A stretch of 64,000 nt of DNA from NCBI GenBank assembly GCA_024637115.1, contig JAGXFU010000011.1, positions 62,001 through 126,000 on the forward strand, written 5' to 3'. Origin of the DNA: Actinomycetes bacterium (lineage in GTDB: Bacteria; Actinomycetota; Coriobacteriia; Anaerosomatales; JAGXFU01). Positions 1 to 64,000 of this stretch are shown here, piece after piece. How positions within the stretch are numbered: position 1 is the first letter of the stretch; each line of letters opens with the position of its first letter. A model generated the notes under the pieces. It was not told the DNA's origin, made no database searches, and worked only from the letters and a program-made list of their open reading frames with translations. A program made the translations under genes and the position numbers.

Positions 1-588
1 GTCTTGTTCAACCAGCAGGATCGTCATTCCGCTCGCACGCAAGACGTCGAGTGCCGCAAATATCTCTGAAATGACTCGCGGCGCAAGGCCGAGCGAGGGT
101 TCATCGAGCAGCAGCAGACGAGGATTCGACATCAAGGCCCGCCCCACGGCGAGCATCTGCTGTTCCCCGCCCGAGAGCGTGGCCGCACTCTGGGTCCGCC
201 GCTCAGAGAGAACGGGAAAGAGCTCGCACACGCGTGACATCGCAGCTGCCCCCTCCCCTCTGCGGCTGGCGTAGGCTCCCAGTTCGAGATTCTCTTCGAC
301 ACTCATTGCGCCGAACAGCAACCTGCCTTCAGGCACCAGCGCAACGCCGGACCGAACGGCCTTCTCGGGGCTGATGTTCGAGATGTCACGATCCCCGAAG
401 ACGACACGCCCTTCCCACGGGCTGACCATGCCTACAATGCTCTTGAGCAGGGTGGACTTCCCCGCCCCGTTGGCTCCAATGACCGTTACGAGCTCTCCAC
501 GATCAACCCGCAGGCTCACGCCGCGAAGGACCTCAACGTGGCCATAGCCAGCATGCAATTCCTCTACCTGAAGCACCGTGTCAGACAT
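1..588 (-). CDS. livF: Branched-chain amino-acid ABC transporter ATPase LivF (3' end cut)
   Basis: This is one of the two cytoplasmic ATPases that drive high-affinity branched-chain amino-acid import. The visible 196 codons start at ATG 588, which overlaps the end of livG by 8 nt. They show Walker A (GANGAGKS), the signature LSGGEQQMLAVGRAL and Walker B (LLLLDEPSLGL), followed by the switch region ILLVEQD. That leaves roughly the last 40 residues of a typical LivF outside the window. The signature matches LivF rather than LivG, whose signature is degenerate. It is the last visible gene of the livKHMGF run. Substrate choice among Leu/Ile/Val or other amino acids cannot be read from the sequence. 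Confidence 0.93.
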   Translation of the reverse strand, partial: MSDTVLQVEELHAGYGHVEVLRGVSLRVDRGELVTVIGANGAGKSTLLKSIVGMVSPWEGRVVFGDRDISNISPEKAVRSGVALVPEGRLLFGAMSVEENLELGAYASRRGEGAAAMSRVCELFPVLSERRTQSAATLSGGEQQMLAVGRALMSNPRLLLLDEPSLGLAPRVISEIFAALDVLRASGMTILLVEQD

Positions 589-1354
589 CCTCGGGGTCCT
601 CCTCGCCGAGATACGCACGAATGACCTCAGGGTCCTTCTGGATCAGCCGAGGAGGTCCTTCGGCAATCTTGCAGCCGCGGTCGAGAACCACAATCTGATC
701 GGAAACCTCCATAACGAGTCCCATGTCGTGCTCAACGACCACCAACGTCGCCCCATGATCTCGGATGCGATACAGCGCGTGCGCGAGCGCTTCAGTCTCT
801 GAGTTGTTGAGGCCGGCGGCAGGCTCATCGAGAAGCATCAGATGCGGCTGTGTTGCGAGAGCTCGGGCAATCTCGAGTAATCGTCGCAGGCCATGAGGCA
901 TATCAGCCGCAGGTGCGTCCCTCCACTCCTCGAGTCCAACGAGCCGCAGCAGCCGATCGGCATCCTCGGCAGCGAGCCGCTCTTCTTTGACGGTCCATGG
1001 CAAACGAAGCGCAGTCGAGACAAAGCCCGCGCGCGTTTTGGCATGGCATCCGACCATCACGTTCTCCCGCGCACTCATTTCTTCAAACAGTTGCGTGTTC
1101 TGAAACGTGCGAGCGACTCCGGCGCGAACGACTCGATCCGGACGCATTCCCACGAGTTCGCGTCCCGCGAATGTGACGGTTCCCGCGTCGGGACTGTCGA
1201 ATCCGGTCAAGCAGTTGAACAGCGTTGACTTCCCCGCGCCGTTTGGCCCGATGACCGCGCATATCTCGCCTTCCGGAACGTTGAACGAGACATTATCAAC
1301 GGCAGTGAGACCGCCAAAACGTCGGGTAACCTCTCGTACCTCCAGTAGGCTCAC
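581..1354 (-). CDS. livG: Branched-chain amino-acid ABC transporter ATPase LivG
   Basis: Second ATPase of the LIV-I type importer, 257 residues, close to the family norm of about 255. Walker A GPNGAGKS lies at residues 36-43 and Walker B LMLLDEP near residue 172. The ABC signature is the LivG-type degenerate form (MPHGLRRLLEIARAL instead of LSGGQ). The GTG start at 1354 overlaps the livM stop (GTGA), so the two are translationally coupled. It pairs with LivF as a heterodimer beneath the LivH/LivM permease. Nothing is missing from the catalytic motifs. Confidence 0.95.
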   Translation of the reverse strand: MSLLEVREVTRRFGGLTAVDNVSFNVPEGEICAVIGPNGAGKSTLFNCLTGFDSPDAGTVTFAGRELVGMRPDRVVRAGVARTFQNTQLFEEMSARENVMVGCHAKTRAGFVSTALRLPWTVKEERLAAEDADRLLRLVGLEEWRDAPAADMPHGLRRLLEIARALATQPHLMLLDEPAAGLNNSETEALAHALYRIRDHGATLVVVEHDMGLVMEVSDQIVVLDRGCKIAEGPPRLIQKDPEVIRAYLGEEDPEDV

Positions 1355-2418
1355 GCCTCATCACCTCGCTGCCCCGTCCCCGAATCGGATCCGCTCGGTT
1401 CAACTACGCCACGACGGAGCAACCCGAGAACTCTTCGTCCGGCACCGGCGATTCCTTCAGGAAGGAACAAGACAACAAGAATGATCACGAGCGCATAGAT
1501 GTCGACTTCCCAGTCCTGCACCACCGCGAGGATATCTCGGGAGAGACCCGGAAGGACGATGTCAGGAAAGGAGACGAGTGTCAGCAGGATCGCTGCAGCA
1601 GCCGGTCCGGCCAGCGATCGAGTCCCGCCAAGCACCGCCATCGCAACGAGCACTACCGAGAAGTGGAACGTGAACGTCGAGGGCGAAACGAATCCAACGG
1701 TCGCTGCGTAAAGTGACCCCGCAACTCCTGCAAACACTGCGGAGATCACGAATACGCGCACCTTCAACCCCACGAGATCCACACCCGATGCCATCGCACC
1801 GAGTTCTGAACCGTGCAAAGCTCGCATTGAACGTCCAGGTCGTCCTGAGACGATGTTGTAGGAGATCATGATCGCAAGTGCCGCAACGCCCCAGACGAGC
1901 CAGTAGATGCTCTGTGGTGTTGCAAACACAAACGACCCAAGAGAGGGCAGCGGTATTCCGGAGAAGCCGTCGGGGCCACCGGTGATGGAGCTCGCTTCAA
2001 CGAAAACGATTCGCATGATCTCGCCAAAGCCAAGTGTCGCCATCGCAAGATAGTGTCCTCGCAACCGCAAACTGGGCACAGCGAGGGCAAGCCCGCCCAG
2101 CGCGGTCACCGCGATCGCAGCGGCGAGGCCAACGAACCATGGCATGCCGAGAGTCGCGGTGACATACGCCGAAGCATATGCACCGAGCCCATAGAACGCC
2201 GCATGCCCCAAAGAGACCTGTCCCGCATAACCAAAGAGCAAGGCGAGTCCCGTCACAATGAGCACGTTGATCCCGACGAACGTGAGTACCTTGAGCACGT
2301 AGCGCGCGTCAGTACCAGTCACAAACAGTGGGAGCACCGCGACCACGAGTAACAGTACAGCGACGATGGCTGCGCGCACCGTGAGAAATCGACTGATGTT
2401 GAGACTTCTGCCCGACAT
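1351..2418 (-). CDS. livM: Branched-chain amino-acid ABC transporter permease LivM
   Basis: Integral membrane permease of the LIV importer, 355 residues with about ten hydrophobic segments. The conserved LivM stretch around GLALLFGYAGQVSLGHAAF is near residues 57-75, and the LRLRGHYLAMATLGFGEI loop that contacts the ATPases is near residues 117-135. The ATG start at 2418 sits one base after the livH stop. The C-terminal tail is short, polar and Gly/Asp-rich. With LivH it forms the heterodimeric pore. Confidence 0.94.
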   Translation of the reverse strand: MSGRSLNISRFLTVRAAIVAVLLLVVAVLPLFVTGTDARYVLKVLTFVGINVLIVTGLALLFGYAGQVSLGHAAFYGLGAYASAYVTATLGMPWFVGLAAAIAVTALGGLALAVPSLRLRGHYLAMATLGFGEIMRIVFVEASSITGGPDGFSGIPLPSLGSFVFATPQSIYWLVWGVAALAIMISYNIVSGRPGRSMRALHGSELGAMASGVDLVGLKVRVFVISAVFAGVAGSLYAATVGFVSPSTFTFHFSVVLVAMAVLGGTRSLAGPAAAAILLTLVSFPDIVLPGLSRDILAVVQDWEVDIYALVIILVVLFLPEGIAGAGRRVLGLLRRGVVEPSGSDSGTGQRGDEA

Positions 2419-2419
2419 C

Positions 2420-3298
2420 TCAGACCTTCTGCCTCGAGGAACCGCCGAACAGTCCCTGAGGTCGCACGAACAACACGAGCAAGAGAATGATCAGGGAGAT
2501 CGCGTCCTTGTACGTCGACGAGATGAACGCGACGGACATGCTCTCAAGCAGGCCCAGGGTAAGTCCACCGAGGACAGCAGCAAATGGGTTGCCCAGTCCA
2601 CCAAGAATCGCTGCGGCAAAGCCCTTCACTCCAAATGACGGACCCACGTTGAATGCAGTCTGCGTGAGTGGAGTCGTGGCAAGCCCGGCAAGCCCTCCCA
2701 AGATGGCTGCAAGCCCAAAAGATAGTGTGACCATCATCCGTGGCTCGATTCCCACAAGCCGCGCGGCATTGCGATCTATTGCGCACGCGCGCATAGCTTT
2801 GCCAAGCCGTGTGTAGGAATACATGAATGTGAGCAGCACGACTGCAACTGCCGCGATTCCGAATATCCAAAGGGATTGACGTTCAAGTGAGGCGCCGAAA
2901 ATGTTCACGGAGCCCTCACTGAAGCGAGGTAGCGCCTTCTCGGTCGGGCCAAAGAGGTGACGCGCGAGCGAGGAAAGCAGCATCGAACCGCCCACGGTAA
3001 TGATGATCAGTGCGAGAGGATCGCCATCCTTTCGCGGCCTGATCGCCAGCAACTCAAAGATCACCCCCACCAACCCGGTGAGGAGCACACCGAGAAGCCC
3101 CGCAAGCGGAAGCGGTAATCCAAGGGTCGAATATGCCCAGACGGACAGCATTCCTCCAAGCATCACGAACTCACCCTGGGCGAAATTCAGTACCCCTGTG
3201 GAGGCATACACGATTGTGAAGCCCAGCGCTACGAGCGCATAGATCGAGCCGTTCTTGAGACCGGCCAATGCAAACTGCAGCAGTTCAGGGGTGTCCAC
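2420..3298 (-). CDS. livH: Branched-chain amino-acid ABC transporter permease LivH
   Basis: Partner permease to LivM, with the family landmarks LKNGSIYALVALGFTIVY near the N-terminus, NFAQGEFVMLGG, and a C-terminal LFVRPQGLFGG. I chose GTG at 3298 because a GGGGAGG lies 12 nt upstream and the product then begins directly before the first conserved block. An in-frame GTG at 3349 and ATG at 3343 would add 15-17 residues but have no visible ribosome binding site. Product about 292 residues, usual for LivH. It follows livK at a distance of about 190 nt, in which I see no clear terminator. Confidence 0.92.
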   Translation of the reverse strand: MDTPELLQFALAGLKNGSIYALVALGFTIVYASTGVLNFAQGEFVMLGGMLSVWAYSTLGLPLPLAGLLGVLLTGLVGVIFELLAIRPRKDGDPLALIIITVGGSMLLSSLARHLFGPTEKALPRFSEGSVNIFGASLERQSLWIFGIAAVAVVLLTFMYSYTRLGKAMRACAIDRNAARLVGIEPRMMVTLSFGLAAILGGLAGLATTPLTQTAFNVGPSFGVKGFAAAILGGLGNPFAAVLGGLTLGLLESMSVAFISSTYKDAISLIILLLVLFVRPQGLFGGSSRQKV

Positions 3299-3491
3299 CG
3301 TCTTACCGTGCCTCCCCTGGAAGAGTCCCGTCGAACTGATCATAGACACTCAGTGACAGAGCGTCAGATGCCGAGGAGTCGCCCGAGGCGCACGCTATCG
3401 ATACAGACTCTGCCGTCGTAGCAGACGTGCGTCGCAGTACCAGATGCGTCACTCGAGCGACCCCTTTCGTCATCTCAGCGAAAAGCAGATG

Positions 3492-4691
3492 CTATTCGGC
3501 CAAGACCCAGGTACCGTCCTTGACCTCGTACATGACGAGATCGTCAGCGGTCATACCGTTATGGTCATCGGCGCCATATGTGAACGTTCCACCGATGCCA
3601 ACGAATCCTGTGGTCGCCTCGATCGCATCGCGAAGCTCGGCCGCCGTGAAGTCCTCATCCAACGTGCTCATCGCGTTCACAGTGATGTGCAGCGCGTCGT
3701 ATGCATGACCCGCAAACGTGTCCGGGGCCTTGCCGTATTCAGCTGAGTAGCGATCGATGAAGTCCAATGCGACCTGATAGGCCTCAGTGGTGTCTCCATA
3801 CGCCTCAGGAATGAGGATCTTGCCCGCTGCGAAGCGGAAGCCCTCGGCGGCTGCGCCTGCACCCTCGATGAACTCGACGCGAGCGTTGCCGTGACTCCCG
3901 TAGAGCGGAATCGTCATCCCGAGATCCTTCATGTTGGTGGCAATGATCGATGCCTCTTTGCCAGCCGTCCACATGACGACTGCCTCGGCACCTGCGCCCT
4001 GAATCTTTGTGAGCTGGGCGCTCATGTCCGTGTCTCCCGCATTGAAGGCCTCGGTCGCAACGGCTTCGAGTCCCGCGTCTGCAAGATTCGCCTCGAGCAC
4101 CGCAAGACCGTCAGCACCGAATCCACCGCTATCGGCAATGATTCCGATCTTGGAGATACCCTGCTCGGCGATGTAGTCGAGCGTGTACGGTACCACCAGG
4201 CTATTCGACCACGGTGTCTGGAACACCAGCGGATCGAAGTCTCCGGTGATGACCGTACCTCCCGCAGGAGAAATCTGCGGAATACCCGCACGATTGATCT
4301 CTCCGCGCATCGCCATGGTGCCACCCGTCCCGGTCGCACCGATGATCGCAAGGACCCCTTCCTTGTCAATCAGACGAGATGTCGCGGCGACGGCGGTATC
4401 AGCGTCCGTGGCGTCATCTTCGTAGATGATCTCAATGGGATGGCCGTTTACTCCGCCGTCCTCATTGATTCGAGCGACTTCCATTTCGAGCGCGTTCTTC
4501 TCTGGCTCACCCAGACCCGCGTACGTGCCGGTCATCGACAGTACCGCCCCGATGCGGTAGGGCTCCTTCGCCTCATCGGTCCCGTTGTCTGTGCTCTCCC
4601 CGCCGTCAGTTGATGAACAACCCGCGAGCGGAACAACCGCCAACGCGATGACGAGGGTCAGTGCGAGCAGTGTTCTACGTGCTGCTCTCAT
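3492..4691 (-). CDS. livK: Branched-chain amino-acid binding lipoprotein LivK/LivJ-like
   Basis: Extracellular substrate-binding subunit (periplasmic-binding-protein type 1 fold, Leu/Ile/Val family) of the adjacent ABC importer, 399 residues. The N-terminus is a lipoprotein signal: basic MRAARR, a hydrophobic run, then the lipobox LAGC with the acylated Cys near residue 25. A polar Ser/Asp/Glu-rich linker follows, then the family start YRIGAVLSMTGTYAGLGEP. AGGGAG precedes ATG 4691. It is the first gene of the liv run and lies 57 nt downstream of the ACT-domain gene, so the ior genes and the transporter may be co-transcribed. Ligand specificity is inferred only from the family. Confidence 0.93.
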   Translation of the reverse strand: MRAARRTLLALTLVIALAVVPLAGCSSTDGGESTDNGTDEAKEPYRIGAVLSMTGTYAGLGEPEKNALEMEVARINEDGGVNGHPIEIIYEDDATDADTAVAATSRLIDKEGVLAIIGATGTGGTMAMRGEINRAGIPQISPAGGTVITGDFDPLVFQTPWSNSLVVPYTLDYIAEQGISKIGIIADSGGFGADGLAVLEANLADAGLEAVATEAFNAGDTDMSAQLTKIQGAGAEAVVMWTAGKEASIIATNMKDLGMTIPLYGSHGNARVEFIEGAGAAAEGFRFAAGKILIPEAYGDTTEAYQVALDFIDRYSAEYGKAPDTFAGHAYDALHITVNAMSTLDEDFTAAELRDAIEATTGFVGIGGTFTYGADDHNGMTADDLVMYEVKDGTWVLAE

Positions 4692-4748
4692 GACTCCCTA
4701 CCTCCCCTACTCCCGGCCCGAAGGCCATGACAAACTATGAGATCCGGA

Positions 4749-5168
4749 CTACTCCAGTCCGGCTATCTCCTCATGCGAGACCAGTTGTACCGGCTGGTCG
4801 TCGAGCAACTGCAATGCGCGATTCGCATCGCCCACGTTGATGACCACGTAGGTCGATATCAATGAGTAGACGTATTCGATGTTGACGCCTGCATCCGAGA
4901 CAACCTTGAGGACCTTCGCAAGTGAACCGGGCGAGTCCTCGAGTTTGATGCAGATGACTTCTGAGTCCTTGACGGTGAAGCCCTGCTCCTTGAGCGCGGC
5001 TCGACCTTCTTCGGGTCGGTCAACAACGAGCCTGAGTATCCCGTATTCGGCCGTGTCGGATACCGAGAAGCCCCTGATATTCACGCCGGCTGCCCCCAGC
5101 GTATCGGTGACCTCACTCACCCGACCGGTCTTGTTCTCGATGAATACTGACAACTGGTGCACCTTCAT
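4749..5168 (-). CDS. Tandem ACT-domain protein
   Basis: Small protein of two ACT domains in tandem (roughly residues 1-68 and 69-139). ACT domains bind amino acids and usually regulate a partner enzyme. No catalytic domain is attached. ATG 5168 is preferred: it overlaps the iorB stop as ATGA and has GGGGGAG 8 nt upstream; a GTG three codons earlier (5177) is possible. The position between indolepyruvate oxidoreductase and an amino-acid importer fits an amino-acid sensor for this pathway, which is inference. A second protein of the same architecture is encoded at 22241-22678 beside a phenylacetate-CoA ligase. Confidence 0.85.
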   Translation of the reverse strand: MKVHQLSVFIENKTGRVSEVTDTLGAAGVNIRGFSVSDTAEYGILRLVVDRPEEGRAALKEQGFTVKDSEVICIKLEDSPGSLAKVLKVVSDAGVNIEYVYSLISTYVVINVGDANRALQLLDDQPVQLVSHEEIAGLE

Positions 5169-5755
5169 GCCATGCACTCCCCCTCAACGCACGCCCGACG
5201 TCCCAACTCAAACGCACGGAGATTCACGTCGATCGTCTTTGACGGAACGCGAGCTCCGATCGTTTCCTGCCACAATTCTTCCGAGAACTCGAGTCCCACC
5301 GATAGCGCCCCGAGGAGTACTACATTCGCGGATTTCGGACTCCCCGCCTCGCAGGCGAGTGCCTCCGCATCGAGGAAGATCGCGCCCTCCTCGGCAAGCC
5401 GAGCTTCTAGGTCATCAGGTGTCTTTGCGGCACCTATGAGAACCGGAAGCGGTTCGATGGTCCGTGTGTTAACGAGTAGCCTGCCTCCAGGCTTGACCCA
5501 TTGGACGCGACGAGCCGCTTCTATGAGCTCGAAACACACGAGATGATCCGCCGCACCCGGATCGGTGATCGGCGAGAACACCTCGTCTCCATAGCGAACG
5601 ACCGTGTCCACGGATCCGCCGCGCTGCGCCATACCATGGACTTCAGAGAGTTTGACGTCGAACCCGGATGCGGTTGCCACTTTTGCAAGCACATCGGCCG
5701 CAAGGATCGTGCCTTGTCCTCCCACGCCGGCAAGCATGACCGTTACGGGCTTCAT
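5165..5755 (-). CDS. iorB: Indolepyruvate:ferredoxin oxidoreductase beta subunit
   Basis: Gamma-domain-type small subunit of indolepyruvate:ferredoxin oxidoreductase, 196 residues. It opens with the family motif VMLAGVGGQGTILAADVL and contains SEVHGMAQRGGSV, both characteristic of IorB and 2-oxoacid oxidoreductase gamma domains. With IorA it converts aryl pyruvates from transaminated aromatic amino acids to aryl-acetyl-CoA, reducing ferredoxin. It directly abuts iorA (stop 5756, start 5755). IorA of this type uses this single partner. Confidence 0.95.
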   Translation of the reverse strand: MKPVTVMLAGVGGQGTILAADVLAKVATASGFDVKLSEVHGMAQRGGSVDTVVRYGDEVFSPITDPGAADHLVCFELIEAARRVQWVKPGGRLLVNTRTIEPLPVLIGAAKTPDDLEARLAEEGAIFLDAEALACEAGSPKSANVVLLGALSVGLEFSEELWQETIGARVPSKTIDVNLRAFELGRRACVEGECMA

Positions 5756-7507
5756 CTAGACGCTCCCCCCGATGTCGCACGCCGATCCGGAGGACTCGAT
5801 CGCGTCGAACTTGCAGACGCGCACGCACTGTGCGCATCCCACACATACCGTGATATCGATTTCGGCATGCCCGTCGTCATCGGTGCTAATCGCGGGACAA
5901 CCCAATTTGATACATGCCCCGCACGCCGTACACATCTCGCGGTTCACCGCGTAGGGATCTTCCTTCTCAGGAACGATCAAGGCGCACGGTGCCCTACTCA
6001 CGATCACCGAGAGACCCTCTCGCTTGACCTCTTCGCGCAACACGATGCGAGTGGCGTCGATGTCGTGCGGGTCAACAGTACGAACCGACTCGATTCCAAG
6101 AGCTGAACACAGCTTCTCGATGTCGATCTCCTGGCTGTGCTCGCCCATCAAGGTTCGGCCCATGAGGGGATTACCCTGATGCCCGGTCATCGCAGTGATG
6201 CGGTTGTCGAGGATGATCACAACGCCCGAGCCACCATTGTAGGCAACGTTCACCAAACCGGTGATACCACTGTGCGCGAAGGTAGAATCACCGATCACAG
6301 AAACAATAGGGCGGCCCTCAATCCCGCCGACAACATTGGCACCGTGCATCATTCCAATGCTCGCACCCATACAGAGACATGAATCCATCTGCGAGAGCGG
6401 CGGCAGCGCGCCGAGGGTGTAGCATCCAATGTCGCCGGTCACCACCGCATTCACGGAACGCAGGGCATAATACAGACCCCTATGCGGACACCCGGGGCAC
6501 ATCAGCGGCGGTCGCGCGGGTAATCCTGGAATCGAGCCTCTCAGCGTATCGCCTTCTGAACCAAAAGCGCGGGCCACGATTCCGGGAGACAACTCACCAG
6601 ACGCAGGTAATGGAACATCATCGAACTCGACACCCAGAGCGGCAATGTGCGTCCGGAGATATCGATCCGCCTCTTCAACAACGGCAACGCGATCCACACG
6701 TGCGGCGAAATCTCGGATTGCTTGCTCCGGTACCGGAAAAGACATTCCCACCTTGAGAATCGATGCATCGGGAAGTGCCTCGCGAACGTACTGGTACGCG
6801 ATTCCCGAGGTGATCACCCCAAGGGAGGTGTCACGATACTCGACGCGGTCAGGCGCATGCTCTTGAGCCCACGTCTTGAGCTCGGCGACTCTACGATCCA
6901 GGTCAAGCCTACGAACACGTGCATTCGACGGCATCATCACCCATTTGGGCGCGTCGGTCTCGAACGGGATTCGCTCTCTCTCCGCCCGCTCACCAGCACT
7001 GACGAGACTCTTGGAATGCGAGATCCGCGTCGTTGATCGAACGATCACGGGAATGTCGAACTGTTCTGAGATATCAAAAGCGAGCTTGGTGAACTCGAGT
7101 GCCTCGGCACTGTCGGACGGTTCGAGGATCGGCACTCGGGCAAACGGTCCCCAATTGCGGGAATCCTGCTCATTCTGCGAAGAATGCATCCCAGGGTCGT
7201 CCGCAACAAGGAGAACGAGCCCCCCTCGAACGCCGATGTACGCTTGAGTGAACAGCGGGTCGGCCGCAACATTGACCCCAACGTGCTTCATCGCCACAAG
7301 CACCCGCGCGCCAGCCATGCTGGCACCCGACGCAACCTCAAGAGCGACCTTCTCATTCGGAGCCCATTCGGCCCGGACATCCGGCATGCCAGCGAAGTTC
7401 TGAAGGGTTTCAGTCGAGGGAGTTCCAGGATATCCCACGCCCAGAACGGCGCCGGCTTCCCAGGCGCCGCGGGCTACAGCTTCGTTGCCTGACAGAAGCT
7501 TGGTCAC
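5756..7507 (-). CDS. iorA: Indolepyruvate:ferredoxin oxidoreductase alpha subunit
   Basis: Large catalytic subunit, 583 residues. The N-terminal pyrimidine domain begins LLSGNEAVARGAWEAGA. The TPP-binding domain carries GDIGCYTLGALPPL and GDSTFAHSGITGLVNVAYN near residues 360-440. The C-terminus holds two [4Fe-4S] motifs: CTACGACIKLGCP and, after about 15 residues, CVGCAQCVRVCKF. This is the full IorA architecture. Start is GTG 7507 with GGGG a few bases upstream. It is the first gene of the run iorA-iorB-ACT-liv. The reaction is CoA-dependent oxidative decarboxylation of indolepyruvate, phenylpyruvate or hydroxyphenylpyruvate, typical of anaerobic amino-acid fermenters. Confidence 0.95.
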   Translation of the reverse strand: MTKLLSGNEAVARGAWEAGAVLGVGYPGTPSTETLQNFAGMPDVRAEWAPNEKVALEVASGASMAGARVLVAMKHVGVNVAADPLFTQAYIGVRGGLVLLVADDPGMHSSQNEQDSRNWGPFARVPILEPSDSAEALEFTKLAFDISEQFDIPVIVRSTTRISHSKSLVSAGERAERERIPFETDAPKWVMMPSNARVRRLDLDRRVAELKTWAQEHAPDRVEYRDTSLGVITSGIAYQYVREALPDASILKVGMSFPVPEQAIRDFAARVDRVAVVEEADRYLRTHIAALGVEFDDVPLPASGELSPGIVARAFGSEGDTLRGSIPGLPARPPLMCPGCPHRGLYYALRSVNAVVTGDIGCYTLGALPPLSQMDSCLCMGASIGMMHGANVVGGIEGRPIVSVIGDSTFAHSGITGLVNVAYNGGSGVVIILDNRITAMTGHQGNPLMGRTLMGEHSQEIDIEKLCSALGIESVRTVDPHDIDATRIVLREEVKREGLSVIVSRAPCALIVPEKEDPYAVNREMCTACGACIKLGCPAISTDDDGHAEIDITVCVGCAQCVRVCKFDAIESSGSACDIGGSV

Positions 7508-7684
7508 ACGTCCCCTTCCCCATTCGGTACGTCACGAATTGGACGAATGATACCACAGAGAAACCGCTGAAAGGGCGTGTAACGCTGCTTGCGGCACCCA
7601 TCTGAGTGTGTGTGGCGCAAGGTCCATGCACTACGCAATCCGCTGCCGAGTCTACAGCACGATAGAGCCGTCAGCATCCTGCGG

Positions 7685-8818
7685 TTAGTGGCGGGACGCT
7701 CCAACATAGTCTCCACTACTCGCGATACGATCGCTGAGTGAATCGACGCGTACCGAAGCGCCGGTATATGGGGCGTGCAGATAGTTGCCATCCCCTGCAT
7801 AGATCCCCACATGATGAACCTGATTCGAGTCCCCCCCATAGCCAAAGAAGACCAAATCGCCAACGGAGAGAAGATCGACACGGTCAGCAGGGATATGCGA
7901 GCCAGACTTGAACTGTTCACGGCTCGTGCGGGGAATCGAGACGCCTATCTGCTTGTAGACGTATTGGGTCAGTCCCGAGCAGTCGAATCCGGCCGGCGTC
8001 GAACCGCCCCATACATAGGGAACTCCCACGTATTGAAGCGCCGCATCGAGCGCTTCGGGGCGTCCGGAACCCAGAGATCCCGGATCAACAGGAGTGATCG
8101 GGCCGCTTGACGCCTGCTCTGCGGCTCTACGGGCAGCTTCCTCGGCAGCAAGTCTGGCGCGTTCTTCGGCGAGTTGGCGTTGGTGTTCCTCCTCGGCGCG
8201 CACCAACTGGGCGACCTCGGTATTCAGTGCATCAACGTACGACTTCTGGCGTGAAACCGCTGCCTCGACTTCCGCCTGTTTGATCTTGGCTTCTGCGCGC
8301 AGTGTGGCTTGCTCCTCTTCACGGCGCTCAAGAGTCTTTCTGGCCTGCTCTACACGCTCACGCGCATCCTTTACAGACTGGAGGATCTCCGCATCGTTTC
8401 GCCCGATGCGTCCCAACCAGTCCATTCGAGTTATGAAGTCTTGGAATGAAGTCGTGCCGAGCAGAACTTCTAAGAGATCCACAGGACCACTTCGATACAT
8501 TTGTGCCGCGCGGTCCTGGAGACGACTCGTCTTTTGAGTCAGCTCCTGATCGGCCAATGTGAGCTCAGCGCGAATCTTCTCAACACTGTCGCGCGTCTCT
8601 TGAAGCGCCGCCGTGATTGCATAGTACTCCTCCGTGCGCAGCTCGAGTTGCGCAGCAAGCTCCAGGAATTCGACCTGCGCCGCTGCGGCTTCGTTCTTCT
8701 TCTGCTCGATTTCAGGTGTTGAGGGCGCGGCAAAAGCGCTGAATACCGGCGAGAGCGTGAGAGCGCCAGACAGCGCGATGACGAACAGGTGATTGGCAGT
8801 ATGGCGATTGAGCCGCAT
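7685..8818 (-). CDS. Secreted NlpC/P60 peptidoglycan endopeptidase with N-terminal coiled coil
   Basis: Predicted exported cell-wall hydrolase of about 377 residues. Order: signal peptide ending near AFAAPS, a long Glu/Gln/Ala-rich coiled coil (about residues 30-230, PcsB/RipA-like), a short linker, and a C-terminal NlpC/P60 domain. The nucleophile Cys is in PAGFDCSGLTQYVY and the catalytic His in VHHVGIYAGDG. ATG 8818 is chosen because GGAGG precedes it by 4 nt and it places the signal peptide at the N-terminus. An upstream TTG at 8872, also with a purine-rich site, would add 18 residues before the signal. It is divergent from the coiled-coil RlpA-like gene at 8951. Such enzymes cut stem peptides during cell separation. 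Confidence 0.9.
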   Translation of the reverse strand: MRLNRHTANHLFVIALSGALTLSPVFSAFAAPSTPEIEQKKNEAAAAQVEFLELAAQLELRTEEYYAITAALQETRDSVEKIRAELTLADQELTQKTSRLQDRAAQMYRSGPVDLLEVLLGTTSFQDFITRMDWLGRIGRNDAEILQSVKDARERVEQARKTLERREEEQATLRAEAKIKQAEVEAAVSRQKSYVDALNTEVAQLVRAEEEHQRQLAEERARLAAEEAARRAAEQASSGPITPVDPGSLGSGRPEALDAALQYVGVPYVWGGSTPAGFDCSGLTQYVYKQIGVSIPRTSREQFKSGSHIPADRVDLLSVGDLVFFGYGGDSNQVHHVGIYAGDGNYLHAPYTGASVRVDSLSDRIASSGDYVGASRH

Positions 8819-8950
8819 GCCACCTCCGACTACGTTGTGTTCTACGGGCGAGGTCGCTGCTTCAAGGGTCAATACTCACCTTTAATGATATCATACGAAC
8901 CAGGTATTTTCCCAGGTGGGGCTATGCGCCGCCGTGCCGGAGACAGGTAG

Positions 8951-10006
8951 ATGCGCACCACTATTCGCAGCATTGTCACAGCACCCATGATCCTTGTGCT
9001 TGCCTTGGTGATGGTGGCACCCGTCCTGGCAGCGCCATCGGTCATCGTGGCCCCGGGATCACCTGAGCTCACTGAGGCACGCGACCGAGCCCTCGAACTC
9101 GAGAACAAGATCGAACAGCTTCGCGGAGAGCGCATTTCGCTTGAAGAGAGGATCTCGGTCACGAATCAGCGGATCTTCCGTCAGCAGGAGGTTCTGCAGC
9201 TGGCACGGGGAGATCTGGACGTCGCTCGCGAGGCCTACCGCCAGCGCATCATCCGAATGTACAAGACACGCATTGTCGACCCTCTTGCGATTCTGCTGTC
9301 TGCCGAGTCCATCTCCGACCTGTATGCTCGCGCCGTGATGCTCTCGCGAATCTCTCAGCGCGACCACGTGGCGTACAAGGATGCCGCCATCGCAACAGCT
9401 GAGGCGGAGTACCAGGCTGCGTATCTCGATGACCTCAAGTTGCAAGATGTGGAACTACGACAGATTCAAGCGAATTCCGTCAGGGAACTGCAATCAGCCC
9501 TCGCCGAGCAGACCCTCCTCGTGGAGAAGCTCACCGAGGAAGCACTCAAGGACCTCGTGACTCTGCAAACCTCGATCAAGACCACCCGGCAGCAGTGGAT
9601 CGACAGCTCTGTCCCCTTCAGTGGCGAAGTCACCATGACGGTCGCCACGGTTGACCGCTACCCCGATCGCACCTACACAGTGCCTGCGCACCAGCCCAAG
9701 CGATACCGCAGTCTCGGCCGCATCGAGACGATGGTGTGCTCGTGGTACGGAAATGAATTCAACGGCAGACCAACAGCATCTGGGCAGATCTTCAACGAGG
9801 AAGACCTCACCTGCGCCTCAAAGACACTCCCATTTGGCACCACGCTGGCTCTCTCACGCGGCGATAAGCGCATCATTGTGATAGTCACCGACCGTGGTCC
9901 GTTCATTGCCGGTCGTGATCTGGACCTCTCTAAAGCAGCGGCTCGACACCTTGGATTCTCGGGTGTCGAGCCGGTAGAGGTTGAATTTGTCGAAGCCGTG
10001 AGATAG
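8951..10006 (+). CDS. Secreted coiled-coil protein with C-terminal RlpA-like double-psi beta-barrel
   Basis: 351 residues: a signal peptide (about 1-28, ending VLAAPS), a coiled coil over about 35-210 (PcsB-like, with RMYKTRIVDPLAILLSAES), and a C-terminal RlpA/3D-like barrel near 255-350. The barrel has the RlpA landmarks CSWYGNEFNGRPTASG, ASKTLPFGTTL and DRGPFIAGRDLDLSKAAA, including the conserved Asp of the lytic site. This suggests a septal or cell-wall glycan-cleaving enzyme recruited by its coiled coil. CCGGAGA lies upstream of ATG 8951. The coiled coil resembles that of the divergent NlpC/P60 protein, so the pair may have exchanged catalytic domains. Whether it is lytic or only glycan-binding is not shown. 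Confidence 0.85.
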   Translation: MRTTIRSIVTAPMILVLALVMVAPVLAAPSVIVAPGSPELTEARDRALELENKIEQLRGERISLEERISVTNQRIFRQQEVLQLARGDLDVAREAYRQRIIRMYKTRIVDPLAILLSAESISDLYARAVMLSRISQRDHVAYKDAAIATAEAEYQAAYLDDLKLQDVELRQIQANSVRELQSALAEQTLLVEKLTEEALKDLVTLQTSIKTTRQQWIDSSVPFSGEVTMTVATVDRYPDRTYTVPAHQPKRYRSLGRIETMVCSWYGNEFNGRPTASGQIFNEEDLTCASKTLPFGTTLALSRGDKRIIVIVTDRGPFIAGRDLDLSKAAARHLGFSGVEPVEVEFVEAVR

Positions 10007-10011
10007 CTCTC

Positions 10012-10026
10012 ACCGGCCAAGCCGGT
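10012..10026. terminator. Small hairpin between convergent genes
   Basis: ACCGGC-CAA-GCCGGT, a six-pair stem in the 24-nt gap between the convergent RlpA-like gene and apt. There is no T-run, so a terminator role is only suggested by position. Confidence 0.35.
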
Positions 10027-10030
10027 AGAA

Positions 10031-10546
10031 CTACGGCACTCGAATGAGAGAGATTATCTGGGTGCCTCCGAGTTTCTCTCTTCCTTCGAGGAAGTCCAGC
10101 TCGATCAGGAAGGCGAATCCAGCCAGTCGAGCACCGGTCGATGTGGCGAGTTTTGCCTTCGCGGCGGCCGTTCCGCCGGTTGCGAGCACGTCATCCACGA
10201 TAAGAACAATGTCGTCCTTCGTGATGGCGTCCATATGCATCTCAAGGGTGTCGGTCCCATACTCGAGTTCGTACACAGCCTTCGTAGTCTTCCAGGGAAG
10301 CTTGCCCGGCTTGCGAGCGGGAACGAATCCGGCGCCCAAGCGATATGCGAGCGCGCCACCAAAGATGAAGCCGCGCGCTTCCGCACCCAGAACCTTGGTT
10401 ATCCCGGCGTTGGCATACTCGCTCGCCAGCACGTCTATCGCCTGTTTGAAGCCATCGGGGTCCCCGAGCAGCGGAGTAATGTCTTTGAACACGATTCCCT
10501 CTTTCGGGAAATCGGGGATATCTCTGATCAGTTCGCTCAAATCCAT
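10031..10546 (-). CDS. apt: Adenine phosphoribosyltransferase
   Basis: Purine salvage enzyme making AMP from adenine and PRPP. With ATG 10546 (AAGGAG 8-9 nt upstream) it is 171 residues, the usual Apt length; an earlier in-frame start at 10576 lacks a binding site. The start reads MDLSELIRDIPDFPKEGIVFKDI, typical Apt, and the PRPP-binding loop is IVLIVDDVLATGGTAAA. The base-specificity loop region EARGFIFGGALAYRLG is intact. It lies 46 nt downstream of the potassium channel gene, and hpt is just beyond that. Confidence 0.96.
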   Translation of the reverse strand: MDLSELIRDIPDFPKEGIVFKDITPLLGDPDGFKQAIDVLASEYANAGITKVLGAEARGFIFGGALAYRLGAGFVPARKPGKLPWKTTKAVYELEYGTDTLEMHMDAITKDDIVLIVDDVLATGGTAAAKAKLATSTGARLAGFAFLIELDFLEGREKLGGTQIISLIRVP

Positions 10547-10592
10547 GTGGCGCGTCTCCTTGTCCGTGGGTCGCATACAGCGTAGCGGTTTC

Positions 10593-11579
10593 TCACAGTG
10601 CCTGCATCAATGCATCGATCTGAGTTGTCGTGCCGAGCACAACGAGACGATCGTGCTCCTCAAGAACAGTATTTGAGGAGGGATTGGTGTTGACCGCACC
10701 GCCATGCTGTTGAATAGCCAGGATATAGGCGCCGGTAGATTCCCGCACCTGTGCCTCCTTTATGGTTCTTCCGACAAAGCTTGAATCGGGCGGCAATTCG
10801 ACTTCCTGCAGTCGAAACTCCACGCTGTCACCGTGTGTCACGAGGTCAAGGAAGTCCGAGACAACCGGCTGCATCAGCATGGCAGCCATGCGTCGACCTC
10901 CAATGACATTTGGCGTCAGCACCCTGTCAGCGCCGGCGCGACGCAGCTTTGCCTCGCTCACCTCGTGAGATGCTCGGGCAACAATGAAGAGATCGGAATT
11001 CAGCGAACGGGCGGAGAAGGTGACGAATAGATTGTCCGCGTCGGTATCCAGCGCCGTCACGAGCCCTCGAGCACGGTCTATCCCTGCTTCCAGGAGCGTC
11101 TCCTCATCGGTCGCGTCGGCGTCAAGCACGAGCCATCCTTCATCGCGAGCACGCTCGATCGAATCCGGGTCCGATTCGATGACAAGGAATGCAACGTTCT
11201 CCTCGGCAAGTGATCGAGCAACAACGGAGCCGACCCTGCCGATTCCCGCTACGATATGATGCCCGCTAAGTCTCTCGATATTTGTGCGCATGCGACGCCC
11301 TTCCCACAAGCCTTTCAGATGCCCCTCGACCACAAAATCGATGAAGGTGCCCAGTGCGAACAGCAGGACCCCGAATCCAAGGAGTATCAGCACCATGGTG
11401 AACGCTCGGCCGACATTGGTGAGTTCACCGACCTCAGAGTAGCCCACGGTACCTACTGTGATCACCGTCATGTAGAGAGCGTCAAATACGCTCCACCCCT
11501 CGATCAACACATACCCGAGGGTCCCGAACACAAGAACCGCCATCAACACAGTGAGGGCAAGAGCAAGGCGTCTCATCAT
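10593..11579 (-). CDS. Two-TM potassium channel with RCK domains
   Basis: Membrane potassium channel, 328 residues. Two transmembrane helices (about 5-27 and 58-82) flank a pore loop with filter-like ITVGTVGYSE. They are followed by an RCK_N/TrkA-N Rossmann domain (about 105-225, glycine motif AGIGRVGSVVARSL, acidic VIESDPDS) and an RCK_C/TrkA-C domain (about 240-328). This is the MthK-like arrangement in one chain. Its ATG overlaps the hpt stop (ATGA), so it is coupled to purine salvage. RCK_C domains of some potassium channels bind nucleotides such as c-di-AMP; whether this one does is not visible. Gating ligands remain unknown. Confidence 0.9.
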   Translation of the reverse strand: MMRRLALALTVLMAVLVFGTLGYVLIEGWSVFDALYMTVITVGTVGYSEVGELTNVGRAFTMVLILLGFGVLLFALGTFIDFVVEGHLKGLWEGRRMRTNIERLSGHHIVAGIGRVGSVVARSLAEENVAFLVIESDPDSIERARDEGWLVLDADATDEETLLEAGIDRARGLVTALDTDADNLFVTFSARSLNSDLFIVARASHEVSEAKLRRAGADRVLTPNVIGGRRMAAMLMQPVVSDFLDLVTHGDSVEFRLQEVELPPDSSFVGRTIKEAQVRESTGAYILAIQQHGGAVNTNPSSNTVLEEHDRLVVLGTTTQIDALMQAL

Positions 11580-12127
11580 AGCCCCGTTACCTCACGAGAC
11601 ATCTCGGCGATGTAGCCAAGATTTCGAAAACGTCCAGCGTGGTCGAGGCCATATCCCACGACATATCGATCAGGTATTGAGAAGCCGCGATACGTGATAG
11701 GAAGGTCAACGATCCGCCGTATGTCTTTGTCGAACATCGTGCACACTTCCAAGGTGGCCGGCTGACGCGCCCGCAAATTGTTCAGAATGTAGTTGAGGGT
11801 AAGACCCGTGTCGATGATGTCCTCAACAACTATCACATTCGCTCCAGCAATCGCATCATCAAGATCCTTCACCACACGCACTCGCCCCGGAGCATCGCCC
11901 GCGTACGAACTCACCGCGAGGAAATCGACCTGGAGCGGAAGGTCGATTGCACGACACAGATCAGCAAGGAAGAACACTCCACCCCGCAATACGGTGACCA
12001 GCCTGAGGTCGGATGCACGATGGTCGACTGCGATCGCCGCTCCCAGTTCACCAACCCGGCGCTGAATGTCATCCTCTGTGACGACGAGGCGTGAGAACAG
12101 CTCACTTGGGGCAAAAGGCGTGGCCAT
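11576..12127 (-). CDS. hpt: Hypoxanthine phosphoribosyltransferase
   Basis: 183-residue purine phosphoribosyltransferase forming IMP/GMP from hypoxanthine/guanine and PRPP. The PRPP motif VIVVEDIIDTGLTLNYI lies near residues 95-111, the VLRGGVFFLADL loop near 44-56, and the C-terminal purine-contacting YVVGYGLDHAGRFRNLGYI is intact. The start ATG 12127 shares its A with the TGA of the preceding gene (TGATG), and the stop overlaps the channel gene, so it sits in a tightly coupled run. In many bacteria hpt neighbours tilS and ftsH; here it does not. Confidence 0.95.
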   Translation of the reverse strand: MATPFAPSELFSRLVVTEDDIQRRVGELGAAIAVDHRASDLRLVTVLRGGVFFLADLCRAIDLPLQVDFLAVSSYAGDAPGRVRVVKDLDDAIAGANVIVVEDIIDTGLTLNYILNNLRARQPATLEVCTMFDKDIRRIVDLPITYRGFSIPDRYVVGYGLDHAGRFRNLGYIAEMSREVTGL

Positions 12128-12552
12128 CAGTCTGATCCGTCCTCACCACTACCGGCGCGCAACCCTCCGCCATCGGCACGATCCTGTTCCTCGACCGGCA
12201 GATCATACTTGAGAAGAAGGTTCCGAAAATCCTTCTGATAGAAGATCTTGATCTGCACCTCCGGATAGAGTTCTTTGAGGCGGCGCACTTTGCGGTTCTT
12301 CTTGGTAACAAGCTTCTGACTCATGGTAGTAAGTTCGATATAGAGATCCATGTCCGGCAGATAAAAGTCCGGAGAGAACGAGGCGATGATCCTACCCTCA
12401 CCATCCCACTCGATCGGAAAGGTCGTCGGCTCGTACTCCCACCGGATGTGGTAGAAGTCGAGAATATCAGCAGCCACTCGCTCGCTCGGATGCGCGAACT
12501 CGATCTCATCGGCATGACGCTTCAGCGAGGAACTGTCTAACGTGTCGGCCAT
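12127..12552 (-). CDS. PD-(D/E)XK nuclease-like protein of unknown role
   Basis: 141 residues, not a named family I recognise with certainty. What is visible resembles a minimal restriction-endonuclease-like fold: an early Glu helix (SERVAADIL, E24), then a beta-hairpin with P61-D62 (SPDFYLPD), E73-x-T75 (YIELT), and a basic helix TKKNRKVRRLKELYP ending in a strand VQIKIFY. This matches the order E...PD...ExK with Thr in place of Lys. The tail is low-complexity (Asp/Gly-rich). ATG 12552 is 5 nt after the MerR stop and its own stop overlaps hpt. It may be a nuclease, a pseudo-nuclease, or a nucleic-acid-binding protein. Confidence 0.6.
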   Translation of the reverse strand: MADTLDSSSLKRHADEIEFAHPSERVAADILDFYHIRWEYEPTTFPIEWDGEGRIIASFSPDFYLPDMDLYIELTTMSQKLVTKKNRKVRRLKELYPEVQIKIFYQKDFRNLLLKYDLPVEEQDRADGGGLRAGSGEDGSD

Positions 12553-12557
12553 CTTCC

Positions 12558-13268
12558 CTACACGACATCTTCGAAGACACGCGCCAGCGATCTTCTCAGC
12601 AGAAGGGCCGTCAACTCGCGGGTCTGATCGCTCAGCTCGCCGAGGGTCTCGGCGAGTTTCAGACGGGTCTCGGGAGTTCGATGTCTAAATGTGGGCATGA
12701 GAATCTGAGAGAAGAAGGTGGATTCTCGCTCCGCGAACGTCTCATACATCCTCAGGTGACGCGGCTCGACTCCAAAACGGCGCATCTCCCAACAGACATG
12801 TGCTATCTGGATGTCAGACGCCGTTATCTCGCGCCCACGCTCCCCATCCACAAGTCGAACGAGATTGAATTCTTCGAGTTCCTTGATGAAGGTGGCAGGA
12901 AGGCCGAGAGACGCAGGGATGTCATCGATCCGAACCGTCTCACCAGCGCCACCGTCGACGGCTGCGGAGGGTAGCGCCGTCTTCGCTCCTTTGAGTTCAG
13001 AAGGGATCTTTCCCTTGTCGTAGTCAGCAAGCCTCTCGCGAATCACAGCCAGAGGCAAGAAGTGCTCCTTCTGAAGACGCAAGATATGCTCGATACGAGT
13101 AACGTCATCGGCGCGGAACTTCCGGTAGCCCCCGGCCGTCCGTTCAGGGGAAACCAGACCCTCTTCCTCAAGAAAGCGAACCTTGGATATTGAGAGGTCG
13201 GGAAAGCGATCAGCGAGCGCGTCGACCACTTCTCCGATCGTCATGTAGTCACGCGGCAACCCACTCAC
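12558..13268 (-). CDS. MerR-family regulator, FtsR-like
   Basis: 236-residue MerR regulator. The N-terminal winged helix begins at MTIGEVVDAL, with the MerR signature SKVRFLEEEGLVSPERTAGGYRKF (about residues 26-49) followed by DVTRIEHILRLQ. A second winged-helix-like segment near residues 100-170 (ITASDIQIAHVCWEMRRFGVEPRHLRMYETFAERE) is characteristic of the Rv1828/FtsR group, which activates ftsZ in Corynebacterium. The GTG start at 13268 overlaps the stop of the FHA gene (GTGA). The FHA-MerR pair matches garA-Rv1828 in Mycobacterium. Its targets here are unknown. Confidence 0.82.
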   Translation of the reverse strand: MSGLPRDYMTIGEVVDALADRFPDLSISKVRFLEEEGLVSPERTAGGYRKFRADDVTRIEHILRLQKEHFLPLAVIRERLADYDKGKIPSELKGAKTALPSAAVDGGAGETVRIDDIPASLGLPATFIKELEEFNLVRLVDGERGREITASDIQIAHVCWEMRRFGVEPRHLRMYETFAERESTFFSQILMPTFRHRTPETRLKLAETLGELSDQTRELTALLLRRSLARVFEDVV

Positions 13269-13714
13269 GCACCCTTCGGACCGGCAAGAAACACCATCTG
13301 GAACATGCCGATCTGAAGTGAGTCGCCACTTGAGAGGTCCGCTTTGTCGACGCAGACTCCGTTGACGTACGTGCCGTTGAGCGATCCGGAGTCCAATACG
13401 GTCACGTGGTCGCCAACCCGTCCGACCACTGCATGTCTACGTGACACCGTGACGTCATTGAGGAAGACGTCCGAGGAGGGATCACGACCGATGGACATGT
13501 CGCCCTCGTCGATATAGAAGCGCTCGCCCATCTCGGCGCCCTTCGATACCACAAGGACAGGACCCTCGGTGTCTCCAAACTCGGCTATCGCTTCTGCGGC
13601 CTCGGCACTCACGGGCTGAAACGACTGAGTCGTTCCCGCTAGTTTCAATCCGCACTCCGGACAAGCGTCGGCGTTCTGCTCGACCGGAGTTCCGCATGAT
13701 GGACACGCGTTCAT
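13265..13714 (-). CDS. Zinc-ribbon/FHA-domain protein, GarA-like
   Basis: 149 residues. The N-terminus is a zinc ribbon with two Cys pairs (CPSCG at 4-8 and CPECG at 18-22). A linker with a Thr-Thr pair (T28-T29) in GTTQSF follows, then a C-terminal FHA domain (about 60-145) with the phosphothreonine-binding landmarks MSIGRDPSSDV, VSRRHAVV and LNGTYVNG. FHA proteins bind phosphorylated partners of Ser/Thr kinases. In mycobacteria the equivalent locus encodes GarA, which controls 2-oxoglutarate use through phosphorylation of a Thr in an ETTS motif. The zinc ribbon is not part of GarA. No kinase gene is in this window. Confidence 0.85.
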   Translation of the reverse strand: MNACPSCGTPVEQNADACPECGLKLAGTTQSFQPVSAEAAEAIAEFGDTEGPVLVVSKGAEMGERFYIDEGDMSIGRDPSSDVFLNDVTVSRRHAVVGRVGDHVTVLDSGSLNGTYVNGVCVDKADLSSGDSLQIGMFQMVFLAGPKGA

Positions 13715-13745
13715 AGAAGCTCCCTAGTTTCGCCGAAGCGAGAGG

Positions 13746-14006
13746 TTAATCAGAGAAACCAAATTCATGCTTCTGGAATGAGTGGGAAATCTGCTCTTCG
13801 AGAGCACTGATGACTTCCGGACTCTCCAGAACATGATCCAGACGCTCGGCACTCAAGCGATTCTTCACGTACGGGTCAGCGAGAGCCTCAGAGAGCTTTC
13901 GCCCATTGTGCACCTCACGAATGACGTACTCGACGACACGTTCTTCGATCGCGTCGGTGGCAAGATCATCGAGAAACTCCTGCAACTTGTCACTAATGGA
14001 CGCCAC
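13746..14006 (-). CDS. Conserved small protein of unknown function
   Basis: 86 residues, soluble, predicted largely helical, without Cys or membrane segments. It contains VVEYVIREVHNGRKLSEALADPYVKNR, which looks like a short helical bundle. GTG 14006 has a strong AAGGAGG 7-8 nt upstream. It lies 38 nt after the RsiG-like gene and 31 nt before the FHA gene, all on one strand, so it is probably co-transcribed with them. I do not recognise the family; a link to the RsiG-like or FHA protein is only positional. Confidence 0.7.
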   Translation of the reverse strand: MASISDKLQEFLDDLATDAIEERVVEYVIREVHNGRKLSEALADPYVKNRLSAERLDHVLESPEVISALEEQISHSFQKHEFGFSD

Positions 14007-14044
14007 GTGCTTCCTCCTTGTTTGGTCAGATGCGCCGAGGCGCC

Positions 14045-14347
14045 CTACTCGTCTTCGTCTGCGGCCACGTCAACATCGGAAACGCCCCGCAGGTCAGACG
14101 CAAGAATACCGATCAGCTTGTCAATGTCAGAACCGGAGATGACATCTTTGCCAGCCTCGCGATTGGCCTTAAGTCGACCAACGAGTTCAGCTCGCAGAAT
14201 GTCGATGCGACCGTGCAACACGCGCCGGCGATATGAGATCCGCTGCTCTTCCTCATGCAGATCATTGAGCATCTCTCTGAGCTGCTCGTTGGTTCTGCCG
14301 GCGAGATCGAGCAACGCCTCGTCGAAACGCTCGTCGTGCTCGCTCAT
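14045..14347 (-). CDS. RsiG-like c-di-GMP-binding anti-sigma factor candidate
   Basis: 100 residues, helical, with a coiled-coil centre. Residues 34-49 read E-x3-S-x2-R-x3-H-x3-D (E34, S38, R41, H45, D49). RsiG of Streptomyces binds c-di-GMP through E-x3-S-x2-R-x3-Q-x3-D, so only the Gln differs. Flanking residues (SYRRRVLHGRIDILRAEL) also fit my recollection of the family. One motif copy is present, as in the Rubrobacter form that works as a homodimer; Streptomyces has two. In that system RsiG with c-di-GMP holds the sigma factor WhiG. No WhiG-type sigma gene is in this window. GGAGGGG precedes ATG 14347. The function is inferred from the motif alone. Confidence 0.7.
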   Translation of the reverse strand: MSEHDERFDEALLDLAGRTNEQLREMLNDLHEEEQRISYRRRVLHGRIDILRAELVGRLKANREAGKDVISGSDIDKLIGILASDLRGVSDVDVAADEDE

Positions 14348-14459
14348 TGCCCCTCCACTTCATAGAACAGACAGTGAACCCGGTACCTTGGCCGATTGTA
14401 GCAGAGCCCCAGGCTCGTTCACCCTCGACCTTCACTATACCTATACCCGCTGACATGCG

Positions 14460-15251
14460 TCATTCGACGTGCGTGACCTGCACATCTCCCATGAGTTCCC
14501 TGGCAAGCATCAGCTCTGTATTGCTGAGAGAGCCCGGAACGACCCGTACGGACATCTCAGCAGCGAGTGCGGCAACACATGCAGCTGTGATCTCATCCGT
14601 TCCCGGAGCGGGATCCAACACATCAGCGAGAGTCGCCGTACCCAGGGCCAGCGCTTGCGCCTCATCGCCATCGAGCCTGAAGACGCGCGCCTCACGCACA
14701 AGGTCCCGACTGCGCACGAACGAGCCATGCTGCAAACAAGTGCCGTGATGCCAGACTTGCGCGCTTCCGGAGAGTTTCGCCACCCCAACAGACAGATCTG
14801 CATGCGTAGCGTGGAGATAGCACGCCGAGGAATCACGCGCCCCTCGGGGGCGAGCGGTGAGTTCAGCCGGAACACCGAGTGCGACATAGGTGCGCGCAAG
14901 CACGCTACACAGCATACGATAGCTCGCTGAGACACCGCGCGGAAGCCCGTCGCGCTCCCCCATCACAAACGAGTACGTGAGTTCATCATCGTGGAGAACG
15001 CCTCTCCCGCCTGTGAATCTCCGAACCACGTCGATCCCGAGGCTCTGGCAGGCCGCACCGTCAACGCCCGATGATGGCTGAAATCGACCCAGCGTAACGG
15101 TGGGACGCTGCCAACGATAAAGACGGACAGTTGGCGGGCACTCCCCCGCCGCATGCTGGATCTGTATCGCACGATCCACGGCCATGTTCCATGCCGAGTC
15201 GCATGCGCCGTCATCGAGCAGTCGCCACTCGGGGGTCACGAGAGCGTTCAC
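14460..15251 (-). CDS. Lipoate/octanoate-protein ligase family, LipM-like octanoyltransferase
   Basis: About 263 residues of the LplA/LipB/LipM superfamily. Visible landmarks are [17 protein letters not shown], the lipoyl-binding [20 protein letters not shown], a Cys at about 144 (SSACYLHAT) at the LipM nucleophile position, and the conserved Lys in VAKLSGSAQ (about 159) followed by CLQHGSF. The Cys argues for an acyl-ACP octanoyltransferase (LipM, or the amidotransferase LipL) rather than an ATP-dependent ligase. GTG 15251 overlaps the gcvPB stop (GTGA); a TTG at 15269 is an alternative. Its place at the end of the gcv set suggests it lipoylates GcvH; lipA is not in this window. Confidence 0.82.
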
Positions 15252-16747
15252 TTCTCTGGAGCAGTCCAACGCAGGATCGGCTCACGCGCCGCACGAGCTT
15301 CATCCAGACGACGAACCGGAGTCGTGTGCGGCGCGGAGTGAAGTGTATCCGGGTGCGTGGCAGCCTCATGTGCAATCGCAATGAGCGCATCTGCAAACGC
15401 ATCCAGAGCCGACAACGGCTCCGTCTCTGTCGGCTCTATCATCAGGGCTTCATCGACGATCTGCGGGAAGTAGACGGTGGGTGGGTGGAAACCATGGTCG
15501 AGCAGGCGCTTCGCAACATCGAGCGTGCGCACACCATACTCACGCTTCAGCCGTCCGCCGGACAACACGAATTCGTGCATGCACACGCGGTCATAGGGCA
15601 GATCGTATGCGGTCTTCAGGCGTTCCTTGAGATAGTTCGCGGAGAGCACAGCCTGCTCCGCCACCTCAGTCAGACCCTCACCACCCAGAGCACGAACATA
15701 CGTGTACGCACGCACCAGTACACCGAAATTGCCAAAGAAACTCCGGACCCGCCCGATCGTGCGTGAAGGGTCATGTGGCACAAAGGTGCCATCATCCAGT
15801 AGCGCAACGATCGGTGACGGCAGATACTCCGCCAACTCCGGGGTTACGCACACGGGACCCGCGCCGGGGCCACCGCCGCCGTGAGGCGTGGAGAACGTCT
15901 TATGCAGATTGATGTGCAGCGCGTCGAAACCCATGTCTCCCGGTCGTGTCTTTCCAAGAATCGCGTTCATGTTCGCGCCATCGCAGTACGCATAGGCACC
16001 AACAGCGTGAACGGCCTCGGTGATCTCCAGGATCTGAGGATCGAACAGGCCAACGGTGTTCGGATTCGTGAGCATGAAAGCGGCGGTATCCGTATCCAGC
16101 GCCGCCTTGAGCGCCGCGAGATCGACCAACCCGTCCGGTCCGCTCGGAATGGTCACGGTGTCGTACCCGCACATCGTCACCGATGCGGGGTTTGTTCCGT
16201 GGGCTGTGTCCGGAATGACGACCTTCTTGCGCGGATCGCCGGAGGCGGTGTGCGCAGCACGAAAACACATGAGTGCCGTCAGCTCTCCATGAGCCCCGGC
16301 TGCGGGCTGCAGGGTGACCCCGGGCAATCCGGAGATCTCGGCGAGGGCCTCCTGAAGTCGGTACATTAGCTCAAGCGCACCCTGCACGGTCTCTGTGGAC
16401 TGCAATGGATGCACGCCGGAAAAGCCTTCAAGGCGACACGCATCCTCGTTCACGCGGGGGTTGTACTTCATCGTGCACGAGCCCAGCGGGTAGAAGCCTG
16501 AGTCCACGCCAAAGTTCATGTCAGCCAAATGCGAATAGTGGCGCATGATCTCAAGCTCAGTCACGTGCGGAAGACTCAAGGCCCTCGTTCGGGCGACGCC
16601 GCCGAGCGCTTCATCGAGAACAACTTCCGGAACATCGAGTTCCGGAGGGAGTACGCACGTGGATTCCGCGCCTCCGAGTTCGTAGATTGCCTCTCGCGGG
16701 CCTCGGTTCGGAGCGCCGCCGGGCGTATGAGCCAGTTGCTCGGTCAT
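15248..16747 (-). CDS. gcvPB: Glycine dehydrogenase (decarboxylating) subunit 2
   Basis: PLP-containing half of the two-subunit P-protein of the glycine cleavage system, 499 residues. The PLP Lys is in [18 protein letters not shown], and the family segments [16 protein letters not shown] and [10 protein letters not shown] are present. With GcvPA it decarboxylates glycine and passes the aminomethyl group to lipoyl-GcvH. Its ATG overlaps the gcvPA stop (ATGA), consistent with equimolar synthesis. Length and motifs are complete. Confidence 0.96.
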
Positions 16748-18078
16748 AATGAGGCGACCTCCTCAACGAAGGAATCTATCTCGAACCGTGTTCGCTTCTC
16801 GGTCACTGCAAACAAGACTACCCCGTCGAATGCGGCATCAAGCGAGCCAAGGTTCACGCCCGCGAGGAACCCGCGTGACAACAGAGTGCGCTGCATTGTC
16901 GCAACGTCGCCGTTGAAACGCATGGCGAACTCGTATCCGAACGCTGTGTCGCCATACGCCGAGAATCCATCCACTTCGAGCAAACGAGTGCGCAGGTAGT
17001 GGGCTTTTGCGATGCAGGCACGAGCAATGGCCGACAGACCCTCCGTGCCGACAGCGGCCAGATACACCCCCGCAGCAAGTGCGTTGAGTGCATGATTGCT
17101 GCAGATATTGCTCGTAGCCTTCTCTCGACGTATATGCTGCTCTCGGGTTGAAAGCGTGAGGACATATGCTTCGTTGCCGTCAATATCAACGGTCCGGCCA
17201 ACAAGCCGGCCGGGCATCGAACGAACAAGCCGTGTAGCACATGCAAAGAAGCCCAGTCCGGGACCTCCGAATGACATCGCAGAACCAAGCGACTGGCCTT
17301 CTCCCACCACGATATCTGCGCCGAACGACGCTGGCGGCTCCATCACAGCAAGCAGCACGGGGTTGGAAGCGACCACGAACAGGGCTCCCGCTTCGTGGAC
17401 GATCTCACCAATCTCAGCAAGATTCTCGATACAGCCAAAGATGTTCGGTGAAGCAACCATCACCGCTGCAGCGCCAACAACCGCCTCCCGGATCCCCTGC
17501 AACGATGTAACGTCCCCGTCACAGTCAACAAAGACCGGTTCGATCACGCCAGCGTCCGCGTAGGTCTCAAGCGTTCTTCTCCAGTGCGGATGAATGGCCG
17601 AGGAGACCACGATCTTGGTGCGCTTCTTCACGCGAGCCGCCATGAACGCCGCTTCTACGAATGCGGTAGCGCCGTCATACATGCTCGCATTCGCCACATC
17701 CATACCGGTGAGTTCACAGATACCGGTTTGATACTCGAATATCGCCTGCAGTGTTCCTTGTGAGACCTCGGGCTGATACGGGGTATAGGCCGTGAAGAAC
17801 TCAGGCCGACGCATCACATGGTCGACTACAGATGGAATGTGATGGTCGTAGCATCCTGCGCCCATGAATGAGACGAGCGTGGAAGCGGATCGATTACGAT
17901 CGGCGAGAGCGCGAAGATGCGACGTGAGCTCAATCTCGCCCATCCCTGAGGGTATATCCAGTCCGCCGGTCAGGCGCACGCTCTCGGGTATGTCCACGAA
18001 CAACTCGTTGACTTCAGAAATGCCGACAGCGCGAAGCATCGCTTCGCGCTGTTCGCACGTGATAGGTATGTAGCGCAT
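16744..18078 (-). CDS. gcvPA: Glycine dehydrogenase (decarboxylating) subunit 1
   Basis: Other half of the split P-protein, 444 residues, of the fold-type I aminotransferase family without the PLP Lys. The N-terminus [18 protein letters not shown] and the segments [30 protein letters not shown] and [19 protein letters not shown] are typical GcvPA. It starts at ATG 18078 with a weak GGAT site, 10 nt after gcvH. Split P-proteins are the rule in Firmicutes, archaea and anaerobic actinobacteria, whereas Mycobacterium uses a single-chain GcvP. Confidence 0.96.
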
Positions 18079-18088
18079 CGCTATCCGT

Positions 18089-18466
18089 CTACTCGGAGAG
18101 AGATGCTTCGTAGTCCCCGGCAGACATGAGAGCGTCGAGTTCGGAGGAGTCGGACATCTTGACCTTGATCATCCAACCCTCGCCATACGGGTCCTCGTTG
18201 ACAGTCTCAGAAGCATCGTCGAGAGCGGAGTTGACCTCAACGATCTCACCGGAGACGGGCGCATACAACTCAGATACGGACTTGACCGACTCGATCTCGC
18301 CAAAGGTCTCATCGGCAGTCACGGAATCGCCATCGGACGGTAGATCGACATATACGACCTCGCCCAGTTGATCCTGAGCGAAATGCGTGATGCCGATGGT
18401 GGCAACGTCGCCGTCGACCCGGACCCACTCGTGCTCCTTGTGATACATCAGTTCGCTGGGATACAT
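18089..18466 (-). CDS. gcvH: Glycine cleavage system H protein
   Basis: 125-residue lipoyl carrier that shuttles the aminomethyl group between P, T and L proteins. The lipoylated Lys lies in GEIESVKSVSELYAP (near residue 64), and the C-terminal GEGWMIKVKM strand is present. AGGAG precedes ATG 18466 closely. Gap to gcvT is 17 nt and to gcvPA 10 nt, so one transcript is likely. It is the probable substrate of the LipM-like enzyme downstream. Confidence 0.97.
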   Translation of the reverse strand: MYPSELMYHKEHEWVRVDGDVATIGITHFAQDQLGEVVYVDLPSDGDSVTADETFGEIESVKSVSELYAPVSGEIVEVNSALDDASETVNEDPYGEGWMIKVKMSDSSELDALMSAGDYEASLSE

Positions 18467-18483
18467 CGCTCCTAGCGCTCCTT

Positions 18484-19641
18484 TCAGGCCTTGACGGCCG
18501 ACAGGGACGTGTCCTTCACAAACGGTGGCTTGACCACCGTGGCCATCGCAGTCTTCTTGCGGATTACCACCTCGAACTCAGTTCCCGGCTCAGCAAGCGA
18601 GGCGGGCACGTAGGCAGTGGCAATGCCGGTCTGAAGCGTTGGAGAGTACGTGCCGCTTGCCACCTTACCGACCTCTTCGCCTTCGCGCAACAGCGGATAT
18701 CCTGCCCGCGGAATACCTGCATCGACCTGGAGCCCAACAAGCCTGCGAGCAGGTCCCTCTTCACGCAGACGAGCAATCGCCTCCGAGCCCACGAATGGGC
18801 CTTTGTCGCGACCCACCGCCCAGCCGAGCCCTGCTGATATCGGATCGACACCGCGATCCATATCCGATCCATGGAGCGGATAGCCCATCTCCAGACGTAG
18901 CGTGTCTCGTGCACCGAGCCCGCACGGTGCAACCTCAGGAAATGACAGAATCGAGCGCCAGATTCCTGCAATCATCGACACGTGGGTCAGAATCTCGACT
19001 CCGTCCTCTCCGGTGTATCCGGTGCGGGCCACGAGCGCCGGCACCGTATCGAGAACTGCCTCGGTGATCGTGAATCGATCGGGAACTTCGAATCCCGTCC
19101 CGGCGAGTTCCTGGACGATCGACAGCGCCCGGGGCCCCTGAAGAGCGATCATCGCGGTTCGTTCCGACTCATCGACCAGCTCAACAGTACCCTCGGGCGA
19201 CATTTCAGATGTCGGTCCCGATCCGGACACCGTGACGCCCTCGGGCGCGTGCGACGTAAGCCAGTCCAGATCCGTTGTATGGTTTGCCGCATTGGCGATG
19301 ATCAGATACTCGAGGTCACCTGTGTGATATACGATCAGATCGTCGATGATGCCCGCGTCCTCATCGCACAGCAGTGTGTACTGGGCAGTACCCAATTCCG
19401 AAATCCGACGCAGGTCGTTCGTGAGAACACGCTGTAGAAAATCGAACGCGCCAAAGCCGAACACACGGAACTCGGCCATGTGACACACGTCGAACACACC
19501 CGCAAACGAGCGAACAGCATTATGCTCTTCGATGATTCCGGCGTATTGCACCGGCATCTCATAGCCCGCGAACGGTACCATTCGGGCACCGAGCGCAAGA
19601 TGTTCCTCGTAGAGAGGCGTTCGCCTCAGATTCTCCGTCAT
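18484..19641 (-). CDS. gcvT: Glycine cleavage system T protein (aminomethyltransferase)
   Basis: Tetrahydrofolate-dependent aminomethyltransferase, 385 residues from ATG 19641, where the conserved N-terminus ENLRRTPLYEEHLALGARMVPFAGYEMP begins. An upstream in-frame start at 19728 would add 29 unconserved residues and overlap the preceding gene, so I reject it. Folate-site landmarks include DVCHMAEFRVFG, LTNDLRR, RTGYTGEDGVEI and ARDTLRLEMGYPLHG. It leads the gcv set 43 nt downstream of a D,D-carboxypeptidase gene; that gap is too short for a glycine riboswitch. Confidence 0.96.
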   Translation of the reverse strand: MTENLRRTPLYEEHLALGARMVPFAGYEMPVQYAGIIEEHNAVRSFAGVFDVCHMAEFRVFGFGAFDFLQRVLTNDLRRISELGTAQYTLLCDEDAGIIDDLIVYHTGDLEYLIIANAANHTTDLDWLTSHAPEGVTVSGSGPTSEMSPEGTVELVDESERTAMIALQGPRALSIVQELAGTGFEVPDRFTITEAVLDTVPALVARTGYTGEDGVEILTHVSMIAGIWRSILSFPEVAPCGLGARDTLRLEMGYPLHGSDMDRGVDPISAGLGWAVGRDKGPFVGSEAIARLREEGPARRLVGLQVDAGIPRAGYPLLREGEEVGKVASGTYSPTLQTGIATAYVPASLAEPGTEFEVVIRKKTAMATVVKPPFVKDTSLSAVKA

Positions 19642-19684
19642 CTTCAGTCCATTCCCTTTCACGTCGGGAATCACCGCATGGCAC

Positions 19685-20962
19685 CTATGCTGGCGCAGGT
19701 GCTGTCCCGGGCTCCCCAAAGACTCCACGCCATAGACGTACTATCGAGATCCACATTCGTTCAAACATCCCCGGCGAGGCAACATCGCCCCCGGCGACAA
19801 CGGGAACTTGTGCCAACAGACGTTGTCCTTGAACAAGCGTCAAAGTTCCCAGACGCACACCTGCAACAACGGGTGCGCGAACACTGGGTTGCAGCGCGAG
19901 CGTGCTGGTCACGTCACCATCGAGGTCGAATACGGGCACCGTGACGTTCGCAGCCAGCACGGCATCAACGTCCACGTCGAGGTAGTCCGAGACCGGCACG
20001 GTTGCGAGTGTCTCCTCGGCAGAGGCAAGGGTTCGATAGCCGTAGTGGGAGAAACCCCAGTTGAGGAGCTCCTCGGCTTCGTCGAAACGAGACTGCTCAC
20101 TCCGCGAGCCCAACACTACCGCTATCAGCTCGATGCCACTTCGTTCGGCACTGGCGACCAGGCAGTATCCTGCCTTGCCTGTCCAGCCGGTCTTGATGCC
20201 GTTGGCTCCCTCGAGCTCCCCGAGGAGGAGATTCGAGCTCTCCAAGGTGTAATCGCCACCACGCCCGCTGATCGTGGTCTCCTCAAGAGCAACGACGCGA
20301 CGAAAATCATCGTTGCCCATCGCGAATTGAGCGAGAACAGCCAAATCGCGAGCGGTGGTGAAGTGGTTGGCCTCGTCGAGGCCGTGTGGATTCTGATAGC
20401 GCGTATCTGCCAGCCCAAGGTCATCGGCCTTCGCATTCATCATCTCAACAAACCCATCCTCAGACCCTGCCACGTGCTCAGCGAGAACGATCGCCGCATC
20501 ATTACCCGACTTCACGAGCAATGCCTCAAGCATCTTCTCAACGGTCATAGTGTCACCAACGCTCAGTCCCGATGAGGACTCCCCGACCGAAGCCGCATTC
20601 GAGGAAACCGTGATCTCATCAGTGAGCGTTGCGTTCTCAAGCACGACCACTGCAGTCATGATCTTGGTGGTACTCGCCATCGCTCGACGCGTATCCGAGT
20701 CGCGAGCCCAGAGCTCTCGACCATCCGGAGCTATCACCGTCCCGGACTGTGCATTCAGGTCAGGTGCTGCGGCAGCAAGGTCTGCGGGTGCCTCGGCAAG
20801 AGAGACGCCAGCGATTCGATCCGCCGCGAGCGCCGGTGTGATCGAGGCAAGCGCGACAACGAGTGAGAGGCATGCCTGAATGAAGAGGGCGTGGCCACGG
20901 TGGCTTCGCTGCGATGGAGATTTCGTATGTCGACTCGATGAGAAAAAGTACAAGCGATTCAC
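19685..20962 (-). CDS. D-alanyl-D-alanine carboxypeptidase (PBP5/DacA type)
   Basis: Serine-type D,D-carboxypeptidase acting on peptidoglycan stem peptides outside the membrane; 425 residues. A signal peptide ends near ITPALAAD (residue 47). Peptidase S11 motifs: S97-T-T-K100 (MASTTKIM), S152-G-N154 and K257-T-G259. A C-terminal PBP5_C-like beta domain follows, then a hydrophobic/amphipathic tail (MFERMWISIVRLWRGVFG) that probably anchors it to the membrane. Start GTG 20962 has only a weak upstream site. It lies immediately before gcvT on the same strand and is divergent from the pilin-like gene. Confidence 0.94.
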   Translation of the reverse strand: MNRLYFFSSSRHTKSPSQRSHRGHALFIQACLSLVVALASITPALAADRIAGVSLAEAPADLAAAAPDLNAQSGTVIAPDGRELWARDSDTRRAMASTTKIMTAVVVLENATLTDEITVSSNAASVGESSSGLSVGDTMTVEKMLEALLVKSGNDAAIVLAEHVAGSEDGFVEMMNAKADDLGLADTRYQNPHGLDEANHFTTARDLAVLAQFAMGNDDFRRVVALEETTISGRGGDYTLESSNLLLGELEGANGIKTGWTGKAGYCLVASAERSGIELIAVVLGSRSEQSRFDEAEELLNWGFSHYGYRTLASAEETLATVPVSDYLDVDVDAVLAANVTVPVFDLDGDVTSTLALQPSVRAPVVAGVRLGTLTLVQGQRLLAQVPVVAGGDVASPGMFERMWISIVRLWRGVFGEPGTAPAPA

Positions 20963-21045
20963 AACCCGCTGGTCAGTATGTATTTATGGGATAATGTGCG
21001 TGCCCAAGTGAACCATAGGATACGCGTACAGGCCAGGAGTTGACC

Positions 21046-21384
21046 ATGATTCGCCACATGCAACGCGAAGAGGCAGGGTTCAACCTTCTTGAGCTCATGA
21101 TAGTCGTGGCTATCATGAGCATTCTTGTTGCCATTGCAATGGCTTCGTACGCAGTGTCGGTTCAGAACGCGCGCACGATCAGTTGCATCGCGAATCAACG
21201 GATACTCGATGAGGCCGCGAGCGTGTTCCGAGCCGAAAGCGAAAGGAACCCGACCGATATCGAGGATCTGCGTGGATACGCGAATACCTTCGACAAGATC
21301 ACGTATTGCCCGTCGGACCGCACCGTGAAGCTCTCTTGGAATACCACTACTGAGGAAATCGAGTGCGCAATTCACCCACGATAG
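21046..21384 (+). CDS. Orphan type IV pilin-like protein
   Basis: 112 residues beginning with a prepilin signal: a short basic/acidic leader MIRHMQREEAG, then the processed helix FNLLELMIVVAIMSILVAIA with Glu at +5. The cleavage site is G/F as in class III signals; the usual Thr at +2 is Asn. The C-terminal domain is short, with two Cys (SCIAN and TYCPSD) that could form a disulfide, and ends like major pseudopilins. ATG 21046 has AGGAG 6 nt upstream; TTG 21040 is an alternative. No prepilin peptidase, PilB/C or other pilus gene is nearby, so assembly factors must lie elsewhere. The next gene follows after 44 nt. Confidence 0.85.
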   Translation: MIRHMQREEAGFNLLELMIVVAIMSILVAIAMASYAVSVQNARTISCIANQRILDEAASVFRAESERNPTDIEDLRGYANTFDKITYCPSDRTVKLSWNTTTEEIECAIHPR

Positions 21385-21428
21385 ACTGGCCCGATGCCAC
21401 GGTTGTTTCGCATCCTAGAGGAGGATCG

Positions 21429-22256
21429 ATGAAGTACTCGCGTTTCGAGTTGCTCGTTCTGGTCGTTGGCATCTCCGCTGTCGTAGGGAGCATCGTCCTA
21501 GGAAGCAGTGGCACGTTGATTGCCGAAGAGGTCGCGGCGCAGGCCCTGCTGCTCGGCGTGTTGTTCATAGCAGTTCATTGGGGACGCAACGGAGGATTCT
21601 GGGCAGCAGTTGTGGCCTCGCTCGCCTATCTCTCCTTGCGGTTACCGCTCGTAATCAGTGAGGGAGTCACAACCGAACTCGTATCCCTGGTCTTGGTGCG
21701 TGTGTTGTCCTACGGGCTCATAGGCGTTGTCGGCGGAGAGTTGTGTTCCCGGATCAAATACGTCTTTGCGAAGCTCGAGAGTTCCTCCAGCATTGATGAC
21801 TGGAGTCAGCTATTCAACCAGCGTATCCTCATCCGTTCGATGGAGACCGCGTGCGGTCAGTTCACTCGATATGAGACGCCGTACTCCGTGGTATTCGTTG
21901 AGCTGGCACCGAGTCTCACCAGTGATCTTCGCGTCTCCAAACAACGCACGCTCATTCGCAGCGTTGCCGACCATATCCGAGGAGACGTTCGACTGGTTGA
22001 CGAAGCCGGTCGACTCGATGACGGACGCTTTCTCATCGTCTTGCCTCAGACTCCACAAGACGGCGCCCGAATCGTTGCTGATCGAATCCGCCGAGGGGTG
22101 TGCAATCTTCTCGGATCGAAAGACGAATCTGTCAACGTCACTGCGCTGTCCGCCCCCGAAAATGCCGCGAACCTCGTCGAGATCCGCACATCACTAGCGG
22201 CCGAGACGGAAGATCGGCGCGAGCGCGCGCGACAAGCGACTCAGACGTCTAGCTGA
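21429..22256 (+). CDS. Membrane protein with degenerate GGDEF domain
   Basis: 275 residues from ATG 21429, which has AGGAGGA 5-6 nt upstream. The N-terminal half has four to five hydrophobic helices (about residues 5-115). A linker then leads into a GGDEF-like domain (about 125-265). The catalytic loop, normally R-x-GGDEF-A, reads RLDDGRFLIVLPQT, so GGDEF is replaced by DDGRF and both metal-binding and GTP-binding residues are lost. It should not make c-di-GMP; a binding or structural role, or control of the adjacent pilin, is possible. Its 3' end overlaps the convergent ACT gene by 16 nt. Confidence 0.75.
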   Translation: MKYSRFELLVLVVGISAVVGSIVLGSSGTLIAEEVAAQALLLGVLFIAVHWGRNGGFWAAVVASLAYLSLRLPLVISEGVTTELVSLVLVRVLSYGLIGVVGGELCSRIKYVFAKLESSSSIDDWSQLFNQRILIRSMETACGQFTRYETPYSVVFVELAPSLTSDLRVSKQRTLIRSVADHIRGDVRLVDEAGRLDDGRFLIVLPQTPQDGARIVADRIRRGVCNLLGSKDESVNVTALSAPENAANLVEIRTSLAAETEDRRERARQATQTSS

Positions 22257-22678
22257 TACAGGCTCTCGGGTCCGACAACACGCATTCCGGCCGCACTCAG
22301 CACCTCGATTGCCCGGCGGTCATCGACTTTGAGCACATCGATTGCTACCTCAGCGCCCGGCTCAACAAATGCGTACGCATACTCCACGTTCACTGAGTTG
22401 GCACCAAGAACCTCAAGCACCTCTGCGAGACCACCGGGGCGATCGGGTATCTCAACGGCGACTACCTGCGTGATCGACACACCAAAGCCCTCAGCCTCGA
22501 GCTTCTGCTTGGCAGCCTGTGGGTTGTCGCAGATGATGCGAGCAACGCCGAATTCACTTGTATCCGCCACCATGAGCGCCCGCATATTGAGTTGGGCCTC
22601 TGCGAGTGCACGAGCCATATGCGCAAGATGACCTGGCTTGTTCTCAAGAAAGACCGAAACCTGCTCAATCATCTGCAT
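22241..22678 (-). CDS. Tandem ACT-domain protein next to paaK
   Basis: 145 residues, two ACT domains (about 3-68 and 72-140), no catalytic domain. It starts at ATG 22678 with GGGAGG 8 nt upstream, one base after the paaK stop, so it is the distal gene of a paaK-ACT pair. Stand-alone double-ACT proteins beside phenylacetate-CoA ligase are common in anaerobes and presumably sense aromatic amino acids. It is related in layout to the 4749-5168 protein (both begin with a VFxENKxG motif). Confidence 0.85.
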   Translation of the reverse strand: MQMIEQVSVFLENKPGHLAHMARALAEAQLNMRALMVADTSEFGVARIICDNPQAAKQKLEAEGFGVSITQVVAVEIPDRPGGLAEVLEVLGANSVNVEYAYAFVEPGAEVAIDVLKVDDRRAIEVLSAAGMRVVGPESLYQLDV

Positions 22679-22679
22679 G

Positions 22680-23984
22680 TCACATACCTCCCTGATCAGC
22701 GCGTAGATCGATCACGCGTTTGGCTTTGCCCTGGCTGCGCTCGATTGACTTAGGCTCAACAAGCTTCACAGCAATGGATACGGCCAACGCAGACTGGATC
22801 TCATTTCGAACAGTTGCTTGCAGACGCTCAAGCGCTCTGATCTCGTCGAAGTTCGTATCTGCCGCCACTTCAACGTGCACCTCAACCGTGTCCATCGCAC
22901 CCTTCTTGCCCAGCACGACCTGGTAGTGAGGCGCTACGCCCTCAATCCCGGTGAGCACCTGCTCGATCTGACTGGGGAATACATTGACTCCACGAACGAT
23001 GATCATGTCATCGCTCCGTCCGGTGATCCGCTCCATCCGTCGTGAGGTACGTCCACAGGCGCATTCACCCGGAATGATGCGTGAGATATCACGAGTCCGA
23101 TACCGGATGACCGGAATGCCCTCCTTGGTGATGGTCGTAAAGACCACCTCGCCCATTTCTCCATCCGGAACCGGCTGCAGCGTTTCGGGATCGACAATCT
23201 CGATGATGAAGTGATCCTCATTGACGTGAAGCCCGTGCTGCTGGTCACACTCGGCGGCGACGCCGGGTCCGAGAATCTCAGACAAGCCGTAGATATCGAT
23301 CGCCTTGATGTCGAGTAGCTCCTCTATCTGCTTGCGCATGTTCTCGCTCCAGGGCTCGGCACCAAACACGCCGGCGCGCAGGGGCAGAGTCTTGGGGTCG
23401 ATTCCCATTTCTTGAGCGGTCTCGGCGATCAGAATCGCGTAGCTGGGCGTACATGCCAGAATAGTCGTGCCGAAGTCAGCGAGAACCTGAACCTGGCGCT
23501 TTGTGTTTCCTCCCGAAATCGGTATCGTCACGGCGCCGAGACGCTCCGAGCCGTAGTGGGCTCCGAGACCACCGGTGAACAGTCCGTACCCGTAGGTGAC
23601 CTGGACGATGTCGTCGGCCGTAGCCCCCGCTGACGCGAGCGTACGCGCCATTAGGTCGGCCCAGTTATCGATGTCATTGCTCGTATAGCCAACGACGGTG
23701 ATCTGACCTGTGGTCCCGCTTGAGGAATGCACCCGAACGATGTCATGCATGGGTGCCGAGAAGAAGTTGTAGGGATAGCCCGCGCGCAGGTCATCCTTGA
23801 CCGTGAAGGGAAAGTGCTTCAAATCCGCGAGCGACGCGATGTCAGGCGACAGGCCAGCATTAGCAAACGCAGTGCGATAAAACTCGTTGTGGTCATTGAC
23901 CCGGTGCAGAACCGCTCTCAAACGCTCGAGTTGCAGCGCCTCAAGCTCGAGACGCGGCATTGCCTCGTACTCGGGCTGGTACAT
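22680..23984 (-). CDS. paaK: Phenylacetate-CoA ligase
   Basis: AMP-forming ligase of 434 residues that activates phenylacetate or other aryl acids to CoA thioesters. The ATP-binding P-loop is VHSSSGTTGQITVVGYT (near residue 85-100). Further family segments are IYGLSEILGPGVAAECDQQHGLHVNEDHF and the C-terminal YRTRDISRIIPGECACGRT with MERITGRSDDMIIVRGVNVFP. In anaerobes it often works with indolepyruvate oxidoreductase in the reverse, ATP-yielding or salvage direction. It lies 28 nt downstream of the VanW gene and is followed by the ACT gene. Confidence 0.94.
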   Translation of the reverse strand: MYQPEYEAMPRLELEALQLERLRAVLHRVNDHNEFYRTAFANAGLSPDIASLADLKHFPFTVKDDLRAGYPYNFFSAPMHDIVRVHSSSGTTGQITVVGYTSNDIDNWADLMARTLASAGATADDIVQVTYGYGLFTGGLGAHYGSERLGAVTIPISGGNTKRQVQVLADFGTTILACTPSYAILIAETAQEMGIDPKTLPLRAGVFGAEPWSENMRKQIEELLDIKAIDIYGLSEILGPGVAAECDQQHGLHVNEDHFIIEIVDPETLQPVPDGEMGEVVFTTITKEGIPVIRYRTRDISRIIPGECACGRTSRRMERITGRSDDMIIVRGVNVFPSQIEQVLTGIEGVAPHYQVVLGKKGAMDTVEVHVEVAADTNFDEIRALERLQATVRNEIQSALAVSIAVKLVEPKSIERSQGKAKRVIDLRADQGGM

Positions 23985-24012
23985 CTCCCCTCACCCCTCT
24001 CGCAAGCCCCTC

Positions 24013-26046
24013 CTAGGGCTCTGGAACCGGCGGTGTTACGGGCTTCGTTCCCACCCTGACTACCTCTTCAACGGCCTTATAGACGGACGTGAACTTGTCC
24101 TCCCGTACGACGGTACCATTCTTGGTAACCGTGCGTGAAACGACGATCTTGCGACCGTCGATGCCGTGGTCTTCGACAACCCGACTACCCAACCCGAGCG
24201 AATCATCCGGGATCTCTCTCACGGGATGAGGTTTGACGTCATACCACTCGCCGGTGTTCGATGAGATGTCATAGCCAGGATCGGTTCCGTATAGACTCAC
24301 GGTCACAGAGCCCGCGCCATGTCCCGTCGCAACCAAGACGTAGTGCTCAGTGTCGTTCTTGAACTTGAAATCCGGTCCTCCCCAGGAAACGGTTGCATCT
24401 CGACCTTTGGGATAGTGCGAGATGTAGAACGAGTGATTCCTGCGCTCAACGACCGGAAGTCCGGATTCGAAGACCGCATTGAATATTGTCGTACCGAACT
24501 GACAGATGCCGCCGCCAAGCTGCGGGACCAAGACACCATTAACTATTGCCGGCGCCTCCTGATAGCCCTTCGCAGCAGTTCGAGGACCGACAGTCTCGTT
24601 GAATGCGAAGGTCTCGCCGGGTGCAATGAGCGTCCCGTCAACTGCATCAGCCAGAGTGTGAATATTGTTCACACGTGGCCGATTGCCGGAATCAAATGTC
24701 GTGGTGTAGGTCCCGATTCGCTCCTTGATGCCCATTGCCTTGGCACCCTCGGTGGTGAGAGCCGGCTCAACGCGCATGGTTCGAAGCTCTACAAACCGGT
24801 TGCCGTCATCCATCAGTGCGACAGTCAGCTCATCGGCCAACGCATCGATATCAGGACCAAGGCCGTCCTGGTGCGGAACAATACTCACGGTCCCGTTGCT
24901 CACAGAGAACGTAGCGTCTTCTGCTGGTCGACCCGCCGTGCCAACACGCGGTGTGACGGTCTTAGACGCCTCCCGTGCATCAATGTAGGCCACAAGGGCC
25001 ATGCGCCGTGTACCGGGAACCTCTGTCGCAGTTGCGACCAAGGAACCGTCAGCACTTGGCGATGATACCGCTGACGACGAGGCGGTGGACTCAGCGCCCG
25101 GCTCAACGCGAAACCCGATCCAACCGGCGATCTCCTCACGCGAAAACTCCCATTCCTCATCCTCATGCGTGATCGTCACCGGCGCGGACATCAACTGCTC
25201 GGCATCCTGCGCAGCTGCCAACGCTGCCTCGTCGGTCACATCAACGGGCACGAGATCGGTCGCGATGTCTACGCTGCGTTCCGTTGAGGCAAATGCCGCG
25301 AGCATCGCCTGCGCAAGTTCGTCCCTGCGCACAGCCAAGCCGAGGGCGGACGGCTCCACGGTCGCATCCGTGCCCTCGATGCGGACAGACGCATCTGTCG
25401 GATCCCTATCGATTTCACCGGCGACTTCATCGATCACCGCAGCGACTCGCTCGTTGGAACCGATGACGGGAGCGCGCAGCTTCACCGGAGAGAACCATGC
25501 CAGGAATCGAGCGCCCACCCTCGAGCCCATCGATCCGGATCGACCGATCGCCATAGCAGCCTGGACCGCGGTTGTCGTATCCAGTGCTGCAGCGACCGTG
25601 GTGGACTCCACAGACCAGTCATCTTCCTCAAAGACGAGCATGACCGGATCGGCCAGTCGAGAGACAAGCTCCTTCTCAAGTCGTGTTCCGGCAGCATCGG
25701 GGGTCAGTCCGCCCACACTCACATCTGCGACATACACCCCGGGGTGCACACGCCCAACACTCATGGCAAGCTCAACGCCCGTCGCGACCAAGAACACAGC
25801 GATCAGGACCGAGATGACTAAGAGTGCTCGCCTCCGACCGGTGGGCAGGTTCTCATAGGCTGCACGTACAGAACGAAGTCCGCGACTCTGTTTGCGCGCA
25901 GCCCGTCGCTCTGCCCATTGCGTAGCCGTCATGCTTTGGGCGCCATCCGTCGTGGCCTCACCGGCCGAAACGGATGGGTCTGAGTTGTTGCTCGTATCGT
26001 CGAACTCGCTCACGTCTGTCTCGCTACTCCTCGAAGGGTTCGCCAT
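24013..26046 (-). CDS. VanW-family cell-wall protein
   Basis: 677 residues. A charged cytoplasmic N-terminus (about 1-75) precedes one transmembrane helix (about 76-97). Two YoaR-like putative peptidoglycan-binding repeats follow (about 110-390; ADVSVGGLTPDAAG starts the first). A C-terminal VanW domain (about 455-600) contains NNIHTLADAVDGTLIAPGETFAFNE and GGGICQFGTTIFNAVF, and a short G5-like tail closes the protein. The function of VanW is not established; it is associated with the cell wall. Its ATG overlaps the upstream DUF881 gene by 23 nt, which ties it to the DUF881-sbp-DUF881 set. Confidence 0.88.
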   Translation of the reverse strand: MANPSRSSETDVSEFDDTSNNSDPSVSAGEATTDGAQSMTATQWAERRAARKQSRGLRSVRAAYENLPTGRRRALLVISVLIAVFLVATGVELAMSVGRVHPGVYVADVSVGGLTPDAAGTRLEKELVSRLADPVMLVFEEDDWSVESTTVAAALDTTTAVQAAMAIGRSGSMGSRVGARFLAWFSPVKLRAPVIGSNERVAAVIDEVAGEIDRDPTDASVRIEGTDATVEPSALGLAVRRDELAQAMLAAFASTERSVDIATDLVPVDVTDEAALAAAQDAEQLMSAPVTITHEDEEWEFSREEIAGWIGFRVEPGAESTASSSAVSSPSADGSLVATATEVPGTRRMALVAYIDAREASKTVTPRVGTAGRPAEDATFSVSNGTVSIVPHQDGLGPDIDALADELTVALMDDGNRFVELRTMRVEPALTTEGAKAMGIKERIGTYTTTFDSGNRPRVNNIHTLADAVDGTLIAPGETFAFNETVGPRTAAKGYQEAPAIVNGVLVPQLGGGICQFGTTIFNAVFESGLPVVERRNHSFYISHYPKGRDATVSWGGPDFKFKNDTEHYVLVATGHGAGSVTVSLYGTDPGYDISSNTGEWYDVKPHPVREIPDDSLGLGSRVVEDHGIDGRKIVVSRTVTKNGTVVREDKFTSVYKAVEEVVRVGTKPVTPPVPEP

Positions 26047-26809
26047 ACGCGAACTCGGGCGTCTTCATGGCCGGGAGAGCTATCTCTTCGACCTGCTCTA
26101 TCTCAACAGTGACTCCGGGAAACGTCGATAATGTGGACTTCAGTCCACCGGGAAGCGTGAGGGACTGATCAAGACTTTGCGCATTGCCGATGGCTCTGAC
26201 CTCAAAGTCCCTGGCAAGTATCGTGCCGTCCAATACAATTCGGGTTCCTTCGCCTGAAAAACCCGAATTCGACCCCACGCGCTTCCCGTTGACAGAAATC
26301 GCTTCGGCTCCCCCACTGCGCAACTCGTGAATGAGTGTCACAAAGTCCTGAGCAAGTAACACTCGCTCGGGATCGCTAATGCGTACCACCACTCCAGGTC
26401 CTGTCGCGGGCTCCAGGGCGGCAATCACTCTGAGGCCATTCAACTCTCTGGTTGCCTGATTGAGCACTTCACTTCGATCCAGCGTATCTCTCTCAGCCGT
26501 GATGATACGAACCTCAAGAGCCATGATCTCATTCCTCAGCGAGGAGTTCTCCGTAGTCAGTTGCTGAATGATGATCGCGAGGTTCTGGTCAGACTGCCGA
26601 TCAAGAGAATTCTGAAGAGTCGCGTTTCCACGCCATTGCGCCACCAACAAGAAGCCGACCAGGAGCAGACCTGCTGCCAGAGTGGCAACGAGTCGAGCTT
26701 CATGGAAACTGCGCTCAACAGCCTTTTCTCCTGCCATGATCCTGCGAATCGACTCATCCTTGAGATGGATGAGAGTCTCGCGAGTACGTTTGGGCGCGGA
26801 GTCGGGCAC
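26024..26809 (-). CDS. DUF881 membrane-anchored protein (second copy in the operon)
   Basis: About 261 residues: a short cytoplasmic N-terminus, one transmembrane helix (roughly 40-60), a coiled coil (about 65-120), then an extracytoplasmic DUF881 domain with ATGPGVVVRISDP, LIHELRSGGAEAISVNGKRV and GTILARDFEVRAIGN. GTG 26809 is chosen because GGGAG lies 5 nt upstream; ATG 26827 would extend it by six residues and overlap sbp. DUF881 proteins of this arrangement occur around division and envelope genes in actinobacteria and Firmicutes, but their biochemical role is unknown. Confidence 0.85.
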   Translation of the reverse strand: MPDSAPKRTRETLIHLKDESIRRIMAGEKAVERSFHEARLVATLAAGLLLVGFLLVAQWRGNATLQNSLDRQSDQNLAIIIQQLTTENSSLRNEIMALEVRIITAERDTLDRSEVLNQATRELNGLRVIAALEPATGPGVVVRISDPERVLLAQDFVTLIHELRSGGAEAISVNGKRVGSNSGFSGEGTRIVLDGTILARDFEVRAIGNAQSLDQSLTLPGGLKSTLSTFPGVTVEIEQVEEIALPAMKTPEFAYGEPFEE

Positions 26810-26811
26810 GG

Positions 26812-27156
26812 TTACTCCCAACCCCATCTGCGAAATAGCAGGCGACGAACCGTGCTGAGGTTGTCAAAGAGTCGAATCCCAAATGCCACGACTGCCGCAA
26901 GGTACAGCTCCCGCACGCCAATGCGATCGCCAACAAATACGATAAAGGCAGCCATCAGTGTGTTGGTTATGAATCCGGACACAAACACCTTGTCATCGAA
27001 CGTGCGCTCCAGGGAGGCACGCACACCTCCCAGGCATGCATCGATCGCAGCGAGCACGCTCACCCCGAGGTAGGTCAGGACGGCAGCTGGAACCATGATG
27101 TTCGTGAGAAGTCCGAGGGTGATTCCAAGTGTGAGAGCGAGCACGAGAACCATCAT
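26812..27156 (-). CDS. sbp: Small basic protein Sbp (DUF1290)
   Basis: 114-residue integral membrane protein with three to four helices and the DUF1290 hallmarks YLGVSVLAAIDACLGGVRA and FVSGFITNTLMAAFIVFVGDRIGV. The start ATG 27156 shares its A with the preceding TGA (TGATG), and its stop runs into the next DUF881 gene. It is always found between DUF881 genes in this arrangement (Rv1823-Rv1825 in Mycobacterium), suggesting a membrane complex. Biochemical function unknown. Confidence 0.92.
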   Translation of the reverse strand: MMVLVLALTLGITLGLLTNIMVPAAVLTYLGVSVLAAIDACLGGVRASLERTFDDKVFVSGFITNTLMAAFIVFVGDRIGVRELYLAAVVAFGIRLFDNLSTVRRLLFRRWGWE

Positions 27157-27887
27157 CAGCCACCGTCCCCCTCAACCGGCGCCGCGTATTGCGGACGCAA
27201 GCTTCCCCGATAGGGTGCGACTTCCAACTCATCGAGCTTTGAGATGCTCACCTGAAGCCCGTATTGGCTCTTGTATGTGGTAAAGAGCAGGGATGCCTGA
27301 GGATCGCTGAGCAGCGCATTCTCCAGTTCCGCTGAATCGCCGATTGCACGAATCGTGTAGGGCGAACCGAGACGAACGGAATTCACCAGAATCGTAGTCC
27401 CGGCGCAACGAATCGGCGTGGTCGCGACAACACGTTCTTCGTTGACGTCCACAGCCTCAGCACCTGCGGCCACGAGCGCATTCACAACCGCGGCAACGTC
27501 GGTGTCGTGAATCAGATAGTCGTTAGGATTCCCGCCCTGGGCGACCTCACTCCCGTCCGCGAGGACAACTTCAACCCCCGGACCACGAATCGCAGATAAC
27601 CCGGCGAGCGCCTGAGCCTGTTCGAGTTCGTTGGTGAACGTATCCCGGATACCCGAGTCATCGGCAGCGGCGTGCTCCAGCCCGGAAATCTGATTCCGGA
27701 GATCGGCAAGTCGGTCCTGCAACTCTCCGCGCTGCCGCTCCATATCCTGAACGACACCCACCAAGTCGCTGGCACGCTGAGGGCGGGCTTCATCGAGCCG
27801 CGTCGTTGTATTGAACGCCACAGCAATGAGAAAGCCGAGGATGCCGACGATGACCACGAGGGCGGGACGAAAGTACGTGGAATTCAT
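27156..27887 (-). CDS. DUF881 membrane-anchored protein (first copy in the operon)
   Basis: 243 residues from ATG 27887, where the N-terminal transmembrane helix (PALVVIVGILGFLIAVAF, about 8-25) begins. An upstream in-frame start at 27983 would add 32 residues lacking conservation. A coiled coil (about 40-75) is followed by the DUF881 domain with IRGPGVEVVLADGSEV, LVAAGAEAVDVNEERVV and IRAIGDS. Only a weak AGG site precedes the ATG. It is the first gene of DUF881-sbp-DUF881-vanW. Confidence 0.88.
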   Translation of the reverse strand: MNSTYFRPALVVIVGILGFLIAVAFNTTTRLDEARPQRASDLVGVVQDMERQRGELQDRLADLRNQISGLEHAAADDSGIRDTFTNELEQAQALAGLSAIRGPGVEVVLADGSEVAQGGNPNDYLIHDTDVAAVVNALVAAGAEAVDVNEERVVATTPIRCAGTTILVNSVRLGSPYTIRAIGDSAELENALLSDPQASLLFTTYKSQYGLQVSISKLDELEVAPYRGSLRPQYAAPVEGDGG

Positions 27888-28010
27888 ATACCTGCCCGAT
27901 TGCGTGCGCAGACTGCTGATTTTGCCGGAACCGATTACCGCATTATAGCAGGTTAAGGCACGTATTGCATCCAGAACGCACACCGTAACCGAACCGTTGT
28001 TCGGGCTAGA

Positions 28011-30497
28011 TCACTCGCTGTTGATCGCCCCTGACACCGTGTCGCTCCAGCGCGCCATCAACGTGTCGGCCATGTCGGCAGAAGACGCTTCGGTCCACAC
28101 GTCGACAACCGCGTCACTTGCGTGAGGCAAGACGAGAACCCAACCGTCATCCAAGTGCACCCGAACTCCTTCTGTCGTGTCCGGCGCAAGTCCCGCGGTC
28201 GCCTCAGTAATCGCACGCATGACTGCGCCCTTACGATGAATCGGGCAGAAGACCGAAGTGTGACGCTTGTGGAACTCAGGCAGTGATTGCACAACGTCAT
28301 CCAGGTTCACACCGAGCGTTGCCAGCATGCGCGAAATGCTGCCAAGTGCCATCACCGCATCGTAGGACGCCAGAAAGTCCGAAAAGATGAAACCGCCTGA
28401 TGTAGAGCCTGCGAAACCGACTTGACGCGCAAGCGCAAGTGTCGCGAGCGAGCGGCGAGATCGACCCGGGCGCAGAACGCTGTGTCCCGTCGACTCGGCG
28501 ATTCGCTCCACCGCTTCCGAGGCCGCAAGGGGCACCGCAATAGGAAGACCTGTGAGATCAGTCCTACACCACAACGCAACGACCGCGTGCAGGACTGTGT
28601 CTCCTTCAAGCAACTGACCGCTCGGCGTGACGAGGTGCAGGTATTCAGCGGTCGGGTCGACAAAGGCCCCGAAGTCGGCACCCATGAGTTGCATCAGGTG
28701 TTGTATCGACGACGCATCTGCGTGATTCCACGCAACATCTGCGGTTCGCTCCGCATCCAGGAACGGGTTGAGGACTACCAGGTCCACACCCCATGCGGCG
28801 GCAACCTGTGGCAAGACTATCGATGCCACACCGTTGCCCAGATCGGCAACGACCTTCAATCGGTCTTGGCTGTACTGCCGCTGCTCAAGTGCGTAATCGA
28901 GTCCAGCGGAGTAGTACTCGATTGCACGAGGTGGATAGATGATGTCACCGACTTCGCCGAGGAACGCGCGTCGAAACTCGCCACGAAAGAAGAGGCGCTC
29001 GATCTTGCGCTCTCCCGCGGTGGCAACGTCAAGCCCGGTCTTGTCGAAGAAGTGAATCTCAAGAACCTGGGCATCACTCACCGATTGAGCGATATGAACG
29101 CCGCCCACGCAGCGCGTATCGCGCGTGGTGTATCGGTTCATGGCAGACGACGCGACACGAAGATCACGCACGTTACACCCTGCTGAGTTGAAGCCCGCGA
29201 CCATGGCGCGCTTCACCATTCGTGCAGAGGTACTTGAATCGCGACTCACGACCACGTGTGAGCCCTTGGGAAGAAGGGAGCCGAACGCCTGTGCAGCCTT
29301 CAACGCCATCTCGGGCGTCATGTCAACACCGATCAACCCGGCGATACCATTGTCGCCGAACAGGGATCTCACCCCGGTGCTCTCCCAAATGAGAGATTCG
29401 TTCACGACCGCGGCAGGCTCAACCCGTTTGTACGGATACACCTGAACGCCGGCACCCACCCGCGCTCCATGCCCGATCATGCTCTCGTCACCAACAACCG
29501 CTCCCACATCAACGGCAGCTCGTGCGCGAATGTCGACACGACGACACAGAACAGCACCGCGCACCGTGGATTGTTTGCCGACAAACGTATCGTTCCACAG
29601 TACCGAGTGGCTTACGGTCGCCCCGACGCCGATAACACAGTTGTCGCCAAGGACCGTATAGTCACCAACCACGGCTCCCGCCCGCACGGTACAGTTCGGT
29701 CCTATGACGACCTTTGTTCCGATAGACGCCGACGCATCGACTTGTGCACCCTCAGAGACCCACAAACCCTCTCGCGCATGAACGCCCGGCACGAAGATCA
29801 TCGCCTTGCCATCGAGAATATCGCGATGGACCTCTGTGTAGCTGTCCAAGGAGCCCACATCGCACCAATATCCGTCCGCGACATACCCGTACAAGTCGAA
29901 CCCCTTCGACATGAGGTCTGGAAAGAGTTGCGAACTGAAATCGTACGACTCATCGATGGGGATATGATCGAGCACCTCGGCCTCTAAGACGTAGATTCCG
30001 GTATTGATCGTGTCCGAGAACACCTGCCCCCACGAAGGCTTCTCCAGGAATCGTTCGACTTTGCCGTCCTTGTCGGTGATGACGACACCGAACTCAAGGG
30101 GATCCGCCACGCTCTTTAGGACGATTGTGGCGACTCCACCCTTCTCCTTGTGAAATCGAATCGCCTCACTCAGATCGATATCTGTGAGTGCGTCGCCGCT
30201 GATCACAAGAAACGTCTCATCGCCGATCAGGGTTTGGGCATTCTTGACCGACCCAGCGGTACCCAGTGGCGTTTCCTCGTGAGCATACGCAAGCTGAATC
30301 CCCCACTCCTCGCCCGTCCCGAAGTAGTCCTCAATCACTTGCGGCATGAACGCGAGTGTGGCGACCGCCTCGCTGATCCCGTGATGCTTGCAGAGTCCCA
30401 GAATGTGCTCCATGACCGGTTGATTCACAATCGGAACCATGGGCTTTGGGCGCAACGAGGTGAGCGGCCTGAGCCGCGTTCCCTCACCGCCGGCCAT
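28011..30497 (-). CDS. Sugar nucleotidyltransferase/phosphomannomutase-like fusion
   Basis: 828 residues from ATG 30497. Order: a nucleotidyltransferase domain (1 to about 230; [33 protein letters not shown]), left-handed beta-helix repeats (about 245-355), and a phosphohexomutase-like part (about 375-828). The first predicted strand would lack its usual start (MKAVVMAGG). The upstream in-frame sequence encodes IKAVV before ATG, and GGGGGAG sits 7 nt before an ATC codon at 30512-30510, so initiation at ATC is possible. In the mutase part the metal loop DGDxDR is replaced by [10 protein letters not shown] and TASHNP by AQSVSD, so mutase activity is doubtful. Probably a GDP-mannose or similar NDP-sugar synthase. 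Confidence 0.85.
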
Positions 30498-30575
30498 TAC
30501 GACTGCTTTGATCGCGAATCTCCCCCTACATGTCGACTTGATTCACACGTTCGGTCATACAGACATACTGATCCG

Positions 30576-31217
30576 CTACACCTTGACCTGCGTACCTTCC
30601 TTCTTTTGAACCATGGTACGCGCCTTGAGAACGTAGTCCGCCGCAGATGTCAGCGAGAGTGCCACCCCAAGATAGACAAAGAGCAAACCCAATTGAATTC
30701 CCCCGAACACCGGGATCTCAGGCCAGTTGAGAATCAGCAGCGAGAATCCTGCAAGCAGAACGGCCGTGGTCGTCTTGCCAATGAATGTGACAGGCATCCT
30801 CAAGCCATGGCGTTCGAGCCGCCACGCCCCATAGAGCATGTACACGTCCCTCAACACAATAATCGCCATGACCCACACCGAGAGACGTTCTTCGATATAG
30901 AGACCCAGAACGCCACTCGCCAGCAGCAGACGGTCCACAAGTGGATCGATGGCTTTCCCTATGTCCGTCACCGTTCCCGTGCGTCGGGCAATCTGGCCAT
31001 CAAGCCAGTCGGTTGAGGCCGCACTCGCGTAGAGCAGGAACGCGACAACGTTGGAACGATCCGAGATCAGCACGGTGAACGCGAATGGAATGAGTAACAA
31101 CCTCAACACCGTGATGATATTCGCAACCGTCCACACATCTCGCGAGTGATCGGCGGGCGATCCTTCGGCACCAGCTTCGTTCGGACGTGAATCAGTGGTC
31201 TCGCTGGCTTCGGTCAC
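30576..31217 (-). CDS. pgsA: CDP-diacylglycerol-glycerol-3-phosphate 3-phosphatidyltransferase
   Basis: Integral membrane CDP-alcohol phosphatidyltransferase, 213 residues, making phosphatidylglycerol phosphate. The family motif D-x2-DG-x2-AR-x8-G-x3-D-x3-D is complete: D70, D73-G74, A77-R78, G87, D91, D95. There is a polar N-terminal extension of about 28 residues and four to five helices. GTG 31217 has GGAGG upstream. Head group is inferred as glycerol-3-phosphate; inositol-phosphate synthases share the motif. It heads the minus-strand block that continues to the DUF881 genes. Confidence 0.88.
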   Translation of the reverse strand: MTEASETTDSRPNEAGAEGSPADHSRDVWTVANIITVLRLLLIPFAFTVLISDRSNVVAFLLYASAASTDWLDGQIARRTGTVTDIGKAIDPLVDRLLLASGVLGLYIEERLSVWVMAIIVLRDVYMLYGAWRLERHGLRMPVTFIGKTTTAVLLAGFSLLILNWPEIPVFGGIQLGLLFVYLGVALSLTSAADYVLKARTMVQKKEGTQVKV

Positions 31218-31516
31218 CGGCGCCTCCTCAGGACTCGATGGCTGACGTCATGCGCGACCGGGTGGTGGCCCGGGGTGCGCCAGAAATGTCACGTTCTAGA
31301 TACCCGAAAAGCCCCGATAACGAGCACATGCCCTGTCCCGCGCACAATCTTGCACGCTCGTGAAATCCGGATGAGCACCATCGTAGGTCATTACTAACGT
31401 GTTTGTATCACTAAAAATCCCGCATATCGAGCTGACTCAGGAGGTATCCTGCGTCCATCTACAATGGGATAGTGTCATCCGTATTCACCGGCTCTCCGAG
31501 GATTGAGGTCTACCGA
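31218..31516. other. Divergent intergenic region, no gene seen
   Basis: 299 nt between the divergent pgsA and ABC-F genes. A TACAAT at 31460-31465 could be a -10 element for the ABC-F gene, without a clear -35. I see no RNA gene or strong hairpin. Confidence 0.4.
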
Positions 31517-33343
31517 GTGGCGTATTTGCTTGGATGTGAGAATATCCGTTTGGAGTACCCGACGAAGAAGGTCTTCGATTCGGTCAGCCTCGGAATCAAC
31601 GCGGGTGACCGAATCGGCATCGTTGGGGGCAACGGTGATGGGAAATCATCGCTGCTGTCACTCCTGGCGGGCACACGTGAGCCGGATGATGGACGCGTCA
31701 TCCGGCGCGGCGGAACGACTATCGGCACTCTCGGGCAGATGGATGACCTCGACCACGGCGCAACCGTAGCTCATCAGGTCGTTGGCGACGCACCCGAGCA
31801 TACGTGGGCATCTGACCCCCGGATTCGCGGTGTGCTTCGTGGCCTACTCGCGGATATCCCATGGGACGGTCAGATCGCAACCCTGTCTGGCGGGCAACGC
31901 CGTCGCGTAGATCTCGCTCGTGTGCTCGTGGGAGAGTTCGATGTCCTCATGCTCGACGAGCCCACGAACCATCTCGACATGCACGCCATCGCATGGCTGG
32001 CCGACCATCTCCAACGCCGCTGGACAAAGAAGTCAGGCGCACTCCTTGTCGTCACGCACGACCGCTGGTTCCTTGATGAAGTCTGCTCAGGAATGTGGGA
32101 GGTCCACAGCGGTCAGGTCGATCAGTTCGAGGGCGGATACTCGGCGTACGTGCTCCAGCGCGTGGAACGAGCAGAGGCCGCCCAGACTGCCGAGGAAAAG
32201 CGTAAGAACATCATGCGCAAGGAACTTGCGTGGCTCTCGCGAGGCCCTCAGGCACGCTCGACCAAGCCCAAATTCCGGGTTGAGGCCGCCCATGCGCTCA
32301 TTGACAGTGATCCGCCGGTGCGCAACTCCCTCGAGTTGAAGAGAACGGCGGTCTCCCGTTTGGGCAAACAGGTCGTTGACCTCGTCGATGTGACGGAACG
32401 CTATGGCGACAAGACAGTCATCGATGGGGTCACATGGCTCATTGGACCGGGTGACAGGTTCGGCATTCTGGGTGAGAACGGATCGGGTAAGACAACCCTC
32501 TTGAATCTCATCCAAGGCTCGCTCACGCCGACCTCCGGTCACGTAAAGGTCGGAAAGACCGTGAAGTTCGCGTTCCTGTCCCAGCATCTCCTTGAACTTG
32601 AGAAGCTCGGGAGCTACCGGGTCCGTGAGGTTCTCTCTCGATACAAGGCACGCTACGAAGTCGACGGCAAAGAGATGACCCCGGCACAGTTGCTTGAACG
32701 CCTCGGATTCGAAACGATACAGCTCTCTTCGGTGGTGGCGGATCTATCCGGCGGGCAGAAACGCCGTCTCCAACTCATGCTTATCCTCCTGGACAAGCCT
32801 AACGTTCTGATCCTGGATGAACCGGATAACGACCTGGATATCGACATGCTGGCAGTTGTTGAGAATCTGCTGGACACATGGCCCGGTACGCTCCTTCTCA
32901 TCACCCACGACCGACACTTGATGGAGCGCGTCACCGACGATCAGTTTGCGTTGGTTGACGGCAAGATCCGTCACGTTCCCGGCGGTGTGGATGAGTATCT
33001 ACAGCTCTTGGATCAGCGGCGCGACGCTCACGCCACCGCTCGCACCGAAATGCAGAAACGGAGCAGCGGCACCACCGGCAGCCCGAACCGGACGTCAGGG
33101 CGGGAGCAGAGGCCGCTTGTATCGAGCGCGGAGCAACGCACTCTCAAGAAGGAACTCGCGGCTACCGAGCGCAGACTGAACGCGCTCGCCAACAAGACAC
33201 AGGGGATCCGCCTGGAAATGGAACAGGCGGATCCGTCCGACTATGTCGCCCTGGGGGACATCCAACACAGACTCCAAAGCGCTGAGCGTGAAGTCTCAAA
33301 GGCTGAGGATGAATGGATGGAACTGTCCGAGAAGCTCTCCTGA
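31517..33343 (+). CDS. ABC-F family ATPase (Uup/EttA-like)
   Basis: Soluble duplicated-ATPase protein, about 608 residues from GTG 31517 (TGAGG 8-9 nt upstream); an earlier GTG at 31472 adds 15 residues without a good site. First ABC: Walker A GGNGDGKSS, signature LSGGQRRRVDLARVL, Walker B VLMLDEPTNHLD. Second ABC: GENGSGKTT, LSGGQKRRLQLMLIL, VLILDEPDNDLD. The C-terminus has a basic linker and a coiled coil (about 535-608), as in Uup. There are no membrane segments. ABC-F proteins act on ribosomes; some give antibiotic resistance, others relieve stalling. The position beside a lipid synthase gives no clue to which. Confidence 0.9.
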   Translation: MAYLLGCENIRLEYPTKKVFDSVSLGINAGDRIGIVGGNGDGKSSLLSLLAGTREPDDGRVIRRGGTTIGTLGQMDDLDHGATVAHQVVGDAPEHTWASDPRIRGVLRGLLADIPWDGQIATLSGGQRRRVDLARVLVGEFDVLMLDEPTNHLDMHAIAWLADHLQRRWTKKSGALLVVTHDRWFLDEVCSGMWEVHSGQVDQFEGGYSAYVLQRVERAEAAQTAEEKRKNIMRKELAWLSRGPQARSTKPKFRVEAAHALIDSDPPVRNSLELKRTAVSRLGKQVVDLVDVTERYGDKTVIDGVTWLIGPGDRFGILGENGSGKTTLLNLIQGSLTPTSGHVKVGKTVKFAFLSQHLLELEKLGSYRVREVLSRYKARYEVDGKEMTPAQLLERLGFETIQLSSVVADLSGGQKRRLQLMLILLDKPNVLILDEPDNDLDIDMLAVVENLLDTWPGTLLLITHDRHLMERVTDDQFALVDGKIRHVPGGVDEYLQLLDQRRDAHATARTEMQKRSSGTTGSPNRTSGREQRPLVSSAEQRTLKKELAATERRLNALANKTQGIRLEMEQADPSDYVALGDIQHRLQSAEREVSKAEDEWMELSEKLS

Positions 33344-33369
33344 AGCAGGCGGGAACGAATCCGGAGTCC

Positions 33370-34512
33370 CTAACAGGGCCTGACGTCCATCATCAACAAG
33401 AACTGTTCGACAACGGCTGGGTCAAAGTGCGAGTTTGCGCCGTTGCGAATGTGATCAATCGCTTCCTGTTCGGTCCAGGCCGGGCGATAGGGGCGGTTTG
33501 ATGTGAGCGCGTCATATGTATCGATGACCGCAAACACGCGCGCCGACATCGGTATGGCCTCGCCTGCAAGACGTTCCGGATAGCCGGAACCATCCCATCG
33601 CTCGTGGTGATACAAAGGAATGTCCACAGCCGGCTTGAGGTAGTCGATCTTGGCCAGAAAGTCGCGGGCATTCTCGGGATGACGGCGCATGATCATCCAC
33701 TCTTCGTCGGTGAGAGGCCCCGGCTTATGGAGTATCGCGTCAGGCACTACCATCTTGCCGATATCATGAAGAAGAGCTCCTCGCCTGACGTGAAGAATCT
33801 CCTCTTCGGACATACCAACCGCATGTGCCAGCTGGGCCGAAAGTGCCGAGACCCTGAGCGCGTGACCCTGCGTCTCATCGTCACGCATCTCGAGAGCGAG
33901 CGACCAACCCTCAAGCGTGGCATCGTAGGCCCATTCGAGCTCCTCGTGTGAGTGCGTCAGCGACTCATGAAGACGCGCGTTCGCCAGCGCGAGCCCGATT
34001 TCATAAGAGAGAACCCTACAGAGATCGATGTCGGTATCCACGAACTGGTGTGTGCGATCGATAGTCCCCACGATGAATGCGCCCACAGCGCCATCGGAAA
34101 CCACAAGTGGTACGTACAGGATTGAGCGAAGGCCCCGCACTTCACAGACAGCACGTTCGGCTTCGCTCATCGCTTCATTCGTCCAGTCCGAGACAAAGAC
34201 CGGCTCACGGGCGTCAATGCAGCGACGAATGTGCAGGTGTTGTGCTAAGTGCTCGCGACGAAACTCTATCGGGAACTCGGGCGGCACAGGCGGCGTGGTC
34301 GCGCCGAGAACCAGCTCAGTGCGATCCAACAGATAGATGGCTCCCGTGTCGAGATCGAGTACCCGTACGGCACTCTCTATCGCGCTCTGGAGGACTTCGT
34401 CTAAGTCGAGAGAAGCAGCAACCGTTGCGCTCGCTTTAAGGAGCCGAGACAAATCTGTAGCCGGTAGCCGTGAAATTGCTTCCAGCGCCCGAATTGAAGA
34501 ACTCGGCGTCAT
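33370..34512 (-). CDS. GAF/HD-GYP c-di-GMP phosphodiesterase candidate
   Basis: 380 residues from ATG 34512, which has AAGG upstream; an in-frame start at 34602 adds 30 unconserved residues. N-terminal GAF domain (about 30-180; LRSILYVPLVVSDGAVGAFIVG). The C-terminal HD-GYP domain (about 195-375) has HALRVSALS, LLHDIGKMVVPD, the HH pair in LYHHERWDGSGYP and DTYDALTSNRPYR. The metal-binding His/Asp residues and the GYP are intact, so c-di-GMP hydrolysis is likely. It has no receiver or membrane segment. It is convergent with the ABC-F gene (26 nt gap). Confidence 0.9.
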   Translation of the reverse strand: MTPSSSIRALEAISRLPATDLSRLLKASATVAASLDLDEVLQSAIESAVRVLDLDTGAIYLLDRTELVLGATTPPVPPEFPIEFRREHLAQHLHIRRCIDAREPVFVSDWTNEAMSEAERAVCEVRGLRSILYVPLVVSDGAVGAFIVGTIDRTHQFVDTDIDLCRVLSYEIGLALANARLHESLTHSHEELEWAYDATLEGWSLALEMRDDETQGHALRVSALSAQLAHAVGMSEEEILHVRRGALLHDIGKMVVPDAILHKPGPLTDEEWMIMRRHPENARDFLAKIDYLKPAVDIPLYHHERWDGSGYPERLAGEAIPMSARVFAVIDTYDALTSNRPYRPAWTEQEAIDHIRNGANSHFDPAVVEQFLLMMDVRPC

Positions 34513-34721
34513 GTCCCACCTTCTGCGCATTGCTCGAATGGGTTTGTCGCTACCGCAGGAACATGCCCTGGTATCTCCGAGTCTATCCCTTCTCTCTGGC
34601 ATCGGCCAAATGATCGCATCAGTCTCTTTCGGACACCTGGCCGCGCCGATGGACTTGCCAACGAATGGGCATGATTCCTATGAGACTCTCAGCGCCTATT
34701 CCCACAATTGAAGGAGACGCA

Positions 34722-35840
34722 ATGCTACACGTCGATATTCCGACTCGCGCCGACATCGAACGACTGGCGGCAATCCGCTCAGACGCCTGTCTCTCGATCT
34801 ACCTGCCAACGAGCGCCGTCACCACCGAAACCGAGGGTGATCGTATCCTGCTCAAGAACCTCGCCCGTACAGGCGCCGAGGATTTGCGAGCGCACGGCGT
34901 GGCAAAGAAGACGGTCGACGCCATTGAGGAATCGCTCGACGACCTCGTTGACGACAGCGCGTTTTGGAACTACCAGGCCAACAGCCTCGCGGTACTCGCC
35001 ACAGAGGATGCGGTGCTCACCTTCCGGCTGCCTACAAAACTCGAACCCGCAGTCGAAGCAGCCGACCGTTTCCTCATGAAGCCGCTGCTTCGCGCCGCCA
35101 CCATGCCGCAATCTGCGTTCGTTCTCGCGCTCGCGCAGGGGTCCGTTCGTTTGGTCGAGGTCATGGCCGATCTGCCTGCGTCCACGCTTGAGGTAGACGA
35201 GCTTCCCGACGACATCGCCAGTGCGATCGGCGTGCCGTCCATCGCCGGGCGCTCCCCCAGTGGGCGCATCCAGGGATCGGAAGGTCAGAAGGTCCGCATG
35301 CGCCAGTACGCTCGCGCGATCGACGCCGCTGTGCGCGACACGCTCGCCGGTCGCGAGACGCCCCTGATCCTCGCAGCAACCGAGCCACTCGACTCCATCT
35401 ACCGTTCCGTGAACACATATCCCTTCCTCGCAGAGGAAGGCATCGCCGGTAGCCCGGAACAGACCAGTGACTCCGCTCTTGCCGCCGCGTCGAGACCCAT
35501 CCTCGACCGCCTCTATGCGGCGTCGCTCAAAGAGTTCGCCGAGGAGTTCGAAGAGGGCGCAGCGCAAGCCCGCACCACGACCGACATCGTAAAGACGGCA
35601 CGCGCCGCGACATACGGCGCGATCTCCGTCCTGCTAGTCGACATCAACGAGGCCGTACCCGGAGTAATCAACAAGAACGGAGTGGTCACGCTCCAAGAGG
35701 AGAATACGCCCGGGAGCTACGACGTCATCGACGAGATCGCATGCCGCGCGCTCGCTACGGGGGCACGTGTCATGGGAGTTCGGCGCAGTGATATCCCCGG
35801 GGACGGCAATCTCGCAGCGATCTTGCGCTACCCGCTCTAG
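34722..35840 (+). CDS. Bacterial archaeo-eukaryotic release factor-like (baeRF) protein
   Basis: 372 residues from ATG 34722 (AAGGAG 6-7 nt upstream). The N-terminal segment ACLSIYLPTSAVTTETEGDRILLKNL matches the baeRF family, distant relatives of eRF1/Pelota and of the Vms1/ANKZF1 peptidyl-tRNA hydrolases. The middle domain (LAQGSVRLVEV, LILAATEPLDSIY) and the C-terminal GAISVLLVDINEAVPG, plus TGARVMGVRRSDIPGDGNLAAILRYPL, resemble the eRF1 domain 3 fold. A role on stalled ribosomes or nascent chains is suspected from the family; no activity has been shown for most members. It ends at a strong terminator. It stands alone, divergent from the HD-GYP gene. Confidence 0.75.
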   Translation: MLHVDIPTRADIERLAAIRSDACLSIYLPTSAVTTETEGDRILLKNLARTGAEDLRAHGVAKKTVDAIEESLDDLVDDSAFWNYQANSLAVLATEDAVLTFRLPTKLEPAVEAADRFLMKPLLRAATMPQSAFVLALAQGSVRLVEVMADLPASTLEVDELPDDIASAIGVPSIAGRSPSGRIQGSEGQKVRMRQYARAIDAAVRDTLAGRETPLILAATEPLDSIYRSVNTYPFLAEEGIAGSPEQTSDSALAAASRPILDRLYAASLKEFAEEFEEGAAQARTTTDIVKTARAATYGAISVLLVDINEAVPGVINKNGVVTLQEENTPGSYDVIDEIACRALATGARVMGVRRSDIPGDGNLAAILRYPL

Positions 35841-35864
35841 CGGCCGGCCAGCACCGCCATTCAG

Positions 35865-35898
35865 TGAGGCCCCGTCACTCAACCGTGACGGGGCCTCA
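35865..35898. terminator. Strong bidirectional rho-independent terminator
   Basis: Perfect 14-bp stem TGAGGCCCCGTCAC / GTGACGGGGCCTCA with loop TCAACC, followed on the plus strand by TCTTATT. It ends the baeRF transcript and may serve the facing SHOCT gene. Confidence 0.88.
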
Positions 35899-35941
35899 TC
35901 TTATTCCGTGGTGCTGCCAAGCAGATTCGTAGCCCTCTCGG

Positions 35942-36238
35942 CTAACTCCCGAGCGAGTGTATGATCTCTTGGTACTGGTCCTTGGTGATCTCTCCGCTCG
36001 CAAGGCGTCGTTTGGCGATGGCAACGGCTTCGTCGTGACCGACCGCGCCGGGAGATTGATTGGTCCCACCGACTCCCCCGTGACCGCCACCGGACGCTCG
36101 CACGGCCCAGATGACAAACAGTACGATCCCGACAAGGATGAGAGCACCAAACAGGAGGAACAGCAGATCGCCGAACCAGCTGCCGCCCATCATGTTGTTA
36201 TAGCCGCTACCATATCCATTTCCGTATCCGCCCATCAT
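35942..36238 (-). CDS. SHOCT-domain membrane protein
   Basis: 98 residues: a Gly/Tyr/Met-rich N-terminus (about 1-20), one transmembrane helix (about 22-46), a Gly-rich linker, and a C-terminal SHOCT domain (DEAVAIAKRRLASGEITKDQYQEI, about 69-93). SHOCT is a short oligomerisation domain found at protein ends. Its ATG overlaps the stop of the cytochrome gene (ATGA), so the two are coupled. Function unknown; a scaffold for the cytochrome is possible. Confidence 0.85.
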   Translation of the reverse strand: MMGGYGNGYGSGYNNMMGGSWFGDLLFLLFGALILVGIVLFVIWAVRASGGGHGGVGGTNQSPGAVGHDEAVAIAKRRLASGEITKDQYQEIIHSLGS

Positions 36239-36735
36239 CGCGCGCTCAACTCCTTCAAGTAGGAAATCACATCGGCGACCTCAGCATCCGTCATAGCCCA
36301 GCGAGGCATCGGAGCCTTCAAGGACTCGCCATCGGGCTCGACTCCATCTCGAATGGCACGGGCGATGTCGCTGTCCGTCCACGCCGGGTGGGTCGTTCCC
36401 TCCTCGGAGTGGGTCACGGAGAGCGTTGAATACCGGATGTCGGGAATATCAACCGACCCGAACATCATCCCGACTCTACCGCCTCGGCCGTCTTCACCGT
36501 GACAGTCGACGCAGGCCATGTTGCCCATCATCCCAACACCGGTCATGCCGCCGCCTGCGACCGTCCTTGGTATCGGGCCAGAGTCCGTGGCTCCCGTGTA
36601 GTAGATCTGCTGCCCCGTCGACGCAAAAGTACCTGCCGGCGAGGACCCACCGAACAACCCGGACACAACGAACATGCCCACGATACCAATCACCAGCGCG
36701 AGGACTGCCCAGATCATGAGTGTACTGTTCTTCAT
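36235..36735 (-). CDS. Membrane-anchored c-type cytochrome
   Basis: 166 residues. An uncleaved N-terminal helix (about 6-30) anchors a class I cytochrome c domain with one haem motif CVDCH (near residue 75-79) and a likely axial Met in the C-terminal APMPRWAMTDAEVADVISYLKE. The segment between contains Met-rich GGGMTGVGMMGNMA, a possible metal-binding stretch. It acts outside the membrane in electron transfer; the partner is unknown. No cytochrome biogenesis genes are in the window. It is followed by the coupled SHOCT gene. Confidence 0.88.
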   Translation of the reverse strand: MKNSTLMIWAVLALVIGIVGMFVVSGLFGGSSPAGTFASTGQQIYYTGATDSGPIPRTVAGGGMTGVGMMGNMACVDCHGEDGRGGRVGMMFGSVDIPDIRYSTLSVTHSEEGTTHPAWTDSDIARAIRDGVEPDGESLKAPMPRWAMTDAEVADVISYLKELSAR

Positions 36736-36834
36736 AGAAGATTTATGCCCAGATTACTGAACTACGAGACTCAGCCGAATCCGAAGACGTGCACCGAGAC
36801 CCTGCATGGAGGACCCTGACGCACCACCAGATCA

Positions 36835-37695
36835 TCACTCCGCGGCACATGCGAAGCAGTCAGCATTGCGTTGTGCCCACTCGCGCAAGGTGGTGGGTGA
36901 TCGGCCGATCAATCGTTGTAGTTCATCGGTCGTGCCAGCGGCCAGACCTACTTTCGCGATCAGGTATATGGATCCCATCACGGAGACGAAGTCATCGTCG
37001 CACCCCGATGCCTTCATGCGGGACTTGAACTCTCGAGCGGATGGACTCGGGTAGGTGATCCGGCGACCGCAAGCCCACGACAGGACCTCGGCAACCTTGG
37101 TGTAGGTTACGGCCTCACTGCCCGTGAGCTCATAGGCTTTGCCGAGATGCCCGGGCGTTGTCAACACGACGGCGATAGCCTCGGCAACATCCGCTGCATC
37201 GATGAAGTTGGTCTTGCCACGTCCCGCAGGCACGAAGACCTCATCGCGATCGCAAATGTCGGCACGATGGGTAGTGGCCAAGTTCTGCATGAAGAAGCTC
37301 GGGCGCAGAAATGTGCACGACAGGCCGCTGCGTTTCAGGTACTGCTCCATTCCGTGATGCGGCACAAATGGGTTTGATCCCGCCCCTTGCACGGAGAGGA
37401 ACGCAACCTGTTCGATACCGTACGTCGTCATCGCATCGATGAAGGGACGCATCTTCTTTGGGTCTGACATCTGAGGAGGGCGCATGAGAAAGACACTGCT
37501 TACGCCGGTCAAGGCGGCCTCAAACGTTGAGGGATCCTCAAAGTCGAATCGGATCTCAGAGACCGCCGCTCCCCAGCCGCGCTCGCGTCCTGGCTGCCGG
37601 ACGGCGGCACGGACCTGCTGATCCCGCCCGAGCAGCTCCGCAACGACGAGAGCGCCAACCGTACCTGTTGAACCGGTCACCAGTATCGCCGACAT
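36835..37695 (-). CDS. NmrA-like NAD(P)-binding protein
   Basis: 286-residue atypical short-chain dehydrogenase. The N-terminal ILVTGSTGTVGALVVAELL is the TGxxGxxG dinucleotide motif. The NmrA-like region continues with VFLMRPPQMSDP, FLSVQGAGSNPFVPHHGMEQYLKRSG and YELTGSEAVTYTKVAEVLS. No clear YxxxK pair, so it may be a redox sensor or a quinone/isoflavone-reductase-like enzyme. Its ATG shares its A with the MarR stop, so both are one unit under MarR control. Confidence 0.88.
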   Translation of the reverse strand: MSAILVTGSTGTVGALVVAELLGRDQQVRAAVRQPGRERGWGAAVSEIRFDFEDPSTFEAALTGVSSVFLMRPPQMSDPKKMRPFIDAMTTYGIEQVAFLSVQGAGSNPFVPHHGMEQYLKRSGLSCTFLRPSFFMQNLATTHRADICDRDEVFVPAGRGKTNFIDAADVAEAIAVVLTTPGHLGKAYELTGSEAVTYTKVAEVLSWACGRRITYPSPSAREFKSRMKASGCDDDFVSVMGSIYLIAKVGLAAGTTDELQRLIGRSPTTLREWAQRNADCFACAAE

Positions 37696-38144
37696 CAGCC
37701 CTTCAGCTCCCGCAGAGCAGCAGCCTCGTGGTCGACCAGACGACGAAGGAGTGAGACGAACGTGTCCAACTCATCAACCGTCAGCGCTTCCTCAGCTCTT
37801 GCGGAGACGCCCTCGGCTATCTTCATGAGCGATGGAACGGTCTGCTTGGCAGCAGACGTGAGACTCAGCAGGCGCGAACGACGATCCGCCGGGTTCGTTA
37901 CCGACGATAGCCAGCCGTCGCGCTCGAGACGTTGCACCAGACCTGTCGTTGTCGCGGGGTCCGCACCGATGATCTCCGCAACTGAACTTGGGGCGAGTGC
38001 TCCGTCCGGCGTCGCTGCAAGAGCCATCAGCACAGCGGCCTGTTGCGTTGTCAGGTTGTGAGGCCGTAAATCGATGGCGAAATGGGTCCGATACTGCTTG
38101 GCGGCCTGCTGGAGCAGATATCCGAGGTCGTTGGGCATACTCAC
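37695..38144 (-). CDS. MarR-family regulator
   Basis: 149 residues from GTG 38144 (AAGGG about 7 nt upstream); ATG 38138 is also possible. Winged-helix landmarks: LTTQQAAVLMALAA, SSVAEIIGADPATTTGLVQRLERDGWL and the wing TNPADRRSRLLSLT. MarR proteins respond to phenolics or oxidants. It is divergent from the FAD/Rieske oxidoreductase and directly followed by the NmrA gene; a pair of 20-bp direct repeats just upstream is its probable operator. Confidence 0.92.
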   Translation of the reverse strand: MSMPNDLGYLLQQAAKQYRTHFAIDLRPHNLTTQQAAVLMALAATPDGALAPSSVAEIIGADPATTTGLVQRLERDGWLSSVTNPADRRSRLLSLTSAAKQTVPSLMKIAEGVSARAEEALTVDELDTFVSLLRRLVDHEAAALRELKG

Positions 38145-38157
38145 GCGATTTCCCTTC

Positions 38158-38197
38158 GTATACAAAGTATCTGCTTAGTATACGTAGTATCTCCGTA
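38158..38197. promoter_or_regulatory. Tandem 20-bp repeats, probable MarR operator
   Basis: Two direct repeats of exactly 20 bp start at 38158 and 38178, each GTATAC-2 nt-AGTATCT-4 nt-A. The spacing equals two DNA turns and the repeats lie just upstream of the MarR start in the divergent region, so autoregulation plus control of the oxidoreductase is likely. Confidence 0.65.
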
Positions 38198-38311
38198 TGG
38201 TCAAATCCGAGGCTCCTCCTACGGGCCGGGGCATATACCCGATTAGGACGGCACACGGTGCGAGCGGCGGCGATGCCCGCTACCCACGACTCCGTCTGGA
38301 AAGGAACCCTC

Positions 38312-39754
38312 ATGCACCCTGAGTACATCGAGGCCATGGAAGGCGTATCCGGTCTAGCCGGATCCCCGTGGTTGACCTCCGAGTCGACCGTGTTGCCCAC
38401 GCTCGACGGAGCTCATGAAGCAGACGTAGTCATCGTAGGTGGCGGCATCACGGGAGCGCTCGTTGCACGGAGGCTCTCCGCCCGCGGGCGACACGTAGTC
38501 GTGCTTGAACGACGGCGCATGGCGTCGGGGACTACCGGCCATTCAACCGCCAAGGTCACCGCATTGCATGGCACGGCATGGCGAGGTCTCCTCGGTGCGC
38601 ATCCACGCGACAAGATGCACGCATGGGCACTGGCGAACCTCGCGGCGGTCGACGAGTTGTCGAATACCGCCCGTGTCACCGGCACCACATGCGGTCTGCG
38701 CACCCTGCCCGCCTATCTCGTGGCAGGCGACGCCACGTCTGCTCAGAACTTTGGCGAGCACATCGCGGCTCTGGTCTCGGTGGGGATACCTGTGAGCGCG
38801 GTGGATTCTCCCGATCCGTTCAGTAATCCCGCGGCTGAACTGCCGAGACAGGTGATGATCGACCCGGCCGCATTCGTTGCCGGAGTGTTGTCCTCTCTCG
38901 GCCCGATCGCGGATCTCTATGAAGACACAGCGGTCCGCTCGCTGGAACATACCGATGACGGCTGGCTCGCCCACTGCGACGGCGGTTCCGTCAGGGCGCC
39001 GATCGCGGTCATGGCGGACCATTCACCGATGCACGACACGGGGGGCTTCTTTGGCAGACTGTTTCCCTACACGCACTACGTCCTCGAGATCGCGCCGCGC
39101 ACCGCGCTTCCGGACGGCATGTGGCTCCAAGTCGGCGGTGAGAACTTGACGCTGCGGCCCACCTCCGGCCAAGGAGGAACATGGATCGCGAGCGGACAGC
39201 GGGTCCGAGTCGGATCCGTTGATGACGAGCGCGAGATCTACACGCAGCTCGAAGAGTCCGTGACTCGTATGCTCGGTAAGGTCGAAGTCGTTCGCCATTG
39301 GTCAACACACGATCACGAGACGTCGGACGGGCTGCCCTTCATTGGCGAGGCTCCCTTGGGCCGCAATCTGTTCCTGGCCACCGGATACGCTGGCTGGGGC
39401 ATGACAAAGAGCGTGGTGGCCGCGTCGATAATCGCAGACGCGGTCGAAGGGCGGTCGAACGCTATCGCAGAGATCGTCTCTCCATCGCGGCTGCCCGGTC
39501 TCAACTCGCTGGTACCTCTCGCGGGAGAGAACGCCACCGTGGGTCGTGAGTTCATAACCGGGCACCTGACATCCACGAGCAAACTCGCCCACTCGGATTC
39601 GGTGGCCGGCCAGGCATGCACGCATCTCGGATGCGAAACGAAATGGAACACGGCCGAGGGAACCGTGGACTGCCCGTGTCATGGCTCACGCTTTGGCCGA
39701 GACGGAAGTGTCATCTACGGTCCTGCATCCAACGACATCGAGGCAGACGCCTAG
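38312..39754 (+). CDS. FAD-dependent oxidoreductase with C-terminal Rieske domain
   Basis: 480 residues from ATG 38312 (AAAGGA 7-8 nt upstream). N-terminal DAO-type FAD domain: VVIVGGGITGALVARRLSA (about 44-62), ERRRMASGTTGHSTAKVTALHG, and the closing FLATGYAGWGMTKSVVAASII. The C-terminal Rieske [2Fe-2S] domain has CTHLGC (about 435-440) and, further on, CPCHGSRF (about 453-460). The fold is that of the YhfW/Rieske-DAO group whose substrate is unknown. The compact C-terminus ends soon after the second Rieske motif. It is divergent from MarR-NmrA, suggesting inducible expression. Confidence 0.9.
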   Translation: MHPEYIEAMEGVSGLAGSPWLTSESTVLPTLDGAHEADVVIVGGGITGALVARRLSARGRHVVVLERRRMASGTTGHSTAKVTALHGTAWRGLLGAHPRDKMHAWALANLAAVDELSNTARVTGTTCGLRTLPAYLVAGDATSAQNFGEHIAALVSVGIPVSAVDSPDPFSNPAAELPRQVMIDPAAFVAGVLSSLGPIADLYEDTAVRSLEHTDDGWLAHCDGGSVRAPIAVMADHSPMHDTGGFFGRLFPYTHYVLEIAPRTALPDGMWLQVGGENLTLRPTSGQGGTWIASGQRVRVGSVDDEREIYTQLEESVTRMLGKVEVVRHWSTHDHETSDGLPFIGEAPLGRNLFLATGYAGWGMTKSVVAASIIADAVEGRSNAIAEIVSPSRLPGLNSLVPLAGENATVGREFITGHLTSTSKLAHSDSVAGQACTHLGCETKWNTAEGTVDCPCHGSRFGRDGSVIYGPASNDIEADA

Positions 39755-39811
39755 TATCCCCTCTCGGGGTCACTAGTGAGTCCTATCTGCTGTGTTGCGC
39801 TTGGGCCGCGA

Positions 39812-40135
39812 CTAGTCTTCGACTTGCGCGTCCGGCGCGCCTGTCTTCACGGCTTCGATACCGGCGTCGCGCGCAGCTTCTGTCTCGAAGTAGTCGCTTC
39901 CGCCGATCGTCTGTCCGTTGGCTGCATCAAGTGCAAATCGGAACTGCCCGTCGGGCGTTGTTGTTCGCCGGTAGCGGCTCTCATCGGAAGCGTTCTTCTT
40001 CACTGATTCGATGCCGTTCATGCACGCGGCCATCGTTGTATACGCCTCGCTGGTGAGAATCACCTCGGCGCCCAGCTTCAGATCGAACATGAACTGCCCG
40101 TCCGGTCGTGTCTCGATATTGAAGTACCCTGCCAT
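39812..40135 (-). CDS. Two-repeat DUF1508 (YegP-like) protein
   Basis: 107 residues from ATG 40135, preceded by GGAGG 5 nt upstream. Two DUF1508 repeats of about 50 residues start AGYFNIETRPDGQFMFDL and RYRRTTTPDGQFRFAL, each ending in an alpha helix with GIESVKKNA / GIEAVKTGA. E. coli YegP has the same layout. The function is unknown; it is often found with stress genes. It is the first of several small proteins at 40-44 kb. Confidence 0.9.
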   Translation of the reverse strand: MAGYFNIETRPDGQFMFDLKLGAEVILTSEAYTTMAACMNGIESVKKNASDESRYRRTTTPDGQFRFALDAANGQTIGGSDYFETEAARDAGIEAVKTGAPDAQVED

Positions 40136-40316
40136 CATGTCCTCCTTCAGAGATGCGTTACCTGGCCGCCGTCCAAGGGCGAACAATCCGGCTCCTCTAA
40201 TAGAGCTCCTACCCAAGTACGGTCTTTGCATTGAGTTGGGGACTCGGTCGGTCGTCGCGCGTGAGCCGCGCGCTCGAGATATCGACCCTCCACGAACCCC
40301 GGCTGCGTCAAACGAA

Positions 40317-40340
40317 ACGGGGACCCTTTCGGGACCCCGT
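40317..40340 (-). terminator. Terminator hairpin A, next to a tRNA-3'-end-like repeat
   Basis: On the minus strand ACGGGGTCCC-GAAA-GGGTCCCCGT with one central T:T mismatch, followed by TTCGTTTG. The outer stem and tail are the same as in the tRNA-Pro terminator at 49827-49850. It lies downstream of the YggT gene. Confidence 0.75.
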
Positions 40341-40349
40341 CGAATGCAC

Positions 40350-40383
40350 TGGTCGGACGTGCTGGACGCGTTTGTTGCGTCCG
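40350..40383 (-). repeat. Dispersed tRNA-3'-end-like repeat, copy A
   Basis: About 34 nt. On the plus strand it reads TGGTCGGAC, five further bases, GGACGCGTTTGT and a GC-rich tail. It shares most positions with copies at 43161 and 49037. The TGGTCGG equals the CCA-end of tRNA-Pro on the minus strand, and it is 9 nt from a terminator, as in that tRNA. Confidence 0.7.
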
Positions 40384-40401
40384 TTCCAGTTGATGGAACG
40401 C

Positions 40402-40809
40402 CTACTGCTGAGCGACGCTGTCATCCTCTGACTCGACGCGCTCGACGGTCTGAGATTGCGAACGCGGACTGACCGCACGAATCAGCGCAGTCAGACCCCA
40501 TGCAACCAGGGCATAAACGGCGATGGCAACAAGAGCGCTCCATTCAAATACGGCACCATCGACCTTCTGTGTATTGAAGATCGATGCGAACGGCGCCATG
40601 AACACGTCAGACACGCCGTAGACCAATTTCACAAACCCTGCTTGGGCGTTGGCGCCAAACAGCATAAGAGCGAAGCGAATTGCAATGAACACCTCAATGA
40701 CGCCGAAAACAAACATGATCACACGTGACATGACGACTTCCATCGGTGCACGCACTTCTGTGTGCACTTGACTACGACGATCAGTAGACGATGCCCTTGC
40801 ATTAGCCAT
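40402..40809 (-). CDS. YggT-family membrane protein
   Basis: 135 residues from ATG 40809 (AGGAG about 10 nt upstream). A polar N-terminus (about 1-25) is followed by a YggT domain with three to four helices; LVYGVSDVFMAPFASIF is the characteristic loop. YggT proteins occur near division genes, and their function is unresolved. The C-terminus is polar (SEDDSVAQQ). An inverted repeat and terminator A follow. Confidence 0.87.
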   Translation of the reverse strand: MANARASSTDRRSQVHTEVRAPMEVVMSRVIMFVFGVIEVFIAIRFALMLFGANAQAGFVKLVYGVSDVFMAPFASIFNTQKVDGAVFEWSALVAIAVYALVAWGLTALIRAVSPRSQSQTVERVESEDDSVAQQ

Positions 40810-40890
40810 TTCTTGACTCTCCTCTATCTGCCAGGTGGCTCGCATCCCGGACGCTCCAATGTGGCACGTCGATGCCGGGTCCCCGATCGT

Positions 40891-41034
40891 TTAAGAGCGG
40901 CGTCCTGTCACCAGGTTGTACACGAGTACGATCACTGCGATGACCAGCAGCGCGTGGATGAGCCCGCCGCCGATCTCCAAGACAAAGCCCAGAAGCCAGA
41001 GAACTACCAAGATTACAAAGATGGTCCATAGCAT
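40891..41034 (-). CDS. lmo0937-family membrane microprotein
   Basis: 47 residues, MLWTIFVILVVLWLLGFVL then IGGGLIHALLVIAVIVLVYN and a basic end. Two hydrophobic helices joined by a Gly-rich turn match the lmo0937/DUF5670 family. ATG 41034 has AGGGAG 8 nt upstream. The family is stress-associated in several bacteria, but its function is unknown. It lies 81 nt upstream of the YggT gene on the same strand. Confidence 0.85.
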   Translation of the reverse strand: MLWTIFVILVVLWLLGFVLEIGGGLIHALLVIAVIVLVYNLVTGRRS

Positions 41035-41093
41035 TGTGATTACTCCCTAACTATTGGCGTCAGTATCGAGCTAGCAATATCTATATGCCCATG

Positions 41094-41109
41094 GTTAGCT
41101 TTAGCCAAC
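41094..41109. promoter_or_regulatory. Imperfect palindrome upstream of the lmo0937-like gene
   Basis: GTTAGCTTTAGCCAAC, a near-palindrome 60 nt upstream of the microprotein start. An operator is possible; no partner regulator is evident. Confidence 0.3.
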
Positions 41110-41247
41110 TGCTGCTATTGGTATGCTCTACACGGTCGGAGCACTCCCGCGAGTAGCCGGTCAGCTTGAAAAGACTCCGGCGCGCGATATCCATATTCAC
41201 TCCATTGCAGAGCTCCTCGGCGCTTTGCGGGTATAGCCAATAGCACA

Positions 41248-42357
41248 ATGGATAAATCCAAATCGCATTCCTCTCACGACCCACGTACGGAATCGACCGA
41301 CGCAGGTTCCGCTGAAGTCTGTCCGCCAACGCCTGCGGTCACTGCCGCGGTGCCTCCTTCGCTCGCGGAGCAGCGGCGCACCAGGAGCAAGCAGGCAGAT
41401 GCCGAGGCATCGTGGGAGCCCGCGGATGCGACATGGACGGATGCCGCTGTCGAGGAGGAAGGCGAGGAGCTGTTCCGCTCCATCTTCGAGCACTCGGCGG
41501 TAGGCATCGCGCTGATAGACCTGGAGGGGCGCATATCCACGTGCAACCCCATGCTGGCGGAAATGCTCGGCAGGACGGTCGACGAACTTCCCGGCCTGGC
41601 GTTCACCGACTTCTCCTATCCCGAAGACGCCACGCTCGACCTGCAGCACTTCGAAGCACTCGTCGGCGGAGGGAGCCACCACTACACGATCGAGAAGCGA
41701 TACATCCGCGGTGACGGGTCGATCCTTTGGGGGAAAATGACGGCGTCACTGATCTCGGGTGACGACGAACTTCCACGGTTCGTCATCGGCATCATCGAGG
41801 ACGTTTCGGAGCGTCACAACGCCGAGGAGGCAGTCCGGCAACGCGACCTCGGCATTCGCGATGCGTACACGCAAGTCGTCGCCGCGGTGACGGGGGGCAA
41901 GCTCGTACTAGTTGGAATGGATGAGATCGAGACGAACTTGGGGGACGAGGTGTGGAACGCCGGCGAGATCAGGTCCGCGAAGAGCGTCGCAAGGGCTCGC
42001 CACCGGCTGGGCGACATCCTGGCAGAGCGATTCGGCGACTTCCACAGCGCGGACGAGCTCGTGCTCGCTGCCGGCGAAGCAATGACCAACGCTTGGAACC
42101 ACGGAGGCGGGGCGCGTCTGCGGCTCCTCAAGAAGGATGGCCTGCTCCAAGCCGAAGTGGAAGACGACGGTCCGGGAATCGACTTTGCGAACCTTCCGAG
42201 AGCGACGCTGGTCCCCGGCTACTCCTCCACCACGTCACTCGGTATGGGTTTCACCATCATGCTCGCTGTGTGCGACCGCGTGCTGCTCGCCACCGCGTCG
42301 TCGGGTACCCGCCTCGTCCTCGAAGCACAGCGTGGCGAGAAACGAGACAGGCAGTAG
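41248..42357 (+). CDS. PAS-domain protein with RsbW-like ATPase domain
   Basis: 369 residues, soluble. A disordered polar N-terminus (about 1-70) is followed by a PAS domain (about 73-190; FRSIFEHSAVGIALIDLEGRISTCNPMLAEMLG). A short linker then leads to a GHKL ATPase domain (about 235-360) with N-box AGEAMTNAWNHGGG, G1 DDGPGID and G2 TSLGMGFTIM. There is no phosphoacceptor His domain. The ATPase resembles the RsbW/SpoIIAB serine-kinase group. It could be a stress-sigma regulator or an anti-sigma kinase; no cognate anti-anti-sigma gene is adjacent. Unlike most neighbours it is on the plus strand. Confidence 0.8.
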   Translation: MDKSKSHSSHDPRTESTDAGSAEVCPPTPAVTAAVPPSLAEQRRTRSKQADAEASWEPADATWTDAAVEEEGEELFRSIFEHSAVGIALIDLEGRISTCNPMLAEMLGRTVDELPGLAFTDFSYPEDATLDLQHFEALVGGGSHHYTIEKRYIRGDGSILWGKMTASLISGDDELPRFVIGIIEDVSERHNAEEAVRQRDLGIRDAYTQVVAAVTGGKLVLVGMDEIETNLGDEVWNAGEIRSAKSVARARHRLGDILAERFGDFHSADELVLAAGEAMTNAWNHGGGARLRLLKKDGLLQAEVEDDGPGIDFANLPRATLVPGYSSTTSLGMGFTIMLAVCDRVLLATASSGTRLVLEAQRGEKRDRQ

Positions 42358-42392
42358 GTCAGCAAGAAGCGAGGGGCTGTCCGCCGGAATGC

Positions 42393-42420
42393 AAAAACCC
42401 GCTCTCCGGCAAGAGGCGGG
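42393..42420 (-). terminator. Rho-independent terminator on the minus strand
   Basis: Minus strand: CCCGCCTCT-TGCCGG-AGAGCGGG (one bulged C) followed by TTTTT. It lies 107 nt downstream of the 11-residue-repeat protein gene. Confidence 0.75.
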
Positions 42421-42431
42421 CTCTCGAAAGA

Positions 42432-42465
42432 ACTATGAAGAATAGAGACTAACCGCCTTCATAGT
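42432..42465. repeat. Inverted repeat in the intergenic region
   Basis: Perfect 9-bp arms ACTATGAAG / CTTCATAGT separated by 16 nt, just beyond the previous terminator. It may form a 3'-UTR hairpin or be an operator. Confidence 0.5.
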
Positions 42466-42526
42466 ACCCGCCATGCGCGCACGCCAAACTCCGGTCGACC
42501 CATCGGCACACATCTCGGCGTTGCCG

Positions 42527-42949
42527 TCAGGCCTTCAGCTTCTCGTCTCCGCCCCGCCCGTCCAGGATCCTCATCCTTGCTTCTAGCAGTATTGCCGCCG
42601 CTTCCCTTTGTGACGTCAGCAGAACGTCTGCGGCGGCACGCTCTACCTCTCTCAAGGCGTCTGCGGCGGCCCTACGCACATCTCGCAGAGCATCCGCTGC
42701 AACCTCGGCGCGCACGAGCCGTTCTGCCTCAGGGAGGTCTGGTAGACCCCGCCTCACGTTTTCCTCCGCTGCGAGCAAGACTTCCTCCGCCGTCCGCTGG
42801 GCGGCTAGCAGGACTCTCTCGGCCTTCTGCCGCGCCGCCAGCAGGACTTCCTCTGGCTTCTGCAGGCCACCCTGCAAAACCGCCTCGGCCTTCTCTTGCG
42901 CCGTTAGCAGGATCTCTGCCTCTTCGCCTGGCGTGACTCTCTTGCTCAT
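42527..42949 (-). CDS. 11-residue-repeat amphipathic helical protein
   Basis: 140 residues from ATG 42949 (GAGGGG 6 nt upstream). Nearly the whole chain is in 11-residue repeats: five at residues 9-63 with consensus (K/T)-x-E-x-V-L-L-A-A-x-x, a 19-residue linker, then four at 83-126 with consensus A-A-A-D-x-L-x-x-x-x-R. A charged tail (DGRGGDEKLKA) follows. There are no Cys, Trp or transmembrane segments. Hendecad repeats form extended amphipathic helices or right-handed coiled coils, as in group 3 LEA proteins and lipid-surface proteins. The DNA shows matching 33-nt repeats. I know of no named family; the role is unknown. Confidence 0.75.
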   Translation of the reverse strand: MSKRVTPGEEAEILLTAQEKAEAVLQGGLQKPEEVLLAARQKAERVLLAAQRTAEEVLLAAEENVRRGLPDLPEAERLVRAEVAADALRDVRRAAADALREVERAAADVLLTSQREAAAILLEARMRILDGRGGDEKLKA

Positions 42950-43107
42950 GGATGCCCCTCGTTGCCGTCTACCGCACGTCTGACCGTCGAAATACATCGC
43001 AAGGACATGCGCCCAATTCGACCCGACCTGGGCCTCTACGGGCGCATTTCGACTCGCTCCATCCTACTCGCGTTGCCCGAGTATGACGAAGGCGACCCCG
43101 AAAACGA

Positions 43108-43147
43108 GCAGATGGCCCGCCCCGGTCTCCCGAAACAAGCCATCTGC
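43108..43147 (-). terminator. Hairpin B beside the dispersed repeat
   Basis: GCAGATGGC / GCCATCTGC stem with a 22-nt loop, followed on the minus strand by TCGTTTTCG. It lies 13 nt from repeat copy B and has the same order as the other copies. Confidence 0.6.
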
Positions 43148-43160
43148 CTGCAAGTTCAAA

Positions 43161-43194
43161 TGGTCGGGCTTGGTGGTCACGTTTGTAACTGCGG
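43161..43194 (-). repeat. Dispersed tRNA-3'-end-like repeat, copy B
   Basis: Plus strand begins TGGTCGGGCTTGGTGGTCAC and continues GTTTGTAACTGCGG. It matches copy C (49037) at 29 of 34 aligned positions, and its TGGTCGGGC equals the acceptor end of tRNA-Pro. Confidence 0.7.
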
Positions 43195-43255
43195 AGCGAG
43201 CATCTCCACAGGGGTCACGGGATTACCAGGCCTGTCGCGAGGCCGCCCAGTGAGA

Positions 43256-43345
43256 CTACCGTCCTCTTCTAGACCAAAAATAGCCGCCGCCCCCGCCAAA
43301 CAGAAGGATCAACACTATGATGATTATGAGTGTCGTACTGTCCAT
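43256..43345 (-). CDS. DUF3309-like membrane microprotein
   Basis: 29 residues: MDSTT, a hydrophobic helix LIIIIVLILLF, a GGGGG turn, and an aromatic/basic end YFWSRRGR. ATG 43345 has a perfect GGAGG 8 nt upstream. The pattern of a short helix, oligo-Gly and an aromatic/Arg tail resembles DUF3309-type microproteins. It is only 90 nt long and easily missed. Function unknown. Confidence 0.65.
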   Translation of the reverse strand: MDSTTLIIIIVLILLFGGGGGYFWSRRGR

Positions 43346-43602
43346 CGTCACTTCCTCCGCTCACCTGTTCGCCGCTACTTCTTCGGGTGGATTACTCTCT
43401 AAGATTCTTGCCCAGAAGTCCGTAAGTCGAACACCACCGTGGAGCGCAGTGCCTTGGACCTCGGTCGCAGCCACTCGGGCGCAACTCGCGGGGAATTCCT
43501 AGCGCGAATCCCGCCCCGCCAGCCGATCGTCCTTCCGTGACTCGGTGTCGTATGTTCCAGGATATGGTCATACTCCCGACCGGGGACTCGCAGGCAAAAT
43601 AG

Positions 43603-43875
43603 CTAGCCTTCTGACCGGTCCTTCACTTCATCGGCCTTATCGGCCACCTTGTCACTCAGATCCCCGGCCTTGTTGCTCGCCCTGTCGCGCGCGTCATCGA
43701 GCTTGTCCTTAAGGTCGTCCTTCACGGCCTCGACTGCCTGCTTCGTTTTCGCGGATGCCTGATCGAACTTGCCCTCCGCTTCGAGCTTGTCGTTATCGGT
43801 CTTGTCTCCGACCCACTCCTTTACCTTCCCTGCTGCTTCATCGGTTGAATGCTTGATTTTGTCGTCGAATCCCAT
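43603..43875 (-). CDS. CsbD-like stress protein with LEA-like tail
   Basis: 90 residues from ATG 43875 (GGAG 6 nt upstream). Residues 1 to about 57 match CsbD-like proteins (DDKIKHSTDEAAGKVKEWVG, LEAEGKFDQA). The C-terminal third is very rich in Lys/Asp/Ala (DKLDDARDRASNKAGDLSD), like a group 3 LEA protein. CsbD is a general-stress protein of unknown mechanism in Bacillus. The same strand carries the collagen-like gene upstream. Confidence 0.88.
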   Translation of the reverse strand: MGFDDKIKHSTDEAAGKVKEWVGDKTDNDKLEAEGKFDQASAKTKQAVEAVKDDLKDKLDDARDRASNKAGDLSDKVADKADEVKDRSEG

Positions 43876-43950
43876 CGTGAACTCCATTTCATCGGGCAAG
43901 AACACTGATAGGTACATTCCCGAGTCAAGCGCTCTTGGACCGACGACGCG

Positions 43951-43990
43951 GTCAGGGGCGGTGCTCCCCTTCGGAAACACCGCCCCTGAC
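43951..43990. repeat. Long perfect hairpin
   Basis: 13-bp arms GTCAGGGGCGGTG / CACCGCCCCTGAC with a 14-nt loop, between the collagen-like and CsbD genes. A terminator without a T-run is possible for the collagen-like gene. Confidence 0.7.
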
Positions 43991-44102
43991 GTTAGGGTTC
44001 GATGGTCAGACTTGCTAGATGTGCTTGTTACTGTGGCGAAACACAGCTGATGATCCTTTGCGCCAATCCGATCAGAGCGCTCGACCACGCGCGATCCTCG
44101 GT

Positions 44103-44375
44103 TCAGGGCGTGGTCTCCGTCGAGCCCGGTGCCCCGGGCGCGCCCGCAGCGCCATCGGCACCAGGTGCCCCCGTCGATCCCGGCGTGCCGGGTGTTCCCG
44201 GAGTCCCTTGCACTGGCCCGGGCTGCATCATGTTGATGACCCGGGGCCCGCCCATGTAGCCGTTGAAGAAGAAGAACCCGAGGACGAGCAGGCCGATGAC
44301 GACTATCGCCACGACCGCGATAAGGGCGACGTTGTTTCCCGACTGATCTGTTTGTTCGCGCATGACGGTAGCCAT
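44103..44375 (-). CDS. Membrane-anchored collagen-like microprotein
   Basis: 90 residues from ATG 44375 (GAGG about 9 nt upstream). A short cytoplasmic N-terminus (1-15) precedes one transmembrane helix (about 17-40, ALIAVVAIVVIGLLVLGFFFF). The rest is an extracytoplasmic segment ending in Gly-x-Pro-type repeats (GTPGTPGTPGSTGAPGADG, then AAGAPGAPG). About nine Gly-X-Y triplets is short for a stable collagen helix. It may be a surface spike or a linker. Function unknown. Confidence 0.8.
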   Translation of the reverse strand: MATVMREQTDQSGNNVALIAVVAIVVIGLLVLGFFFFNGYMGGPRVINMMQPGPVQGTPGTPGTPGSTGAPGADGAAGAPGAPGSTETTP

Positions 44376-44618
44376 GTTCGTTGGTCCTCTCGCCATGCTG
44401 ACGGTCCGATGCTGCGCACCGGGTCCGTATGGAGTAGTTCCCCGCCACGCAACGCGGGGAAACCTGCGCGACGTTCGTGGAAGCCTCGGGACAGGCGGAA
44501 GCCGTCGAAACGAGTACAGTCGATTGGCAAAACGCGACGTACAGACAAAGTTGGTCATCGGACTGCCAGGCGCGCCTCCATGCGCACAGCCAGTCACACT
44601 GACCGGAGGGAACTGCAC

Positions 44619-44855
44619 ATGGACACTCGCGAAGTCAGTCTGGACAACCGTCCGGTCGAGATGGGTATGAGCCTTCCGTCTGTCGGATGCATGAAAGGTA
44701 CATTCCCAGTGTGCGCTCCGGGGGGGTGCACGAAGTCAGGAACCATCGCTCGCGGGAACCATGATGCGGACGCTCACCACCCAGATGAGCCGCTCCAACG
44801 CGTCCGCTCCTTTGGGTGCCCAAGAGGGTCTTTCTGCGCGTCCCCCGCTGGGTGA
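44619..44855 (+). CDS. Doubtful small ORF in a 543-nt gap
   Basis: Between 44376 and 44918 no clear gene is seen. This reading frame (78 residues) has a fair GGAGGG 8-9 nt before ATG 44619 and four Cys (GCMKG, PVCAP, GGCTK, GCPRG plus FCASP). It has no recognisable domain, and its codon use is not obviously selected. I list it only because the gap is otherwise unexplained. Confidence 0.25.
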   Translation: MDTREVSLDNRPVEMGMSLPSVGCMKGTFPVCAPGGCTKSGTIARGNHDADAHHPDEPLQRVRSFGCPRGSFCASPAG

Positions 44856-44918
44856 CGGCGCTTGGGAATGAATCAAGAGTAGGCTCAGGCGCCGAGAAGT
44901 CCCGAAGGTGGCGAAAAC

Positions 44919-45419
44919 GTGTCCGCTGCACAGCGAAATAGGTCCACTACACCGCCTTATGACGTCTCGTCCATCACCGACCAATTGTTCATCGCATCGC
45001 GGCCTCGAGCTCGTCACGTCCAGCACCTCCGCGGCTTGGGTGTCGACCTGGTGCTCAGCATGATATGGTTCGCGCCCCCGCGCGCCTTGACGCGCCCGCC
45101 GTTTCACCTGATGCGACTGCCCAACTTCGACAGCCCACTCTGGCCAATCCCACTGTTCATGCTGCGACGTGGCGCTGCCGCCGCAGTCCTGGTGCTCGCC
45201 GCGGGCGGCCGCGTGCTCGTGTATTGCCGAGCAGGCCGCCACCGAAGCGTGCTCATGGCATCGTGCATCCTGATCGCCACAGGCATGACCGCTGACGAGG
45301 CGATGGAAATGATCATCGCCCATCGACCAGTCGCAGATCCGCATGCGAATCACATTGAGAGACGCATCAGGGCGTTCGAGAGGAATTGGATTCGGCGCCA
45401 GAGGCCCGCGACATCGTAA
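44919..45419 (+). CDS. Dual-specificity protein phosphatase-like
   Basis: 166 residues, soluble. The Cys-x5-Arg phosphatase signature is VYCRAGRHRSV, with C103 and R109. The likely general acid is D71 in LPNFDSPLWP, at the expected spacing. The N-terminal SSITDQLFIASRPR is the typical DSP start. His precedes Cys in most members, whereas here it is Tyr. Start GTG 44919 lacks a strong site. It precedes the lipid kinase gene by 63 nt. Substrates may be phosphoproteins, phospholipids or RNA 5' ends. Confidence 0.8.
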   Translation: MSAAQRNRSTTPPYDVSSITDQLFIASRPRARHVQHLRGLGVDLVLSMIWFAPPRALTRPPFHLMRLPNFDSPLWPIPLFMLRRGAAAAVLVLAAGGRVLVYCRAGRHRSVLMASCILIATGMTADEAMEMIIAHRPVADPHANHIERRIRAFERNWIRRQRPATS

Positions 45420-45482
45420 GGGCCGCCTTGTCGGCGCCAACGTGGAGCTGCTCGATCGTCACGAGGAATGGGAGCAAACGAT

Positions 45483-46370
45483 ATGCGCGTGAAGGTGATC
45501 ATCAATCCCGCCGCCGGTCAAGCGGAGCCGATACTAAGTGTGCTAGACGACGTGTTCGCCGAGGGCGGAATCGAGTGGGACGTCGCCCTCACGCACAAGA
45601 CCGGCGACGGTACGAGGGAGACCCTCACCGCTGCCGACAAAGGCTACGACTTCATCGGCGTGTACGGCGGAGACGGAACGATCACAGAGGTTGCCTCGGC
45701 CTTGGCGGAGGGAGGACCGCCTATGCTCGTGCTGCCTGGTGGCACCGGCAACGCGTTGGCTGAGGACCTGGGCATCCCTCCGACACTGGCCGAAGCGGCG
45801 GCGCTGGTGAACAGTGACGCGAGCGAGGTCAGGCGGGTAGATATGGGACGGTCCGGCGATTGCTGGTTCGTGTTGCGGCTCACCATGGGGCTCGAAGCGT
45901 CGATGGTGGCGGCGGCTACACGACAGTTGAAGGACCGATACGGGTGGCTCGCGTACGCGTTCGCTGGCATGCAGGCAATCTCAAACGCGCCGATGGCCAT
46001 GTACACCATCGAAGCTGACGGCACTACAGCCGAGTGCGAAGGAATCGCAGCGATTGTCGCCAACTCGGCAGCAACCGGTGTCGCAGGGGCGCGAATCGCC
46101 AATGACGTCAGCGTCTCGGACGGGTTTCTAGATCTGGTCGTCCTGAAGAACACCGATCTGCCCGGCCTGCTCGGGGCAGCGGTGGCGAGCGCTCGTGAGC
46201 AGCCGTCCTCGCTGTTGAGCCACTGGCGCGGCAGGGAGATCCATGTGCAGGCCAACCCAGCCCAGACTGTTTTGGCCGACGGTGAAGAGGCAGGCTCGAC
46301 ACCGATAAGCGTGTCGATCGTACCCGGCGCCATTGGCGTAGTGGTGCCAAAGCAACACCCGCCTGCCTAG
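45483..46370 (+). CDS. Diacylglycerol/lipid kinase (YegS/DgkB family)
   Basis: 295 residues from ATG 45483 (GGGAG 8 nt upstream); an in-frame ATG at 45468 is too close to its purine run. N-terminal nucleotide-binding half: VKVIINPAAGQ, VYGGDGTITEVASAL with the GGDGT motif, and LPGGTGNALAEDLGI. C-terminal lipid-binding half: NDVSVSDGFLDLVVLKN, then ILADGEE-like VLADGEEAG. It probably phosphorylates diacylglycerol or a related lipid at the membrane. It is paired with the phosphatase upstream. Confidence 0.9.
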   Translation: MRVKVIINPAAGQAEPILSVLDDVFAEGGIEWDVALTHKTGDGTRETLTAADKGYDFIGVYGGDGTITEVASALAEGGPPMLVLPGGTGNALAEDLGIPPTLAEAAALVNSDASEVRRVDMGRSGDCWFVLRLTMGLEASMVAAATRQLKDRYGWLAYAFAGMQAISNAPMAMYTIEADGTTAECEGIAAIVANSAATGVAGARIANDVSVSDGFLDLVVLKNTDLPGLLGAAVASAREQPSSLLSHWRGREIHVQANPAQTVLADGEEAGSTPISVSIVPGAIGVVVPKQHPPA

Positions 46371-46520
46371 ACCGACCGAACAGCAATGGCCTCAGCGAAC
46401 CAGTAGCATCGATCAAGTTGTTCCGCCGCGGCCCCTAGAGACGACGACCTCATCGCGCTCGCAGATGTCGCCGAGGTACACACGAACGTGACCTCGATCA
46501 TCGAGAGTCCCCTTCTCGCG

Positions 46521-48728
46521 TCACCGAGGCGGTGGACCCGCCTGCGCGGCGACGTATTCCCCGTACCAGGCCATGGCGGCGAGGGCGCGCACCGCGGCGA
46601 CCGGTGAGTAGAGGATGACCGGATCGTGTCGTGCGCTGCCCGGGAAGGTCGCAGCCTCGACCGGGCGCAAAGGCACGTTGATGATTGGCTTTCCGGTGCT
46701 CGCCATGAGCTCGGTTACACGCTCGAGAAAAGCGATTTCGGCAGGGTTGAAGCTGCCGCGACCGGGTCCGCCCGGTGCGCCCGCGGACACCTGGTCGTCT
46801 GACGTCCAGCCGGTGGACGGGCTTCGGAGGATGCCCAGGACGACTACGGCATCCACCGACTCGCTCTCGGCGAGCGCCGTCAGTGCATGGCTTGCAAGGT
46901 CCGGGCCGATGGCAGCCACAAGGTCGACCGGGTTGCTGCGGCACCAGTAGCCAGGCAAGAGCTCATCCAGCTCGGCGAGGACGCAAGGTTCAAGCGGCGC
47001 CAGCTCGAGGTCGTTGCGCGCCACCTCGTCCGCAGCGAGCACGCCCCAGCCTCCTCCCAGCGTCATGACCGCCACACGGCGGCCGGCCGGTAGGGGGAGA
47101 GCGCTGAGACACAGCGCCAGGTCCATGCTCTCGTCCGGGCCGGTGCGCACAAGACAGCCCGTCTGAGCGGCCGCGGCCATGAAGACGTCGGCCCCGCCGG
47201 CCATGGCGCCGGTGTGCGATGCGGCAGCGCGGCATCCGTACTCCGTCAGCCCGCCACGCAGCACCACTACGGGCTTCTTGGGCGTGATGCGGCGCATCAC
47301 GTCAAGGAAGCGCCGACCGTTGCCGATGCCTTCGAGGTAGACCAGGGCGGCGACGGTCTGCGGGTCGTCTCCCAGCGCGTCCAGCACGTCAAGTGCGCTG
47401 GTAGCTGCTTGGTTGCCGACCGACACATACTTGTCGATGCCGACGCCGCGTCGCTCTGCCCTAGTGACGAGCTGCACGCCGATGTTGCCGGACTGGGAGA
47501 CGATGCTCAATCCCCCGGCCTGCGGCCGCAACTCCAGGAAGCCGACGGCGTGGAGCCGGCTGTGCGTCGCGAGCAGACCCATGCAGTTGGGGCCGACGAG
47601 TGTGACGCCTGCGGTCCTGGCGGTCTCGATCAGCTCCGCCTCCGCGGCGACTCCCGCCTCTCCCGCCTCCGCAAAACCTGCGGCCACCACGAGCGCGTTG
47701 GGAATCCCGCGCGCGCCACACTGCTCGATCACAGCATTCACGTGAGTGGACCCCAGCGCTACCAGCGCCAGGTCCGGGACCTCCGGCAGATCCGCGATAC
47801 TGCCGTACGCTGGCAGACCCTGCACGCTGCCGCCACGGCCGTTCACGGGGTAGATGGGGCCGGCGAACCCGCCCTCGATGAGGTTTCGGAGGAGGGACCC
47901 GCCCCACTTGGAAACGTCGCTCGAGGCGCCAACGACCGTGACGGCGCGCGGTGCGAATAGACGCGTCAGATCCGGCGACGACGTGACACGCGGGCTGGGC
48001 GCGGACGCGCCTGACGCCGCAGCGGGATCGAGGATCACGAGCGCGTCGGCGGCCACCGGCGACACGCCTTGCACGATGAGGGGGTTCACGTCGATCTCGG
48101 CCACTGCCGGATGGTCCTCGGCGATGAGCGCGAGCGCATGGATTGCTCGGGCCAGTGACGCGCGATCCACGGGCGGCAGGCCGCGGAACTCACCGAGCAG
48201 CGCGCTCGCCCTGATACCCGCGAGCATTCCCTCGATGTCCCGGTCTTCCAAAGGCGTCACTCCAAGCGTGAAGTCCTTGTGGGCCTCGGCGAAGATGCCT
48301 CCGATTCCGAAGACGATGACAGGACCGAAGAGAGGGTCACGCTTCATGCCGATCATGAACTCACGTGCCCCCCGAACCATCCGTTCGACCAGGAGCGCGG
48401 TGCCTTTGCCTTGGTTAGACGCCAGAAGCGAGCCAGCAGCTGTGCGGACGGCCTCGTCCCCACGGAGGTCCAGCGCGACCAGTCCATGCTCCGTCTTGTG
48501 GCTGATGTGCGACCCAATCGCCTTGACGACCACGGGTCCGTCGAGCTCTTGGGCGATGGCTGCGGCCTCGTCCTCGGTGTGTGCGATCCCGCCCTCGGGG
48601 ACGCCGATCCCGTAGCCGGCGAGCAACGTCTTCGACTGCCACTCGTCCAGCGCGCCGAGACTTTGGGCCATGGCCGTGGCGACGACTGCGGCCGCTTCGC
48701 GTTTGGCGCCTGCCGATCCTGTCACCAT
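46521..48728 (-). CDS. NDP-forming acyl-CoA synthetase, beta-alpha fusion
   Basis: 735 residues that make ATP (or GTP) from acyl-CoA, or the reverse. The N-terminal ATP-grasp beta part (about 20-235) contains GPVVVKAIGSHISHKTEHG and GPVIVFGIGGIFAE. The CoA-binding alpha part follows (about 258 onward; APRAVTVVGASSDVSKWGG), then the succinyl-CoA-ligase-like flavodoxin domain with the phosphohistidine in RAAASHTGAMAGGAD. Order beta-alpha is the reverse of PatZ-type proteins, and no GNAT domain is attached. The gene is clearly more GC-rich than most of the window. A promoter lies at 48844-48871. Acid substrate unknown (acetate, propionate or aryl acids). Confidence 0.9.
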   Translation of the reverse strand: MVTGSAGAKREAAAVVATAMAQSLGALDEWQSKTLLAGYGIGVPEGGIAHTEDEAAAIAQELDGPVVVKAIGSHISHKTEHGLVALDLRGDEAVRTAAGSLLASNQGKGTALLVERMVRGAREFMIGMKRDPLFGPVIVFGIGGIFAEAHKDFTLGVTPLEDRDIEGMLAGIRASALLGEFRGLPPVDRASLARAIHALALIAEDHPAVAEIDVNPLIVQGVSPVAADALVILDPAAASGASAPSPRVTSSPDLTRLFAPRAVTVVGASSDVSKWGGSLLRNLIEGGFAGPIYPVNGRGGSVQGLPAYGSIADLPEVPDLALVALGSTHVNAVIEQCGARGIPNALVVAAGFAEAGEAGVAAEAELIETARTAGVTLVGPNCMGLLATHSRLHAVGFLELRPQAGGLSIVSQSGNIGVQLVTRAERRGVGIDKYVSVGNQAATSALDVLDALGDDPQTVAALVYLEGIGNGRRFLDVMRRITPKKPVVVLRGGLTEYGCRAAASHTGAMAGGADVFMAAAAQTGCLVRTGPDESMDLALCLSALPLPAGRRVAVMTLGGGWGVLAADEVARNDLELAPLEPCVLAELDELLPGYWCRSNPVDLVAAIGPDLASHALTALAESESVDAVVVLGILRSPSTGWTSDDQVSAGAPGGPGRGSFNPAEIAFLERVTELMASTGKPIINVPLRPVEAATFPGSARHDPVILYSPVAAVRALAAMAWYGEYVAAQAGPPPR

Positions 48729-48843
48729 GCCGCGCCCACCCGGGCTCGCGTTCGTTCTCCCCTACACAGTCGCACCATGACATATACTCCCATGTTCCGG
48801 AGGCTCTGCGGCGACGCTCCACGTTCCGAGAGCCGCTCCTCGT

Positions 48844-48871
48844 AGTATAGGGAGTGGTCTTGTCGACTCAA
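48844..48871 (-). promoter_or_regulatory. Sigma-70-type promoter of the acyl-CoA synthetase gene
   Basis: Minus strand TTGAGT (48871-48866), 16-nt spacer, TATACT (48849-48844). The predicted start leaves a leader of about 110 nt before ATG 48728. Confidence 0.6.
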
Positions 48872-49002
48872 GCGTGAGCGTGGTGGCAGCAACGGGCGCG
48901 GATATGCGCCCACCGGCGCCTAGCGCCCGTCCGCCACGCCGAACGAGACTCGCTTGTAACCACTCTCAGACGCATGTCGCGGACATTCCCGCTGGTAACA
49001 AA

Positions 49003-49028
49003 ACGAGGCACCCCAAAGGATGCCTCGT
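49003..49028 (-). terminator. Terminator hairpin C
   Basis: ACGAGGCA / TGCCTCGT stem with a 10-nt loop, followed on the minus strand by TTTTGTT. It is downstream of the hemerythrin gene and 8 nt from repeat copy C. Confidence 0.75.
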
Positions 49029-49036
49029 GCATTCGC

Positions 49037-49070
49037 TGGTCGGACTTAGTGGACGCGTTTGTAACCGCGG
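49037..49070 (-). repeat. Dispersed tRNA-3'-end-like repeat, copy C
   Basis: Plus strand TGGTCGGACTTAGTGGACGC followed by GTTTGTAACCGCGG. It is nearly identical to copy A in its first 26 nt and to copy B over 34 nt. On the minus strand it ends in CCGACCA like tRNA-Pro. Confidence 0.7.
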
Positions 49071-49141
49071 CAAGGCATTCACGGTGCCAGCCTTGAAACA
49101 GAGGAGCCGACTTGAATGACTGCCCGCTCTGGTCTCCACGA

Positions 49142-49732
49142 CTAGGAGAGATATGCTTCCGACAGACGGTCGAGCAGCGCGTGGAAGGACTCGTGCACTC
49201 CCCCTCCCACCACCTCGCGTTCGATTCGCTCGTATCCTTCTACGAGCTCCTCCTGCGCATTCGGTGGTAGTTCGCGGTCGGCCACATCGAAGCAGTCGCT
49301 CTCCTCGCGAGCGATGTGCTCACGAAGCAGCCGCGTGTAGCCGGACACGGCATCGGCGAGTGCAGAGTTCGCGGATTCATCACCATCTAGAAGGCGCTGC
49401 ACCAGCGTGGCGAGTCGTGACACCGAGCCGCGTCCCTGCGCGTGGTCCGCGAGAAGAGAGACGATGACCTCCTCAACAGCGAGCATGCCCGCAGTGCGAA
49501 TCGCCGGGAAGAGCAGCTGCTCCTCCTTCGTGTGATGGCACTTGTCCACAAAGACCCGGAGAAACTCGATCGTCTGCAAGATGTCGTCGATACTCGGCCG
49601 TTCGCCCCTTTGGGCGGCAGCAGCCATCGCATCCATGATGTCGAGCATCCGGCCAACTCCCGCGTGCTCGGATCTTAGGTCGGCAGTAGCCTGCAAGTTG
49701 ATCACCTCTGAATTCTCATCGCAATCATCCAT
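49142..49732 (-). CDS. Hemerythrin-like (HHE) protein
   Basis: 196 residues, four-helix bundle with a di-iron ligand set: H23 (SEHAG), H66/H67 and E71 (KCHHTKEEQ), H97 (LADHAQG), H139 and E143 (LREHIAREESDCF). A C-terminal helix extension covers about 150-196. HHE proteins bind O2 or respond to NO and oxygen in anaerobes. ATG 49732 has a weak site. It is followed by repeat C and a terminator, and preceded by the tRNA-Pro unit on the same strand. Confidence 0.88.
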   Translation of the reverse strand: MDDCDENSEVINLQATADLRSEHAGVGRMLDIMDAMAAAAQRGERPSIDDILQTIEFLRVFVDKCHHTKEEQLLFPAIRTAGMLAVEEVIVSLLADHAQGRGSVSRLATLVQRLLDGDESANSALADAVSGYTRLLREHIAREESDCFDVADRELPPNAQEELVEGYERIEREVVGGGVHESFHALLDRLSEAYLS

Positions 49733-49826
49733 TGTCCGCTAGAAACCTGATTCAGGGGAGCAACGCCTTGAACCCTAATGGCGTTCATACCCTGGGTGAG
49801 ACGCCACACAACAGCAGGCAAACGAA

Positions 49827-49850
49827 ACGGGGCACCCGAAGGTGCCCCGT
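49827..49850 (-). terminator. Terminator of tRNA-Pro
   Basis: Minus strand ACGGGGCACC-TTCG-GGTGCCCCGT, a perfect 10-bp stem with a UUCG tetraloop, then TTCGTTTG. It lies 9 nt after the CCA end. Confidence 0.92.
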
Positions 49851-49859
49851 CAAATCTAA

Positions 49860-49936
<77 letters not shown>

Positions 49937-50022
49937 ATCGATATGCCAACAAGCGGCAAGGCAGTATCTTACGGGGGCGAGCCGCTCGGTTCAAGGGGCA
50001 ACTCGCCACAAACGTCAGATCG

Positions 50023-50382
50023 TCACGTATCAGAGACCTTTTCAGAATCGGTGCCGCCCCGATATGTGAGCACCGTGACGTCCTCAACCGTGATGAGTCC
50101 GGCCCCGATCATCGCATCGTACATCTCCGCGAGCGCGGTGATCCGGTCTGGTCGGTCAATCACATGGATCATGAGCGGCAGGTCCATCGACATGCGTGTC
50201 CCATGCTTCGCGTATTCACGGCTCGTGGCACCGTATCCGCCGTAGCCGCGCAACACACTCGCGCCAGAGCAGCCTGCGCTGCGCGCCTGGTCGAGCAGGG
50301 CCTGCCACAGAGGCCCGCCATCGTAGACGTCCGCTTCTCCGATATACACAGATAGTTTCTTGGCATTTCCCAAAAGAGGCAT
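50023..50382 (-). CDS. DUF190 PII-like protein
   Basis: 119 residues from ATG 50382 (GGGAG about 8 nt upstream). DUF190 landmarks: KKLSVYIGEAD, GPLWQALLDQARSAGCSGASVLRGYGGYG, MSMDLPLMIHVIDRPDRI. The fold is that of PII signal proteins, and some members sit beside fluoride exporters, although none is here. It lies 11 nt downstream of coaBC on the same strand. The function is unknown; it probably binds a nucleotide or metabolite as a trimer. Confidence 0.9.
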   Translation of the reverse strand: MPLLGNAKKLSVYIGEADVYDGGPLWQALLDQARSAGCSGASVLRGYGGYGATSREYAKHGTRMSMDLPLMIHVIDRPDRITALAEMYDAMIGAGLITVEDVTVLTYRGGTDSEKVSDT

Positions 50383-50393
50383 GACTCTTCTCC

Positions 50394-51617
50394 CTAAAGA
50401 CGGATATCGCGTTCGCACAGAAGCCGGGAGAGTTCATCGGCGATACTCCGTGCGATCACGCGCTTGCTCGCGGTGGGCAGTTCTCGTGTACCGTGCCGGT
50501 CGACCAGTATCACCTTGTTCATGTCGCCACCAAAACCTAGGCCCGGTACCGACACGTCATTAGCAACTACGAGATCGAGGTTCTTTGATTCGAGCTTGAG
50601 GCGGGCATACTGCTCGACATCCTGGGTCTCGGCGGCAAAGCCGATCAGGACTGTGTCGATCTTGTCCTCGCCGAGCCCTTCAAGGATGTCGGGATTGCGA
50701 ACGAGACGGACACTATCGGGCGCCTCGCCCTTCTTGACCTTGTCCGAGGAGAATACCTCGGGACGGAAGTCCGAGACCGCAGCCGTCGCGATGACGGCGT
50801 CGGCATCTCCGAACGCTCGGCGAACCGCCGCCTGCATCTCCAAAGCCGTAGTGACGCGTACGGTGTCGACCTCGAAGGGATCCGACAGCGCGGTAGGACC
50901 ACTCACCAGCGTCACTCGCGCACCGCGTCTGGCGCACTCCTCGGCAATCGCATAGCCGGTCTTGCCACTGCTTGCGTTGCCTATGAAGCGGACGGGGTCG
51001 ATCGGCTCATAGGTCGGGCCGGCCGTCACCAGCACGTGGCGATCGGAAAGATCGAGCGAGCGCGACAGCTCGTAGCGCACCGCATCCATGATGTCTTCAA
51101 GAGGTGCCAGTCTTCCCTCCCCCACATCACCGCAGGCGAGCTCTCCGCTCTCGGGCTCTACAATGACCGCACCTCGGTCGCGAAGGGTCTGGAGATTCGC
51201 ACGAGTAGCCTCTGCCCGCCACATGTGGGTGTTCATCGCGGGTGCTATGACGAGGGTAGCCTCGGTCGCGAGCGCAGTTGTGGTGAGAATATCATCAGCG
51301 CGTCCCTGCGCCAATTTGGCGATTACGTTGGCGGTCGCTGGAGCGATCACGAACACGTCGGCTTCCTCGGCAAGCGAGATGTGATGCACCGGAGACGAGC
51401 CGGGGTCATCCCACAGCGAGACGGCGACCGGCTGATCAGTCAAGGTGCGCAACGTGAGCGGACCCACGAAGTGCGTGGCTGCTTCGGTCATCACGGCCTT
51501 GACGCGAATACCCTCCCGCATCAGCGCACGCGTGAGTTCGCACGCTTTGTACGCAGCGATGCAGCCCGTGATGCCCAGGACCACGGTCTGTACAGATGTG
51601 TCATGCGTTGAACCCAA
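50394..51617 (-). CDS. coaBC: Phosphopantothenoylcysteine decarboxylase/phosphopantothenate-cysteine ligase
   Basis: Bifunctional enzyme of coenzyme A synthesis, 407 residues from TTG 51617 with GGGAGG 6 nt upstream; a start at 51707 would add 30 residues without conservation. CoaC flavoprotein part (about 10-185): VVLGITGCIAAYKACEL, VMTEAATHFVGPLTLRTL, IAPATANVIAKLAQGRADD, and the conserved APAMNTHMW. CoaB part (about 195-400): HVLVTAGPTYEPIDPVRFIGNASSG, ATAAVSDFRPE and the C-terminal VANDVSVPGLGFGGDMNKVILVD. Complete. Confidence 0.95.
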   Translation of the reverse strand: MGSTHDTSVQTVVLGITGCIAAYKACELTRALMREGIRVKAVMTEAATHFVGPLTLRTLTDQPVAVSLWDDPGSSPVHHISLAEEADVFVIAPATANVIAKLAQGRADDILTTTALATEATLVIAPAMNTHMWRAEATRANLQTLRDRGAVIVEPESGELACGDVGEGRLAPLEDIMDAVRYELSRSLDLSDRHVLVTAGPTYEPIDPVRFIGNASSGKTGYAIAEECARRGARVTLVSGPTALSDPFEVDTVRVTTALEMQAAVRRAFGDADAVIATAAVSDFRPEVFSSDKVKKGEAPDSVRLVRNPDILEGLGEDKIDTVLIGFAAETQDVEQYARLKLESKNLDLVVANDVSVPGLGFGGDMNKVILVDRHGTRELPTASKRVIARSIADELSRLLCERDIRL

Positions 51618-51751
51618 CGAAACCTCCCGCGTGGACCATTTTGAGATTATCGCATGTAAGACCCGTGAAGCACGCGCGGAACGGGAATGAATGATATTGA
51701 GCGCCATACGTGGCGCTCGTGCACTGCACTGTTCCTTCCCGAGGAGGCGCT

Positions 51752-53509
51752 ATGCCGGCAGGTATTCCGCACGGAGCAACTGAAGTCCGAATCCGTATCG
51801 GGGGACCGGCTGGATTCGGCATCAAGGCAGCCGGACAGTCGCTCGCCCGGGTGTTCACGCGAGCAGGATACGAGACGTTCGATCTGACCGAGTATCCTTC
51901 GCTCATCAAGGGTGGTCACAACACCTACCACCTGCGCGTGAGCGACCACGAGATTCACAGTCACGTCCTGGCCACAGACATTCTGGTGGCACTCGATAAG
52001 CAGACGGTGCCGTTGCACCTCGATGAGCTGACTGAGGGTGCCGCGATCATCTACGACCCCAAGGACTTCGATATGTCCGAGGTCGAAGGCGTTCCCGAAG
52101 GCCTCTGTATCATCCCGGTACCCCTCACTGACATCATCTACGACGTGGGCGGCCAGAAGATCATGCGCAATGTTGTCGCGCTTGGCGCGGTGCTCGGCCA
52201 CATCGGATTCCCGATCGAGCTCCTGCACGCGAGCCTCGAGGAGCAGTTCAGCCACAAAGCCCCCGAGATCGCCGAGGTCAACAAGAAGTGCGCAAGCGCG
52301 GGAGCAGAGCACGCAGCCGGGCAGGGCTGCCCGTTCCCGCTCGATATGCATCCGATCGAGGGACGCGATCCTCGCATCCTCATTGACGGCAACGAGGCAC
52401 TGAGCCTGGGGGCTCTTGCGGCGGGAATCGGCTTCTACGCCGCCTACCCCATGACGCCCGCGTCCAGCGTTCTTCACTTCATGGCAAAGCACGGCGAAGA
52501 CCTCGGTGTGATCGTGAAGCACACCGAGGACGAACTCGCGGCTATGAACATGGTTGTCGGCGCAGCGTTTGGAGGTGCGCGAGCCATGTGCTGCACAAGT
52601 GGCGGCGGGTTCGCTCTCATGAACGAGGCGTTCGGTCTCGCGGGAGTGAGCGAGAGCGCCGTGGTTGTCGGGCTCATGACGCGGCCCGGTCCTGCCACAG
52701 GCATGCCAACGTGGACTGAGCAGTCCGACCTGCGCTACGCCCTCCACGCGGCTCAGGGAGAGTTCCCACGGGTAGTGCTGGCTCCGGGAGATCGTGATGA
52801 CGCCTTCACCATGGGTTGGCAGGCGTTCAACATCGCCGATGTCCTACAAACCCCCGTGATTGTGCTCGGCGATGCCTACCTGTCCGATCATCGAGCGAGC
52901 GTAGCCCCCTTTGACTCCTCGGCAGTCACGGTTGACCGCGGCAAGCTCATCACCGAGGGCGAAGTCACCGACTATCTGCGCTACCGTCTCACCGAAGACG
53001 GCGTGTCAGAACGGGTACTGCCCGGGGTCAAAGGCGCCGAGCAGCTCGTGAACTCCTACGAGCACGACGAATTCGGTTACGGTGCCCAGGGCGAGGATCC
53101 CGACGTGCGCGTCGCACAGAACGAGAAGCGGATGCGCAAACTCGACCTCGCCCGCGAGATCTGCCCCACACCTGCCTACTACGGTCCGACCGAGGCCGAC
53201 CTCTCGATCATCTTGTTCGGCAGCACCAAGATGCCGGTGCGAGAAGCCATGAGCTGGCTCGAACCGGACGGCGTCTCTGTGAACATGATGCAGATCACCA
53301 CAGTCTGGCCCTTCCCTGCCGAGGAGGTCATGACCTTCCTTGGAGCCGCTCGCAAGACAGCAGTCATCGAAGGCAACCTCACCGGTCAGCTCCGCGGACT
53401 CATCCGCCAGGAGTGTTTGCTCGACGTCGACCACACGCTCGCACGTCACGATGGGCGACCGTTCTCACCCGAACAACTCTACGCCTGGATCAAGGAGGTG
53501 CTCGCTTAA
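51752..53509 (+). CDS. korA: 2-oxoacid:ferredoxin oxidoreductase alpha subunit (gamma-alpha fusion)
   Basis: 585 residues from ATG 51752 (GAGGAGG 6 nt upstream). The N-terminal gamma domain (about 10-190) has VRIRIGGPAGFGIKAAGQSL and EYPSLIKGGHNTYHLRVS. The alpha pyrimidine domain (about 205 onward) has DGNEALSLGALAAGIGFYAAYPMTPAS, MCCTSGGGFALMNEAFGLAG and RPGPATGMPTWTEQSDL. The PTGxPT-type loop is typical of 2-oxoglutarate/2-oxoacid KorA rather than pyruvate oxidoreductase. It acts with KorB to reduce ferredoxin. The gene is divergent from coaBC. Substrate 2-oxoglutarate is likely but not proved. Confidence 0.92.
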   Translation: MPAGIPHGATEVRIRIGGPAGFGIKAAGQSLARVFTRAGYETFDLTEYPSLIKGGHNTYHLRVSDHEIHSHVLATDILVALDKQTVPLHLDELTEGAAIIYDPKDFDMSEVEGVPEGLCIIPVPLTDIIYDVGGQKIMRNVVALGAVLGHIGFPIELLHASLEEQFSHKAPEIAEVNKKCASAGAEHAAGQGCPFPLDMHPIEGRDPRILIDGNEALSLGALAAGIGFYAAYPMTPASSVLHFMAKHGEDLGVIVKHTEDELAAMNMVVGAAFGGARAMCCTSGGGFALMNEAFGLAGVSESAVVVGLMTRPGPATGMPTWTEQSDLRYALHAAQGEFPRVVLAPGDRDDAFTMGWQAFNIADVLQTPVIVLGDAYLSDHRASVAPFDSSAVTVDRGKLITEGEVTDYLRYRLTEDGVSERVLPGVKGAEQLVNSYEHDEFGYGAQGEDPDVRVAQNEKRMRKLDLAREICPTPAYYGPTEADLSIILFGSTKMPVREAMSWLEPDGVSVNMMQITTVWPFPAEEVMTFLGAARKTAVIEGNLTGQLRGLIRQECLLDVDHTLARHDGRPFSPEQLYAWIKEVLA

Positions 53510-53510
53510 G

Positions 53511-54395
53511 ATGCCCGAGGTCAAGGAGTACACCAATCAGAACAAGCCAACGTGGTGTCCCGGTTGCGGGAACTTTGGCATGTGGGAAGCGCTCAAACGA
53601 GCACTCTCGGAACTCGATATGGACTTCGATGAGTATTCGATCGTATGGGGTATCGGCTGTCACGGAAACGGTGCCGACTTCATACGTACCGCAGGATTCC
53701 ACGGCCTTCATGGCCGCGCGCTACCGGTCGCCAGTGCTCTCAAGTGGGCGCAGCCAAACCTGAACGTGATCGTTGAAGCCGGTGATGGCGACGGCTACGG
53801 ACTCGGGCTCAGCCACTTCGTGCATAGCGTCCGACGCAATATCGATATGACCTATCTCGCTCACGACAACCAGATCTACGGGCTCACGACCGGCCAGGCA
53901 TCTCCCACGAGCGATCACCTCATGCGAAGCGTCTCGACCCCCAAAGGCGTGCTCGAAGAGCCCGTGAACCCCATCGGCCTTGCTCTGGCAGAAGGCGCAA
54001 CGTTCATTGCCCGCGGATTCGCCGGCGACATCCCCCACCTGACCGAACTTTACAAGGCAGCGATCCAGCACAAGGGCTTCGCTGTTGTAGACGTGTATCA
54101 GCCGTGCGTGACCTGGAACAAACACAACACCTTCCCGTGGTTCAGGGAGCGTGTGTACAAGCTTGAAGAGACCGATTGGGATACATCAGATCGCACGGCG
54201 GCCTTCGACTTGTCGATGAAATCGTTTCGCGAGCTGACCTGTACGCCCGACGAATGCCGTGTACCGATCGGTATCTACTACCGCGAAGACGACACTGAGA
54301 CCTACGAAGACGGCGTGACCGCCTACGGTGAGCCCCTCTACAAAGTTGCCGAGGAGCCACGGGATGTCTCCGCGCTCATCGCGGAGTTCAGATAA
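53511..54395 (+). CDS. korB: 2-oxoacid:ferredoxin oxidoreductase beta subunit
   Basis: 294 residues, TPP and [4Fe-4S]-binding subunit. The N-terminal CPGCGNFG holds two cluster Cys, with GIGCHGNG following. The TPP segment is VIVEAGDGDGYGLGLSHF with DNQIYGLTTGQASPTS, and a distal Cys lies in YQPCVTWNKHNTF. Start ATG 53511 follows the korA stop by one base; AAGGAGG lies 10-11 nt upstream inside korA. There is no separate ferredoxin subunit gene, as in two-subunit Kor enzymes. Confidence 0.94.
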   Translation: MPEVKEYTNQNKPTWCPGCGNFGMWEALKRALSELDMDFDEYSIVWGIGCHGNGADFIRTAGFHGLHGRALPVASALKWAQPNLNVIVEAGDGDGYGLGLSHFVHSVRRNIDMTYLAHDNQIYGLTTGQASPTSDHLMRSVSTPKGVLEEPVNPIGLALAEGATFIARGFAGDIPHLTELYKAAIQHKGFAVVDVYQPCVTWNKHNTFPWFRERVYKLEETDWDTSDRTAAFDLSMKSFRELTCTPDECRVPIGIYYREDDTETYEDGVTAYGEPLYKVAEEPRDVSALIAEFR

Positions 54396-54418
54396 GGCTC
54401 GTCGAGAGTAGACGAGCC
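54396..54418. terminator. Hairpin between korB and the GGDEF/HD-GYP gene
   Basis: GGCTCGTC / GACGAGCC stem with a 7-nt loop, directly after the korB stop; no T-run. It probably serves both convergent genes. Confidence 0.6.
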
Positions 54419-54423
54419 ACGCC

Positions 54424-56709
54424 TTAGTTGACCTCGCTGATGGGCGTGCCCGGGATGAACTGCAGGGCGTCGAGATACGGAAGCCGTCCTTCATCGGCGC
54501 CTTCAGCGAGCATGCAGATGAACGTTTCTGCGATCTGCGGATCGAACTGCGTACCGAGATGCAGGTCGATCTCCTGTAGAGCAGCGGCATTCGAAAGACG
54601 ATTACGATAGGGACGATCAGACGTCATGGCATCGTAGGCATCGCACACGCTGAGCATGCGCGCCTCGTAGGGAATCTCCTCGCCCATTCGCCCGTCAGGA
54701 TATCCGTTTCCATCCCAGTGCTCGTGATGAGCTCGAACCCACGGCAATATGTCGTCCAACTCGGTTGCCGAGAGAATTCTCTGACCCAGCACCGGATGCT
54801 CCTGAACGCGGCGTCGCTCCTCTTGCGTGAGTGGTCCCGGCTTGGACAGGATGTAGTCCGGCACTGCGATCTTGCCAACGTCGTGCATGAGCGCTGCCTG
54901 ACCTATCAGCCGAATATGCTCATCATCGAAGCCGAGTTTGACAGCAAGTCGAACGGCCAGACTCGCCACGCTTTGTGAATGGAATCGGGTGGCCTGGTCT
55001 CTTGCGTCCACTGCCGCCGCCAGGGCCCGAACCGAGGACAGTCGAGACTGCCGTTCAAGAAACTCTATCCGTTCGCGAGTTGTAAGATCGGGTACCTTGC
55101 CCAGTTCAAAGACGATCACACGATTCTTGCCGCGCTCCTTTGCCCACAGCAGTGCGCAGTCGGCAAGCCGAAAGAGCTCCTCGGCAGTATCACCATGCTC
55201 GGGCAATGATGCGACTCCGGCTGACGCAGACACGGTACCCGGTCCAAAGCCTCCTTCGATATTGATGATGTCGATCATCCGTTGTGCGACCAGATTCGCA
55301 TCGGGAGCACTGGCTTCGGGCACGATAATGGCGAACTCATCGCCACCGATACGCGCTACAAGAGTCTCTGGCCCAGCGATTCGTTGCATGCTCGCACCTA
55401 ATGAGGCAAGCAGCCGATCACCATCACCATGACCGTAGAGCGCATTGATGTGCCCAAAATCGTCGACATCGACCAGCACGAGCGATAGCTCATCTCCAAT
55501 GCTCTTGGCGGCCTCAACTTCCTCTGCCAGCCGCGAGTGGAAATAGCGGTGATTATAGAGACCCGTCAAGGGGTCGGTGATCGAACGGTGAAACAACGTG
55601 CTGTGTTCCAGGGTTGTGAGCGAACTTCGCACGAGCGACAGGCCCATGAGCAGCGCGGCCATGGTTCCGTAGACAAAGAGCCACGTCTGGTCGTCTCGCC
55701 GCAGATAAGCAGCCGAGAGGACAATTCCTACAGCGACCAGTCCAAGTGCAGGGAATACCGCTGACAGCCACCGACGATTCGCCAAGGTGAACGGTGGGAG
55801 CGGTCGGAGGAACCATTGCTGACCCTCCGTGAGACGGTAGATCGTCGCCATGAACAACACGTAGTGACCTGTCAGTTGAACCAAGTCGAATGCGCTTCTT
55901 GATGCGACGCGCTGCATGCCCGCAGCCTCCACCCACCACAACGGCCACAGAGCAACGCCAGTGACATACACTGCGAGCGCAACCATGAGCAGGCGCTCCC
56001 AGGAGCGCCATTTGACCATCTTGAGTCCCGCAACGTTGAGCGCGGCCAGAGATATCTCAAGGAATGCGACCACAGGGTACATCGCGCCAACGAGAATCTC
56101 CCAGGTCATCGCCCCCGCCGGCTCCATCAGCGGGCGTACGAACAGCTCAAGCACGAATGCGTACACCACAAGAGCAAGAATCGAGATGTCAGCTCCGTAC
56201 CGGAGTTTCGCAGTTGTCGTAGAGAGTGCGAAGCGAGTCATCGTGGCTAGAACGCCGATGAACGCGATCGCAGCAATCAGGTGCAGCCCCTGAAAGGGCC
56301 ATGCGATTCGAGGTGGACCGGCGGGATCGAGAAACAGAATCCACCATGCATAGATCATTTCAGACAGAAAGAGCGCTGAGTTCGCCACCGTCAGGAGCGA
56401 CCAGAAACGACGCTCGGGACCCACTGATATCCGTGCAGCCACTACCCCGAAGACAATACTCAGAAGGACAGGAGTACCATATGCGAGTCTGGCCACTGTG
56501 AAGCGCATCTCGAATGGCCAGAAGTCCGCAGTGCCTGCCCAAAACACCAACATGAACACCGGCAACAGCACCCAGCCAAGCATGCGCAATCGCGTCGCAG
56601 CAGCACGCGACGCAGGCCTCACCGAGTAGGGCACTTCGTGAGTCAGCACGTGTGATTCAGGCAAAACTCCCCCTCGCGCACTGCATGATGTATCTGATCG
56701 GCAGAGCAC
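54424..56709 (-). CDS. Membrane GGDEF/HD-GYP c-di-GMP turnover protein
   Basis: 761 residues. Ten or so membrane helices span about 40-360. The GGDEF domain (about 375-535) has an intact loop LVARIGGDEFAIIVPE and DPLTGLYNHRYF. The HD-GYP domain (about 560-735) has LMHDVGKIAVPD, the HH pair in VRAHHEHWDGNGYPDGR and CDAYDAMTSDRPYR. Both active sites look intact, so synthesis and hydrolysis may be balanced by the sensor. The start is uncertain: GTG 56709 is close to a TATACT; TTG 56664 and GTG 56649 are alternatives. It is the only clearly active diguanylate cyclase candidate in the window. Confidence 0.88.
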   Translation of the reverse strand: MLCRSDTSCSARGGVLPESHVLTHEVPYSVRPASRAAATRLRMLGWVLLPVFMLVFWAGTADFWPFEMRFTVARLAYGTPVLLSIVFGVVAARISVGPERRFWSLLTVANSALFLSEMIYAWWILFLDPAGPPRIAWPFQGLHLIAAIAFIGVLATMTRFALSTTTAKLRYGADISILALVVYAFVLELFVRPLMEPAGAMTWEILVGAMYPVVAFLEISLAALNVAGLKMVKWRSWERLLMVALAVYVTGVALWPLWWVEAAGMQRVASRSAFDLVQLTGHYVLFMATIYRLTEGQQWFLRPLPPFTLANRRWLSAVFPALGLVAVGIVLSAAYLRRDDQTWLFVYGTMAALLMGLSLVRSSLTTLEHSTLFHRSITDPLTGLYNHRYFHSRLAEEVEAAKSIGDELSLVLVDVDDFGHINALYGHGDGDRLLASLGASMQRIAGPETLVARIGGDEFAIIVPEASAPDANLVAQRMIDIINIEGGFGPGTVSASAGVASLPEHGDTAEELFRLADCALLWAKERGKNRVIVFELGKVPDLTTRERIEFLERQSRLSSVRALAAAVDARDQATRFHSQSVASLAVRLAVKLGFDDEHIRLIGQAALMHDVGKIAVPDYILSKPGPLTQEERRRVQEHPVLGQRILSATELDDILPWVRAHHEHWDGNGYPDGRMGEEIPYEARMLSVCDAYDAMTSDRPYRNRLSNAAALQEIDLHLGTQFDPQIAETFICMLAEGADEGRLPYLDALQFIPGTPISEVN

Positions 56710-56731
56710 CTCAGCTCATAGTATACCGAAA

Positions 56732-56759
56732 CCCCGCGTCACGAAAATGCAACACGGGG
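56732..56759 (-). terminator. Terminator after the alpha-oxoamine synthase
   Basis: Minus strand CCCCGTGT / ACGCGGGG (one T:G pair), 12-nt loop, then TTTC. It separates the alpha-oxoamine synthase gene from the GGDEF/HD-GYP gene. Confidence 0.7.
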
Positions 56760-56785
56760 CTTCTGAAGTGCATGGATACCAGACG

Positions 56786-58009
56786 CTAGATCAGGCCGAG
56801 ATGTGCGCCCGCCTCGGCGAACGCGTCGAGAGCTTGATCGATATCTGCGTCGGTGTGGGTGGCCATCAGGCACGTCCTCAGTCGATCCATGCCGCGAGGT
56901 ACCGCGGGATGAACGATCGGACACACGAAGATTCCGCGATCAAAGAGCATCCTGGTCAGATCCATCGTCTTGCTCTCCTCGCCCACGAGGACCGGCACTA
57001 CACAGGTCGTGGAATCCATCGTGTTCCACCCCTGGGCGCGCAGACCCTCGCTGTAGCGCGCGGTGACTCTATGCAACTGAGCAACACGCTCCGGCTCATC
57101 GTCAATCACATTGAACGCCTCGATCGCCGCAGCGGTCTGGGCGGGAGGCAGCGCCGCTGAGAAGATGAACGGGCGGGACATGTGGCGCTGATAGTCGACC
57201 ATCTCGCGTGATCCTGCGAGATACCCGCCAATGGACGGAATCGATTTTGAAAGCGTGCCCATCTTGAGATCGATGGAGCCGACCATATCGAAGTGCTCCT
57301 CGATACCATGTCCGGTCGCACCCAGCGATCCAACGGAGTGAGCCTCGTCAACCATCAGACGGGCGCCATACTCACGGCAGAGCGCATGAGTTCGCGGCAA
57401 ATCCATGACGTCCCCGTCCATAGAGAAGACGGAGTCAGCGACCACGAGAACGGTGTTGTAGTTCCCTGCCGCCTGGGAGAGCAACTTCTCGAGATGATCC
57501 ATATCGTTGTGTCGGTATGTCTTCCACTTCGCACCTGACAGCAATGCTCCATCAACGATCGAGGCGTGGTCGAGCTTGTCCATAAGGATGAGATCGCCGG
57601 GGCCCGTCAGGCCCGTGATTATGGCGATATTGGTCACATAACCGCTTGAATACACACAGGCATCTTCGCGACCGGCGAACGTCGCGATGCGGGCCTCAAG
57701 TTGCTCGTGCAAATCAGTAGTACCTGTGAGCAACCTCACTCCGCCGGCACCCGTACCGTACGTGTCAATTGCTGCCTTCGAGGCCGCATCGATACGGGGA
57801 TGACCGATGAGGCCGAGGTATGAATACGACGCGAGCTGTACCATGTCGCGCCCGTCCGCCATTGTCACACGATGGTTGGTCGGGCCGGTGGTGGGCTGAA
57901 GGTAGAAATATCGATCGCTATCCTTCAATGCCTCACGGCGCTCAAGAAACGCTCCGATTCGCGCAGTGATCCCGTCGTTCACTTGAGCTGTCCGCTCGAT
58001 AGTATCCAT
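56786..58009 (-). CDS. Alpha-oxoamine synthase (KBL/BioF/SPT family)
   Basis: 407 residues from ATG 58009; a longer frame to 58141 has no conserved sequence. PLP enzyme with NHRVTMADGRDMVQLASYSYLGL, GTGAGGVRLLTGTTDLHEQLE, the PLP-holding DEAHSVGSLGATGHG and the Schiff-base Lys in KMGTLSKSIPSIGGYLAGS. The family condenses an amino acid with an acyl-CoA: glycine and acetyl-CoA (KBL), alanine and pimeloyl-CoA (BioF), or serine and palmitoyl-CoA (SPT). No bio genes or threonine dehydrogenase gene are adjacent, so the reaction is open. A GGGGG run precedes the start by about 11 nt. Confidence 0.9.
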   Translation of the reverse strand: MDTIERTAQVNDGITARIGAFLERREALKDSDRYFYLQPTTGPTNHRVTMADGRDMVQLASYSYLGLIGHPRIDAASKAAIDTYGTGAGGVRLLTGTTDLHEQLEARIATFAGREDACVYSSGYVTNIAIITGLTGPGDLILMDKLDHASIVDGALLSGAKWKTYRHNDMDHLEKLLSQAAGNYNTVLVVADSVFSMDGDVMDLPRTHALCREYGARLMVDEAHSVGSLGATGHGIEEHFDMVGSIDLKMGTLSKSIPSIGGYLAGSREMVDYQRHMSRPFIFSAALPPAQTAAAIEAFNVIDDEPERVAQLHRVTARYSEGLRAQGWNTMDSTTCVVPVLVGEESKTMDLTRMLFDRGIFVCPIVHPAVPRGMDRLRTCLMATHTDADIDQALDAFAEAGAHLGLI

Positions 58010-58178
58010 ACGATTGAGTCCCCCTCTTTCGCAGTCCAGCGTGGTCGAGCCGTGATGCACGGCGTGTGTGTACACTTTTGTACACAGTACCCCAAACGGG
58101 AGAGAGCGAATAGTCCATCGCCCCGCTTCGGGTATATTCACCTGCAGTAGCCGCCAGATCGTAGGTATGGAGGAATCC

Positions 58179-58694
58179 GTGACCGCAGCTCTGTTTGTAA
58201 TCGCGCCGGAGGTGTTCCGCGACGAAGAGTATGCCGAACCAAAAGAGGCACTCCAGCGCCAAGGAGTTCAGGTCACGACTGCCAGCACCGAGATCGGCAC
58301 GTGCACCGGCAAGCTCGGTATGGTGGCCCACGCCGAGATTGCGCTTCGCGATGTACGTGCGGCCGACTACGACGCAGTCGTATTCATTGGCGGTGCAGGA
58401 GCGCAGATATTCTTCGACGATCCCATCGCCCACGACCTCGCTCGTGAAGCCTTCGCGCAACAGTCGGTCATTGGAGCTATCTGCATAGCTCCATCGATAC
58501 TTGCGCGTGCTGGTCTGCTCAATGGCGTCGAAGCCACGTGCTTTTCATCTCAGGAGGCGGATCTTCGCTCACACGGTGCCCGCTACTCAGAAACAGCCGT
58601 GGTCCGTGATGGCTCGATAGTCACCGCCAATGGTCCGGATGCTGCACGCTCGTTCGGCGAGGCGATCGCTGATGCGCTCAAGGACGTTTCATAG
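58179..58694 (+). CDS. DJ-1/PfpI-family protein
   Basis: 171 residues from GTG 58179 (GGAGG 5 nt upstream); ATG 58167 overlaps that site. DJ-1/PfpI fold with the nucleophile-elbow Cys in GAICIAPSILARAG and the acidic partner in the N-terminal VFRDEEYAEPKE. VVFIGGAGAQIFFDD is the usual second strand. It may be a glyoxalase-type, protease-like or redox protein. It precedes the rubrerythrin gene by 33 nt, so a stress-response pair is likely. It is divergent from the oxoamine synthase. Confidence 0.88.
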   Translation: MTAALFVIAPEVFRDEEYAEPKEALQRQGVQVTTASTEIGTCTGKLGMVAHAEIALRDVRAADYDAVVFIGGAGAQIFFDDPIAHDLAREAFAQQSVIGAICIAPSILARAGLLNGVEATCFSSQEADLRSHGARYSETAVVRDGSIVTANGPDAARSFGEAIADALKDVS

Positions 58695-58727
58695 TAGGTC
58701 GGAACTCAATACCACGGGAGGAATCAC

Positions 58728-59267
58728 ATGAACATCTATCGCTGTCGAATCTGCGGAGAGACATATCTTGGGAACGAGGCACCCAGCCAGTGCCCGTACT
58801 GCGGTGCACACCGTGAACTACTCGTTGACACGATCGACTATCCCGAAGACATCAACGAGGTGCACCTCACTGAGATCGAGCGCGATGACATCATGAAGTC
58901 GATCGATCTCGAGCACTCCAATGCTCGCTTCTACTTTGGCATGGGCACTCACAAAGCGGATAATCCCAAGCTGGCTTCTGCGTACAAACGACTTGCCAAG
59001 ATCGAACTTGAGCACGCCGAGCTGTTCTGCAAGCTCGCCGGTGTCCCTCTCCCTTCCGACATCCAAGATCCCGCCGATGTGACAGCTGACTGGTGCAGCA
59101 ACATCGAAGAGTCGATCAACCGCGAGCAGCAGGCCAGTCGCTTCTATGCCAAGGTATCTTCAAGGGCAACCAATGAGCGGATCAAAGAGGTCTTCGCCGC
59201 CGTCAGGGACATCGAGGATGACCACATCAACCTCGATGGCGTTGCTCAGGGCATAGCCGACTGCTGA
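58728..59267 (+). CDS. Rubrerythrin with N-terminal rubredoxin-like domain
   Basis: 179 residues. The N-terminal rubredoxin-like iron centre has C6/C9 (CRICG) and C22/C25 (CPYCG). A ferritin-like di-iron domain (about 50-175) has SIDLEHSNARFYFG, KIELEHAELF, EESINREQQASRFYAKV and RDIEDDH. This rubredoxin-first order is the reverse of classical rubrerythrin and is common in anaerobes. It probably reduces hydrogen peroxide in the cytoplasm. GGGAGG lies upstream of ATG 58728. Confidence 0.92.
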   Translation: MNIYRCRICGETYLGNEAPSQCPYCGAHRELLVDTIDYPEDINEVHLTEIERDDIMKSIDLEHSNARFYFGMGTHKADNPKLASAYKRLAKIELEHAELFCKLAGVPLPSDIQDPADVTADWCSNIEESINREQQASRFYAKVSSRATNERIKEVFAAVRDIEDDHINLDGVAQGIADC

Positions 59268-59273
59268 GACCGG

Positions 59274-60041
59274 CTAGAGTTCCTGGCGCTCGAAGATGAA
59301 GGCGGCTAAGGCAACCGCGAGCACGGTCACAAGTACGGTGCTCAGAATCGGCCAGAGGAGTTCCGGGCTCTCCCCTATGAGGATTCGGTCACCAGCCGAA
59401 AGCAGACCGGCCGGAGTGAAGTCTCGACCCGGTCCCCAAGCCGAGAGGATCGATACACCAAGGAAAAGCCCTACTCCCGCTCCGGCAGCACCTCCCTGGG
59501 ACCCGATCAGCGCCGAGAACACAGCCATACAGGCAATGAACATCGCACTGAGCAGGAACCATAGTGCAGTCGCGGTCACGAATTCGGATATGAGCGCAGA
59601 ATCGAAGATCATGAGGGTGACGGCCACGCACAGCGCTGCCCCCATGACGGTGGCACCCAGGAGCAACACCCAGTTGGAGAGCACCTTTGCAATCACGAGT
59701 CCCGTGCGCGACACAGGCTTGGTGAGAACAAGAATCGCAGTCCCGGAACGCTTCTCTGAAGCGATCATGCCCGCAACCGCGATGATCACTCCGATGAGTG
59801 CCATCTGCATCGAATTCTTGGAGAACTGCAGATACGCATCACGCGTAATGGCTTCCGGAATCTCGATAACCGCCCCGCTTTGCTCAGACGCCATCACGGA
59901 CTTGACGAGAGCCGGCGTGAACTCAGCGAGAAGCGGACTCGTGATGCCAATGAATACCATGATGGCGGGCAAGACCCAGATGCGCCACGTCCTGAGGATC
60001 TCGAGCATTTCCTTTCGCATGAATACCATGAATCCGCGCAC
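59274..60041 (-). CDS. ABC exporter permease (ABC-2 type)
   Basis: 255 residues, six or so membrane helices, cytoplasmic start FMRKEMLEILRTWRIWVLP and the ABC-2 pattern. A conserved IASEKRSGTAILVLTKPVSRTGLVIAKVLSNW lies near 88-120. GTG 60041 shares its base with the ATPase stop TAG (TAGTG). It works with the ATPase at 60041-60964 and may move a lipid, peptide or drug. No accessory gene identifies the substrate. Confidence 0.92.
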   Translation of the reverse strand: MRGFMVFMRKEMLEILRTWRIWVLPAIMVFIGITSPLLAEFTPALVKSVMASEQSGAVIEIPEAITRDAYLQFSKNSMQMALIGVIIAVAGMIASEKRSGTAILVLTKPVSRTGLVIAKVLSNWVLLLGATVMGAALCVAVTLMIFDSALISEFVTATALWFLLSAMFIACMAVFSALIGSQGGAAGAGVGLFLGVSILSAWGPGRDFTPAGLLSAGDRILIGESPELLWPILSTVLVTVLAVALAAFIFERQEL

Positions 60042-60964
60042 TACATGCCACCCCCTACCAGTTCAACGAATACATCTTCAAGAGTCGGCTCAAGTTCCTC
60101 TAGTCGGATCAAGGATGCTCCCATCTGTGCAATCAACTGCGGAATCTCGCGTCGCGCTACCTCCACATCACCAAGTGTGCATGTGATGACCCTGCCGTCG
60201 CGCTGACATTCGGTCGCCCAGGGCAGTAGTGTGAGTGCCTGCTCGACCTCGACAGGTTGATCTCCAATTTCGATTGCTACCCGGGTGGAGCCCCCTGTGT
60301 GCTTGAGGTCGGCGATCGGCGCCTCCCGCACCACGGTTCCTTTGTCGAGAATGGCCACCGTGTCACATACGCGCTCAACATCCGACAGAATGTGCGTCGA
60401 GAAGAACACCGTCGTCCTTCCCTTGAGTGCACGGATCATGTCGAGGACGTCCTTGCGCCCCATGGGATCGAGCGCGCTTGTTGGCTCGTCAAGCATCAAC
60501 AAGCGGGGTGCATTGATGAGCGCCTGTGCAACGCCGAGACGTTGCTTCATACCCCTGCTATAGCCGCCAACGCGCTGGCTGACACCGGATAATCCGGCCA
60601 AATCGAGAAGAGACTTCACCCGTTCACGCAGAACACTCTCTTCAATGCCGAACAGATCCCCGGAGAAGGTCAGGAACTCCTCGGCGGTCATCCAGGGGTA
60701 GTAGCCGGGAACGTCGGGGAGGAATCCGATCTCCGAGCGGACGCTCGTAGTCGAGTGCACCACGTCGTGACCAAAGATCGTCGCGGTACCCGAGGATGGC
60801 CGGGCAAGGCCGGTGAGAATCCTCAGCGCGGTGGTCTTGCCAGCGCCATTCGGACCGAGAAACCCGTAGATGGAGCCTTCGGGTACGGTCAGCGTGACGC
60901 CGTCGAGTGCGTGGGTCTTGCCATAGATCTTCGTCAGTTCTGTGATCTCGATCGCGCCCGTCAC
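60041..60964 (-). CDS. ABC exporter ATPase
   Basis: 307-residue ABC-2 type ATPase. Walker A GPNGAGKTT (near residue 38), signature SRGMKQRLGVAQAL, Walker B LLMLDEPTSALD, and H-loop FFSTHILSDVERV. A C-terminal extension (about 220-307) is typical of CcmA/NatA-type exporters. GTG 60964 overlaps the upstream gene as GTGA. Partner permease adjoins downstream. Confidence 0.94.
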   Translation of the reverse strand: MTGAIEITELTKIYGKTHALDGVTLTVPEGSIYGFLGPNGAGKTTALRILTGLARPSSGTATIFGHDVVHSTTSVRSEIGFLPDVPGYYPWMTAEEFLTFSGDLFGIEESVLRERVKSLLDLAGLSGVSQRVGGYSRGMKQRLGVAQALINAPRLLMLDEPTSALDPMGRKDVLDMIRALKGRTTVFFSTHILSDVERVCDTVAILDKGTVVREAPIADLKHTGGSTRVAIEIGDQPVEVEQALTLLPWATECQRDGRVITCTLGDVEVARREIPQLIAQMGASLIRLEELEPTLEDVFVELVGGGM

Positions 60965-61296
60965 TGGCGCTCACCTGCATCCGGAGAACCGTAAAGCGCG
61001 TCGACCGCTCGGGTGGCTCGACTGCCAGGAGCAACCTGAGGCAGATCTGCTTCGGTCACAGCATCGTCTTTTGGACGTCCCACCAGGAAGTACAGAATTG
61101 CGCCTAGAGCGAGGTTGCTGAGCAGAACGATACCCACTACCCACAACCACTTCCGACCCCCGGCAACACGCTCACGACCCGCAAGGTCTACCAACGCCCA
61201 GATCTGGACGCCGACTTGCACGGCAGCGACAACCAACAGGGCGTATACAACGGTATTGGATACGCCACCCAAAACCTCCGATATCTGTTCGATCAT
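60961..61296 (-). CDS. PLDc_N-domain membrane protein
   Basis: 111 residues with two transmembrane helices (about 14-37 and 48-70) and the PLDc_N pattern VQIWALVDLAGRERVAGGRKWLWVVGI then AILYFLVGRPKD. A polar tail follows. PLDc_N is the membrane domain of phospholipase D-like proteins; alone it often belongs to ABC exporter operons. It is coupled to the ATPase by the GTGA overlap. A helper role in the exporter is inferred. Confidence 0.85.
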   Translation of the reverse strand: MIEQISEVLGGVSNTVVYALLVVAAVQVGVQIWALVDLAGRERVAGGRKWLWVVGIVLLSNLALGAILYFLVGRPKDDAVTEADLPQVAPGSRATRAVDALYGSPDAGERQ

Positions 61297-61353
61297 GAAT
61301 CCTGCCTCTCTGTTATCCGGATCGAACTCATCGGTTCGATCACTACATCCGTT

Positions 61354-62337
61354 CTAGCGTCCGTGAGCATCCATGCCCCCGGAGTTCTCAAAATCCCGTC
61401 GCATCTCTTCGATGCGCCCAAGTCGCGAGAGCGCGACGAGTTCCAGGAAAGGGACGCCGAGCGCGACCAGCAGCATGCCCAGCGGCCACGCGCCGTTGAG
61501 TTCGATTCCGCGTCCATACGCCACACTCACGCCGAGAATGGCTCCCAGCAGTAGGACGAACATTGTCGAGAACGCTAGAATCACCGCTCGAGCAGCTCGG
61601 CTTTTGCCTGCGCCGAAGGCCCAGATCGAATAGCCGGTGGCGCCGAGCATTACAACGAGAAGTGGCACCGTTGCGACCGCCTTCGACGCGAAACCGTCCG
61701 GACTACCACTGAAACCCCAATGCACCGGCAACTCGGTCGGAAGAGAACCCCACATGACCGAGAGAGCGATCGAGGCAAGGAGGGTGATCAGCACCGGCAG
61801 TGCGAGCGCACTCCACAGCCAGCCTTGAGGAGTCGACGCGAACGGTACGTCTTCATCGTCGGGACGCAGGATACCGAGCCGGACGCCAAGAGCCGCGAAG
61901 TTGATCGTCCATCCAAGCCCGATCAGACGTGGTGTGAAGATTCTCGGATCGTGCGGATTCCACATTCTGGACTGCAGATTCTCGCGAGTAGGTGCCTTCA
62001 GGTCAGCAGGCATACCGAAAATGCGCATGGCGGGCTGGGCGAGCGCGTGCTCCCCTTCGTCCGGCACACGGCCAACAGGTGTGGCATCACCGCGAATCGC
62101 GCCGCACAACGCCCGTGCGTACTCATCGGGCTCCCCAAGCTCTGAGAGAACAACTCGCGCCGTGTCAGGCGTCGCATCGGAGTCGAGTGCCTCCAACACG
62201 TGCGAACGCGTCTCATCAAGAGCATCACGAGCAACATTGCGTGTGACCTGGCAAAATCCCGCCTCGAGCGCTGTGAGATATTCCTCGACGACTCGTTGCG
62301 TCTCACTACTCAGCTCTCCAAAATCACGAACTGACAT
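61354..62337 (-). CDS. HAAS/DUF1648-type membrane protein
   Basis: 327 residues from ATG 62337, overlapping the PadR stop by 14 nt; a longer frame to 62487 would cover PadR and is rejected. The N-terminal soluble part (about 1-75) is HAAS/DUF1700-like (RDALDETRSHVLEAL, VVLSELGEPDEYARAL). Membrane helices follow with DUF1648 (about 195-250; LPTELPVHWGFSGSPDGFASK). PadR-coupled HAAS and DUF1648 proteins are often membrane anti-sigma-like or immunity proteins. It precedes the ABC exporter set on the same strand. Confidence 0.82.
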   Translation of the reverse strand: MSVRDFGELSSETQRVVEEYLTALEAGFCQVTRNVARDALDETRSHVLEALDSDATPDTARVVLSELGEPDEYARALCGAIRGDATPVGRVPDEGEHALAQPAMRIFGMPADLKAPTRENLQSRMWNPHDPRIFTPRLIGLGWTINFAALGVRLGILRPDDEDVPFASTPQGWLWSALALPVLITLLASIALSVMWGSLPTELPVHWGFSGSPDGFASKAVATVPLLVVMLGATGYSIWAFGAGKSRAARAVILAFSTMFVLLLGAILGVSVAYGRGIELNGAWPLGMLLVALGVPFLELVALSRLGRIEEMRRDFENSGGMDAHGR

Positions 62338-62680
62338 CGGAACCGATCCCTTCAAGAACGTCATCAATGTCTCGGGCCACCTCACGCCATGACGCCGCCA
62401 TTTGTAGCAGCTCGGTACTTCCATCAGATGTGAGGCGGTAGTACTTGCGTGGAGGTCCCACCGGGGATTCCCTCCACATGGAGTCAATCAGCCCTGCACG
62501 CTTGAGTCGGGAAAGCAACGGGTAGATCGTGCCCGCGCTGATCGCAAGTCCGGCACGATCAGATAGCGAAACAACGATCTCAGAGCCGTACATCTCATTA
62601 CGAGCAAGCATGCCGAGAATAACCACTTCGACTACACCTTTTCGTATTTGAGAGACCCAGCTATCCTTTTCGGCTCCCAT
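62324..62680 (-). CDS. PadR-family regulator
   Basis: 118 residues from ATG 62680 (AAGGAG 7 nt upstream). PadR pattern: QIRKGVVEVVILGMLARNEMYGSEI, SAGTIYPLLSRLKRAGLIDS, PVGPPRKYYRLTSDG. It likely represses itself and the HAAS/DUF1648 gene, perhaps also the exporter, through the inverted repeat at 62713-62751. The ligand is unknown. Confidence 0.92.
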   Translation of the reverse strand: MGAEKDSWVSQIRKGVVEVVILGMLARNEMYGSEIVVSLSDRAGLAISAGTIYPLLSRLKRAGLIDSMWRESPVGPPRKYYRLTSDGSTELLQMAASWREVARDIDDVLEGIGSDVSS

Positions 62681-62712
62681 ATCTCGACTCCTTGTGCCGC
62701 GTGCATTACGAA

Positions 62713-62751
62713 CATGGTACTGCAAGGTATCGTGTAGTGCAAGGTACCATG
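62713..62751 (-). promoter_or_regulatory. PadR promoter and probable operator
   Basis: Inverted repeat CATGGTAC (62713-62720) / GTACCATG (62744-62751) overlaps two direct copies of TGCAAGGTA (62721 and 62738). On the minus strand a -35 TTGCAC and -10 TACCAT are 17 nt apart inside it, so binding would block transcription. Confidence 0.65.
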
Positions 62752-62821
62752 CGATAGACGCTACTTGTCCCGAGAAGCTGTCGCGTGCTGATCGAACAGT
62801 GCGGGTTTCAGATGGCTCGGA

Positions 62822-63943
62822 TTAGGGTTGGGCTGCTGCAGTTCGCTCTATCGCCTCGGCATACAGGGGAGTCAGGCGCTCGAAGGTATATGCCTCGGCG
62901 AGGCCCCTTCCCTGCCCCGGCTCAGGACGCTCCGATATCAGTGAACGGAGCCGCGCAACGAGTTGCTCGGCGTTGCCATAGCGCATATGTGCTGGATACA
63001 GTTCCGGATATGCGAGCCGGTCCGGCACCAGCGGGAAGCACCCGACATACGCGGCCTCGATCATAGCGAGCCCAAAGAACTCGTTGATGGCCGTTGAGAC
63101 AGCGACATCGGAATGAGCGAGAAGTCTCGCGTACTCGGCCCGACTCGACGGTTCGCCCACGTGGACCAACCTGTCTCCCAGAGCGATGTGTGCTTGCGTT
63201 ATCGAATCGGGCACATCGCGAAATGACTGGCCTACGACCGCAACTTCAAAGTCGAGACCCTCGCTGGCCAGAGCCGACACGGCAGCGAAGAACGCGTCGG
63301 GGTCCTTATCATGCTCCCATCGGTGAGGCCACACGATTCGTACGCGATCACCACGAACGGCACCTTTCACTCCGGTCGCTCCGAGGGCCACATCGAACTC
63401 AGTCGGATCGAATGGCGGAGCGATCACCTGACATTTGGGAGCGATACGCTCAACAACGTCGGCTGGATGATGATCCGGGAACTGCTTCAAGAACGCAGGA
63501 ATCTCAGACAGGAAGGTGTCTCTCGTCCACTCGGTGTTGAACAAGCACTGATTCGCAACAAGTGCGCTCGTGATGTTCGTGAGCGGAAACTGGAAATCCC
63601 ATTCCTCCTCATGACGGTTGGGGTAGACCAACTGATTCTCGTGAAAGTAGACGATTGACGGAATACCGGCAACGACCTCGCCGGCGAGCCCGTAGAACTC
63701 TGCGAGATTGACGAACGTGGATGCATACACGAGATCCCACCTGGCACCGGCAGCGTAGAGATCACGTGCCTGCTGTGCCATGGTGATCGCCGCGCCGCGC
63801 ATGCGCCATTTCCACTTGCGAGCAGGCAGGGTGAGAAGGTCGAAGTCGACGTCGAGGCGGTCAAGCAACCCGTCGAGCACTGCTCGATGCGAGCCTCCGT
63901 AGTACGGCTCCAGCACAAGCAGACGTGGTCGGGCGGCACTCAT
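62822..63943 (-). CDS. QTMAN-like glycosyltransferase (tRNA-queuosine mannosyltransferase family)
   Basis: 373 residues of the GTDC1/DUF3524 family. The N-terminal DUF3524 domain (about 7-170) begins LLVLEPYYGGSHRAVLDGL and contains YFHENQLVYPNR and NQCLFNTEWTRDTF. The C-terminal GT4 domain (about 200-350) has IVWPHRWEHDKDPDAFF, GEPSSRAEYARLLAHSDVAVSTAINEFFGLAMIEA and GCFPLVPDRLAYPELYP. Animal homologues mannosylate queuosine in tRNA-Asp. The bacterial substrate is likely tRNA but unproven. ATG 63943 overlaps the preceding gene (ATGA); a GTG at 63949 is possible. Confidence 0.85.
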   Translation of the reverse strand: MSAARPRLLVLEPYYGGSHRAVLDGLLDRLDVDFDLLTLPARKWKWRMRGAAITMAQQARDLYAAGARWDLVYASTFVNLAEFYGLAGEVVAGIPSIVYFHENQLVYPNRHEEEWDFQFPLTNITSALVANQCLFNTEWTRDTFLSEIPAFLKQFPDHHPADVVERIAPKCQVIAPPFDPTEFDVALGATGVKGAVRGDRVRIVWPHRWEHDKDPDAFFAAVSALASEGLDFEVAVVGQSFRDVPDSITQAHIALGDRLVHVGEPSSRAEYARLLAHSDVAVSTAINEFFGLAMIEAAYVGCFPLVPDRLAYPELYPAHMRYGNAEQLVARLRSLISERPEPGQGRGLAEAYTFERLTPLYAEAIERTAAAQP

Positions 63944-64000
63944 CGCCACGCATCCGCCGCACGTATCGACTCGGGCATCCGCTTGGGCGCACGGTATGCA
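63940..64000 (-). CDS. C-terminal fragment of an upstream gene (unknown)
   Basis: The last 19 codons of a gene that enters from the window's right edge; visible end YRAPKRMPESIRAADAWR. Its TGA overlaps the glycosyltransferase ATG. Too little is present to identify the family, but the overlap suggests a shared transcript. Confidence 0.6.
   Translation of the reverse strand, partial: AYRAPKRMPESIRAADAWR

What the first reader, a model, noticed from the sequence alone, without database searches (positions are those of the whole stretch)
14045..14347. Single-motif RsiG-like protein, a candidate c-di-GMP-dependent anti-sigma
Residues 34-49 match E-x3-S-x2-R-x3-Q-x3-D except His for Gln. Streptomyces RsiG uses this motif to bind c-di-GMP and hold WhiG; a single-motif form is known from Rubrobacter. 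Here it is coupled in position to FHA and FtsR-like genes, which suggests a link between c-di-GMP, phosphorylation and division outside sporulating actinobacteria. The His could alter nucleotide specificity.
Basis: partly seen in the sequence, partly recalled or inferred. Interest (0 to 1): 0.66.

Follow-up and report, generated by a model that had tools for sequence, protein, structure and literature searches.

The report
The gene encodes a small protein of a known family (RsiG) that most likely traps the sigma factor WhiG when the signal molecule c-di-GMP is abundant; comparison of genomes indicates that this switch controls type IV pili in a bacterial group where it had not been described, and that the gene sits in a very old, unexplained operon with a phosphorylation-sensing gene and a cell-division gene.

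Summary
The ORF at 14045-14347(-) is real and is a single-motif RsiG: Pfam RsiG E=1e-19, with Rubrobacter RsiG as the best PDB hit. Single-motif RsiG is already known from Rubrobacteria and Thermoleophilia, so this is a new lineage (Coriobacteriia), not a new kind. The His does not imply a new ligand: Conexibacter RsiG has His at this position and was shown to bind c-di-GMP and not c-di-AMP. The partner sigma exists: WhiG lies elsewhere in the genome, above the NCBIfam WhiG cut-off, with the residues that contact c-di-GMP conserved. RsiG and WhiG co-occur across the phylum (232 genomes both, 14 and 23 with one, 128 neither). All 30 major type IV pilin genes examined in the order have a WhiG-type promoter 43-77 bp upstream. 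In the window's genome three such sites precede pilus genes. So the best model is a c-di-GMP-armed anti-sigma controlling pili, as in Rubrobacter. The link to division is positional only, but strong: single-motif rsiG is followed by an OdhI/GarA-like FHA gene and ftsR in 35 of 35 loci outside the order, against 0 of 23 twin-motif loci. I found no report of this.

The parts
14045..14347 (-). rsiG: single-motif RsiG, 100 aa; predicted N-terminal helix (3-13), long coiled-coil helix (20-64) and C-terminal helix (72-87)
   Evidence: Pfam RsiG E=1e-19; PDB RsiG hits; AlphaFold2 model pLDDT 80
14201..14248 (-). c-di-GMP motif E34-S38-R41-H45-D49
   Evidence: Sequence; four of the five motif positions invariant in a 37-sequence alignment, position 45 His or Gln
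13746..14006 (-). H86: conserved all-helical 86-aa protein of unknown function between rsiG and the FHA gene
   Evidence: Present in most order loci and in 11 of the 20 further single-motif loci; no Pfam family; AlphaFold2 pLDDT 82, no PDB match
13265..13714 (-). Zinc-ribbon + FHA protein, OdhI/GarA-like, with a TTQSF stretch resembling the GarA/OdhI phospho-Thr site
   Evidence: Pfam FHA E=9e-17; OdhI model 110 bits, below its cut-off of 200
12558..13268 (-). ftsR: MerR-type regulator FtsR
   Evidence: NCBIfam NF050798 205 bits, cut-off 150
14460..15269 (-). Lipoate-protein ligase upstream of rsiG; conserved neighbour in the order, probably not part of the switch
   Evidence: Pfam LplA-B_cat E=3e-30; synteny

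Best explanation
The protein is the c-di-GMP-dependent anti-sigma factor RsiG. Two subunits pair through the long helix into an antiparallel coiled coil. [quoted passage not shown] High c-di-GMP therefore keeps WhiG off RNA polymerase. Low c-di-GMP frees WhiG to transcribe genes with T(A/C)AAG-N14/15-GCCGATA(A/C/T) promoters, chiefly type IV pilins, pilus ATPase operons and some c-di-GMP turnover enzymes. Shown here: family, motif, fold elements, the partner sigma with its contact residues, co-occurrence, and the promoter/pilin association. Inferred from the solved homologues: dimerisation, ligand binding and anti-sigma action.
For: Family. Motif. Helix-linker-helix-linker-helix layout as in Rubrobacter RsiG: and PMC8325347. 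WhiG in the own genome (G000:C7, L051:8900-9691-): NCBIfam WhiG 374.5 bits, cut-off 343; S. venezuelae WhiG 6pfj E=5e-96 against FliA 1e-50. The contacts K/G/R and Rubrobacter N47 are kept. GGDEF: 14 in the own genome. Co-occurrence in the class: RsiG 65/69 and WhiG 66/69 in the own order, 0/181 elsewhere. Phylum: 232 both, 14 RsiG only, 23 WhiG only, 128 neither, phi 0.80. Promoters: 11 exact TAAA-N15-GCCGATAA sites in 61 genomes against 0 for the reversed pattern, 7 of them in front of the major pilin. 30/30 pilin genes have a site with 2 or fewer mismatches at 43-77 bp, reversed control 3 or more. TAAAG-N14/15-GCCGATAH gives 71 sites against 1 control. Own genome: pilA, a minor-pilin operon and a flgM-like/pilB operon.
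Against: No binding or interaction has been measured for this protein. whiG is not next to rsiG. The own-genome pilA and flgM-like sites each have one mismatch, and the strict TAAA-N15-GCCGATAA pattern is not enriched over control in the own genome (2 against 4). Co-occurrence counts are not corrected for phylogeny. In 14 genomes RsiG occurs without a detected WhiG, though several are incomplete and at most 7 candidates per genome were scored.
Confidence: 0.87

Rival explanations
1. RsiG here mainly serves its own operon: it works with the FHA protein and/or FtsR, linking c-di-GMP to Ser/Thr phosphorylation and division, with WhiG binding secondary or absent.
For: Single-motif rsiG precedes FHA and ftsR in 35/35 loci outside the order and in the order loci, against 0/23 twin-motif loci; in one genome rsiG and FHA share one open frame.
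Against: Rubrobacter RsiG, whose closest match here (L111) has the same neighbours, was solved bound to WhiG (PMC8325347). WhiG contact residues are conserved and the regulon is pilus genes. odhI/garA-ftsR is conserved across Actinobacteria (PMC6683498), so the linkage may only reflect ancestral gene order.
Confidence: 0.08
2. The histidine changes the ligand, so the protein is armed by another nucleotide such as c-di-AMP or cGAMP.
For: His is the only departure from the S. venezuelae motif.
Against: His is frequent in alpha-1 of RsiG homologues. C. woesei RsiG with His bound c-di-GMP and not c-di-AMP. The guanine-reading residues R41 and D49 are invariant, and all genomes searched in the order hold GGDEF proteins.
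Confidence: 0.03
3. It is a vestigial RsiG that no longer controls WhiG.
For: rsiG and whiG are unlinked; no direct activity data.
Against: Motif positions invariant across the order; RsiG and WhiG present together in nearly all order genomes and both absent from other Coriobacteriia orders.
Confidence: 0.02

Closest known systems
Rubrobacter radiotolerans RsiG (PDB 7lq2/7lq3/7lq4; PMC8325347)
   Same: Single motif, about 100 aa, same helix layout, WhiG partner, type IV pilin and DGC genes as predicted targets; the Rubrobacter-like locus L111 has the same FHA-ftsR neighbours
   Different: Class Coriobacteriia instead of Rubrobacteria; His instead of Gln in the motif; longer charged linker and C-terminus; H86 gene between rsiG and FHA
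Conexibacter woesei RsiG (PMC8325347)
   Same: Single motif with His at the fourth position; shown to bind c-di-GMP specifically and WhiG
   Different: Class Thermoleophilia; regulon not studied in the paper
Streptomyces venezuelae RsiG (PDB 6pfj/6pfv)
   Same: Same motif family and sigma partner
   Different: Twin motif, monomeric, controls sporulation; twin-motif loci sampled here are not next to FHA/ftsR
odhI/garA-ftsR cluster of Actinobacteria (PMC6683498)
   Same: FHA gene followed by ftsR
   Different: That report finds the region upstream of odhI variable; here rsiG is fixed upstream in single-motif lineages

Membership tests
RsiG (single-motif) | Profile similarity above the curated cut-off | tested here: met
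   PF22802 70.4 bits, cut-off 27
RsiG (single-motif) | E-x3-S-x2-R-x3-[Q/H]-x3-D motif, one copy | tested here: met
   Residues 34-49; E34, S38, R41 and D49 invariant, position 45 His or Gln, in 37 sequences; no second motif in 100 aa
RsiG (single-motif) | N-terminal helix, long coiled-coil helix and C-terminal helix joined by Gly-containing linkers | tested here: met
   AlphaFold2 H3-13, H20-64, H72-87; monomer Foldseek search uninformative
RsiG (single-motif) | Antiparallel homodimer | not testable with these tools
   No multimer prediction offered
RsiG (single-motif) | Binds c-di-GMP | not testable with these tools
   Inferred from C. woesei and R. radiotolerans RsiG
RsiG (single-motif) | Cognate WhiG in the same genome with c-di-GMP contact residues | tested here: met
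   NF004935 374.5 bits, cut-off 343; K, G, R and N kept
RsiG (single-motif) | Inhibits WhiG | not testable with these tools
   Needs pull-down and transcription assay
FtsR | NCBIfam equivalog cut-off | tested here: met
   NF050798 205 bits, cut-off 150
OdhI/GarA (neighbour) | NCBIfam OdhI equivalog cut-off | tested here: not met
   110 bits, cut-off 200: OdhI/GarA-like FHA protein only
FlgM (WhiG-promoter gene L215:9260-9529) | Pfam FlgM cut-off | tested here: inconclusive
   21.7 bits, cut-off 25; one relative 26.2 bits

The most novel reading that the evidence does not exclude
Single-motif rsiG, the OdhI/GarA-like FHA gene and ftsR (often with H86) form an ancient operon that works as one module, joining c-di-GMP (through RsiG-WhiG and pili), Ser/Thr phosphorylation (FHA) and ftsZ control (FtsR). 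The module was broken when RsiG duplicated its motif. In part of this order c-di-GMP would also act twice on one transcript: at a WhiG promoter through RsiG and at a c-di-GMP-I riboswitch in the leader.
Probability: 0.3. Interest if true: 0.75.

Novelty: new member of a known kind. Interest (0 to 1): 0.5.

Why it matters
[quoted passage not shown] This supports pilus control as the old role of the switch, with sporulation as a later use. The fixed rsiG-FHA-ftsR order gives a testable lead to a link between c-di-GMP, Ser/Thr phosphorylation and division, and the WhiG-promoter/c-di-GMP-I riboswitch leaders are a direct test case for two-level control by one messenger.

Tried and rejected
A monomer Foldseek search with the RsiG model was uninformative because a lone long helix matches nothing specific; the same held for H86. 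The strict Rubrobacter promoter pattern showed no enrichment in the own genome (2 sites against 4 reversed); it became informative across relatives (11 against 0) and with the consensus learned from pilin genes. The idea that His alters specificity was rejected on published binding data. A WhiG-promoter target in division genes was looked for among the sites with readable downstream genes and none was seen. The own-genome regions fetched hold no c-di-GMP riboswitch; the rest of the genome was not scanned. A putative rsiG-FHA fusion (L108) was not claimed, because a TTG with a plausible ribosome-binding site lies at the FHA start.

Full report
Observation. Pfam RsiG matches at E=9.9e-20, far over its cut-off, and the best PDB sequences are the RsiG proteins of Rubrobacter radiotolerans and Streptomyces venezuelae. 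The genome has one copy. Named relatives are Coriobacteriia.

Family test. In 37 sequences from the order and from other single-motif lineages, E34, S38, R41, G46 and D49 are invariant and position 45 is His or Gln; all 37 match Pfam RsiG. In the order, the 47 sequences examined all have His, but those were collected with a pattern that already required most of the motif, so one search is the fairer statement. AlphaFold2 gives helices 3-13, 20-64 and 72-87 with a glycine-containing linker, the layout described for R. radiotolerans RsiG (PMC8325347). A dimer could not be modelled.

The histidine. PMC8325347 reports that His often replaces Gln in alpha-1 of RsiG homologues. It also reports that C. 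woesei RsiG, a single-motif protein with His, binds c-di-GMP (Kd 25 uM alone, 1.7 uM with WhiG) and does not bind c-di-AMP. The residues that read guanine, Arg and Asp, are unchanged. A new ligand is therefore unlikely.

Partner sigma. WhiG is encoded at G000:C7 (L051:8900-9691-), next to rpsB-tsf-pyrH-frr and a response-regulator gene. It passes the NCBIfam WhiG equivalog cut-off and is closer to S. venezuelae WhiG (E=5e-96) than to any FliA (1e-50). The c-di-GMP contacts K, G and R of sigma-2, and the Asn that contacts Rubrobacter RsiG, are present and kept in 11 of 11 order WhiGs read. The sigma-4 contacts were not mapped. The genome holds 14 GGDEF matches.

Co-occurrence. In the class, RsiG is over cut-off in 65 of 69 own-order genomes and 0 of 181 others; WhiG in 66 of 69 and 0 of 181. 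This is one clade, so one event could explain it. Across 397 genomes of the phylum: 232 both, 14 RsiG only, 23 WhiG only, 128 neither, phi 0.80. Sets were typed from the listings; WhiG-negative counted 142 against the tool's 141. Counts are not corrected for phylogeny.

Regulon. Exact TAAA-N15-GCCGATAA, the consensus used in PMC8325347, occurs 11 times in 61 genomes against 0 for the reversed pattern. Seven of the 11 lie just upstream of the major type IV pilin gene, although the search knew nothing of genes. Taking the pilin gene instead as the starting point, 30 of 30 loci have a site with 2 or fewer mismatches, 43-77 bp before the start codon; the reversed control gave 3 to 6 mismatches. 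The pilin query came from a genome with an exact site, a mild bias. TAAAG-N14/15-GCCGATAH gives 71 sites against 1 control. Readable targets include major and minor pilins, PilB-type ATPases, GGDEF proteins, CheB-like proteins, multihaem cytochromes and FlgM-like proteins. In the own genome three sites with at most one mismatch were found in about 122 kb read: before pilA, before the minor-pilin operon, both in the pilus cluster L156, and before a flgM-like gene followed by a second pilB. These regions were fetched because of pilin, sigma, GGDEF or promoter hits, so they are not a random sample. This matches the published Rubrobacter regulon of type IV pili and DGC/PDE genes.

Gene neighbourhood. 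LplA-rsiG-H86-FHA-ftsR is conserved in the order; H86 is missing in three loci. Outside the order, 35 of 35 single-motif rsiG loci have FHA and ftsR on the same strand downstream (ftsR cut off by the contig end in L112), while 0 of 23 twin-motif loci do. The odhI/garA-ftsR pair itself is known to be conserved across Actinobacteria, with a variable upstream region (PMC6683498). What appears unreported is that single-motif rsiG is fixed upstream of it; the main text of PMC8325347 does not mention FHA, MerR or synteny. The FHA proteins read carry a zinc ribbon and mostly a TT/AT-x-x-F/Y-like stretch, reminiscent of the GarA/OdhI phosphosite; this resemblance is from my own knowledge. A functional link is inferred, not shown.

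Two-level control. In 11 loci of relatives the WhiG-type promoter is followed, 37-42 nt after the -10 box, by a c-di-GMP-I riboswitch over Rfam's gathering score, upstream of a small secreted protein with an HExxH-like motif. Whether the riboswitch turns expression on or off is not known. No such leader was found in the own-genome stretches or the window.

Conclusion. The protein is a new member, in a new class, of a known kind: the single-motif RsiG anti-sigma. The mechanism follows solved homologues with high confidence; the division/phosphorylation link remains a well-motivated hypothesis.

Noticed in passing
L161, L165, L169, L184, L185, L187, L188, L189, L191, L192, L092: WhiG-type promoter followed 37-42 nt later by a c-di-GMP-I (or c-di-GMP-I-GGC) riboswitch and a small secreted protein with an HEIWH/HEVWH-like motif: two c-di-GMP sensors on one transcript.
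   Followed up: partly
window 13746-14006 (-): H86, an uncharacterised, well conserved all-helical 86-aa protein between rsiG and FHA, also in other single-motif lineages; no Pfam family, no PDB fold match.
   Followed up: partly
L215:9260-9529 (-) and L215:7163-9025 (-): FlgM-like small protein (Pfam FlgM 21.7 bits, below cut-off) 10 bp behind a WhiG-type promoter, followed by a second PilB-like ATPase gene: a possible second anti-sigma and feedback loop.
   Followed up: partly
L156:11339-13015 (-): PilB of the own pilus cluster carries an MshEN domain, a known c-di-GMP-binding domain in Vibrio MshE, so pili may also be controlled by c-di-GMP at the level of the ATPase.
   Followed up: no
window 21040-21384 (+) and 21363-22256 (+): Pilin-like gene followed by a protein resembling a degenerate GGDEF domain; a pilin-like gene lies about 7 kb from rsiG in many relatives too.
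   Followed up: no
L108: rsiG and the zinc-ribbon FHA gene lie in one open frame in genome G467; could be a fusion or a TTG internal start.
   Followed up: partly
genomes G308 and G352: Five and six RsiG matches per genome, unlike the usual one or two.
   Followed up: no
L051:8286-8870 (-): CheY-like response regulator gene directly downstream of whiG in the own genome.
   Followed up: no

Follow-up and report, generated by a model that had tools for sequence, protein, structure and literature searches.

The gene considered here lies on the minus strand of a 64,000-nt stretch of genomic DNA, which we refer to as a whole as the window. The gene encodes a 140-residue protein that the preliminary description had singled out for its 11-residue repeats (hendecads). 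GC content by codon position is 0.76/0.47/0.68, calculated over the open frame at 42527-42997. A further in-frame ATG lies upstream at 42997 and is a possible start; a GAGGGG stretch precedes the ATG at 42949. Because of this stretch ahead of the ATG, and a strong hairpin and T's past the stop, the gene appears to resemble an ordinary transcription unit. A SigB-like promoter pattern matched once in the 64 kb, but at least one match also arose in 34 of 100 shuffles and the real one sits past the gene's stop, on the minus strand, so it was dropped. The features of the gene are as follows.

42527..42949, minus strand: coding sequence of the hendecad protein (P0001), an open frame with an ATG start, 140 aa, with homologous intact genes
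42955..42960, minus strand: possible ribosome-binding site, GAGGGG ahead of the ATG, read from the sequence
42752..42916, minus strand: N-terminal block of five hendecads, residues 12-66 (predicted helix 7-66), from repeat analysis and model
42767..42863, no strand given: 33-nt DNA repeat, period 33, 2.9 copies, 73% matches (Tandem Repeats Finder)
42707..42751, minus strand: linker, residues 67-81, of variable length among relatives (alignment of eight sequences, A2; helix break at 67-73 in the model)
42575..42706, minus strand: C-terminal block of four hendecads, residues 82-125 (in predicted helix 74-132), from repeat analysis and model
42554..42640, minus strand: best conserved segment, residues 104-132 (mean pairwise identity 58.5% among the eight sequences of A2)
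42392..42426, minus strand: hairpin resembling an intrinsic terminator, with T's after it, ~100 nt past the stop (MFE -21.2 kcal/mol, z -3.6)

As originally proposed, the protein is built almost wholly of 11-residue units, five plus four, with a short linker between the blocks that in the window protein includes GLPDLPEAER. Self-identity at a lag of 11 residues was 0.318 (32%), a value reached in none of 20,000 composition shuffles and, when any lag from 3 to 40 was allowed, in none of 5,000. In one common register, position e was Leu in all nine units, d was V, I, or A in all nine, and a was Ala in seven; position f was also Leu in six of the nine. The hydrophobic fraction reached 0.78 at a, 1.00 at d, 1.00 at e, and 0.78 at h. 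Because positions e, d, and a are nearly constant, the earlier wording that seven units are almost superimposable was fair. The matching 33-nt DNA repeats reported with them were recovered in the N-terminal block (42767-42863), but Tandem Repeats Finder detected none elsewhere. Among the eight family members described below, lag-11 identity exceeded all 2,000 shuffles in five, and the periodicity was weaker in G001 (reached by 1 of 2,000 shuffles), G002 (3 of 2,000), and one of two copies in G031 (G031b, 40 of 2,000).

Structure prediction with AlphaFold2, run on a single chain with eight aligned sequences, gave helices at residues 7-66 and 74-132 (mean pLDDT 88.7, pTM 0.67). Since only a short break separates the two long helices, the model is most simply read as a helical hairpin. 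The window protein combines an 11-residue period with hydrophobic residues at a, d, e, and h, the pattern given for hendecad right-handed coiled coils in a review of ATPase stalks, which also describes A-ATPase stalk subunits as rich in Ala, Leu, Glu, and Arg (PMC6131620). A predicted folded hendecad hairpin is well supported by sequence and prediction together. The window protein is rich in A, L, V, E, and R, with a net charge of -4 (relatives -5 to -14). Computed values for the eight members ranged from -0.23 to -0.53 for GRAVY and from 0.004 to 0.131 for the fold index. Foldseek found no PDB match at E<=0.001, and VIA-align returned helical hairpins and bundles from many unrelated proteins, with Z between 8.5 and 9.8, a range that the tool warns may mean a common helical arrangement only. 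The structural matches, which included CheA P3, Vipp1, ABC-transporter helices, and phage and axoneme parts, were therefore rejected as signs of kinship, as none reached E<=0.001 and many unrelated chains tied.

Judged by sequence, the hendecad protein belongs to a narrow family in an uncultured actinobacterial order. We call this family undescribed because neither a database match above threshold nor a literature description was found. Eight intact stand-alone genes were identified in 7 of the 69 genomes of the order (G000, G001, G002, G014, G031 with two, G053, and G065), together with three partial genes (G009; G029, a short frame near a contig start; and G041, a fragment). Homologues with the repeat, whose absence the preliminary description had named as grounds for abandoning its proposal, therefore exist: leaving the window copy aside, there are seven intact genes in six other genomes. 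Relatives include HGW-Actinobacteria-7 and Actinomycetota bacterium GH1; the order is probably one within the Coriobacteriia, such as OPB41/Anaerosomatales. The window protein was 32-39% identical to the other seven intact members, and across the eight sequences mean pairwise identity was 27-35% in the remaining blocks as far as residue 103, falling to 13% in the tail (residues 133-140).

The single protein as query matched 11 of 61 order genomes at E<=0.01, its own included and some by chance. A profile of seven sequences matched 12 of 69 order genomes at E<=1e-5, with 19 matches in total, all of which were inspected. Stand-alone genes or their remnants made up 11 of them, the other 8 were parts of five histidine kinases, and no further class of protein was present among the 19. 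Weak single-sequence hits (G040, G047, G048, G024, and G029:C3; E 4.5e-4 to 8e-3) were left out of the counts because the family profile did not recover them. An eight-sequence profile used at E<=1e-4 found matches in 12 of the 396 genomes that sampled the class, all from the same order and forming the same set. At E<=1e-12, 7 of the 396 class genomes matched, as did 1 of 396 genomes sampled across the phylum (the window's own); neither sample contained the family outside its order.

Wider searches added little to this distribution. The hendecad protein had no match in a plasmid search, none of 43 candidate stretches from an IMG/VR scan with the family profile was confirmed, and none of 591 candidates was confirmed in a GTDB contig scan with the single protein. 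The same scan with the profile confirmed two, which were the same genes as G001:C20 and G002:C252. Pfam, NCBIfam, PHROG, and PDB sequence searches gave no match above threshold; a resemblance to the Phd/YefM antitoxin (E 0.042, 14 bits against a cut-off of 29.8) was set aside as chance. Literature searches on hendecad coiled coils, hendecad repeats in bacteria, and signaling helices of histidine kinases returned nothing on the protein family or on hendecad-armed kinases. No papers were found that joined hendecad and histidine kinase, the 11-residue repeat, LEA, bacteria, and desiccation, or CsbD and DUF1508. Hendecad coiled coils are already known; it is the small family and the occurrence of the repeat as an N-terminal kinase array that look undescribed in the literature searched.

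The nearby CsbD gene had been taken to suggest a desiccation, membrane, or granule-surface function, and a stress-gene neighborhood is supported by the following neighbors.

41248..42357, plus strand: convergent neighbor, PAS + HATPase_c_2 (RsbW-like) kinase, from domain matches
43256..43345, minus strand: 29-aa single-TM protein, DUF3309-like (21.0 bits, cut-off 22.3), an unlisted open reading frame between the CsbD and hendecad genes
43603..43875, minus strand: CsbD-like protein (PF05532, 4.1e-14)
40402..40845, minus strand: YggT-like membrane protein (25.7 bits, cut-off 27)
39812..40231, minus strand: tandem DUF1508 protein, from domain match
34665..35840, plus strand: baeRF-family protein (archaeo-eukaryotic release-factor-like), 7 kb from the hendecad gene

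At 44103-44376 on the minus strand, we also observed a small protein without a Pfam match that combines a single hydrophobic segment with a collagen-like Gly-Xaa-Yaa sequence at its C-terminal end, GTPGTPGTPGSTGAPGADGAAGAPGAPGS.

Parts of this neighborhood recur in relatives. In G002, the hendecad gene has as its neighbor a DUF1508 gene 72% identical to the window one; the ABC-F/PgsA-like region lies upstream as in the window, baeRF is nearby, and the PAS kinase and a 78% identical CsbD gene lie together on another contig. The window baeRF and its G002 counterpart share 86-87% identity, much more than the 63-76% found for the syntenic PgsA-like and ABC-F genes. In G009, the gene directly next to a hendecad remnant, and on its strand, is YggT-like and 85% identical to that of the window; the PAS kinase and ABC-F lie only a few kilobases from there. 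A DUF772/DDE transposase gene lies beside this hendecad gene, which has no C-terminal half (L078:9762-11162 and 11383-11700), and suggests that the gene was disrupted by an insertion sequence. Orthologues of the PAS kinase in G032, G009, and G002 were 67-78% identical, and no hendecad remnant was found in the G032 stretch (L111) or on the 3.8 kb G002 PAS-kinase contig (L112). Close orthologues (67-100% identical) occurred in 4 of the 69 genomes, three of which hold a hendecad gene or remnant (hypergeometric 0.008 with remnants and 0.048 with intact genes only, kinship ignored). This count leaves out G003, G013, and G005, where the PAS-HATPase match was 39-47% identical over part of the length.

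By contrast, six of the seven other intact-gene loci (G014, G053, the two in G031, G001, and G065) showed no tblastn match to the tested window neighbors apart from weak PAS-domain matches; several are short contigs or stretches. Searches of the window neighbors by tblastn against L041, L042, L043, L044, L046, L047, L079, and L080 gave no match except in L044 (G031), where PAS domains matched weakly at 29-33% identity. Close to each G031 copy is a frame from an unnamed protein family shared by the two loci (L043:5246-5593 and L044:5082-5270), with 65% identity across 51 aa; the longer frame has no Pfam match. The genes near the window copy and two relatives suggest a role in stress, and general-stress genes accompany the hendecad gene in three families within the order, though not throughout.

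The family profile also picked out five cytosolic histidine kinases from 4 of the 69 order genomes; the match lay in the N-terminal half of each, an array of 9-27 hendecads.

Loci L033, L037, L027, L034, and L029: hendecad histidine kinases (best family-profile match per kinase 1.5e-6 to 2.1e-13)

All five carry HisKA and HATPase_c, and no other Pfam input domain rose above cut-off in any of them, only sub-cutoff noise. Units at the N-terminus in G000 include GATVLLEAQDE, AARTLLASQSE, and VAELLRSHNVE, and position e was Leu or Met in all 97 units counted across the five kinases. The kinases and the stand-alone protein are alike in an AAxxLLxxQ-type unit but differ in that the former have longer arrays, a HisKA/HATPase_c output, and 33-residue super-repeats. 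The super-repeat is strong in four of the five arrays (lag-33 identity 0.36-0.53; 0.24 over the whole frame in G015) and is absent from the stand-alone proteins. On G000 contig C17, two hendecad kinases stand in tandem (L081:10976-12175 and 12267-13958, frames of 402 and 571 aa), and no response regulator was recognized by eye among the adjacent frames; the 571-aa kinase has a lag-33 identity of 0.53 and a lag-11 identity of 0.25. A predicted structure of the kinase (mean pLDDT 62, array mostly <60) was too weak to read.

How far the kinase arrays resemble the family can be gauged from their scores. Against the family profile, the five real arrays scored 31.0-81.4 bits, compared with <3 bits for every one of 5 reversed and 100 shuffled copies. 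However, 100 shuffles that preserved the register (20 per kinase) averaged 26-62 bits, with the real array topping the best of its 20 in four of five cases. Since these shuffles came near the real scores, the resemblance is mostly the shared hendecad consensus. The likeness is specific to that consensus and its direction but goes hardly beyond it, and may reflect convergence. When the array alone served as query, the 396 class genomes yielded these four again and no others, and neither plasmids nor phages gave a match. Six loci from an IMG/VR scan with the kinase alignment were not used because their matches began at residue 260 or beyond, within the kinase half or the stretch leading up to it. 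A known comparison is the S-helix, described in PMC1592074 as a heptad-based element of ~40 residues that lies between two domains, has polar residues of a dimer interface in its central heptad, and is associated with kinases. Both are helical coiled-coil elements associated with kinases, but by that description the S-helix differs from the present repeat, which is hendecad-based and N-terminal or stand-alone.

Several functions can be weighed against this evidence. The preliminary description compared the periodicity to LEA group 3. A protectant of this type, unfolded until drying makes it helical and able to shield proteins or membranes, would fit the 11-residue period, the stress-gene surroundings, and the CsbD neighbor, whose tail was also called LEA-like; that tail does match LEA_4 (E 0.0033), but with only 17.7 bits against a cut-off of 51.1. 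In the account of PMC8670023, LEA 11-mers form amphipathic helices on drying and an 11-mer alone raises the survival of E. coli, which also favors a protectant. The hendecad protein shares the 11-residue repeat and amphipathic helix with LEA group 3 and LEA_4, but it is too hydrophobic, is predicted to be folded, and has no profile match, with no LEA model found in any of the eight members at E<=1. LEA proteins are highly hydrophilic and disordered, and by computed GRAVY, fold index, and a confident helix model the eight members are not. An LEA motif has a GRAVY of -1.11 and the CsbD neighbor -1.29 with a negative fold index, compared with -0.26 and a positive index for the hendecad protein. 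The hydrophobic a/d/e/h core, with its invariant Leu at e, also speaks against a protectant, and the conserved C-terminal segment would not be expected of a generic shield. LEA membership is rejected on profile, composition, and predicted fold, and a LEA-like protective function seems quite unlikely. Amphipathic 11-mer helices could instead coat lipid or polymer surfaces, as phasins, apolipoproteins, and Vipp1/PspA do, and the DUF3309-like and YggT-like membrane proteins nearby would suit a membrane- or granule-surface protein. Vipp1 was among the VIA-align matches (8qbw, Z 9.2, 130 aligned, rmsd 5.4), but it tied with many unrelated hairpins, and the negative net charge would work against contact with anionic bacterial membranes. 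No phasin, apolipoprotein, or PspA model matched the window protein at E<=1, or appeared among the 13 families listed for the eight members, and we find a surface-coating role distinctly improbable. Least probable of all, and very doubtful on the evidence, is a spare part of a known coiled-coil machine, such as a relative of an ATPase peripheral stalk, FliH, or DivIVA. In its favor are low-scoring NCBIfam hits to V-type subunit E (E 0.00013, 21.5 bits), Wag31, AtpF, and FliH, and a V-ATPase-G-like frame in G048 that the single protein hit weakly (E 0.002). Like the hendecad protein, peripheral stalks (F-type b2, A/V-type EG) have an 11-residue period, hydrophobic a/d/e/h positions, and an Ala/Leu/Glu/Arg-rich composition. 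Yet the scores fall far below their cut-offs (241 for V-type E; 12 bits against 197 for F-type b; 13.3 against 260 for Wag31), Pfam DivIVA matched one of eight family members, at 0.088, and alignment A1 found no PDB sequence at E<=0.1. Unlike the stalks, the hendecad protein has two helices in one short chain and no membrane anchor, globular domain, or family match above cut-off; the signature globular or membrane parts of such machines are absent and no neighboring genes fit them.

The kinases raise a different possibility, that the protein is a detached input arm that assembles together with hendecad histidine kinases and controls how active or how clustered they are. Apart from the family itself, the profile found nothing but these kinase arrays, and similar motifs occur in both, AADVLLTSQREAAAILL in the protein and AARTLLASQSEVAELLR in the kinases, the latter a consensus-like reading of adjacent units. 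An intact stand-alone gene is present in two of the four kinase genomes (G000 and G065) compared with 7 of 69 overall (hypergeometric 0.048, kinship ignored). Still, of the seven genomes that carry the stand-alone gene intact, five had no hendecad kinase at the search threshold, so this pairing cannot be the general function. The two kinds of gene are not adjacent, and the super-repeat of most kinase arrays has no counterpart in the stand-alone proteins. We consider a detached arm unlikely. A bolder version, in which a lineage-specific hendecad module circulates between kinase arrays and hairpins and a free arm inserts by hetero-coiled-coil exchange to titrate the kinase, earns little confidence from us. 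If a free arm did act in this way, it would represent a sensor whose ligand is another coiled coil.

We tentatively favor, with somewhat less than even confidence, a folded hendecad hairpin that acts as a self-assembling coiled-coil adaptor or scaffold in stress signaling. The protein would be cytoplasmic and all-helical, with two predicted hendecad helices of ~60 residues joined by a short linker. Through its a/d/e/h face, the hairpin may self-associate as a right-handed coiled coil, and the conserved C-terminal helix could provide a docking site for a partner. From that helix, the kinase arrays, and the neighborhood, we infer a non-catalytic role, as adaptor or scaffold, within the lineage's stress-response circuitry. 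Because the repeat, in longer arrays, is the only recognizable N-terminal region of the kinases, it is probably used in the order as a module for signaling and oligomerization.

Our analysis delimits a small family of undescribed proteins from a lineage about which little is known. If the adaptor interpretation is right, 11-residue repeats in bacterial stress neighborhoods should not be taken for LEA proteins by default. The hendecad coiled coil would then serve both as the input region of a class of kinases and as a free-standing module, which would offer a way of controlling kinases that does not depend on a ligand.
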